A stretch of DNA of 31,217 bases from a virus. The translations under genes were made by a program, and so were the position numbers. This document shows, one piece after another, positions 1 through 31,217 of the stretch. Under the pieces are notes generated by a model that did no database searches, was not told where the DNA came from, and saw only the letters and a program-made list of their open reading frames with translations. The stretch lies in IMG/VR virus record IMGVR_UViG_3300018418_000073, positions 1 through 31,217 of that record. One strand, 5' to 3'. Numbering within the stretch: the stretch's first letter is position 1; the number at the start of each line of letters is the position of its first letter.

Positions 1-1932
1 TGTAAATCTACCATCTAAATCAACAGTAATATCTCCAAGACCTTGTCTTGTTAGCGTAAGTATACCATTGCTTGTACTAAAACTAGCACCTGTTAAATAG
101 TTATTAGTGTCTGTATTAGTGTCTGTAGAGCTAATGGTAATAGATGTACCAGATTGAGAAATAGTGGTTGCACCACCAGCAATCAAAGTTATAGTTCCAC
201 TGGCTTCATTTCCAGATGTACCAACTCTAGTTATAGTATCTGTATTAGTTACAGTTTCTGTAGCAGAAACAATACCTGTAATGTGACCGTAGGTATCTAA
301 TGTAATATCTTGAATATAAGTTCTACCACCGTTATTAACTGATGATTGAGATGAAGTATCAGCGTGACTAAATGTAGTACCACTTAATGATAAACCGCTT
401 CCAGCACTATATGTAGTATTAGTGTTAGTATCAGTGCTTGTAATTGTAAGTGTATTTGTACTTGTGTCATATTGAACATTTGCCGCGCCAGCACCAACAA
501 CTGTTAGTGTATCACCGGCACCAATAACTTCTGTATTTGAAGAATCACTGATTCTCCAGCCACCATAATCATCTGCTGTAGCAGAACCAGTGTAGCCTAA
601 ATTAGCAAGAGTTAAGGTTCTGGTACTATGTGACTGAATAACACCATCAGTCATATTAATTGCACTAATTACAGTTGCACCTGTGGCACTAATATCACTA
701 TCGGTTCCTATGATGGTATTATATGTACCCGCTCCTTGGTATCTACCGTCTAAATCAACAGTTAAATCAGTAAGAGCTCCTGTTCTACCAAGTGTAAGAA
801 CACCAGTTGTAGTATTAAAAGCAACTGAATCTACATAATTATCTGTATCTGTATAAGATGTTAAGTAGCCTGCGGACGCGTGATTACCCCAGCTATAAGC
901 AGTATTCCAGTTAGCTGAATTATCAGTAAAAATTCCCGTATGATAAATCTCACGGTTAGTACCATCTAGCTTAACATACATAGTGTTGGTAGTGTCATCA
1001 TACACAAAACCATCATTGTTGGCCATGTTTAATACTGTATCACCATCTGTAAAATAGTTTCCAGCAGGTTGATATCCAGCACTAGCATGATCACCCCAAC
1101 CGTATGCAGTATTCCATTGTGAGGAGTTACCATGTCCATTTACTGTTAAAGTACCTGGCAAGTATGATGTGGCATCTGCTCTGTTAATGTACGCACTATT
1201 ACGTCCTGCCCATCCTGTTGACCAATTGTCGGGTGAAGATAAAATCTCTAATCCCGCCTCGGCATTGATATATACAATTTCTGAGGTTTGTCCCGTAGCG
1301 TAACCTGCGGATTCTCCAGCATTTAATACAAGTTGTTGACCATTACTCTTGATATAACCATTAACCTGTAAATTACCTGTAATTGTACCCCCTGCAAGTG
1401 GTAAGTATCTACCGTCAATATCCACAGTAAATCCTGCATTACCAACACCAGTACCTGTAATAACACCAGTACTTGTGTTAAATGATGCAGCATTGATATA
1501 ATCTATATCATTGGTATCAGTATTTGTATCTGTGGAGGCAATTGTTACAACACCTCCAGCTCCGTAGCTGAGAGAGACATTAGATCCCGCTACAAGATCT
1601 AATGTTCCCCCAGACTGTACGGTAGTCCTTTGAATCCCATTTGTTTTAAGATTCCAGGACTGATAATTATCATAAGAATGCGTATGACTACTTAATGCAT
1701 ATCTACCATCCAAATCAACAGTCTGATTTGCAGCTCCACTTACTGTTAAGGTCAAAACACCGTTTCCAGTATTAAATGAAGCACCACTCAAATAATAGTT
1801 TGCAGAAGCAGCAACACTTTGAAATGTTACATTGCCACTACCATCTGTTGTTAGCACTTGACCGGCAGAGCCATCAACTGATGGCAGTTGATAAGCTCCT
1901 TGGTCAATAGCAGATAAAAATTTAATAGCCAT
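1..1932 (-). CDS. Tail fibre protein, 3' end cut off by the window
   Basis: The frame is open without a stop from the ATG at 1932 to the window edge, giving at least 644 residues. It begins MAIKFLSAIDQGAYQL and is rich in Gly, Thr, Ser and Asn. Four copies of a module of about 34 residues, of the form NYL..ASFNT..GVLT....G...TVDLDGRY, lie near residues 44-77, 144-174, 364-397 and 610-643. Two copies of a second repeat (NTAYGWGDHASAGY and NTAYSWGNHASAGY) start near residues 274 and 343. Both repeat types are familiar from phage tail fibres and build beta-rich trimeric shafts. The protein probably forms a host-contact fibre. The receptor-binding tip would be at the missing C-terminus. It follows another fibre-like gene that shares the N-terminal MA[IL]K[FY]LS peptide. 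Confidence 0.85.
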   Translation of the reverse strand, partial: MAIKFLSAIDQGAYQLPSVDGSAGQVLTTDGSGNVTFQSVAASANYYLSGASFNTGNGVLTLTVSGAANQTVDLDGRYALSSHTHSYDNYQSWNLKTNGIQRTTVQSGGTLDLVAGSNVSLSYGAGGVVTIASTDTNTDTNDIDYINAASFNTSTGVITGTGVGNAGFTVDIDGRYLPLAGGTITGNLQVNGYIKSNGQQLVLNAGESAGYATGQTSEIVYINAEAGLEILSSPDNWSTGWAGRNSAYINRADATSYLPGTLTVNGHGNSSQWNTAYGWGDHASAGYQPAGNYFTDGDTVLNMANNDGFVYDDTTNTMYVKLDGTNREIYHTGIFTDNSANWNTAYSWGNHASAGYLTSYTDTDNYVDSVAFNTTTGVLTLGRTGALTDLTVDLDGRYQGAGTYNTIIGTDSDISATGATVISAINMTDGVIQSHSTRTLTLANLGYTGSATADDYGGWRISDSSNTEVIGAGDTLTVVGAGAANVQYDTSTNTLTITSTDTNTNTTYSAGSGLSLSGTTFSHADTSSQSSVNNGGRTYIQDITLDTYGHITGIVSATETVTNTDTITRVGTSGNEASGTITLIAGGATTISQSGTSITISSTDTNTDTNNYLTGASFSTSNGILTLTRQGLGDITVDLDGRFT

Positions 1933-1944
1933 ATCTTTATATTC

Positions 1945-1960
1945 AGATTTTTACAAATCT
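1945..1960 (-). other. Small hairpin between two fibre genes
   Basis: A perfect 6-bp inverted repeat (AGATTT, TTAC loop, AAATCT) lies in the 44-base gap between the two fibre genes, about 12 bases before the downstream ATG. It has no U-run, so it is more likely a processing or translation-control hairpin than a terminator. It could also be chance in AT-rich DNA. Confidence 0.3.
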
Positions 1961-1976
1961 AATTATTTATTCTATA

Positions 1977-3839
1977 TTATCCTGCAAATACTACAGAAAC
2001 TAAAATATCATTTGCAGTAGGTGCAACTGATCTCAATTCAAAATCATCAATAGAAATTTGAACTGTTTCAATCATCAACATTTCTCCTGTAATTGCATCA
2101 AAACAGCTTACAATAATAGGAGAAACAGCACCACTAACACCAAATGCGGTACCCATACCATGAGCAACAGGATGAACTAAAGATCCTGCAGGCATAGTAT
2201 CTGTTACTCTATAATTACTGATTCTATCAGCAACCATATCGCTAGCCGCTTTAGGAGTTACAGCACGTGCAGTATCAGTACCCGTAATGGCTTCAGCAGA
2301 AGTTGCCAATTCAACAGCACCTTTTGCAGTAGTACTAGAATCAGCAATAGAAACAGTTACAGCAGCTGTTTCAGATCCAGAACCACTAACGCTAATTGCA
2401 CCAGAACCAGATACAGTTGCAACATAGTTACCAGTAGTATCAGTACCAAGAGCAACAGAGTTAGCTTGTACACCATCAACACTTACGGTAAGAGTTACGT
2501 TAGCAGAACCATCAATAGATACAGAACCAGAAGCATCACCACCAAGAGTAATAGTTCTAGCATTAGTCCATTTACTAGCATCTGCAGCAGTACCATCTAA
2601 ATCACCAATAAATGCATTAGCACGTACATCATAAGAAGCACCAAAATCCCATCTATCATCAGTTTCATTCCATATAAACTGAACATTTGCAGAAGTACCT
2701 CTTTCAACTTCAAAACCTGCGTTTTGAGAAGGAGCACCTGTTTCATCAGCATTTAATGTAAGAATTGCATCACCAATATTAACTTGATTTGAGTTAACAG
2801 TAGTTGTAGTACCATTTACAGTCAAGTTACCAGGAATAACAACCGTAGAAGTTGAACCGGCAAGAGTCAAATTATTTGCACCAATAGAAGCACCAATAGT
2901 TCTATCGCCAGCTGCAAAATCCAATGCAGTTAGGCCAGCAATAGAAGTAGAGCTACCACCCAATGCTACAGTTGTAGTACCAAATGTTACATCATCATTT
3001 GCAAGAACGCTATTTGCCAAGTTAGATAAACCAAGGCTAATAGTACCAGCACCTGTAATAGGAGAACCTGATACAGTAATACCGTTGCTACCCGATACAG
3101 CTACAGAAGTAACAGTACCTGTAGTACTAGAAGTACCGGCACCAATCAAAGCTCTGATTTCAGCTGCAGTTACACCACTAGCTAGAGTAGGAGTACCACC
3201 ACCAGAGAAAATACCCGGTTCAGCAAATGAAGTATACCCGTTAGGGTTTGTACTATCGTAAGGAGTGTAACCTAAAGCTGTAGTTACTTGACCGCTTGTA
3301 AGTACTAAAGTACCACCAAGAGTTAAGTTACCACTTGAAGTTACAGTACCACTTAAGGTCAATCCACTTACAGTACCAGTACCACTAACAGATGTTACAG
3401 TACCTGTATTGTTTGTAAAAGGTAAGTCAGAAACAAAACCTTTTTTAACGTTATTGTCTGTAGCATCATGGTATACAATAGTATCACCTGTTGCAATATC
3501 AGTACCTTCAAGATTCGTTGCAGAATCAATAAAGTTGTTTGTACCAGTATAATCAAGAGAAATAGTACCAGATACTGCACCTGAAGTACCAGAAGCACTA
3601 CCAGTAAGACCAGTACCACTTGATACAGTTACCGCAGTAATATCACCTGAAGCAGAAACCCATCCAGATCCATCATATACTTCTAATGAACCAGTTGATG
3701 CGTTGTAAATAATCTGACCTGCCGTAGGACTTGCAGGTCTTGTTGCAGTGGTAAGAGTGTGAATTACAGCGTTTTGTAACTCGTACCCTTGCATGTCAAT
3801 GTTTAACGTCTCTAAATGAGACAAATACTTAAGAGCCAT
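1977..3839 (-). CDS. Tail fibre or tail-associated structural protein (620 aa)
   Basis: The sequence is Gly/Ser/Thr/Val-rich and of low complexity, as in phage fibre shafts (GTVTSVSGTGTVSGLTLSGT and similar). The N-terminal 60 residues resemble the attachment region of many phage tail proteins: MALKYLSHLE, then LQNAVIHTL, then PTAGQIIYNASTGSLEVYDG. A stretch near residues 335-395 (GNLTVNGTTTTVNSNQVNIG, then NADETGAPSQNAGFEVERG) matches a pattern common in tail fibres of marine and gut phages. Near residue 510, TTAKGAVELATSAEAITGTD followed by TARAVTPKA is a widespread short fibre repeat. The last 80 residues form a distinct non-repetitive domain that may be the tip or a trimerisation unit. 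It shares its start peptide with the downstream fibre gene, so the two may attach to the same tail site. Confidence 0.8.
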   Translation of the reverse strand: MALKYLSHLETLNIDMQGYELQNAVIHTLTTATRPASPTAGQIIYNASTGSLEVYDGSGWVSASGDITAVTVSSGTGLTGSASGTSGAVSGTISLDYTGTNNFIDSATNLEGTDIATGDTIVYHDATDNNVKKGFVSDLPFTNNTGTVTSVSGTGTVSGLTLSGTVTSSGNLTLGGTLVLTSGQVTTALGYTPYDSTNPNGYTSFAEPGIFSGGGTPTLASGVTAAEIRALIGAGTSSTTGTVTSVAVSGSNGITVSGSPITGAGTISLGLSNLANSVLANDDVTFGTTTVALGGSSTSIAGLTALDFAAGDRTIGASIGANNLTLAGSTSTVVIPGNLTVNGTTTTVNSNQVNIGDAILTLNADETGAPSQNAGFEVERGTSANVQFIWNETDDRWDFGASYDVRANAFIGDLDGTAADASKWTNARTITLGGDASGSVSIDGSANVTLTVSVDGVQANSVALGTDTTGNYVATVSGSGAISVSGSGSETAAVTVSIADSSTTAKGAVELATSAEAITGTDTARAVTPKAASDMVADRISNYRVTDTMPAGSLVHPVAHGMGTAFGVSGAVSPIIVSCFDAITGEMLMIETVQISIDDFELRSVAPTANDILVSVVFAG

Positions 3840-3878
3840 AATTGTTATTTATTTAATTGTTTTTATTTTTGTTGCTTA

Positions 3879-4400
3879 TTAGTTTAAGTATGCACTTCCA
3901 GCAACAGGAATTGCAAACTTTATTGTTACTGTATTATTATCCGTATAGTCTATTTCACCCATAATATCATTCTTCAATAAGTCTTCAATTCTAACAGAAG
4001 GTTTCTTATTGAGGTTATGAATAATTGTCCAAGTTGTACTTGCAACAGGTTGATCATGTACATAATTAAGATCTTTTTCATCTTCTAGTGCAGTAGTTTC
4101 AAGAATTTCAATTCTCTTAATTAATGCATCTATATCAGCACTTGTCCATGATGTTACACCAGTCTCTGTTGGAGTCTGACAAACAATTATACTTTGTGTT
4201 GTTGTTTTCAAATCTTCACTTGGGGTTGCAACTTGAAGTGTTAGGTCATCCCAATCACAAAGCCACTTCTTAATAGAAGCTGCTTCCATATCAACAAGAC
4301 AACATGGATCCATCCCATATCTTAAAGACATGAAGTTTTTATATACAGCAGTAGCAAACTTCTTTTCTGTTTCAATCTTCTTAATTAAGGCACTATCCAT
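3879..4400 (-). CDS. Putative tail protein with C-terminal beta domain (173 aa)
   Basis: The N-terminal 110 residues look mostly helical (MDSALIKKIETEKKFA; IDALIKRIEILETTALEDEK). The last 60 residues (YVHDQPVASTTWTIIHNLNK, then KPSVRIEDLLKNDIMGEIDY and NNTVTIKFA) match a small beta domain often found at the end of phage tail fibre and baseplate proteins. An in-frame ATG at 4433 would add 11 residues. I prefer 4400 because the small zinc gene upstream stops at 4402, leaving a one-base gap typical of coupled translation, and the extra residues would overlap that gene. The role as a tail component rests on the C-terminal pattern and on its place next to the fibres. Confidence 0.65.
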   Translation of the reverse strand: MDSALIKKIETEKKFATAVYKNFMSLRYGMDPCCLVDMEAASIKKWLCDWDDLTLQVATPSEDLKTTTQSIIVCQTPTETGVTSWTSADIDALIKRIEILETTALEDEKDLNYVHDQPVASTTWTIIHNLNKKPSVRIEDLLKNDIMGEIDYTDNNTVTIKFAIPVAGSAYLN

Positions 4401-4401
4401 T

Positions 4402-4530
4402 TTATTTTTTTGTTGCTTGTAGCATGGCTTCATATTCTCCTAAACATGTCTTGTGGACAGTTGAGCCATCTGAAGCTTGTGTTTTTTGACAACCACAGCT
4501 AAAAGTTTTGTTACATTTTTTACAAGTCAT
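4402..4530 (-). CDS. Small four-cysteine (zinc-finger-like) protein, 42 aa
   Basis: A complete short frame starts at the ATG at 4530. It has Cys at residues 3, 6, 12, 14 and 29 (MTCKKCNKTFSCGCQKTQ, then a CLGEYEAM end). The CxxC and CxC pairs suggest bound zinc. Small proteins of this look occur in Bacteroidota phages, but I know of no assigned function. The stop lies one base before the next gene, so the two are probably co-translated. The leader is A-rich with no clear Shine-Dalgarno sequence. Confidence 0.65.
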   Translation of the reverse strand: MTCKKCNKTFSCGCQKTQASDGSTVHKTCLGEYEAMLQATKK

Positions 4531-4550
4531 AATGTTGGTTTATTTAAAGT

Positions 4551-5102
4551 TTAACATCCTACAGTTTTACAAGATATTTTTTGAAGTCTTTTCTTTGCAT
4601 AGTTATACAAAGCCATTCCTTCTTTAGGACTATTACAGTACTCAACCTTTGCAACCGCAGCGTCAATTACTGTCCTAATATATTTCATCTCATCAATAAG
4701 ATCTTTTCTTTCACTATGAGGTTCACAATCATTCACATCAATGTGACACAATGTGTTGTAATAAGAAGTTAAAAGACTAGTTATTCTTAAATGATTGTAC
4801 TCCACATAAACTTTACTTACAGGTGCAACGCTGTATTTAATAATATAGATTCCATCTGCTAATGCTGTTCTCATAGTACCACAGTGTTCTGTCTGTGTAC
4901 CTAGCAAACAACCATTAAGGTTAAGATCAAAATCAGGATCTACCTTTATAAGAACAGGGACATTATATCCAGGTGAAGTAATTAATAGTTCACCACAATC
5001 TATATCAAGCTTATCTGTGTACTGACTAGTATCTTTTATACTAAGTATTTCACAGTTAGCCACTGTGGGAACCTCCAAACTTAATATATGCTTATCAGCC
5101 AT
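4551..5102 (-). CDS. Cysteine-rich protein of the structural block, unknown role (183 aa)
   Basis: I do not recognise a family. The first 110 residues look beta-rich (KHILSLEVPTVANCEILSIK; NVPVLIKVDPDFDLNLNG), and the rest is helical (ERKDLIDEMKYIRTVIDAAV, then a KEGMALYNYAKKRLQKI segment). Cysteines at many positions, including the last residue, suggest metal binding or disulphides. It is the first gene after a candidate late promoter (5131-5152) and after the terminator of the 414-residue protein gene. It therefore probably starts its own transcript together with the tail genes downstream. A virion or tail-assembly role is inferred from position only. Confidence 0.6.
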   Translation of the reverse strand: MADKHILSLEVPTVANCEILSIKDTSQYTDKLDIDCGELLITSPGYNVPVLIKVDPDFDLNLNGCLLGTQTEHCGTMRTALADGIYIIKYSVAPVSKVYVEYNHLRITSLLTSYYNTLCHIDVNDCEPHSERKDLIDEMKYIRTVIDAAVAKVEYCNSPKEGMALYNYAKKRLQKISCKTVGC

Positions 5103-5130
5103 GATAATTTTTTTTATATAAATAGTATAC

Positions 5131-5152
5131 TACATAGATAATATACAAAAAA
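5131..5152 (-). promoter_or_regulatory. Candidate phage late promoter, copy A
   Basis: On the minus strand this reads TTTTTGTATATTATCTATGT. It lies about 30 bases before the ATG at 5102 and just after a terminator. Near-identical sequences stand before the 414-residue gene (6518-6537) and before the scaffold gene (12107-12126). Consensus: TTTTTKTATATTRTMTATGT. The repeat in three gene-start positions supports promoter function; the polymerase or sigma factor that reads it is unknown. Confidence 0.55.
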
Positions 5153-5172
5153 AAGATCATAATTAGAAATAA

Positions 5173-5204
5173 AAAAGGTGGGAGATTTCTCCCCCACCCT
5201 TTTA
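5173..5204 (-). terminator. Intrinsic terminator after the 414-residue structural gene
   Basis: GGTGGG at 5177-5182 pairs with CCCACC at 5193-5198, with AGA/TCT pairing inside. The stem is flanked by A and T tracts on both sides, so it could work in both directions. It lies 20 to 50 bases past the stop of the leftward gene ending at 5227. Confidence 0.8.
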
Positions 5205-5226
5205 TAAAGCATTATTATTGATCTAA

Positions 5227-6471
5227 TTATTGTTGATCAATAGTTTCTTCTCTTGTCATTGGATTGCCAGAAGCATTAGCAGCAGCAACCAAGATATCCA
5301 ACAACGCTTCAATTTCACCTTGCGTTTGTTCATCATCACACTTCACAAAGATTTCATAAACGTACTGCTCATTGTCAAATACGCTAGTTGCATTGTTCAA
5401 TCTAGGAACGCTGTGTTGTACATAGTAAGTCTTGTACAAAGCACTGCGGTCAATAGCACTAATTACTTCCTCAGAACCTTCAATCTCACGCATACGTACA
5501 GAATCAACGTTACCTTGGTGGAAAGGAGCTTGTCCGTAAGACTCAGTCAACAAAAGTTTTCTAAGTACAGTTTCACCAACAGTTTGCTGCATAGTACCAG
5601 GAGTGCTAGATGCTACACCACATTCGCTACAAGAATCACCAGTTTCATCCAACAAAGAAGCTACCAATTGGATAGGCTCTTTACCGTAGTAATCACGGCT
5701 GTCAAAAGAACAGTCACCAAACTTAGTATCTACATAAGCACCTTCAAAGGTAACTTTAGCAGTTACTGCATCAGCAACAGGATCAACAGAAGGAGAGTAA
5801 GTACCATCAAGAACTTCTTCAATAGTGTAAACAGTAGAAACACCACCAACAACTACGGTCATACCACCACCAGTTTTCTCTTTAACGAAAGGCTCAAGAA
5901 TAGGATCAGAAATCAACATGTGAGCAGCTCTTGCAAGTGCAACAGCAGGATCCAAAAACTCTTGACCATCAGCACAACAAAGTGAAGATTGCTCGTAAGG
6001 AACACCGTCAGCATCCATTGCTACGTGAGCAGAATCACCAATAGCATAAGCATTGTGATTCAAGAAACGCAATGCAGGGGCACCTTTAACGTCCAAACGC
6101 AACATAAAGATTTCACCACAAGGGTTACACTTAGAACCAACTGCAATAGAAGCAGTAGCAGCAGTAGCCTGAATACAAGAAGATTCCCATACTCTAGTCA
6201 AGTATCTAGGATTGATTCCTTTTGATTTTACTGATTCTGCGTAACCACCGTGGAATTTATTTCCACCTACAGTGTCACTACCGTGCAAAGAACCTTGCAC
6301 TAAATAAGCCATACCAGGGGTAGGGAAAGCACCGGATGCGTGAGCCGTCCAGTCTGAACCATCAACCAAAGCTAATTGACCAGCAGCCAAAGCAGAAGTC
6401 TTAGTTCCATTAGCAGCAGAAGCGTCTGTTGCTAAAAAGCTTTTGTAAAAAGCATGATTAAAATAAGCCAT
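5227..6471 (-). CDS. Putative major virion structural protein (414 aa)
   Basis: The protein begins MAYFNHAFYKSFLATDASAA and is rich in Ala, Gly and small residues, without low-complexity repeats, like an abundant structural protein. Two CxxC-type pairs occur (CNPCGE near residue 115, CSECG near residue 280) as well as CC near residue 165. The C-terminal part (VYEIFVKCDDEQTQGEIEAL, then LDILVAAANASGNP) is helical and follows a beta-rich middle. The gene forms its own transcription unit, with a candidate late promoter at 6518-6537 and a strong terminator at 5173-5204. That fits a protein needed in many copies, such as a tail tube, tail sheath or capsid decoration protein. I cannot choose between these from sequence. 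Confidence 0.65.
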   Translation of the reverse strand: MAYFNHAFYKSFLATDASAANGTKTSALAAGQLALVDGSDWTAHASGAFPTPGMAYLVQGSLHGSDTVGGNKFHGGYAESVKSKGINPRYLTRVWESSCIQATAATASIAVGSKCNPCGEIFMLRLDVKGAPALRFLNHNAYAIGDSAHVAMDADGVPYEQSSLCCADGQEFLDPAVALARAAHMLISDPILEPFVKEKTGGGMTVVVGGVSTVYTIEEVLDGTYSPSVDPVADAVTAKVTFEGAYVDTKFGDCSFDSRDYYGKEPIQLVASLLDETGDSCSECGVASSTPGTMQQTVGETVLRKLLLTESYGQAPFHQGNVDSVRMREIEGSEEVISAIDRSALYKTYYVQHSVPRLNNATSVFDNEQYVYEIFVKCDDEQTQGEIEALLDILVAAANASGNPMTREETIDQQ

Positions 6472-6517
6472 TTTCTAAAAAATTAATGTTTAACAAATAA
6501 ATATTTGTGCGTCATGC

Positions 6518-6537
6518 ACATATATAATATACAAAAA
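6518..6537 (-). promoter_or_regulatory. Candidate phage late promoter, copy B
   Basis: The minus strand reads TTTTTGTATATTATATATGT, about 47 bases before the ATG at 6471. It matches copies A (5131-5152) and C (12107-12126) at nearly every base. A short imperfect inverted repeat (ATGTGCATGACGCAC on the minus strand) follows directly and may lie at the transcript start. Confidence 0.55.
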
Positions 6538-6554
6538 TTTGTGAAAAATAACAA

Positions 6555-7031
6555 CTAGCTAAGGAATAATAATTTGTACTTAGCTGAGTTTATCTGATCT
6601 TTAATAAGATCAAGGTTATTTACCACCTCTGTATGAGGCATTACTTTCTGCAAATCAGCAATTTGCATAGATAATGTTCTCATATATTCCACAGCACCTT
6701 CAATGCTCATAAGCCTTGCTGGTGCTTTATCTGGATAGTTTAATATAACTTCACAAGCACCCTGATATCCTTCAGCAATTGTATCTGCTAAATCAGGTAA
6801 TGCATCATAAATTTCATTAAGTGCTTTATGTTGTGCATATGAACCATCTCCAGTTACAGATAAATGTAACTTGTGAAAACTAGTTGCAGCATTCATTATT
6901 TCAACAACTAACTCTGCGGTCATACCATCAACTTCTTTCATCTCAGGAGATCTTTCCATTGTTGATGTTTTTGTTGTTGGTCTAGATAAACCTTTAGAAG
7001 GCTGTGTCTTTAAAGATCTTCTGTGTTCCAT
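6555..7031 (-). CDS. Ferritin/Dps-like helical phage protein (158 aa)
   Basis: After a basic, Ser/Thr-rich N-terminus of about 30 residues the protein is all helical. The segment MNAATSFHKLHLSVTGDGSY, then AQHKALNEIYDALPDLADTI and AEGYQG, has the spacing of helices A and B in Dps/ferritin-like bundles: HxxH, a YxxH-containing helix, and an acidic D..D..AE pattern. Phage proteins of this look have been described as Dps-like (as I recall, DUF5856). Dps proteins coat DNA and oxidise iron, but I cannot show that the metal site is intact. The start overlaps the stop of the upstream gene by one base (TAATG). It lies between a connector-like gene and the abundant structural gene, so it may be packaged in or attached to the virion. 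Confidence 0.6.
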   Translation of the reverse strand: MEHRRSLKTQPSKGLSRPTTKTSTMERSPEMKEVDGMTAELVVEIMNAATSFHKLHLSVTGDGSYAQHKALNEIYDALPDLADTIAEGYQGACEVILNYPDKAPARLMSIEGAVEYMRTLSMQIADLQKVMPHTEVVNNLDLIKDQINSAKYKLLFLS

Positions 7032-7732
7032 TAGTTATTTCTTTCTGCTGATTGCTGATTAGTTTGATACTGATTAAAGTTCTCAATATCACCCGCAATT
7101 AATGATGCAGCTTCATCCAAAAGAACCTCAACAATATCATCTTTAAATTCACATGTTACATCTACAAGTGTTTGAGCACCTGTGTAAGGGTTTTGGCAAC
7201 CTGCTATTTCTATATTAACAGGTTGTCTATAATAAGTTAAAATCACATCTGTAATATCAAACTCTCTTTTATAAACTCTTACATTATTACCCAACCATGT
7301 ACAGAATGTTTCACCCCATTCATAGTCTGGTCTTTTAAGAGGGTCTCTCATAATTAAATTAACATTAGCCTCTTCTGATAAATACACAGTCATTGATCTT
7401 GGATCTGGACAACACTCACTAGTAGCGTATGCAGTAACCCTTTTGTATTCCATGTAATTGGCAGGAATACTAGATGACTCAAAATAGTTATCTTGCTGTG
7501 AACCAGGTAAAGTGGTTTCTTCTAAAAGAATCTGTAAATCATCAATTCTTCTTTTAGACATCTCATCACCCTCACGGTATAAATTATTACCATGCAGTTG
7601 ACGTCTTACCCATTCAACTTGAGCTTTATTAAAAGCCTCTACAATTTGCCAGCACTCAATATTATCATAGTCATTGCTTGCAAGCTTGTTAAGCCTTTGC
7701 TTTAATTTAATTTGTAGAGTTTGATTATTCAT
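7031..7732 (-). CDS. Putative head-tail connector/adaptor protein (233 aa)
   Basis: The N-terminal 80 residues are helical (KLKQRLNKLASNDYDNIECW, then QIVEAFNKAQVEWVRRQL). The middle is beta-rich with YFESSSIPANYMEYKRVTAY, and RQPVNIEIAGC follows. The C-terminal helix VEVLLDEAASLIAGDIENFN, then QYQTNQQSAERN, is a pattern I associate with adaptor proteins of Bacteroidota phages. This architecture of helical ends around a beta middle fits ring proteins that sit under the portal. It follows the 338-residue gene by 11 bases and overlaps the Dps-like gene by one. The connector role is inferred from fold pattern and location; no catalytic motif is present. Confidence 0.55.
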   Translation of the reverse strand: MNNQTLQIKLKQRLNKLASNDYDNIECWQIVEAFNKAQVEWVRRQLHGNNLYREGDEMSKRRIDDLQILLEETTLPGSQQDNYFESSSIPANYMEYKRVTAYATSECCPDPRSMTVYLSEEANVNLIMRDPLKRPDYEWGETFCTWLGNNVRVYKREFDITDVILTYYRQPVNIEIAGCQNPYTGAQTLVDVTCEFKDDIVEVLLDEAASLIAGDIENFNQYQTNQQSAERNN

Positions 7733-7743
7733 TATCTAATGTG

Positions 7744-8760
7744 TTATGCGTTCCAATAGGGTTCAACCTTGGACATCAAACTCATCAGAGTGTCTTCATT
7801 ACTTGGATCTTTTAGATACTCAATTGCTTCGTTAGGTCTCTTGCCTAATTTTTCTGAGCTATCTACAGTCTCAATCCATCCTGAAGATTTTGGCACAAGG
7901 AATCTGTAAAATAAGGCATCTTTAACAAGAGCTCTTACTTTTAGATTTTCCATAGAATCTGCTGCTGCTTCAATAAATGACTGAGCTGCTCTTTTCTTAT
8001 TAGATTCTGTACCCTCACCATTAATGAACATGTCCATGTTTTCATACATAATATCATTGGGAGTTGATTTAGTATACTGAACACTATCAACGTCAACAGC
8101 TTTAGCTACATACATAAGCTTAGTAGTATCTCCGTCATATAGTTTTTGTAACTCAACCAATGCTTTATTTTTTAGTTTAGTGTATTGTGTTCTTTCACTG
8201 ATGGTTTCTTCAAGCTGATCTAAATAAAATTTAGGAGGATTAGCTGATTTCTTTGCATCCTTAAGTGATCTGGCTACAATAGAAAAACCTCCTGCATTAA
8301 TAGCATAGATTTTAATTAAATCATATGGATCTTTTTCAGGATCCAAGAAAACAGGGTCATTACCACATCTCAAACTAATACGGGACCAGAACTTATCATT
8401 ATCTGGCTTTAATAATGTTACTTTATTCCAAAAGTCTTTGTCTTCTGGATCAATAACATTAGCCGCAAGTTCAGCTTCAAGTTGTGCAACAACTGATCTG
8501 ATTTCTTTTATTTTAACTTCACGTTCTCCAGGTGACAATCTTTTTACATCAGGAGCAAACTCATTCAATCCTGTTACATATCTTTTAACACCGTTTAACT
8601 CTAAACAGGCTAAAGATTCTTCATGCCACACTCCTTCATGAAGTGCCATTCCATAATTCTCTAATCCCATGTTTTGTTTACTAGGATCAAAGAAAGGGCG
8701 TATAGCAATAACTTGACTTTTGTTTTGCTGATACTTTTCTACAATAGTGTAATCACTCAT
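7744..8760 (-). CDS. Virion-block protein of unknown function (338 aa)
   Basis: No family is recognised with certainty. The sequence begins MSDYTIVEKYQQNKSQVIAI and is well mixed and charged. It has a central helical segment (REVKIKEIRSVVAQLEAELA) and a region LRCGNDPVFLDPEKDPYDLI that looks like an ordered domain. The C-terminal half is helical, ending in SLMSKVEPYWNA. It lies between the capsid unit and the connector-like gene on the same strand, in a place where head completion or internal virion proteins are common. Its long leader (8761-8897) is full of inverted repeats, so its expression may be controlled by RNA structure. Confidence 0.6.
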   Translation of the reverse strand: MSDYTIVEKYQQNKSQVIAIRPFFDPSKQNMGLENYGMALHEGVWHEESLACLELNGVKRYVTGLNEFAPDVKRLSPGEREVKIKEIRSVVAQLEAELAANVIDPEDKDFWNKVTLLKPDNDKFWSRISLRCGNDPVFLDPEKDPYDLIKIYAINAGGFSIVARSLKDAKKSANPPKFYLDQLEETISERTQYTKLKNKALVELQKLYDGDTTKLMYVAKAVDVDSVQYTKSTPNDIMYENMDMFINGEGTESNKKRAAQSFIEAAADSMENLKVRALVKDALFYRFLVPKSSGWIETVDSSEKLGKRPNEAIEYLKDPSNEDTLMSLMSKVEPYWNA

Positions 8761-8897
8761 CTTTCAATTGGTTTTTTAGATTAATAATACTTGTTTTTCA
8801 ACTCAAATATAGCCAATTGGCCATACTTATTATTAATATTTCTAATGCCAGGGGTTAACCTGGCAAAAGTTATTTGAGTTATAAAACTGCTTTAAAA
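8761..8897 (-). other. Leader region with interleaved inverted repeats
   Basis: Between the 52-residue gene and the 338-residue gene lie four inverted repeats. ATTAATAATA (8780-8789) pairs with 8828-8837. AACTCAAATA (8800-8809) pairs with 8871-8880. GCCAATTGGC is a palindrome at 8812-8821. TGCCAGG/CCTGGCA forms a hairpin at 8846-8865. The first two long pairs interleave, so they form either a pseudoknot or two alternative folds. The transcript that carries the 338-residue gene includes all of them. CAAATATA at 8804-8811 also reads as a Bacteroidota -7 box on the minus strand, but I see no good -33 box. Confidence 0.5.
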
Positions 8898-9056
8898 TTA
8901 ATTAGCTTCTTCAAGAGCTGCAATTCTTTGTTCTAAAGCGTTAATATATTTAACTAGTTCATTTAAGTGAGCAAATTTGGCTAAGCCATGCTCTGATCTT
9001 GACGCTTTGTCAAGAACCTCATCACGGTTTTTTTGTTTAAATTTATCAAGGGCCAT
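8898..9056 (-). CDS. Small coiled-coil protein (52 aa)
   Basis: A complete short frame from the ATG at 9056 gives MALDKFKQKNRDEVLDKASR, then SEHGLAKFAHLNELVKYINA and LEQRIAALEEAN. The last 25 residues have a leucine/isoleucine heptad pattern typical of a short coiled coil, so it may form an oligomer. Small proteins of this pattern occur in structural blocks of Bacteroidota phages; no function is known to me. It follows the terminator of the capsid gene, so it is expressed by read-through or from a promoter I cannot place. Confidence 0.6.
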   Translation of the reverse strand: MALDKFKQKNRDEVLDKASRSEHGLAKFAHLNELVKYINALEQRIAALEEAN

Positions 9057-9070
9057 GGTATTTTAATTTA

Positions 9071-9106
9071 AAAAAAAGGGAGGAGGTTTTACCCACCTCC
9101 CCTTTT
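9071..9106 (-). terminator. Intrinsic terminator after the major capsid gene
   Basis: GGGAGG at 9078-9083 pairs with CCTCCC at 9096-9101. AAAA/TTTT flanks extend the stem, and the minus-strand transcript ends in a run of seven U. It lies 20 to 50 bases past the capsid stop. The symmetry would also allow termination of plus-strand transcripts. Confidence 0.85.
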
Positions 9107-9124
9107 GGTTATTAATATCTGTTA

Positions 9125-10741
9125 TTAGAATGAACCACCAGTTACAGGGTTTCTCATAACAATTTTCAACACTTTGGTAGGATCTTTCACCCATACTGCT
9201 GGCATGGTTTGAGTCATGTAAACTCTGTAACCATTAAAGTTACCAGAAGAAGCAAAGCCTTGAGTACGTCCCATGTAGTCCATAGTACCGTTTTGGTAGA
9301 ACCACTTCAATTGGTTATCCCAAGACAACTTCAACAAGTGAATGTTATCATTACCATTTTCAGTCACGTCAAAGATGATGAAGCTGTAAGAGCTCAAAGG
9401 ACGTCCATCAATCAATGGATTCTCAACATCATTAGTGTGAAGATTATCAAATGCAGGATTCAATACAAACTTAACATTTGCCAAGAAAGGAATAGTGAAG
9501 CTGGTGTAAGCAAAACCGAAGTCAAGATCCATACCACTACCTTTAACAGCACCAATGTCAGATGCATTCTGAACTAAACCAGAACCATATACCTCATCAG
9601 CAATAGCCTTGTTGATCAACTGCATACCACCGATACCAGTTTGAACAACCAAAGAACGCTGTGGGTCTGGTCCTTTAAATTCTACTTTACCTTGGTAGAA
9701 GTTGTACAATTCAGACTTGAACATATCAAGAGTGAAAGAAGATTTGTTGTATACTCTCTTGAATGAGTTATCCAATTGAGCCCACAAACCTACAGACAAT
9801 CTGATATCATCTGGTCCGTCTTGCTTAACCTTACCACCTTTACCCCACATGAGGTAAGTTTCAATGTCATTAGCAATTTTGCTAAGGTGAGCTGCTTCCA
9901 TATTAGTAACGAAAGTTCTGCTCAATCTACCTTCTTCAAATGCTTGACGTGCACCAGCTTTACCCATGCTAGCTACCAATTCTTCAATAGAAGAAACAGA
10001 AGGGTTACCGCTTTCATCAAAGTTTCTCCAGATTTCCGTTACAGGCACAGTACCATCAGCATTCAAACCACCTTTGATCATCAAATCAGCGCGGCTAGAA
10101 ATAGAGTAGTGTACGTGTGCTTCAGCTCCACCAACAAAGTTGTAGAACTCACGGAATCCAGAACCAGTTTCAATGTCAGAGAATCTCTCACCGTATTCAC
10201 CACGTGCAGAACCTTTTCTGAAGTACTTAGTTCCAGCAGCCAAGTAAGAGTTATCTAAAGAAACAGCACTGTTGTTGTTTACCAACTGAACAGTGTAGAT
10301 GAATCCGTCACCAGCAGGAATAATGTCATCAGCAGTGATGTACATTTCCAAACCATTGTACTTATCATAAGTAATGATATCACCGTGACCAAAAGCTCTT
10401 TTAGAAAGCTTGATCTTGAAGGTAGTACCATCAACACCTTTTGCGTCATTTGCTGGCTCAATGTCAGCTACAACAAAAGGTAAATCTTGAGCGATAGGAG
10501 TTTGCCATTTGTACTCACCACGTGCGTTGTCTACCAAGATTGTATTCTTTCCACCAAAAGAAGCCATTTGATACAAAGGCATTTCTACCTTCTGGGTCAT
10601 AGCCCAAAGATCAACTGGTCCCATATCCATAGGCTCGGCAGAACCAAGCATCTGGGTAAGGTGATAAGAATCAACATGAGAACTTGCTTTGTAGCTAGTA
10701 TCTCTTAGGAAAATTCCATTGTTTAAAACAGGAGTTGCCAT
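9125..10741 (-). CDS. Major capsid protein (probable, 538 aa)
   Basis: The gene sits directly downstream of the portal and scaffold-like genes and ends at a strong terminator, the usual place and expression pattern for the main head protein. The length of 538 residues fits HK97-fold capsid proteins of this phage type. The N-terminus (MATPVLNNGIFLRDTSYKAS) lacks a signal peptide. The body mixes beta-rich and helical parts with no enzyme motif. The segment GEYGERFSDIETGSGFREFY and the C-terminal VKFVLNPAFDN...IIFDV...GYRVYMTQTMPA resemble capsid backbone regions. The assignment rests mainly on context and size. Confidence 0.75.
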   Translation of the reverse strand: MATPVLNNGIFLRDTSYKASSHVDSYHLTQMLGSAEPMDMGPVDLWAMTQKVEMPLYQMASFGGKNTILVDNARGEYKWQTPIAQDLPFVVADIEPANDAKGVDGTTFKIKLSKRAFGHGDIITYDKYNGLEMYITADDIIPAGDGFIYTVQLVNNNSAVSLDNSYLAAGTKYFRKGSARGEYGERFSDIETGSGFREFYNFVGGAEAHVHYSISSRADLMIKGGLNADGTVPVTEIWRNFDESGNPSVSSIEELVASMGKAGARQAFEEGRLSRTFVTNMEAAHLSKIANDIETYLMWGKGGKVKQDGPDDIRLSVGLWAQLDNSFKRVYNKSSFTLDMFKSELYNFYQGKVEFKGPDPQRSLVVQTGIGGMQLINKAIADEVYGSGLVQNASDIGAVKGSGMDLDFGFAYTSFTIPFLANVKFVLNPAFDNLHTNDVENPLIDGRPLSSYSFIIFDVTENGNDNIHLLKLSWDNQLKWFYQNGTMDYMGRTQGFASSGNFNGYRVYMTQTMPAVWVKDPTKVLKIVMRNPVTGGSF

Positions 10742-10779
10742 AATTGATTGTTATTAATTGATTATTATTTGTTTTTTAG

Positions 10780-12075
10780 TTAAAACCTTTTAAATATGTT
10801 ATTGCTTCTAGGAATCTTTCTTTTTGAAGAGCTGCGTGTTTTAGTATCTTCTTCACGTTGCTCTACTCCAAGAGAGGAACCACCAGCATTTGCTTGTTCA
10901 GTCTTAAGCTTTCTTACCGTTTTCTCTACACTCTTTTGTGCTCCTTTCTCCATGATCTTGGATTTGTATCCATCAGGATCAGATAACAACCACAGTGCTT
11001 CTGAAATTAGTGTATAGTTTGGTTCAACAAACTGATACTTTTCAAGCAAGTGACCTAACAAGTTTGTATTTCTACCACTTACAGAAGGATAGTTTGGTTG
11101 AACTAAACCGTTGTATAGCATAGACTGAGTCTTTCTATCAACTTTTAAATCACCCAAAGCACCATCTTTAAGGGTATTATATACGTTCTCCATGTATTGT
11201 TGAGAAGCTTGTTCTTGTTGTCTTTTACGCATTTCTTGTTCTTGCAATTTCTGTGCAACAACCTTTTCTTGCATTTTGTCCAACTTTGGTTTGAACTTAG
11301 CGGCTTGTTGTTCAAGCTTTCCTAAGTCTTTCCAAACTTCAATCTCCTCTGCAATCTCTTCTGCTGTTCCGTATCCTGTAGCTTGAAGGTAATCTCTGAT
11401 AATAATTTCTTGATCTCTTTCAGATTTAACATCAAGCGTTTTCTTTGTTTCCGCTTGAGCTAAAGTTGAAAATAGACCTTTCAGATCTGTACCTCCATCA
11501 GCCACGTAACGTGCAGCAATCTGGAGTTCTTGTGGTAAACTTTCAAAGAACTGTTTGGGTGTCTCTCTTCTAACCTGATGAGCTCTCTCTTCTAAGTTAG
11601 CTTCAATGAGTTCTTCCCAGTCTTTTGCTGAATATTCTTCCAGCGGTTTATCATCATCAAAAGGAACAATCTTGTCTTCTTTAATAAGCTTGTTAAATAC
11701 ATCGCTTATTCCAGAAATCTTTTTTCTTCCTCTTGTTTCTTTTTTCTCATCCTCTTCATCTTCATCCTCGTCAAGTGCTTTAAAAACATCTTCTGCACTT
11801 TCCTTGGTTTCAGACTTTTTATTTTCTGTTGACTCCTCAACATCTTTAACATCTTCAGAATCTTTAGAATCTTCTAAATCTTCTGAATCTTCTGAATCTT
11901 TTGGTTCTGTAAAAGAGAAGTCCGCATCTACTGTTGGTTTGCTAAATACAGATTTAGGTTTACTTTCTTCTGGGACTGTTACGCTATCTGCACCAGCTGC
12001 ACCATCAAAAAGAGAATCTAAATCAATATCTACTTGAGCTACTTTGCTCTCTACTGTTTTAGTTTCTGTTGCCAT
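10780..12075 (-). CDS. Scaffold-like acidic coiled-coil protein (431 aa)
   Basis: Residues 50-115 are extremely acidic with repeated S/E/D units (TEPKDSEDSEDLEDSKDSED), followed by a basic RGRKK patch near residue 116. Residues 250-300 are a Gln/Glu/Lys-rich coiled coil (KLEQQAAKFKPKLDKMQEKV). The C-terminal end is basic (SSSKRKIPRSNNIFKRF). An acidic rod-like protein with a basic C-terminal tail, encoded between portal and major capsid, fits a head scaffolding protein. Such tails often bind the capsid inner face. No protease motif is seen, so release of the scaffold would be by exit or by another enzyme. It starts a transcription unit from the candidate promoter at 12107-12126. Confidence 0.65.
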   Translation of the reverse strand: MATETKTVESKVAQVDIDLDSLFDGAAGADSVTVPEESKPKSVFSKPTVDADFSFTEPKDSEDSEDLEDSKDSEDVKDVEESTENKKSETKESAEDVFKALDEDEDEEDEKKETRGRKKISGISDVFNKLIKEDKIVPFDDDKPLEEYSAKDWEELIEANLEERAHQVRRETPKQFFESLPQELQIAARYVADGGTDLKGLFSTLAQAETKKTLDVKSERDQEIIIRDYLQATGYGTAEEIAEEIEVWKDLGKLEQQAAKFKPKLDKMQEKVVAQKLQEQEMRKRQQEQASQQYMENVYNTLKDGALGDLKVDRKTQSMLYNGLVQPNYPSVSGRNTNLLGHLLEKYQFVEPNYTLISEALWLLSDPDGYKSKIMEKGAQKSVEKTVRKLKTEQANAGGSSLGVEQREEDTKTRSSSKRKIPRSNNIFKRF

Positions 12076-12106
12076 AATATCGTTGGTTTTGTAATTACTA
12101 ATAGTT

Positions 12107-12126
12107 ACATATACAATATAAAAAAA
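12107..12126 (-). promoter_or_regulatory. Candidate phage late promoter, copy C
   Basis: The minus strand reads TTTTTTTATATTGTATATGT, about 32 bases before the scaffold ATG. It matches the motif before the 183-residue and 414-residue genes. The 149-base gap between portal and scaffold genes (12076-12224) is otherwise AT-rich without a clear hairpin. Confidence 0.55.
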
Positions 12127-12224
12127 TTTTTGCTATTAAACTTACAAAATGCAACTAATGTTTTTGATTTTGTGCAGTATATAGCTATCTATATTTTTTC
12201 TTTATGTAAATATATTTAGAAGGT

Positions 12225-14990
12225 TTATTTTTTATCTTCTTTCTTAGACTTAGAACCTTGAACATCATACTTGTTCTTATTCTCTCTTGCAATTTGAAGT
12301 TGTTTATCCGCAACCTCTCTTTGAGCTGCTAATTTTTCTCTTTCAATTTGCATTTTAGAATTCTCCATAGAGTTCTTTATAGAAGCCTGCTCTCTCTTAA
12401 AGCTAAAGTCTTCTCTTCTCTCATTGGTTCTTCTCATTTCCTTCATTGCATCTTGATAGTCTGATACTTTGTTTTCATTAATATCAACCATAGCTCCATA
12501 TCCTGCAGCTCTAATTTCTGCAACCTGAAGATCTTTTTGTCTTTCTTTCTCAGATTCTGCTGCGTCAAATTGCATTTTCATTTGCTGCTCTTGAGCTTTA
12601 GCTTGAAGCTGTTGTTCTTGCATTTCTCTTTGCTGCTGCATTTCTTGTTCTCTTAATTGCAGTTGTTTGCTTTCTGCATCTTTTAAGATATCAGAAACTT
12701 CAGCAATAGAATCAGCTTTAATGATATTACCAAGATCATAGATGCTTGCGCCTGAAGTATTATTTTGAATTGCCAATTGTTTTAATTGGTCAAGAATTGC
12801 TCTATGATTTGTTTTAGTTGTAGCAAATACGTTAAAATCCCTTAGTAGAAGATCAGTACCGTTAATTTGGAAGTTTACTTTTTCTGCAGCAGATGATATA
12901 TAAGATAATCTTACACTAGGATTTGTACTATAATAAAACTGCGCAAGATCAGTACGCATCTGATGTACTCTTGGCATTAAATGATCTGAGTGTTGCGTAA
13001 AGTAAATTTCAGTTTGTGCATAAGACTGATTTAAAGCCTGTGTAACACCTGTTGCCGTTTCATTACCCATTGGTGCTCCTAGTCTCTGCGGATTAACACC
13101 AATAGCATCAAAAGCTTGTTGTTTAAAATAATTAGCTAACTGAATGCGTGACATTAATCTATTAGTTTGCTCCATGTTTAGAGTCTGATAATGATTAAAG
13201 TTTGTTGCATTCTCTGTGTTTGTAATGGATGTGTCCAAAGGAAGCATTTGGAAATCTTTCATTGCTACAAAAGCTTTAGCATAATTTCCTCTACCCCAAT
13301 CTTCACCCATAGAATGTCTAGGTAATGCGTTTTGATCAAACATAATTACAGTACCTAGTTCATCTACTAGAATATCTGCAATCTGATTATTAACCATGTT
13401 GTATCCAACCTGATACGCTTTCATTAGATCAACAAGAGATGTAGATCTAGTATTGCGGTCAGAGAATACGCGTCCTTCTACAGGAAGCTTGCAACCATAC
13501 AAAGAGTTATCACCTTTAAATTGGAAAGGAATCTTTCCTGGTTTTTCTCTATTAATACCTAAATAAATAGGATTAATATTATTGCTTGCGTCTGATTTCC
13601 AAAATGCAGGTAAGTTTGGTCCAATCTTAACACCACCCCATACTTCATTAATCCAAATCCAATCAATATGCTCACCTTGAACTAGATTGTTTTTAGTTTT
13701 ATTTTTAAAGATGGTTGTGTCATAAATTGGTTTTTCTGTAACCTTAAAGGTTTCATCAATGATCTCCTGAATTACCTCCCCTTCTTCTGTTATTTTAGTA
13801 AGGTGTCCAACTTTCCGTTGAGTTTTCCAATAAACTGTGGTGACTCTCATTAAGGACCCTTCCCCCCAATTAGGTAAATCATCTCCCTCGTTCAGAATAG
13901 AACTGATGATATCACCCCCATATTCAGGAGAACTGTTCCAATTACTTACAAATTGTCTATAAGCCAAGCTTGGTGAACCTGTGTTCCATTCATGAGACTT
14001 TGTAGGATCATAGTATGCGCCATCATTTTGATAACCGGATACCTGATATCTACCTGATTTAGCAGGATAGATCTCCTGTAAAGACTCTAATTGCTTTTCA
14101 TTCATGAGATATCCATACTTATCAACTACATCAGCAACGGTCATTAGATCCATTTTACCCGCATAATTAGATTGGGATATATATCTGGCATCTGGTGACT
14201 TTTGATAGAATGTAAGTACAGGATTCCAAAGCTCTAACTCATAGTCATCCTCAAGCATTCTAAAATGCCAGAACTCTCTGTCTGTAATAAGCATATCTCT
14301 AAATGCACGCTCTTCTAGTTCTTGCATTTTAAAACGTTCTTCATCAACATTCAATTGATGAGAAGCCCATTCTTCTATCAGTGATCTATAATCTTTACTG
14401 AAGAAGTCTTGAATTTCAGGAAGGGTTTTAATATTTTCAGGTGCTAGCTGTTGTTGGAATTGCTCATCATTAGGATCAGCACCCATCTCAATCATCTTGA
14501 GCATTAGTTTATTTGAAGCATCTCTTAATAGATTCTCTTCAATCATCATTCTTTTTTGCTCTAGCATTTCATTGTAAGACAAATCATCTACAGCTCTAAA
14601 CTGAACTTTTGAAAATCTTTTAGAGAATTCTCCAGATAGTACGTTTACAACATTTGGAATAATGGGGTAAAATTTAAGTTCTAAGGCTGACTCATCCTCC
14701 TTAGTAAGAACATCTACAAGATCTTTATACTCATTGTCTTCTTCTACAATGTAGTCGCTCTTATCAATAATTCCTTTTGCAAGCTTGTAGTTTTTTAAAA
14801 GCTTTCTAGAATTTTGTCTAAGGAATTGCATACCCTGCAATTCCAGCCAGTCCAAATTCCAAGCAGCCCAGTTTTCATCTTTCTTTTTAGCAGGAAGAAA
14901 CTGCAAAGGCTGGGTAAGGCTTGACGTGGTTGGGTACCCGCTATCAGCTTTGGCACCGTTCTTTAATTGCATTGCATTGAATACCTTCAT
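12225..14990 (-). CDS. Portal protein (921 aa)
   Basis: This is the largest protein in the window, two bases downstream of the terminase gene, where the portal is normally found. The first 730 residues are a mixed fold with a long N-terminal helical region (SYNEMLEQKRMMIEENLLRD). The central part includes INPIYLGINREKPGKIPFQF and SLVDLMKAYQVGYNMVNNQI, the kind of segment seen in large portals of crAss-like and related phages. From about residue 770 to 920 there is a long Gln/Glu/Lys/Arg coiled coil, then a basic tail. Twelve copies would form the ring through which DNA enters the head. The coiled-coil tail is longer than in classic portals and may form a barrel or bind internal proteins. Confidence 0.8.
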   Translation of the reverse strand: MKVFNAMQLKNGAKADSGYPTTSSLTQPLQFLPAKKKDENWAAWNLDWLELQGMQFLRQNSRKLLKNYKLAKGIIDKSDYIVEEDNEYKDLVDVLTKEDESALELKFYPIIPNVVNVLSGEFSKRFSKVQFRAVDDLSYNEMLEQKRMMIEENLLRDASNKLMLKMIEMGADPNDEQFQQQLAPENIKTLPEIQDFFSKDYRSLIEEWASHQLNVDEERFKMQELEERAFRDMLITDREFWHFRMLEDDYELELWNPVLTFYQKSPDARYISQSNYAGKMDLMTVADVVDKYGYLMNEKQLESLQEIYPAKSGRYQVSGYQNDGAYYDPTKSHEWNTGSPSLAYRQFVSNWNSSPEYGGDIISSILNEGDDLPNWGEGSLMRVTTVYWKTQRKVGHLTKITEEGEVIQEIIDETFKVTEKPIYDTTIFKNKTKNNLVQGEHIDWIWINEVWGGVKIGPNLPAFWKSDASNNINPIYLGINREKPGKIPFQFKGDNSLYGCKLPVEGRVFSDRNTRSTSLVDLMKAYQVGYNMVNNQIADILVDELGTVIMFDQNALPRHSMGEDWGRGNYAKAFVAMKDFQMLPLDTSITNTENATNFNHYQTLNMEQTNRLMSRIQLANYFKQQAFDAIGVNPQRLGAPMGNETATGVTQALNQSYAQTEIYFTQHSDHLMPRVHQMRTDLAQFYYSTNPSVRLSYISSAAEKVNFQINGTDLLLRDFNVFATTKTNHRAILDQLKQLAIQNNTSGASIYDLGNIIKADSIAEVSDILKDAESKQLQLREQEMQQQREMQEQQLQAKAQEQQMKMQFDAAESEKERQKDLQVAEIRAAGYGAMVDINENKVSDYQDAMKEMRRTNERREDFSFKREQASIKNSMENSKMQIEREKLAAQREVADKQLQIARENKNKYDVQGSKSKKEDKK

Positions 14991-14992
14991 AT

Positions 14993-17182
14993 TTATCTAA
15001 TATTTTTAAATGCAGATCTTTTTATTTTATGACCTCCAAGAGTAGTTTTACCACGTCCTAAATTTTTAAACGGACTATACTTTAATTTATACAAATTTTT
15101 TGAATTATCCAAAGAATTGTCTGATTCTGACTCTCTTCTTTTCAAATATCCTCTATTTGACTCTTGAATCTTTGAAAAAGCCACTAATGCTGAAAAAGCT
15201 ACCAATCTATCCACGTTAAGTCCAGGATAATATGCAAGCATTTCTTTAAGTAACATTGGATCCGGTATTCTTTCAATACCCAGAGTTGTATTTAAAACAT
15301 TTCCATCTTGATCTGTCTCCACGTCAATCTCTTCTCTTAAGAATTCAATTGCATAAGAAATAAGGTGGCTTTTAAACAACGTACCTGTATTCTTCCACCC
15401 ATATTCTTGATACACAGTTCTGTTACTTCCTAGGTCTTTTAAGAAAAGAATTTGCTGTTTAGGAACCAGATACTTTTGTTTTTTCTTAGCAATCATATGC
15501 TGTATAAAAAGAGATATGTTGTTCTCCACAAGAGTCCAAGCATTATACCATTCTATAATTAATTCCAGTTGCTCATGTGTTTTATTAATATCATCATATC
15601 TACCACACCAAGCAGCTACAATTTTAGCAGGTTCAATAAAATGCTCAAGACCGTTTTGAGTTTCCCTAGTTATCTCTACAGAATTCTTGTAAACAAAAAT
15701 ACTACATAAAGAATCTGATGTAGTTGTTTTACCTTCAGATACGGGGTCAATGGATGCATAATAAGCACCAAACTCTGGATTAGATATAGGTCTTTCCCAA
15801 ACAACCAAACAACCCGTTTTATCTTGAGCTTTCTTGTTTACAGGAAACTCTGAGATAGGTAACTTGTTTGATCTTTTAGCCATAATTCCATCTTGAACTC
15901 TTTCAAGTTCTATATGCTCATATGCATAATCTTTATCCTCAATCTTTTTAAGCTGTTTAGATATAATACCTTGAGGAAATACTGATTCTTTTCTATAAGC
16001 AAAAGCTTCTGCAATATTGGTTGGTTTCTGAGAAATACGCAGTTGATATTGCTCAGGGTTTAGATCAGCCTTCCACTTTACTCTTTCTAATCTAATTGCT
16101 TCTAATGCATCTTCTATAAGTGAATTACCATACTTGTCAATGTGAGGAGGCATAGACCACTGTTCTGGTATAAAGAGGCCTGCTAATCCAATAGTGCCGT
16201 CTGCATCCATCAGATTAGTTTCTACAGCATATATATCATTTGAGGTAGGATTTAATATCATTTCCTTTAATGGTTCACACTGATCAAGATCACCCACAGA
16301 ACCAGCGGCTATAAACATACCTGTAGTTACCATACCAGAAGACATTGCAGGACGCAAATACTCATATGTCTGCATCATCTTGGGGGCAATACCAGCCTCT
16401 TCATGAAAGAAGTAAGTTGTTGGACCACCTACACCAGTTGTTGCATTCTTTTCAAAAGAAGCACCTTGTATCTTAGATTTAAGACCTCTGGACGTTTTTC
16501 TATTACCAACTTTAACTTCAATCTGCTGTTGCCATAGCAATACTTTCTCTGGGTTACTTGGTCTATACCAGGCCGTGTGCTCATTTAAAAATGTCTTGTA
16601 TTCATCAAGAAACTTCCAAGAACCTTTATCATTGATATAGTCTTTTAATGATGCACCAATCTTACACGTACTACCTTCTTCAAACCAGTATGTGTTAATG
16701 ATCTTACCCATATGAAAGTAAGAAGATGCAATCTGACGTTTCTTTAGAATAGCAGAGTGTTTATGATTAAGTTCTGCTAGTAATTCATAAAGAGCCATGT
16801 GATATTGAGCATCACGTACTTTAGCAAAACCATATTTCTTTTCTTCCTTGTCATAGATAGGAAGAAAGTTTAACCACATGTAATAATCACGGGTTAAATA
16901 CCAAGTATGGGAACCATCTTTATAGATAGCTCCCACACGGCATTTATTTTTTTGATCATCCCAATAATCTATAAAATCTCTAGATCTAAAAGGTGCACCG
17001 CAGTAAAACCCTTCCTTATTAAAATGAATTGCTTCTTTGTTAAATAAAAAGCTTGTTTCATTAAAATTATATAGACCGGGTTCTTTAAATATAGATAGTA
17101 TAAACTCAGAAAAATCTTGCCTTGTTTCAAAGTTTGTTACAGTCCATTGACCACCTTCATATGTTGGGATTTCTATAAACAC
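14993..17182 (-). CDS. terL: Terminase large subunit (729 aa)
   Basis: This is the DNA-packaging motor: an N-terminal ATPase and a C-terminal RNase H-like nuclease. The Walker A position reads KKRQIASSY (residues 147-155) and lacks the classic GK[ST]. The Walker B is TYFFHEEAG (256-264) with two acidic residues. The coupling segment is near FIAAGS (290-295). The nuclease shows YASIDP (D479), VENN (E553) and NVDRLVAFSALVAF (D658), the expected three acidic sites. Translation starts at a GTG that overlaps the GroES stop (TAGTG). The next ATG would lie about 100 residues in and would remove conserved sequence, so the GTG is preferred. The portal gene follows after two bases. Confidence 0.9.
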   Translation of the reverse strand: MFIEIPTYEGGQWTVTNFETRQDFSEFILSIFKEPGLYNFNETSFLFNKEAIHFNKEGFYCGAPFRSRDFIDYWDDQKNKCRVGAIYKDGSHTWYLTRDYYMWLNFLPIYDKEEKKYGFAKVRDAQYHMALYELLAELNHKHSAILKKRQIASSYFHMGKIINTYWFEEGSTCKIGASLKDYINDKGSWKFLDEYKTFLNEHTAWYRPSNPEKVLLWQQQIEVKVGNRKTSRGLKSKIQGASFEKNATTGVGGPTTYFFHEEAGIAPKMMQTYEYLRPAMSSGMVTTGMFIAAGSVGDLDQCEPLKEMILNPTSNDIYAVETNLMDADGTIGLAGLFIPEQWSMPPHIDKYGNSLIEDALEAIRLERVKWKADLNPEQYQLRISQKPTNIAEAFAYRKESVFPQGIISKQLKKIEDKDYAYEHIELERVQDGIMAKRSNKLPISEFPVNKKAQDKTGCLVVWERPISNPEFGAYYASIDPVSEGKTTTSDSLCSIFVYKNSVEITRETQNGLEHFIEPAKIVAAWCGRYDDINKTHEQLELIIEWYNAWTLVENNISLFIQHMIAKKKQKYLVPKQQILFLKDLGSNRTVYQEYGWKNTGTLFKSHLISYAIEFLREEIDVETDQDGNVLNTTLGIERIPDPMLLKEMLAYYPGLNVDRLVAFSALVAFSKIQESNRGYLKRRESESDNSLDNSKNLYKLKYSPFKNLGRGKTTLGGHKIKRSAFKNIR

Positions 17183-17463
17183 TATTCAATGCTTTCAATT
17201 ATAGCAAAAACATCTCCAGCATTTATAAGTAAATGTTTTTCACCATCATGTTTCATTTCTGTTGGAACACAGTAATCTGCATATTGAATAAAATCTCCAG
17301 ATTTAATCTCTTCAACTTCAGCACCTACAGCTACAACATATCCCTGATATACTTTTTCTAAAGCTGTATCTGGGATAATAATATTAGTACCAGGTATAGT
17401 TCTTTCTGCTTCTTTAGCCTTTATTAGAACCTTTTTTCCTACGGGGACTATTTTTGTTTTCAT
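17182..17463 (-). CDS. groES: GroES-like co-chaperonin (Cpn10, 93 aa)
   Basis: The length and the whole sequence fit Cpn10: a VGKKVLIK strand at the start, a mobile loop region EAERTIPGTNIIIPDTA whose III can act as the hydrophobic anchor to GroEL, then YQGYVVAVGAE, KSGDFIQYADY and a final AGDVFAIIE. GroES proteins form seven-membered lids on GroEL. Phage versions (as known for T4 gp31) replace the host lid so that the phage capsid protein can fold. Here it is coupled to the terminase gene through a one-base stop/start overlap and lies in the packaging operon, so it is made when capsid protein is needed. No GroEL gene is seen, so it would work with the host chaperonin. Confidence 0.9.
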   Translation of the reverse strand: MKTKIVPVGKKVLIKAKEAERTIPGTNIIIPDTALEKVYQGYVVAVGAEVEEIKSGDFIQYADYCVPTEMKHDGEKHLLINAGDVFAIIESIE

Positions 17464-17539
17464 TCTTTTCTTTATTTGGTTTTATATCAATGGGTTCATC
17501 CCAATAACAGAAGACCCAGTTTTCTTTTTTGTTTGTCAT
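17414..17539 (-). CDS. Small ORF overlapping groES (41 aa)
   Basis: A short frame starts at the ATG at 17539, which overlaps the stop of the 172-residue gene (TAATG). It ends 50 bases inside the groES gene in another frame. The protein starts MTNKKENWVFCYWDEPIDIK and ends in a Lys/Arg/Asn-rich tail. The aromatic core looks like real protein, and it fills an otherwise empty gap in a tightly packed operon with the same overlap style as its neighbours. It has no family I know. The basic tail is partly forced by the overlap with groES. Confidence 0.45.
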   Translation of the reverse strand: MTNKKENWVFCYWDEPIDIKPNKEKNENKNSPRRKKGSNKG

Positions 17540-18057
17540 TACATTTGATCATAAGCTAAACCTGCACCACCACGAACTTGGCTTTCTTGTTCCTCCTTCA
17601 TATCACTAAAGGCTCCTTTATAAGAATTCCTAATTTGTTCAAACTTGGCTGCAGCATTTACAAGTGAATTAATATTACCATCACGTCCATGCTCAATTTG
17701 AGTTGTTTCCATATATCTGGCCAATCTATCAAGCATTGACTTAATACCCACATATGCTCTATAGGTTGGTGTTTCATAGAGTTTTCTACACATGTCCAAT
17801 GAGTATCTTATTTTAGAATCTTCAGTTGATTCTTCTAAACCAACCTGTTCTACTATAATATCTTCTTTCTCATGTTCTGGTAAATTAAAGAATGGATTTA
17901 AATCAGGATTAGGACAAGACATATAAAACAAATACTGATACACACTCATGTATGTATCAGGATATTCTTCCATTAAGTCTTTTAAAAATTCTAAAGTATA
18001 ACAGTGTTCTGTTGGAATCACTTTGCCATTTTGAACATCAAATAGTCTTACTATCAT
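17539..18057 (-). CDS. Helical protein of the packaging operon (172 aa)
   Basis: No family is recognised. The protein is mostly helical (LEFLKDLMEEYPDTYMSVYQ; MCRKLYETPTYRAYVGIKSM, then LDRLARYMETTQ), with an acidic middle and a C-terminal Gly-rich tail (RGGAGLAYDQM). It overlaps the nuclease gene by four bases (ATGA) upstream. Downstream it leads, through a small overlapping frame, to groES and the large terminase. A small helical protein just before the large terminase could be the small terminase subunit, but I see no helix-turn-helix that would prove DNA binding. Confidence 0.6.
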   Translation of the reverse strand: MIVRLFDVQNGKVIPTEHCYTLEFLKDLMEEYPDTYMSVYQYLFYMSCPNPDLNPFFNLPEHEKEDIIVEQVGLEESTEDSKIRYSLDMCRKLYETPTYRAYVGIKSMLDRLARYMETTQIEHGRDGNINSLVNAAAKFEQIRNSYKGAFSDMKEEQESQVRGGAGLAYDQM

Positions 18058-18869
18058 TTTTCATTATCTTTAAACCACATTATAAGACTATCAACTTCAT
18101 CTTTTAAATATGGGAGATTATACATTGTAATATCTTCAATTACAGGCTCCCCGTTTACATGTTCATTAATTGGATACCCGTTCTTATCTGTTCCAACTTG
18201 TTTAAATTTTACATGTTGAATTGTAAGCTTACCTATCTTCAGTTTAGGGTTATGCTTTTTAATAATATACGCATAAATACTGAGTTGTAGGTTATAATGA
18301 TTCAAATTACAATCATCAAGATGACTAACAGGATTGTACATTTTTGATGTAATACCCTCCCAATTTGTAAAACCTTTCTCTTTAATTTCTTTGTTTGTTT
18401 TGTAATCTGTAATGTTAATATGACCGTTTACAATCTCAACCAAATCAGCTTGTCCGCAAAGCCCAACAGACTTTAGATAGACAAGATGCTCTGGATATAC
18501 ACCTTCCCCTAGCTTTTGATTTGGTGCTAATTTTATACCATTATCATTTACTAAAGGTTTAATTATAGGTAGTTCCACACCATCACGTTCAATGGTTTTG
18601 AAATCAAGCATATCTGCTTCTCTTTGGTTATGATACCAATTACCTAATCCAATAGCGCGTTCTGTCTCCCCATCCCATGCGGCAAGTATTTCTTTTTCAG
18701 TCATACCATACCATTTAGAACGTTTATTTTTAGCAGACTTTTTAGCCTGTGCCTTAGCATTAAACTTAGGTTTAAACATTCCAATAAAGGAGGTTACACT
18801 AGTCCAGTTTATTTGATCCTGGTCTACACTTTCATATACATGTCCATCTTCTTTAAATATAATAGCCAT
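18054..18869 (-). CDS. PD-(D/E)XK nuclease, RecB/Cas4-like (271 aa)
   Basis: The protein carries the full motif series of this nuclease family: GLGNWYHN with H80, an acidic residue E127 in VYPEHLVY, GQAD with D142, ITDYKTNK with D155 and K157, and QLSIYAY with the Q195/Y199 pair typical of RecB, AddB and Cas4-type nucleases. These residues bind the metal and cut DNA. The family acts as 5' or 3' exonuclease in recombination or end processing. There are no four conserved cysteines for a Cas4-type iron-sulphur cluster, so it is not a typical Cas4. It lies in the packaging operon, which suggests a role in preparing concatemers for packaging, or in recombination during late replication. Confidence 0.85.
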   Translation of the reverse strand: MAIIFKEDGHVYESVDQDQINWTSVTSFIGMFKPKFNAKAQAKKSAKNKRSKWYGMTEKEILAAWDGETERAIGLGNWYHNQREADMLDFKTIERDGVELPIIKPLVNDNGIKLAPNQKLGEGVYPEHLVYLKSVGLCGQADLVEIVNGHINITDYKTNKEIKEKGFTNWEGITSKMYNPVSHLDDCNLNHYNLQLSIYAYIIKKHNPKLKIGKLTIQHVKFKQVGTDKNGYPINEHVNGEPVIEDITMYNLPYLKDEVDSLIMWFKDNEK

Positions 18870-18877
18870 AGTTATTG

Positions 18878-19066
18878 TTATTTATCATTTGTAGTATTGG
18901 TAAACCAAATACCCATAGCTTCTAAATCTTTAAGATTATAACTAGGTTTTTCATTGGTTATCCTATACGCAATGGCATCTGCTTCTGCTCTAAGCAAAAC
19001 AACAGCTGCTTCTTCTGTGATCATTCTATATTTTAGAAGATCTTTTACAATTTCAGATACAGTCAT
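18878..19066 (-). CDS. Small helical protein, unknown (62 aa)
   Basis: The sequence is MTVSEIVKDLLKYRMITEEA, then AVVLLRAEADAIAYRI and a polar tail. The start overlaps the stop of the zinc protein gene by four bases (ATGA), a sign of coupled translation, so I consider it real. The N-terminal 35 residues could form two helices. No family or function is recognised. Confidence 0.6.
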   Translation of the reverse strand: MTVSEIVKDLLKYRMITEEAAVVLLRAEADAIAYRITNEKPSYNLKDLEAMGIWFTNTTNDK

Positions 19067-19365
19067 AAGTCTAATTTATTTTCTTGTTCTTCAGTTAACC
19101 AAGCACTCCATTTACCTAATGGGCATTCTGAAGATAATGATCTTGTTTTAAAGTCTAAACTGCAACCACATTCAGCACAACATGGTTGCGTTCCGGGAGC
19201 CAAACAGTTAACTCCCTCAGTATCAAGCTGTTCACATTTTTGACATATTTCAAATCTTCCAGCAGCAATCACCTCAATCTCTTTTTTCTTAAAAATTGAA
19301 TTAAGAACACCAGCTGTAATCTTATCAGCGTTCTTAAATGCAGTCATTAGATTTTTAAGTTTCAT
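19063..19365 (-). CDS. Cysteine-rich zinc protein (100 aa)
   Basis: Eight cysteines lie at residues 41, 44, 54, 62, 63, 66, 68 and 81, in the arrangement CxxC...C...CC-x2-C-x-C...C. They include IAAGRFEICQKCEQLD, GTQPCCAECGCSL and ECPLGKW. This fits a compact domain binding two zinc ions. The N-terminal 35 residues are basic and helical. Proteins of this design are common in Bacteroidota phages near the terminase, with no known role. Overlaps of four bases with both neighbours place it in the packaging operon. Confidence 0.7.
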   Translation of the reverse strand: MKLKNLMTAFKNADKITAGVLNSIFKKKEIEVIAAGRFEICQKCEQLDTEGVNCLAPGTQPCCAECGCSLDFKTRSLSSECPLGKWSAWLTEEQENKLDL

Positions 19366-19721
19366 TTATTCTTCTTTCTAAAGTTTGTTTTTTCTTGCTT
19401 TTCAATATCTATCATCTCTTTCATATTTTCAAGAGCTTCTAGTTTCTCCTTTATACCCACATGTTTTTCATATCCGTGATATGTAGTTTTTGCCAGGTTT
19501 CCAAGAATGCTTTTTGTTTTCTTTATTTCTTTATCCAGTATTTTTTGTCTAATATTAAAAGTACCCAAACCGGTTATGTTTATACTAGGGTAAGTTAAAT
19601 TAGATAAGTTTTTTCTAAGCTTTGCATAATAAAAATTTACAAAGTCATCAACTACATCAGGGTGTACTCCAACCTCTTCTGCAATACCTTCTTTAAAATC
19701 TTTATGACTCTTGGGATTCAA
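19362..19721 (-). CDS. HU/IHF-like DNA-binding protein (119 aa)
   Basis: The fold pattern matches HU/IHF: two N-terminal helices (HKDFKEGIAEEVGVHPDVVD, then DFVNFYYAKLRKNL), then the hallmark turn INITGLGTFNIRQKI. After that the sequence leaves the usual beta-arm pattern and continues as a Lys/Glu-rich helical tail (KEKLEALENMKEMIDIEKQE). HU/IHF proteins bend and compact DNA. IHF-like genes beside packaging genes are known in crAss-like phages, where the role is unsettled. It overlaps the winged-helix-like gene by 20 bases and the zinc protein gene by 4. Confidence 0.75.
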   Translation of the reverse strand: MNPKSHKDFKEGIAEEVGVHPDVVDDFVNFYYAKLRKNLSNLTYPSINITGLGTFNIRQKILDKEIKKTKSILGNLAKTTYHGYEKHVGIKEKLEALENMKEMIDIEKQEKTNFRKKNK

Positions 19722-20073
19722 TGCCTAAAATTTTATAGTCCAGTAGTACATTACCTGTTGTCTGAACATTCATACTCTTATTAAGGTAAATCTTCTTTCT
19801 ATTCTTGCCATCTTTAACAACAAGATCTTTTTTACTTGCCTTTGTAATTGCGTTACGTGCTGACTGAGGACTTTTAAAAATCCCCAGATCAGTCACGTGA
19901 AGGCAGAAAAAAGTAAGCTCAACCTCTCCTATTTTTGCAAGCTCGGCTAAACATTTTAAATCTGAATTGCTTATTTGCAAATTATTGAAGAAGCAGTATG
20001 TAACAATTTGATACTGGATTGTTGTATCCAGATCTACTTTTGCTTTTTGATCTACTTTATTTACTATTGCCAT
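19702..20073 (-). CDS. Winged-helix-like protein (123 aa)
   Basis: Residues 38-100 read as a winged helix. SDLKCLAELAKIGEVELTFF is the first helix pair, IFKSPQSARNAITKASKKDL is the turn and recognition helix, and VVKDGKNRKKIYLNK is the beta wing. This suggests DNA binding. The gene overlaps the HU/IHF-like gene by 20 bases and follows the amidase by one base, so the two DNA-binding proteins are made together. It could be a late regulator or a small terminase-like recognition subunit. The sequence alone does not decide this. Confidence 0.6.
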   Translation of the reverse strand: MAIVNKVDQKAKVDLDTTIQYQIVTYCFFNNLQISNSDLKCLAELAKIGEVELTFFCLHVTDLGIFKSPQSARNAITKASKKDLVVKDGKNRKKIYLNKSMNVQTTGNVLLDYKILGIESQES

Positions 20074-20074
20074 A

Positions 20075-20992
20075 TTATAAACTTAATAGCATATCTATCA
20101 AGTCAGGATGCGGGTAACAATCAAACTTATCTCTTCTAACATTAGTATGCGTTAGAAGACCTTTAACTTTACCATAGTATGCATCATCTTGAAATTCAAA
20201 TGCTTTTGTTGGTCCTAATTTTTTAATCCATTGTACTAAACCAATTCTGATATCAATGTTATCACGTTCAGCAATGTACTTTAACCACTTCTCTAGTTCT
20301 TCAATTTGTCTAGTAGAATAGTTATGCCAGTTAGTATAACCTTTAAAAGGCTCTGCTAATTTACAGATCTGAGATTCATGTGCAGTCTGCCCAGCATATG
20401 TCTTCATTTCAGAAGTCAAATAACCAAAGTTGTTGATTTCAATACCAACTGAGTGACGGTTCATAAAACCACTCCCCGTTTTACCAAGGTGCCAACCTTG
20501 ACCACCTTCTGGAAAAGCTTGAACCATTACCCCATCATAATCATCAGATCCATTGGTAACTCTTTGTCCACCAAGTACAAATTCAGTGGCAACACGTCCG
20601 CGGCTATCTCTACCCCATTGATCAATACACTTGTATGGATTCTCCCAACCAGCCGTATGATGTAAGAATACATAGTCATTAGTCACAGGACCTTCAATAT
20701 ATTCTCCTTTTGGAAGAAAGTGTCTGTGAATTGTTTGACCATAAGGAGTTGTGAAGTACTGTTCCATAGTATCAGTATCTTCATCAATAGCTTCACGTTC
20801 TGGTCCTCTAGTAAGGAGGAGAGTCCATGTCTCATTTCCTACAATACCATCTGTAGAAAGGTTTGCTCCTAGTTGAAACCTAACTACGGCCTTTTTAGTA
20901 GCGGGACCAAACACGCCATCCGCACTAACGCCCAGCAAACCTTGAAGTTTTTTTACTTCAGGACCTCTTGATCCTTCTTTTAACATCTCCAT
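20075..20992 (-). CDS. Endolysin: N-acetylmuramoyl-L-alanine amidase with N-terminal peptidoglycan-binding domain (305 aa)
   Basis: Residues 6-60 are a peptidoglycan-binding domain (GSRGPEVKKLQGLLGVSADG, then VFGPATKKAVVRFQ). From about residue 100 an amidase_2 (T7 lysozyme-like) domain follows: FLHHTAG with H111/H112, GWHLGKTG with H168, VGIEINN with E185, and THTNVRRDKFDCYPHP with H282, K289 and C292 for zinc binding and catalysis. The enzyme cuts the bond between muramic acid and L-alanine in the cell wall. There is no signal peptide, so it needs a holin or similar route to the periplasm. It could also be a virion enzyme, since it sits in the structural block. Confidence 0.9.
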   Translation of the reverse strand: MEMLKEGSRGPEVKKLQGLLGVSADGVFGPATKKAVVRFQLGANLSTDGIVGNETWTLLLTRGPEREAIDEDTDTMEQYFTTPYGQTIHRHFLPKGEYIEGPVTNDYVFLHHTAGWENPYKCIDQWGRDSRGRVATEFVLGGQRVTNGSDDYDGVMVQAFPEGGQGWHLGKTGSGFMNRHSVGIEINNFGYLTSEMKTYAGQTAHESQICKLAEPFKGYTNWHNYSTRQIEELEKWLKYIAERDNIDIRIGLVQWIKKLGPTKAFEFQDDAYYGKVKGLLTHTNVRRDKFDCYPHPDLIDMLLSL

Positions 20993-20993
20993 T

Positions 20994-21296
20994 TTAGTTG
21001 CGCTTTAATGTTCTAGTACGAGTTTCACCTTCTTCTGCCATGGCCATCTCAAATTCTCTAGCTGCTTCGGATGGATCTTCTTGTGGTTCTTCTTGACCAG
21101 CTCCATAAGCTTGTGCCAAAAACATTTGAGATTGAATTCTTTCTGCACGAGCTTGTTCAATGTCTCTTAAAAGTTCTTCATACTCTTTCTGAACTTTGAG
21201 ATGTTTGATGTTCTCCTTGTAGAAGGCAGTGATTTCTTCTCTACGCTTCTGTAACTCCTCTTTAGTGAGTTCTTTTGGTTGTTCTTGTTTTGACAT
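20994..21296 (-). CDS. Coiled-coil protein, unknown (100 aa)
   Basis: The protein is charged and helical: KELTKEELQKRREEITAFYK and EYEELLRDIEQARAERIQSQ form a likely coiled coil. A Glu/Pro-rich linker and a basic end (TRTRTLKRN) follow. The gene is the first in the amidase-to-terminase operon, one base before the amidase start. A Bacteroidota-type promoter lies at 21323-21352. No function is known; a virion or chaperone-like role is possible. Confidence 0.6.
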   Translation of the reverse strand: MSKQEQPKELTKEELQKRREEITAFYKENIKHLKVQKEYEELLRDIEQARAERIQSQMFLAQAYGAGQEEPQEDPSEAAREFEMAMAEEGETRTRTLKRN

Positions 21297-21322
21297 AATT
21301 GTTGATTTTATATGTTCAGTAA

Positions 21323-21352
21323 CAAATATAACAAATCAAGTTTAAATACAAA
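21323..21352 (-). promoter_or_regulatory. Bacteroidota-type promoter before the packaging operon
   Basis: On the minus strand TTTG (21349-21352) is followed after 18 bases by TATATTTG (21323-21330). This matches the TTTG / TAnnTTTG pattern of the main Bacteroidota sigma factor. It lies about 30 bases before the ATG at 21296. It differs from the three-copy late motif, so the packaging operon may be read by host polymerase. Confidence 0.55.
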
Positions 21353-21382
21353 AAGTTTAAAGGATTAATTCCAAAAAATTTT

Positions 21383-21832
21383 TTAGAGTATGATTTTTAC
21401 CCCTACTACGAGGTGACTCATACCTACGGTTTGATAATATGCAACATTACCATACAAACATCCAAGCAGTTTCTTTCTTCCCGATATGTATCCAACTGGA
21501 GACACCCTATTATCATTCACCCTAAGACCTCCCCCTATACCGAGTAATCCATCATATCCCCCCACTATATAAGCTTCTTCTGGCATTCTCATAGTCCTAT
21601 ATCTAGCAGGACGCATTAAAACCGTTTGAACACTCACATCCTTGTAGTGCAAACCTGCAGTATATCCATCATAATGATAGCACATACCCATAGAGACAGA
21701 ATACCTAATAGGGGATTTAGTATCCCACCATATTGTACGTGGGCTTTTGTAGGGACTACATTCTTGACCATACGTTGTATTGCATATTGCGATAAGCAAT
21801 ATCACCAGTAATTTGTACAGTCTATTCAACAT
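21383..21832 (-). CDS. Exported small beta-rich (outer-membrane-like) protein (149 aa)
   Basis: A clear signal peptide starts the protein: positive MLNRLYK, hydrophobic LLVILLIAI, and a probable cleavage site after CNTTYG before QECS. The mature part shows alternating polar/apolar stretches with many Gly and Tyr (RYSVSMGMCYHYDGYTAGLH; AYIVGGYDGLLGIGGGLRV) and ends in HLVVGVKIIL, like the final strand of a small outer-membrane barrel. It could sit in the host outer membrane or periplasm. Phage proteins of this kind can block further infection or help lysis, but nothing here proves either. It overlaps the acidic-protein gene by 11 bases. Confidence 0.65.
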   Translation of the reverse strand: MLNRLYKLLVILLIAICNTTYGQECSPYKSPRTIWWDTKSPIRYSVSMGMCYHYDGYTAGLHYKDVSVQTVLMRPARYRTMRMPEEAYIVGGYDGLLGIGGGLRVNDNRVSPVGYISGRKKLLGCLYGNVAYYQTVGMSHLVVGVKIIL

Positions 21833-22169
21833 ATGGCAGCATTTTGTGGATCACTGCGCATTTCTCATACTCCTCCTTTTCCTGAAAGTAAAGAATAATA
21901 TTTTGTAATTCATTTAGACTAGGACCGTTTTCAACGTCATGTACAATTGTAGTGTAACCACCTGCGTCTGGTCCGAAATGGTTTTTTGCTAGCAACCCCT
22001 CAAAAGTTACACGCTTAGTAATAATATCATAAGAGTTATTAAATGCACTCTCTAGGATCTCATCCTCTCTTTCCATCCTCTCAATTTCACTGAGGCCGTC
22101 AAAGAGTGCACCATCCATATCATCAAATGCATCAAAGTCTTCGTTATCATCTGAGTTATCCCAATCCAT
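21822..22169 (-). CDS. Acidic small protein, unknown (115 aa)
   Basis: The N-terminal 40 residues are strongly acidic (MDWDNSDDNEDFDAFDDMDG). The rest looks folded, with TKRVTFEGLLAKNHFGPDAG and a C-terminal helix pair (LNELQNIILYFQEKEEYEKC, then AVIHKMLPYVE). The final part resembles a UVR/helix-hairpin-like segment that pairs with another protein, but I do not assign it. It is the first gene of the leftward block, beside the divergent control region. Confidence 0.6.
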   Translation of the reverse strand: MDWDNSDDNEDFDAFDDMDGALFDGLSEIERMEREDEILESAFNNSYDIITKRVTFEGLLAKNHFGPDAGGYTTIVHDVENGPSLNELQNIILYFQEKEEYEKCAVIHKMLPYVE

Positions 22170-22392
22170 AATACCCTATTTAGAGAAACATCTACAATAA
22201 TAAGATACAAAATTTTACCCCCATAAAAAATTAAATCTCTGTTTCTATACACAGAAGGATTGTTTTTTTCTGCCCCCGGACCTGCAAAAATTCTGTGTTT
22301 GGCATTGGCAGTACCCCATAATGTACGGCTCCCCTCCTAAAATTTGACAGGGGGGTGCCCCCAAGATGTATAACTTAACTTAATTTAAGCAA
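22170..22392. promoter_or_regulatory. Divergent control region with GC-rich hairpins
   Basis: This 223-base gap separates the two oppositely transcribed blocks and must hold promoters for both. GGCTCCCCT (22327-22335) pairs with AGGGGGGTGCC (22349-22359), a GC-rich stem unlike the AT-rich surroundings. CTTAA/TTAAG (22374-22389) is an inverted repeat directly before the first plus-strand ATG and could be an operator. TTTTTCTGC/GCAAAAA near 22263-22290 can also pair. On the minus strand TTTTGTATCTTATTATTGTAGATGT (in the range 22180-22212) partly resembles the late motif. No exact Bacteroidota promoter is visible for the plus strand. Confidence 0.55.
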
Positions 22393-22734
22393 ATGGCAAA
22401 TTCAGTTTTTTTCCGCAAGCTGCTTATCAATGAGACTACAAAGAATGTAACTCTCTATGTGACAAGCAAACCACTTTCAACACAAGAAGTAGACTTCATG
22501 GGTATGAAAGTTCAAGTTCGTGTCCAAGATACTATTGTATCTGGCCAACTCAACATGGTAGACCCTTCAACTGGGACCAGTATGAAGAGTGACCATTCAA
22601 TTGTAAAGAAGCTCAAGACCCTCAAGCCGGGCACAGAGCTTAAGGGCTTTACAATCAACACAGATGCACCAGTGCGTGACCTGGAAACAGGTGAACCACT
22701 GCGCAATCTGTACTGGGTTGAGGCTGCACAATAG
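22393..22734 (+). CDS. First rightward gene, unknown small protein (113 aa)
   Basis: No family is recognised. The sequence begins MANSVFFRKLLINETTKNVT and looks beta-rich throughout (YVTSKPLSTQEVDFMGMKVQ, then VRVQDTIVSGQLNMVDP; ELKGFTINTDAPV). It may be one compact beta-barrel domain such as an OB fold, which would fit nucleic-acid binding, but this is only a guess. The codons are richer in G and C than in neighbouring genes (ctc, aag, gac are frequent), which suggests high expression or a different origin. It stands alone after a GC-rich leader. Confidence 0.65.
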   Translation: MANSVFFRKLLINETTKNVTLYVTSKPLSTQEVDFMGMKVQVRVQDTIVSGQLNMVDPSTGTSMKSDHSIVKKLKTLKPGTELKGFTINTDAPVRDLETGEPLRNLYWVEAAQ

Positions 22735-22929
22735 TGCAGTTCTCACCCAATTAGTGGATGAACATTGTTACGTCCACTTCAAGGATTCAAACTTGTTACT
22801 GATTCCTAATTGATTGTAAAAATTTATTTATTTGTGTGTTGCATTGTGTGTGAATGGTCTAAATCACCACTTTTACCCACTTTGTAACACTCAAATAGTT
22901 TCTATTCACCTAAATATATAGATATAGCT
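22735..22929 (+). other. Non-coding gap, 195 bases, with a promoter-like motif
   Basis: AGTGGA/TCCACT can form a 6-bp hairpin soon after the stop (about 22752-22783). A tandem TTGTGTGTTGCA/TTGTGTGTG stretch follows near 22832. ATTCACCTAAATA at 22904-22916 is repeated exactly before the gene at 23891. No gene is seen. Confidence 0.4.
22904..22916 (+). promoter_or_regulatory. Repeated upstream motif ATTCACCTAAATA, copy 1
   Basis: A 13-base sequence 14 bases before the ATG at 22930. The identical sequence lies 10 bases before the ATG at 23891. Its core CACCTAAATA recurs in reverse orientation at 25807-25816. It may be an early promoter element or a protein-binding site. Confidence 0.4.
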
Positions 22930-23136
22930 ATGAATAATAATAGCACTAAGGTTTATACACCTATAGATGAACTCACTGATTATGTTAACTCTATACATGA
23001 GTTATATAACAATCTATCTCCTTATGCTCATAACTTACATAGAGCATGTGGTGGTAATCAGTCTTTGTTATTATATATTAATTCCTTTAAGCAGGTAGTA
23101 TATAATAACCCGGCTTTTAAAACGGACCAAGCGTGA
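22930..23136 (+). CDS. Small protein, unknown (68 aa)
   Basis: The sequence starts MNNNSTKVYTPIDELTDYVN and is mostly helical with aromatic residues (SIHELYNNLSPYAHNLHRAC). The AT-rich codon use matches the plus-strand genes around it, and an upstream motif shared with another gene supports it being expressed. No family or function is recognised. A stretch of probable structured RNA follows. Confidence 0.5.
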   Translation: MNNNSTKVYTPIDELTDYVNSIHELYNNLSPYAHNLHRACGGNQSLLLYINSFKQVVYNNPAFKTDQA

Positions 23137-23353
23137 ACTTGGAGCTACTTGGAAATAGCTTAATAATAGAACCTTAATGGTTGCTACCATGTTTGATTTT
23201 TCCAACTCTCATCCAATTGCAGGCATTTAGTACGTAGAGGCTACGAGGCTGAATCCAATAACAGGAAGTGGTTCAAATCCACTCACTAATATTAGTTCAA
23301 GGGTTGCAACCTTGTGAGAGTTCTATATTAAGATATTTCAAATATTAAGTCTT
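23137..23353 (+). other. Structured non-coding stretch with a tRNA-like T-arm
   Basis: AACTCTCA (23204-23211) pairs perfectly with TGAGAGTT (23315-23322) and encloses about 100 bases. Inside are CGTAG-AGG-CTACG (near 23232-23244), a perfect T-arm look-alike AGTGG-TTCAAAT-CCACT (23267-23283), the palindrome ACTAATATTAGT (23285-23296) and the hairpin CAAGG/CCTTG (near 23299-23314). The T-loop matches the tRNA consensus, but no normal acceptor, D-arm or anticodon arm fits. It is either a decayed tRNA or a structured RNA that copies the T-arm. Confidence 0.45.
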
Positions 23354-23572
23354 ATGGTAGTACTAAAAACACCAAGTCAACGTGATTCATTCATTAAGCG
23401 TATGACTAAAAAACATACATATTCACACCATGAAGGTTGTGGATGTTGCTGGTACCACAAAAGTGTTACACGTTCAAATAATAGAATAATATTAGAGAGC
23501 GTATCATCACATGCTGGTAGTGTAAGAGCTTCTGCTAAAGTATTAGCAGTTTTGAAAAGACGTGCAAGGTAG
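23354..23572 (+). CDS. Small Cys/His-rich protein, unknown (72 aa)
   Basis: Near residues 20-35 lies KKHTYSHHEGCGCCWYHKS, with three Cys and several His that could bind zinc. The C-terminal half is helical and basic (HAGSVRASAKVLAVLKRRAR). The GCGCC pattern recalls small proteins seen in Bacteroidota phages. The frame is isolated between two non-coding, hairpin-rich stretches. Part of it could be read as RNA instead, so confidence is moderate. Confidence 0.5.
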   Translation: MVVLKTPSQRDSFIKRMTKKHTYSHHEGCGCCWYHKSVTRSNNRIILESVSSHAGSVRASAKVLAVLKRRAR

Positions 23573-23863
23573 CTCCTTGCTGGGTACATTTCATGGATGT
23601 ATCATAGTCACAAGTCACAAGGTCATGTCTTGTTCAAGGTTGGTTACCTTTAGACCCTGGATTTGGGTCTTGTTCAACAAGTGGGATTTAGAGTATTGGC
23701 TTAGCAGTCTTACGCTCTAAGTCTTGCGTAATTTATTAACCCGTTACCTGGAATCAAACACTTTTATTATGATGTGAGCCTTAATCCAGGGCACAAAGTA
23801 GGTACCTACTGTGCAAGGCAAAGAAATATACCTGAGCATGTATCCAAACTGCTCTTTTTTTTA
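23573..23863 (+). ncRNA. Candidate non-coding RNA: hairpin series ending in a terminator
   Basis: This 318-base gap (to 23890) has no convincing gene. It holds successive hairpins: TACAT/ATGTA (23585-23601, 7-base loop), ACAAG/CTTGT (23617-23633, 7-base loop), AGACCC/GGGTCT (23652-23670, 7-base loop), then TTAGAG/CTCTAA (23688-23720) or the competing TTACGC/GCGTAA (23710-23731). Next come CCTGGA/TCCAGG (23747-23790) and GCAC...GTGC around the perfect 14-base palindrome AGTAGGTACCTACT (23797-23810). GAGCA/TGCTC followed by a T run (23835-23862) is a plausible terminator. A transcribed regulatory RNA would explain this layout; no known family is recognised. Confidence 0.5.
23835..23862 (+). terminator. 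Probable intrinsic terminator
   Basis: GAGCA (23835-23839) pairs with TGCTC (23851-23855) over an 11-base loop, followed directly by a run of seven T. The 5-bp stem is short, but the T run is strong. It closes the hairpin-rich stretch just before a new gene. Confidence 0.55.
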
Positions 23864-23868
23864 AACAT

Positions 23869-23881
23869 ATTCACCTAAATA
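23869..23881 (+). promoter_or_regulatory. Repeated upstream motif ATTCACCTAAATA, copy 2
   Basis: Identical to 22904-22916 and placed between a terminator and the ATG at 23891, where a promoter or a translation-control site would be expected. Confidence 0.4.
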
Positions 23882-23890
23882 CTTTTTAAA

Positions 23891-24094
23891 ATGAAATTAA
23901 CAAAAACAATGCTCATTGGGATTGCAACCTTAATTGCTACCTGGTTGTTCTTAACAACCGTACTGTGGTTGTGTGCAGAATTCGCAACCTTTAGACACTT
24001 TCTAACACATCCGGCTATGTTCGTGGGAATGTTATTCGTTGGTTGGATACCTGCTTTTATTGTAGCTGGTGAATACTATGAGAATTATGGATAA
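23891..24094 (+). CDS. Two-helix membrane protein (67 aa)
   Basis: Two hydrophobic segments are visible, MLIGIATLIATWLFLTTVLW and PAMFVGMLFVGWIPAFIVAG, joined by a short polar link (CAEFATFRHFLTH). The tail is short and acidic (EYYENYG), and the N-terminus is MKLTKT. Size and topology would fit a small holin-like or inner-membrane protein, but the endolysin lies far away in the other block, so the holin idea is weak. It starts a run of small genes after a terminator and a repeated motif. The next gene overlaps its stop by 8 or 17 bases. Confidence 0.6.
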   Translation: MKLTKTMLIGIATLIATWLFLTTVLWLCAEFATFRHFLTHPAMFVGMLFVGWIPAFIVAGEYYENYG

Positions 24095-24311
24095 GTATTT
24101 TAAATACTTTGTCCTTTTCATACTCTGTTATGGATGCTTCCAGTATGGTCGTATTCATGATGAAGGTATCAAAGTAAATCAGCCTGAGTATAACCACGTT
24201 GTTTATGTAGACAACTGTGAGATCGTATCTGATACTAGTGGTAATATTAATTGCATCTGGTATCGTGATAACGTTTACACTATTGATACAACCTTTTTAG
24301 AAAATTTATAA
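24087..24311 (+). CDS. Small membrane-anchored protein (74 aa)
   Basis: From the ATG at 24087 the protein reads MDKYFKYFVLFILCYGCFQY, a single N-terminal membrane segment or uncleaved signal. A polar domain with beta pattern (NHVVYVDNCEIVSDTSG, then NINCIWYRDNVYTID) follows. A second ATG at 24078 would add three residues and cannot be excluded. It probably faces the periplasm. No family is recognised. Confidence 0.5.
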   Translation: MDKYFKYFVLFILCYGCFQYGRIHDEGIKVNQPEYNHVVYVDNCEIVSDTSGNINCIWYRDNVYTIDTTFLENL

Positions 24312-24313
24312 CC

Positions 24314-24604
24314 ATGCGTATACATATTACACACCCAGATTACTTTGCCCGTTTAGGGACAAAGATTGTATTAGTATTTGATAACCCAGCAGGTCCTAAC
24401 AAATCACTAATACGTAGAGAAAATGGAGATTTTGACACTGTTTTATCTGAAAAGTTAGAATCAGTGGAACTTGGAGAGTTAACTCAAACACTAATGAGTA
24501 ACGTCACACTACGTGAGATGGCACAAAACGAAGGTCTTATTGACATTGGTGATGTGCACACAGATGATAGTAATTATATTACTATGTTCTGGAGACACTC
24601 CTAA
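24314..24604 (+). CDS. Unknown protein (96 aa)
   Basis: The sequence begins MRIHITHPDYFARLGTKIVL and contains FDNPAGPNKSLIRRENGDFD and LTQTLMSNVTLREMAQNEGL. It looks like a small mixed alpha/beta domain. It starts two bases after the membrane protein gene and ends at the first of three tandem hairpins. No family or function is recognised. Confidence 0.55.
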   Translation: MRIHITHPDYFARLGTKIVLVFDNPAGPNKSLIRRENGDFDTVLSEKLESVELGELTQTLMSNVTLREMAQNEGLIDIGDVHTDDSNYITMFWRHS

Positions 24605-24693
24605 ATTGTTTACAATTGTGGTGATTTATCACCGCTTATTCCTAAGATGTAAAAAGGTGGGGTTGTAATAATCCCACCTATTACTTATCTTAG
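24604..24693 (+). other. Three tandem RNA hairpins between genes
   Basis: AATTG-TTTA-CAATT (24604-24617) and GGTGA-TTTA-TCACC (24620-24633) share the same TTTA loop. A long imperfect hairpin follows: CTAAGAT, GTAA and AGGTGGGGTT (24642-24664) pair with AATCCCACCT, TTAC and ATCTTAG (24670-24693), in all 21 bp broken by two small internal loops. There is no U-run, so it is not a standard terminator. It may protect or process the transcript, or bind a protein. Confidence 0.6.
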
Positions 24694-24712
24694 CTCTATA
24701 AACTTATTAATC

Positions 24713-24862
24713 ATGGAAGATAGAGAATGTGTTTACTTGTACTACAGAGATGGTTCTGAATTCATTACACCATCTTTAGATCACGCAATTGAAAGAACAG
24801 ACCAAAAACAAATCACAATGAAATGTGAGGACGGTGAGGTTAGACAAATATCACTAACATGA
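24713..24862 (+). CDS. Small protein (49 aa)
   Basis: A complete short frame begins MEDRECVYLYYRDGSEFITP and contains AIERTDQKQITMKCEDGEVR. It looks like a small beta-rich domain. Its last four bases (ATGA) overlap the start of the next gene, strong support for translation. No family is known to me. Confidence 0.55.
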   Translation: MEDRECVYLYYRDGSEFITPSLDHAIERTDQKQITMKCEDGEVRQISLT

Positions 24863-25014
24863 AAAACTTATTTAAAATAGTATTAATGACAGGAGCACTC
24901 TTTACGGGTGCTTTTGTTTTTTATAAAATATCTAGTATTATGTTAAACATTATAGTTGTTATGCTAAAGATTATAGTTAGCATGATCACAGGAATACCAA
25001 TTGAATCCTTATAA
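24859..25014 (+). CDS. Small hydrophobic membrane protein (51 aa)
   Basis: From the ATG overlapping the previous stop (ATGA) the protein is almost all hydrophobic: KIVLMTGALFTGAFVFYKIS and IMLNIIVVMLKIIVSMITGI. One or two membrane helices are likely. Small proteins of this type in phages can modify the host membrane or act in lysis. No function can be assigned. Confidence 0.55.
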   Translation: MKNLFKIVLMTGALFTGAFVFYKISSIMLNIIVVMLKIIVSMITGIPIESL

Positions 25015-25024
25015 TTATTACATC

Positions 25025-25144
25025 ATGAAGAAATTTTCAACAGACATCCAATTTGCTGAGTTTATCGGCTTTGGTATTGCCTGGCAACACAAGCGTGTTG
25101 CTGTATGCATACCGTTTGTAATGTTTGAACTGTCATGGGCATGA
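25025..25144 (+). CDS. Small protein (39 aa)
   Basis: The complete frame begins MKKFSTDIQFAEFIGFGIAW and ends VAVCIPFVMFELSWA. The EFIGFGIAW...IPFVMFE pattern is one I associate with small phage proteins of unknown function. The spacing of 10 bases from the previous gene and 6 bases to the next fits the operon. Confidence 0.5.
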   Translation: MKKFSTDIQFAEFIGFGIAWQHKRVAVCIPFVMFELSWA

Positions 25145-25150
25145 ACATTT

Positions 25151-25726
25151 ATGCGTAGTTTGATAGATCAAATAAGAAATGTAGAGAAAAGTAATGATAG
25201 ATTTCATACTAATGTCTCTAAGATCCTACACTTTGATAGAGGAACCTTGTTTAAAGGTCACTCTGGCAGCGTGTATCACGGTACTTTAAACAACAAAGAT
25301 CAATACTTGAATATATTCAACAAGTATTTTGATGTTTCTATAAGTACTGAATATAATTTTGAATCTGGTAAGAGTATAATAAGCCTGTTTATTGACTCAC
25401 CAACACCTAAATACTTGAAGAATTTTATTGATACCATATCAAATAATGGTACAATGGATGTCAGAGCTAAAGAAGGCAGTGAACTTAACTATGCTTTTTC
25501 TGATCACATGACCACAATACACTACAGCCTCAGTTATGATGGCTTTGTTGTGTTTGGTCACTATGATAACTTACGTCTCGCAAAGAAACTAAGAACTAGC
25601 TTGAAGGTATTTAAGAGTATTATCAGAGAGAATGGAGAAGATCCGGAGTTCTGCAAAGCAGTTGTGTTGCCTTATAAGGACAAAAAACGTGACTGTATTG
25701 CATTATCTGATGGGTTGTTTAAATAA
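25151..25726 (+). CDS. Unknown protein (191 aa)
   Basis: The sequence begins MRSLIDQIRNVEKSNDRFHT and includes HFDRGTLFKGHSGSVYHGTL and LNYAFSDHMTTIHYSLSYDG. It looks like a soluble mixed alpha/beta protein. I recognise no catalytic motif. The stop lies at the start of a repeat and hairpin cluster. It ends the run of small genes that starts at 23891. Confidence 0.55.
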   Translation: MRSLIDQIRNVEKSNDRFHTNVSKILHFDRGTLFKGHSGSVYHGTLNNKDQYLNIFNKYFDVSISTEYNFESGKSIISLFIDSPTPKYLKNFIDTISNNGTMDVRAKEGSELNYAFSDHMTTIHYSLSYDGFVVFGHYDNLRLAKKLRTSLKVFKSIIRENGEDPEFCKAVVLPYKDKKRDCIALSDGLFK

Positions 25727-25919
25727 AAAGTGCAATATACTGCACACTAACAGTACCAGTATACTAAGAGAGAGTATATAGTATAAGAAAAGTGCAATAT
25801 ATTGCCTATTTAGGTGATGAATTATAGTTTGTTCCACTGTTGTTAACGGTTTCAGATCTCATAATCAGGACGCAAGCTAGACGCATCTAGGCAAACTATA
25901 ATTTTTTAATTAGAATCTT
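25727..25919 (+). other. Repeat and hairpin cluster with a 12-bp closed RNA-like structure
   Basis: Two 18-base direct repeats, 17 of 18 identical (AAAAGTGCAATATACTGC at 25726-25743 and 25788-25805), each contain a short inverted repeat. Between them TATACT/AGTATA forms a hairpin with a 7-base loop (25760-25778). Then AATTATAGTTTG (25820-25831) pairs perfectly with CAAACTATAATT (25892-25903), enclosing 60 bases with an inner stem CTAGA-CGCA-TCTAG (25877-25890) and followed by a T-rich end. The reverse of the CACCTAAATA motif lies at 25807-25816. This could be a structured regulatory RNA, a riboswitch-like leader of the next gene, or an origin/operator region. Confidence 0.6.
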
Positions 25920-26411
25920 ATGAAAGTATCTAAAAGAACAATTACAAACATGCTTGCAACAGCTCTTAGTAACAAGAGTGTAAATTATCACCTAGCAGTA
26001 GAGGCTATTGTGAACAATATGGCTGACAGTTCTTTAGAGTACATGCTGCACATGCTTACTTCTAAAGAACCAGAAACCCTTATTTACCCTGGTAGTTATG
26101 TGAAAATTCCTATGGATAAGTATCATTCAAGTAAATACTTTGATTATGGTACTTTAAAAGACATGGGTTTGGTTACAGAAGACGGTATGGTATACGCAGA
26201 AGTCATTGGTGATTCATCATGGAGTACTGAGTACAATCCCTTTTATGGCTCAATGAAAGTAAAGTACTTGTACCATGATGATGATAAACAATTAAAGTTT
26301 CATGAAGACAGTATAAACACATCAGATTTAACTTTGATTGATAAACTTGATATAGAATATTTTAAAAGTTTAAACCATGGCAAAAATATCACACCAGCTC
26401 TTGAGATCTGA
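25920..26411 (+). CDS. Unknown protein (163 aa)
   Basis: The protein begins MKVSKRTITNMLATALSNKS with a helical 50-residue segment. A beta-type domain follows (IYPGSYVKIPMDKYHSSKYF; YAEVIGDSSWSTEYNPFYG). No family is recognised. The start lies just after the closed hairpin at 25820-25903, so RNA folding may affect its translation. Its end overlaps the next gene by 35 bases. Confidence 0.55.
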   Translation: MKVSKRTITNMLATALSNKSVNYHLAVEAIVNNMADSSLEYMLHMLTSKEPETLIYPGSYVKIPMDKYHSSKYFDYGTLKDMGLVTEDGMVYAEVIGDSSWSTEYNPFYGSMKVKYLYHDDDKQLKFHEDSINTSDLTLIDKLDIEYFKSLNHGKNITPALEI

Positions 26412-26577
26412 GGTAAAAAATTGGGGAACAATTAAAAGAATGTTCTCTAGACAAACACATAGCTTTGGAAGCTATATGAACAAGAAGTATCATATGACTG
26501 ATACTAACTTAGCAGAGGCTGAAACAAGCTTTGCTGCTATTAGAATACTACTTGATAGACATGTCATATTCCAATAA
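26377..26577 (+). CDS. Small basic helical protein (66 aa)
   Basis: The sequence starts MAKISHQLLRSEVKNWGTIK and contains a basic patch (KRMFSRQTHSFGSYMNKKYH), then a helix (TNLAEAETSFAAIRILLDRH). It overlaps both neighbours, by 35 bases upstream and 17 downstream, in different frames. Basic charge hints at nucleic-acid binding, but no motif is seen. Confidence 0.5.
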   Translation: MAKISHQLLRSEVKNWGTIKRMFSRQTHSFGSYMNKKYHMTDTNLAEAETSFAAIRILLDRHVIFQ

Positions 26578-26809
26578 ATTTGGTATTGTCAATCAAGATG
26601 TTTTACAAGACCCTGAATTGAGTATCCAGGCTAAAGGACTTTACAGTTTGTTATGTACATACGCTGATAAAAATAGACAGTGCTTTCCATCTATAAGCAC
26701 CCTTGCAGATCACTGCAATAAATCAGTAAGAACCGTATCATACTTAATAGAAGAACTAAAAGCAAAAGGATATGTAAAAAGAAGAGGTCGTGTATTAATT
26801 TTAAGATAA
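26561..26809 (+). CDS. Helix-turn-helix protein, HTH_36-like (82 aa)
   Basis: From the ATG at 26561 the protein reads MSYSNKFGIVNQDVLQDPEL, then SIQAKGLYSLLCTYADKNRQ, CFPSISTLADHCNKSVRTVS and YLIEELKAKGYVKRRGR. This is the classic pattern of the HTH_36 family, found at the start of plasmid and phage replication initiators and in phage regulators. An upstream start at 26531 would add ten residues outside the family pattern, so I reject it. With only 82 residues it is the DNA-binding domain alone: a regulator, or a reduced initiator. Confidence 0.75.
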   Translation: MSYSNKFGIVNQDVLQDPELSIQAKGLYSLLCTYADKNRQCFPSISTLADHCNKSVRTVSYLIEELKAKGYVKRRGRVLILR

Positions 26810-26899
26810 ATACTTAGCTATATGTATGCTAATTATTTGTAGATCTTATCCCTTTAACTCTTAATTATACTGTTCTAGTAACATTACTATTCTTATTTT

Positions 26900-26915
26900 T
26901 ACAACTATTGTTGTA
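26900..26915 (+). promoter_or_regulatory. Hairpin just before a start codon
   Basis: TACAAC-TATT-GTTGTA is a perfect 6-bp hairpin ending four bases before the ATG at 26920. It could mask the start region or bind a protein. The rest of the 110-base gap 26810-26919 is AT-rich with no other clear signal. Confidence 0.4.
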
Positions 26916-26919
26916 GATA

Positions 26920-27204
26920 ATGATATATCAGTTACCAAATGGACGTATAATTGAACTTTCTGTAGAACAGTTCCTAGAACTGGATGATATAGAGGTTAGA
27001 GAGCTTAATGGTTTAAGTTCCACATACAGTCTTGAGTGTAGCAATCCTTTTTATAATTTATATTCAACTGGTTCAACAGCTGATAAATTAGTTGTAGAAG
27101 AGTTATTACATGATGATGAGTTTGAACCGGACTTATTTGATTATGTAAACTTAGATCCAACAAATAAATTTAAAGATGATTACTTTCACCCAGATGACAT
27201 TTAA
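26920..27204 (+). CDS. Acidic protein, unknown (94 aa)
   Basis: The N-terminus MIYQLPNGRIIELSVEQFLE is a pattern I have seen in small Bacteroidota phage proteins. The rest is acidic (LLHDDEFEPDLFDYVNLDP; FKDDYFHPDDI). No catalytic motif is present. Acidic early phage proteins sometimes mimic DNA or bind host proteins, but that is speculation here. It precedes the acidic-tailed protein by 27 bases. Confidence 0.6.
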   Translation: MIYQLPNGRIIELSVEQFLELDDIEVRELNGLSSTYSLECSNPFYNLYSTGSTADKLVVEELLHDDEFEPDLFDYVNLDPTNKFKDDYFHPDDI

Positions 27205-27231
27205 GTAGAACCTTTAATAATTTAAAAAAAA

Positions 27232-27804
27232 ATGCAAAACAAAGTTCAAATTGTTCCCGATGAATTGGGGAACGTAATCCGTGTGTCTCAAAACAATTCA
27301 GAATTTGGTCACGTTAGACTACAACAAGAGCGTGTAACCTTTGGCAATACTGGCTGGGTTAACCGTAAGACTGTCAGCACATTACTTCATGGTAAAGTAG
27401 AAGATCTTCGTGATATGGGTATTCATAACATGAAAGAATTAGCAGGTAAAATTGTAGTACGTGAGTCTCTTGAACCATTTAACACTAATGATCCTGATCG
27501 TGATCTTAAGATTGCTGGTGACACTGGTATTATTTGTTGCCAAGACGGACAACCTATTTATAGGAAAACAGTCTTTACTGCAGATACAAATGCAGAAGAT
27601 GTATTAGTAGCCCATGACAATGGTGATGCTATCCGTGAGGCAAATCAAGACACATCTAGTAACAAAATCAAGGCAGCTACTACATCAGAAGCATTTGATG
27701 CAGAAGAAAGTCAAATTGATTTAGAAGACTCTATTGCTGAAGTACAAGCTGAAGCACAAGAGGAAGAGTTAGAAGAAGTAGAAGACTCTACTTTTGAACT
27801 ATAA
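27232..27804 (+). CDS. Possible single-stranded DNA-binding-like protein with acidic tail (190 aa)
   Basis: Residues 1-130 look like a compact folded domain (NKVQIVPDELGNVIRVSQNN; KELAGKIVVRESLEPF; DLKIAGDTGIICCQDGQPIY). Residues 160-190 are a highly acidic tail (AEAQEEELEEVEDSTFEL). A folded domain plus acidic C-terminal tail ending in hydrophobic residues is the layout of phage single-stranded DNA-binding proteins, whose tail binds replication partners. I do not recognise an OB fold with certainty, so the role is a proposal. A structured stretch with a terminator follows, so this gene ends a transcript. Confidence 0.55.
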   Translation: MQNKVQIVPDELGNVIRVSQNNSEFGHVRLQQERVTFGNTGWVNRKTVSTLLHGKVEDLRDMGIHNMKELAGKIVVRESLEPFNTNDPDRDLKIAGDTGIICCQDGQPIYRKTVFTADTNAEDVLVAHDNGDAIREANQDTSSNKIKAATTSEAFDAEESQIDLEDSIAEVQAEAQEEELEEVEDSTFEL

Positions 27805-27997
27805 TAGTACTTACTACGCTATCCATTATAACAGCGTCCCAGAGTAAGTCTTTTATCAAGAGGCAGTGAAGCTGTAAAAGTATGATACAGGTAAAGGTTA
27901 ACCTCATACTAAATTCTTAGGAATTAGCAGTAACCTTGAAAGACCCGAAACCTCTTAAACATTGAGGGCTGGCAGAAATGCTGGCCCTCTTTTTTTC
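27805..27997 (+). ncRNA. Candidate non-coding RNA with GNRA-loop terminator
   Basis: About 160 bases without a gene show GTATGA/TCATAC (near 27881-27910, enclosing the palindrome AGGTTAACCT), AATTC-TTAG-GAATT (near 27914-27927), and AAGAGG pairing with CCTCTT (near 27859 and 27950). The stretch ends in a very strong terminator. A long 3' untranslated end would not need so much structure, so a separate or processed RNA is likely. No known RNA family is recognised. Confidence 0.5.
27964..27996 (+). terminator. Strong intrinsic terminator with GAAA tetraloop
   Basis: GAGGGC and TGGCA (27964-27974) pair with TGCTG and GCCCTC (27979-27989), 11 bp with two G-U pairs, over a GAAA loop, followed by seven T. 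It ends the transcript from the 190-residue gene or the candidate RNA. Confidence 0.9.
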
Positions 27998-28022
27998 TCA
28001 CTGAACAATAACAACTAAAGAT

Positions 28023-28535
28023 ATGCTAAGTAATGAACAAAAACAGATCCTGGAAACTGAGAAAAATATCAGACTCCTTCAACAACGTACTGAACGTTAT
28101 GAGTATTTAGGTTTACTATCTGAATATCAGTTACAACCTAAGATAATCTTACAACGTTTAGATTACACCAAGCTCAATCCAACACAACACTTTCTATTTA
28201 AGAGAGTATTGCACGGGTTAAATGTTTATACTCCTGAACAAGTGAGTAAACTTCATTGGGATAAGAAAAGAAGAATAAAGAAAGTATGGCAACGTGGACA
28301 GTATGAAGTTAATTTGTGGAAACAAGTTATCTGTAATAAACGTGCACAAAGTATTTTTAGTATCTTTAAAGGATCACAACTGGCAGAAGAACTTAACAGT
28401 TTGTCTGTTTATGATGTGGACCCTGATTATACTAATAAGCTAACTTTCAAAGAATTAGGAATAAGTTATGAAGATTTAATTCTTTTCTACATGAAGAAAG
28501 GTTTATTACCTAAAAACTATTTGACTCTAAAATGA
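28023..28535 (+). CDS. Basic helical protein, unknown (170 aa)
   Basis: The N-terminus is helical (MLSNEQKQILETEKNIRLLQ, then QRTERYEYLGLLSEYQ). A strongly basic middle follows (HWDKKRRIKKVWQRGQYEVN) and a C-terminal helical domain with LAEELNSLSVYDVDPDYTNK. The basic middle suggests DNA or RNA contact. It overlaps the HNH nuclease gene by four bases, so the two are probably made together and may act together. No family is recognised. Confidence 0.6.
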   Translation: MLSNEQKQILETEKNIRLLQQRTERYEYLGLLSEYQLQPKIILQRLDYTKLNPTQHFLFKRVLHGLNVYTPEQVSKLHWDKKRRIKKVWQRGQYEVNLWKQVICNKRAQSIFSIFKGSQLAEELNSLSVYDVDPDYTNKLTFKELGISYEDLILFYMKKGLLPKNYLTLK

Positions 28536-28936
28536 TTGAGAGAAAAAAGAAACTGTGTAACAATTGCAATACTGAGCAATTTATCTGGAAGAATGATAAA
28601 GGAAGTCGGTATTGCAAGAGTTGCTGGTTGAAATCTAAGGCACCTGATGCTACACCATTAAAGAAGAAACCTATCAACCCTAAATCTAAGAAGATGGCTA
28701 TACTAGATGCAGTATATACCAGACTTAGAAGAAAATTTATGGAATCTAAACCAATGTGTGAAGCAGCATTACCTGGTTGTAGTAGATCATCTACCGATGT
28801 ACATCACAAAAAAGGTAGAGGTAAATATTATTTAGAAGAAAATACATGGTTATCAGTATGCAGACAATGTCATATTTACATAGAAGAACATCCTGAAGAA
28901 GCAATTGAGTTAGGATTCTCAGAAAAGAGAATTTAA
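28532..28936 (+). CDS. HNH endonuclease with N-terminal zinc finger (134 aa)
   Basis: Cys 9, 12, 28 and 31 (KLCNNCN...RYCKSCW) form an N-terminal zinc finger. The HNH fold follows: MCEAALPGC (C76, C83), TDVHHKKGRG (H91, H92), ENTWLSVCRQCH (N104, C110, C113, H114). The His pair and the final CxxCH place the metal and active site. It may act in recombination or packaging, or be a free-standing homing nuclease. Lack of an intron around it and coupling to the upstream gene speak for a resident phage function. Three tRNA genes follow directly. Confidence 0.85.
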   Translation: MIERKKKLCNNCNTEQFIWKNDKGSRYCKSCWLKSKAPDATPLKKKPINPKSKKMAILDAVYTRLRRKFMESKPMCEAALPGCSRSSTDVHHKKGRGKYYLEENTWLSVCRQCHIYIEEHPEEAIELGFSEKRI

Positions 28937-28953
28937 TTTAGCCCATAATTTAT

Positions 28954-29027
28954 GGCCTCATAGCTCAATTGGATAGAGCAACAGCCTTCTAAGCTGTAGG
29001 TTCAAGGTTCGAGTCCTTGTGGGGTCA
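28954..29027 (+). tRNA. tRNA-Arg (anticodon TCT)
   Basis: All four arms are visible: acceptor GGCCTCA/TGGGGTC (one G-U at position 2), D-arm GCTC/GAGC, anticodon arm ACAGC-CTTCTAA-GCTGT, and T-arm CAAGG-TTCGAGT-CCTTG. The loop CTTCTAA gives anticodon TCT, reading AGA, a codon common in this AT-rich phage. The CCA end is not encoded. Confidence 0.95.
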
Positions 29028-29034
29028 CTAGATG

Positions 29035-29118
29035 GCCGGATGATGGAAGTGGTAGACATGACAGACTTAAAATCTGTTGGGTAGTAATACCCGTGTGGGT
29101 TCAAGTCCCACTCCGGCT
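29035..29118 (+). tRNA. tRNA-Leu (anticodon TAA)
   Basis: Acceptor GCCGGAT/CTCCGGC with one mismatch at the last pair, anticodon arm ACAGA-CTTAAAA-TCTGT (anticodon TAA), a long variable arm (TGGGTAGTAATACCC) as in leucine tRNAs, and T-arm GTGGG-TTCAAGT-CCCAC. It reads TTA, the dominant leucine codon here. Confidence 0.95.
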
Positions 29119-29123
29119 ACTTA

Positions 29124-29197
29124 GCTCTCTTAGCTCAGTTGGTCAGAGCACTCCGCTCATAACGGATAGGTCACAGGTTCAAGCCCTGTAGGGAGCA
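29124..29197 (+). tRNA. tRNA with CAT anticodon (Met, or Ile2)
   Basis: Acceptor GCTCTCT/AGGGAGC, D-arm GCTC/GAGC, anticodon arm CTCCG-CTCATAA-CGGAT with a C-T mismatch at the outer pair, and T-arm ACAGG-TTCAAGC-CCTGT. Anticodon CAT means elongator Met, or isoleucine tRNA for ATA if the C is changed to lysidine. In a genome with many ATA codons the second is plausible. Confidence 0.9.
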
Positions 29198-29225
29198 CCT
29201 ATGTTTCACATAAAAAAAAAAGAAA

Positions 29226-29807
29226 ATGTTTTACAAGTACAACAAAAAAGAATTAAGATTTGAATCTTGCAGTAAATATATACGCAAGATTAGCATAGGA
29301 GCAGTGCTTATATTTATAAGTGGTGCAGCTATATCGTTTAAATTTGGTGAGTCTACAGCTGAAACTAAGTATGTAGAACTTGAAGGGTCAATGCATGTAG
29401 TTAGAGAAGAAAAAGAACCCTTTTCAAAAGAAGCTTTAGTTTCTATGATTAAAGAGCTTGGAATTAAGCATCCTGAAATTGTGTTAGCACAATCAATATT
29501 GGAAACCGGTCATTGGACCAGTACCGTATTCAAAGAGAATCATAATCTTTTTGGTATGAAACAAGCTAGATCAAGAATTAGAACAGCTAAGGGCACACAA
29601 CTTAATCACGCTTATTATCATAGCTGGCAAGAAAGTTTATATGACTATGCTTTCTATCAGTGCAGATATCTAAGCAAGATTAATAATAAAAAAGATTACT
29701 TTGCAGCGTTAGATGCATCCTATGCGGAAGCTAATAACTACTCTATATACTTGAAAGAAATAATAGAAAAAGAAGAATTAAAAAAATTATTCTATGACGC
29801 ACCGTGA
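29226..29807 (+). CDS. Membrane-anchored glucosaminidase, GH73-like (193 aa)
   Basis: A hydrophobic segment at residues 23-39 (SIGAVLIFISGAAISFKFG) is a signal anchor. The catalytic domain follows from about residue 66: HPEIVLAQSILETGHWTST with the catalytic Glu 93, then KENHNLFGMK and the Tyr-rich YYHSWQESLYDYAFYQCRYL typical of FlgJ/LytG-type N-acetylglucosaminidases. It would cut glycan strands from the periplasmic side of the inner membrane. It is apart from the amidase endolysin and directly before a helicase gene (14-base overlap), so it may act early or in lysis as a second wall enzyme. No SAR motif is certain. Confidence 0.85.
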   Translation: MFYKYNKKELRFESCSKYIRKISIGAVLIFISGAAISFKFGESTAETKYVELEGSMHVVREEKEPFSKEALVSMIKELGIKHPEIVLAQSILETGHWTSTVFKENHNLFGMKQARSRIRTAKGTQLNHAYYHSWQESLYDYAFYQCRYLSKINNKKDYFAALDASYAEANNYSIYLKEIIEKEELKKLFYDAP

Positions 29808-30891
29808 GTTAGTACAAAAAGATGCTTTAGATATAGCATCACAACATAATCGCTGTGGATTAGGTATATCTATGGGTGTTGGTAAGACAAGAATTGCAAT
29901 CCAACATTTTCAAAAGAATTATGATCCGTTTATAAAAGCATTGGTTGTAATACCAAAAGTATCTATCAAAGAAGCCTGGTTAACAGAGCTTGAGAAGATG
30001 AACCTGGAACACTTACAACCACACTTTACCTTTACAACTTACTTATCTATCAATAAGCATAATCCTATGGAGTATCAGATTGTTTATTTAGATGAGTGTC
30101 ATAGTTTACTAGAGAGTCATGAACCATTTTTATCTGCATATGCAGGTAAGATCCTTGGCCTCACTGGTACACCTCCAGCACGTAAAGGAACAGAGAAATA
30201 TAGAATGGTAGAAAAATACTGTCCTATTAAATATGAGTTCTCTGTAGATGATGCAACAGATAACAACATTCTGAATGACTACAAGATTGTAGTTCATATG
30301 CTTGAACTTGCAAAGACACCAACTTATAAAAAGAAAAATAAGAGTGGTGGCTTTTGGTACACCTCTGAATATAGAGACTATGCTTATTGTAATTCACGTA
30401 TGGCTGAAGCTAATACACCGAAACAACAGCAGTTTGCTTCTATAATGAGGATGAGAGCTTTGATGGATTACACAACTAAAGAAACATATGTCAAATCTAT
30501 TCTATCCAATGTTAGCTCTAAATGTATTGTATTTGCAAACACACAAGATCAAGCCGATAGAATCTGTAGACATTCCTATCATTCTAACAATCCTAACTCT
30601 GAAGAAAACTTCAAACTATTCAGTGACGGACGCATAGATAAGATGTCTTGTGTACTTCAGCTTAGTGAAGGTGTTACAATACCTAATCTTAAGCAGGGAA
30701 TTATCATGCATGCGTATGGTAATGAGAGAAAGACGGCACAACGTATTGGTCGTTTGTTAAGATTGAATCCTACAGAGACAGCTACTTGTCATATCCTTTG
30801 TTATAAAGGAACACAAGATGAGTATTGGGTAAAGAATGCTCTAAAAGGATTTGATGAAAGTAAAATTAAATATTATAATCCTTTAGAATAA
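29794..30891 (+). CDS. Superfamily 2 DNA helicase/ATPase (365 aa)
   Basis: Helicase motifs in order: motif I MGVGKTRIA (residues 27-35), motif Ia region VVIPKVSIKEAW, motif II LDECH (99-103), motif III LTGTP (123-127), motif V region SEGVTIPNLKQG (291-302) and motif VI QRIGRLLR (316-323). These show an active ATP-driven translocase with both RecA-like domains. At 365 residues it is compact and has no large insertion, as in phage UvsW-like or minimal DEAD/DEAH helicases. It probably remodels replication or recombination intermediates. The stop shares one base with the zinc-ribbon gene start. Confidence 0.9.
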   Translation: MTHRELVQKDALDIASQHNRCGLGISMGVGKTRIAIQHFQKNYDPFIKALVVIPKVSIKEAWLTELEKMNLEHLQPHFTFTTYLSINKHNPMEYQIVYLDECHSLLESHEPFLSAYAGKILGLTGTPPARKGTEKYRMVEKYCPIKYEFSVDDATDNNILNDYKIVVHMLELAKTPTYKKKNKSGGFWYTSEYRDYAYCNSRMAEANTPKQQQFASIMRMRALMDYTTKETYVKSILSNVSSKCIVFANTQDQADRICRHSYHSNNPNSEENFKLFSDGRIDKMSCVLQLSEGVTIPNLKQGIIMHAYGNERKTAQRIGRLLRLNPTETATCHILCYKGTQDEYWVKNALKGFDESKIKYYNPLE

Positions 30892-31094
30892 TGGGAAGAA
30901 TGAAAGAGCTCTTCATGGAAATGTTAGAGCAAGAACCACTTAATGTACCACAGGAATATCCTGTCTATAAAACTGACACACTGTGTCCAAACTGTACAGA
31001 ATCAACTCTTGTACAAATGTCACATGATGAATATGCATGTGATAGATGTGCTTATAACTTTGTATCAGTAGAAGGAAGTTTAAGATTTAAGTAA
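30891..31094 (+). CDS. Zinc-ribbon protein (67 aa)
   Basis: Two CxxC pairs, LCPNCTES and YACDRCAYNF, about 20 residues apart form a zinc ribbon. The N-terminal 25 residues form an amphipathic helix (MGRMKELFMEMLEQEP). The start overlaps the helicase stop by one base (TAATG), so it may be a helicase partner. Such ribbons bind nucleic acid or other proteins. Confidence 0.7.
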   Translation: MGRMKELFMEMLEQEPLNVPQEYPVYKTDTLCPNCTESTLVQMSHDEYACDRCAYNFVSVEGSLRFK

Positions 31095-31114
31095 ACCTTT
31101 AACACCAAAGAGAA

Positions 31115-31217
31115 ATGAATGAGATTGAAATCTTCATCAACCGTATGAAGCGTATTGGTATTGAGCTTGAGCTGATGGGTAACGTCCCTTGGATATACCT
31201 ACATAGTGTCAATGGAA
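31115..31217 (+). CDS. Start of a small conserved phage protein, cut by the window
   Basis: The frame begins MNEIEIFINRMKRIGIELEL, then MGNVPWIYLHSVNG, and runs off the edge. The pattern FI.RM..IGI..EL.GN.PWIYL..VNG is one I recognise from small phage proteins with no known function. It lies 20 bases after the zinc-ribbon gene. Confidence 0.6.
   Translation, partial: MNEIEIFINRMKRIGIELELMGNVPWIYLHSVNG

Follow-up and report, generated by a model that had tools for sequence, protein, structure and literature searches.

A conserved intergenic element that may combine a DNA operator and a structured leader at the head of a phage operon

The intergenic element in front of an operon of an uncultured phage belongs, judged by comparison with related sequences, to a family of conserved elements, of which it is a divergent representative. 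We propose that the element is the head of an autoregulated operon, consisting of a DNA operator followed by a structured 5' leader, and we hold this reading at close to even odds (a probability of about 0.48). The element is conserved among relatives, its palindrome P1 coevolves with the winged-helix (HTH) protein encoded by the operon, its 3' domain carries compensatory changes together with a coding-strand bias, and one relative has lost the element and the HTH gene together. In our proposal, the HTH protein from the third gene would bind P1 (in the window, P1 and its second copy P1') as a dimer, and this binding would control transcription of the protein's own operon. The transcript would start with a structured leader, with the hairpin P2 on the CTAACARYACCAGTA core and then a 3' domain whose stem P4 ends about 16 nt before the start codon of gene A, and this leader may tune translation or processing of this first gene. 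That binding is by a dimer and that a promoter is present at or close to P1 is inferred, and so are the sign of the regulation and the manner in which the leader acts.

RESULTS

Genome and gene order of the phage

The window, the whole stretch of DNA that was analyzed, is a 31,217-base IMG/VR virus record. Its main genes up to position 22169 are on the minus strand and include those for the terminase, the portal protein and the major head protein, and its main genes from 22393 on are on the plus strand. The terminase was less than 60% identical to all of the 138 named records that it matched; among the matches listed, which included Flavobacterium phages and the crAss-like phage cr50_1, identity was 26 to 27%. 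With respect to TerL, the portal protein and the major head protein, the PHROG matches were phrog_6681, phrog_6547 and phrog_11589. With respect to the large RNA polymerase that is a hallmark of Crassvirales, three long proteins of a related record (G001) had no PHROG match. By the terminase comparison, the carriers of the element are uncultured phages that we tentatively place as distant relatives of the crAss-like phages. One further record, IMGVR_UViG_3300017951_000039 (L001), is 99.9% identical to the window across the 10.2 kb compared.

The features of the element and its surroundings are listed in Table 1. In relatives, other genes are found upstream of the element, such as a DUF4846 gene in G001. 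The HTH gene is the third of the operon, with genes A and B situated between P1 and the HTH gene, and an alternative in-frame TTG start at 26531 is possible. The HTH protein matches Pfam PF13730 (E = 6.1e-17) and phrog_270 (E = 7.3e-17), and its HTH domain is 30 to 48% identical to DnaD-like or replication-initiator proteins of Firmicutes phages (15 listed of 24 records). A PDB sequence search with the protein gave nothing useful. The protein encoded by gene A is predicted to have a helical N terminus and an SH3-like barrel (mean pLDDT, 86); fold comparison pointed weakly to Tudor/KOW/L21e-like folds (Z up to 6.1), and comparison of the predicted structure with BFVD gave no match with an E value of 0.001 or below. 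Relatives of gene A were not found in named phages (two query sequences), nor in GTDB genomes (one query sequence), so that no clue to the host was obtained. A tRNA cluster for Arg(TCT), Leu(TAA) and Met(CAT) is present at 28954-29199 of the window, and tRNAs were found approximately 2.5 to 3 kb past gene A in 13 of the 20 loci scanned.

Table 1. Positions of the element and the neighboring genes in the window
Feature	Positions	Strand	Remarks
Upstream gene, 191 aa	25151-25726	+	No family above threshold; stop codon directly 5' of the element
P1, palindrome GTGCAATATACTGCAC	25730-25745		A-tract on its 5' side; tracks the HTH protein; candidate DNA-binding site
Conserved core CTAACAGTACCAGTA	25747-25761	+	5' arm of hairpin P2; single copy in 22 of 25 records
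P2, hairpin	25753-25784	+	GUAC 25753-25756 with GUAU 25781-25784; GUAUACU 25759-25765 with AGUAUAU 25773-25779
P1', second palindrome copy GTGCAATATATTGCCT	25792-25807		
P4, 5' arm of the 12-bp stem	25820-25831	+	
Junction helix, UCC 25833-25835 with GGA 25868-25870	25833-25870	+	Common with L006
Inner hairpin CTAGA-CGCA-TCTAG	25877-25890	+	One pair changed on both sides relative to L006
P4, 3' arm of the 12-bp stem	25892-25903	+	
Gene A, 163 aa	25920-26411	+	Usual partner of the element; predicted SH3-like barrel core, weak match
Gene B, 66 aa	26377-26577	+	
HTH_36 winged-helix protein, 82 aa from ATG 26561	26561-26809	+	Proposed P1 binder

Structure of the element in the window

A first-pass annotation had described a 12-bp stem enclosing an inner hairpin, preceded by paired direct repeats with another hairpin between them, and all of these are present as described. 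The stem is perfect, with 60 nt between its arms and 16 nt between it and the gene A ATG at 25920. The two direct repeats of 18 nt (25726-25743 and 25788-25805) are 94% identical, and each contains an inverted repeat.

Taken alone, the perfect 12-bp stem is weak evidence. When the whole window was block-shuffled, 57 of 200 copies contained at least one such stem; for the local 400 nt, the count was 10 of 2000 shuffles. Because a 12-bp stem is not rare in shuffled windows, the case rests on the relatives. The frequency of stems in shuffled windows would favor a chance structure in AT-rich intergenic DNA, but the conservation and the compensatory changes in relatives speak strongly against this, and we regard it as hardly credible. 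The predicted fold of 25727-25919 had a z score of -3.16, and that of 25815-25910 had a z score of -2.25. The energy fold also allows P1 to pair with P1'. Its inner hairpin at 25836-25850 is missing from the structure common to the window and a relative, L006, in which the UCC/GGA helix is present.

A terminator-like arrangement is seen on the minus strand, where a T-run follows the P1 hairpin owing to the A-tract that precedes P1; this A-tract is common to most of the clusters listed. A P1-like sequence with 2 mismatches in 14 positions is present at 12172-12185, within the interval 12076-12224 between two genes, and with up to 3 mismatches allowed, P1-like matches in the window are no more frequent than expected by chance.

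The element is conserved in relatives

The layout common to the family consists of a 16-nt palindrome (P1) and the CTAACARYACCAGTA core or a variant of it, followed by P2, a hairpin rich in AT, and by a 3' domain in which P4 forms a long stem. Among the loci found through the gene A protein, the core motif was upstream of gene A in 78 of 79, and the one without it, L279, begins inside gene A. These loci (80 fetched, 79 counted) were obtained with alignment A2, made from eight proteins of motif-bearing loci, and they belong to the same clade and include many near copies. A search with the terminase provided the best 80 of at least 597 related loci. Gene A was within the fetched stretch of 12 of the 80, and a covariance model of the 5' domain matched 11 of these 12 at an E value of 0.1 or below, including L044, which is in the model by construction, and L005, which is a near copy of the window. 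The element of the remaining locus, L026, was recognized by eye. Terminase-found loci without gene A gave no match to the model. In the window, the model matched at 25727-25769 (25.9 bits, E = 0.0079).

Copy number and placement of the element were also compared. In 25 longer records, which were mostly picked for holding the element, the motif was present once in 22, twice in 1 and not at all in 2. Small open reading frames separate the element from gene A in L160 and L163, and the element is one gene further upstream in L019 and L023 (by the model) and in L026 (by eye). The palindrome is present in two copies in the window and in L006, each with its own sequence, and mostly in one copy in relatives, as judged by eye.

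The first-pass annotation had held that relatives keeping the flanking genes and lacking the stem would count against a functional structure. One relative is of this kind: the L011 record (L287), whose terminase is 85% identical to that of the window, keeps the neighboring genes, with the element and the HTH gene both absent. This joint loss is one event, against 78 of 79 loci that keep the core motif, and the record shows that the module is dispensable. In this AT-rich close relative, 10 nt are left between the genes.

Rfam 15 at the gathering threshold identified only tRNAs in the window and 20 loci, and the best hit in a lax scan of 25600-26000 had an E value of 1.8, which agrees with the earlier statement that no known RNA family could be recognized. 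The DNA of the element matched named phages at chance level only. An inner motif, TTTGTTCC..GGACGCAAGC, was considered as the mark of a wider family and rejected; of its 36 matches, only L324 (the L006 record) and L325 (a near copy of the window) looked real by context. In the subfamily of L036, L227, L231, L233, L241, L258, L260, L277 and L282, there is an extra long-range pair, AGTGGT/ACTGCT, and sequence resembling CTGCTCCCTTCCT is conserved ahead of the gene.

For the comparisons below, 131 rows were grouped into 49 clusters via shared 8-mers. Those lacking a P1 of 16 nt, a match to the HTH protein or a 3' domain of sufficient length were excluded, which leaves 46, 45, 44, 42 or 41 clusters. 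Loci L084 to L203 were picked by the motif; they are included in the 49 clusters and the correlations and are outside the presence count.

Evidence for RNA structure in the 3' domain

All 12 pairs of P4 are kept in L006, and 5 of them are changed on both sides. The structure common to the window and L006 comprises 21 pairs, 6 with changes on both sides, and is in part common by construction, as only the 12-bp stem had been named beforehand and the interior was taken from these two sequences. The UCC/GGA helix followed by CGCAAGC is common to the two, and no other true relative was found. In subfamily A4, with nine members, 6 P4 pairs had changes on both sides. Across 28 clusters, the P4 arms contained 640 Watson-Crick, 59 GU, 35 AC and 51 other combinations.

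The energy of the 3' domain was lower as coding-strand RNA in 43 of 45 clusters, and its z score was lower on the plus strand in 39 of 45 (mean, -3.53 on the plus strand and -2.29 on the minus strand). The 3' domain of the window itself gave modest values (z = -1.34 on the plus strand and -0.09 on the minus strand). The view that a structured RNA precedes the gene is thus upheld by the compensatory changes in the stem and by the coding-strand bias, which are what is generally expected of structured cis-acting RNAs. A function of the 3' domain as RNA is likely.

A riboswitch, which had also been suggested, found no positive support, as family-wide conservation is confined to the CTAACARYACCAGTA core and the 3' domain is, by eye, unlike between subfamilies. 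More generally, a metabolite riboswitch, a self-cleaving ribozyme or an intrinsic terminator/attenuator would be in keeping with the conserved nucleotides in the junction of the window and L006 and with the T run that follows the window stem. Against this group stand the lack of an Rfam match, the variation of the 3' domain between subfamilies and the presence of a run of at least five T residues before the gene in just 7 of 49 clusters. The terminator scan allows only loops of 3 to 8 nt and is blind to P4. Functions of this group are very improbable.

The evidence for P2 was examined together with that for P1 in ten members, in which 94.4% of the cells pair. Changes on both sides were found in 19 cells, compared to 6.2 in shuffled alignments (0 of 500) and 0 to 1 in slid controls. 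Two of the five measures were weak; pairs with changes on both sides numbered 7, compared to 4.3 (5 of 500), and pair types were at the shuffle level (268 of 500). As 13 of the 19 cells are in P1, which we interpret as a DNA site, and the other 6 are in 2 of the 12 P2 pairs, the result tells more of P1 than of P2. P2 had 41 GU and 8 AC combinations, with 30 of the 41 GU in two pairs. The strand of P2 is uncertain because a conserved C.A mismatch corresponds to G.U on the opposite strand; the covariance model scores antisense sequences too. RNAalifold predicted no pairs on MAFFT alignments of the mixed family (A3 and A7), which we attribute to stems of different lengths, and gave pairs on the close subfamily A4 and on the window and L006. 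Alignment A6, with 51 sense rows and 17 others that were mostly antisense, was not used as main evidence. A kissing pair between the loops of P3 and P4 was considered by eye and dropped.

P1 varies together with the HTH protein

Although the sequence of P1 varies widely, P1 is palindromic in one fixed frame, with 230 of 294 cells Watson-Crick. Its mismatches showed no strand bias (25 GU and 23 AC). The HTH gene was found in all 77 loci with enough DNA, 76 of which carry the motif. Over 46 clusters, similarity in P1 correlated with similarity in the HTH protein (r = 0.64). This correlation stayed at 0.57 to 0.62 when gene A, B, D, E or F was partialled out (permutation test for gene A, 0 of 2000). 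Conversely, with the HTH protein partialled out, the correlations of P1 with these five genes were -0.16 to 0.09, with -0.11 for gene A. The 3' domain tracks the HTH protein as P1 does (0.67 and 0.66, respectively), and each keeps approximately 0.5 given the other (0.52 for the 3' domain given P1), so shared descent of the module contributes.

These correlations bear on whether the element could be a protein-binding RNA leader only, recognized by the SH3-like barrel of gene A or by a host factor, with P1 as its first hairpin. Gene A is the usual partner of the element, its weak SH3/KOW/Tudor-like fold (Z up to 6.1) would be suitable, and the compensatory changes extend to P1. Nevertheless, P1 follows the HTH protein and not gene A, its mismatches lack an excess of GU over AC, and in L019, L023 and L026 the element is away from gene A, one gene further up. 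An RNA leader of this sort without an operator is distinctly improbable.

Within the HTH protein, both the 18 residues before the helix pair (r = 0.69) and the recognition-helix segment (r = 0.65) track P1. Single columns were also scored, with the contributions of the 3' domain and of all other HTH positions removed. In 42 clusters, the top 3 of 64 variable columns were residues 60, 61 and 57 (0.50, 0.43 and 0.36, respectively), with a permuted maximum of 0.22 (0 of 300). The next columns were 67, 41 and 31, with 0.35 each. The ties of residues 60, 61 and 57 to the 3' domain were 0.06, -0.02 and 0.03, respectively. These three residues are in the presumed recognition helix. Sorting by these residues divides the palindromes into types. 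Palindromes of type S..DR have ACGTTAC/GTAACGT-like arms, those of type R..FK have (A/G)TGAAC/GTTCAT, and those of type D..SR have CTAT../TATAATAG; HTH proteins with S or T and with K at position 60 mostly accompany GGACC palindromes. Between the window and L006, residues 58 to 61 all differ, as do the palindromes, and differences were found at 4 of 5 positions in 57-61, compared to 16 of 77 elsewhere (Fisher P = 0.012, for a span chosen afterwards).

As expected of an operator, the palindrome follows the linked HTH protein, with the recognition helix foremost, and the segment before the helices tracks P1 equally. We regard the paired direct repeats as palindromes that most likely serve as binding sites for the HTH protein encoded by the phage itself, and P1 is probably the site of this protein. 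P1 as a genome-wide operator was rejected, as G001 and G005 contain no second copy at up to 3 mismatches in 16. The candidate P1 site lies upstream of the operon. Sigma-70-like promoter matches were at chance level, with 10 found and 9.9 expected; this consensus may not be the one used by these phages.

Evaluation of the element as a replication origin

A site bound by the HTH protein could also be part of a replication origin. A one-domain HTH initiator would bind P1 as an iteron, the AT-rich P2 would unwind, and the P2-P4 transcript would prime or control replication. The HTH protein does match replication-initiator and DnaD-like families, and in G001, genes for a DnaB-type helicase, a Toprim/DnaG-type protein and a Sak4-like protein are downstream. 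In the window, G001 and G005, cumulative GC skew has a local minimum 1 to 3 kb away from the element. The element is single copy in most records, and the iterons of RepA_N proteins are described much like the repeats of the window (PMC7145576). On the other hand, most relatives seem to have a single palindrome and no array (by eye), and the HTH protein leaves no space for a C-terminal domain, with 82 aa in the window and open frames of 83 to 86 aa in the relatives inspected. The skew minimum is toward the divergent gene region, away from the element, the L011 record does without the element, and an origin does not require coding-strand RNA structure before a start codon. We regard an origin as the main rival of the operon-head reading, though an unlikely one. 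The specific form in which a one-domain winged-helix initiator acts on a fast-changing palindrome, with initiation coupled to the structured plus-strand P2-P4 transcript, is rather doubtful; if it were true, initiator, origin and leader RNA would evolve as one module.

DISCUSSION

In phage and bacterial operons, structured 5' leaders feature compensated stems just before a start codon. The leader of the window resembles such leaders in general, yet has no Rfam family match. For the autoregulated operon head that we favor, each half is of a known kind, the kinds being winged-helix autoregulators such as Stf76, iteron-binding initiators and structured leaders. Stf76 of the Sulfolobus plasmid-virus pSSVx is a 76-aa winged-helix protein with two binding sites in the promoter of its own gene, and this binding is taken as autoregulation (PMC4027180). 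Like the HTH protein of the window, it is a small winged-helix protein of a mobile element. Stf76 is from an archaeal element; the candidate sites in the window precede a structured leader, and the evidence in the window is comparative only.

A second likeness is to the RepA protein of PLE, a RepA_N protein with a DnaD-like winged-helix DNA-binding domain, whose iterons are described as direct repeats that contain inverted repeats and are adjacent to an A-tract (PMC7145576). The window likewise combines a DnaD-like winged helix, direct repeats with inverted repeats, and an A-tract. In contrast to RepA_N proteins, the window protein of 82 aa has no room for a C-terminal domain, and relatives mostly seem to have a single palindrome. 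DnaD-like helicase loaders and initiators of Firmicutes phages share the HTH domain, but the matching PHROG profiles are far longer (e.g., 308 to 455 positions). Literature searches covering open-licence PMC papers turned up no description of the element, and the words "promoter" and "non-coding" were absent in a word search of one Crassvirales review.

The element would add a cis element that is new and unmatched in Rfam, together with a likely trans partner, to a phage clade in which we found no named member. The palindrome/HTH pairs in 46 clusters constitute a natural record of specificity change in a small DNA-reading domain, and this pairing predicts which helix binds which palindrome. 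The element also marks the likely control point, or the origin, of these genomes.
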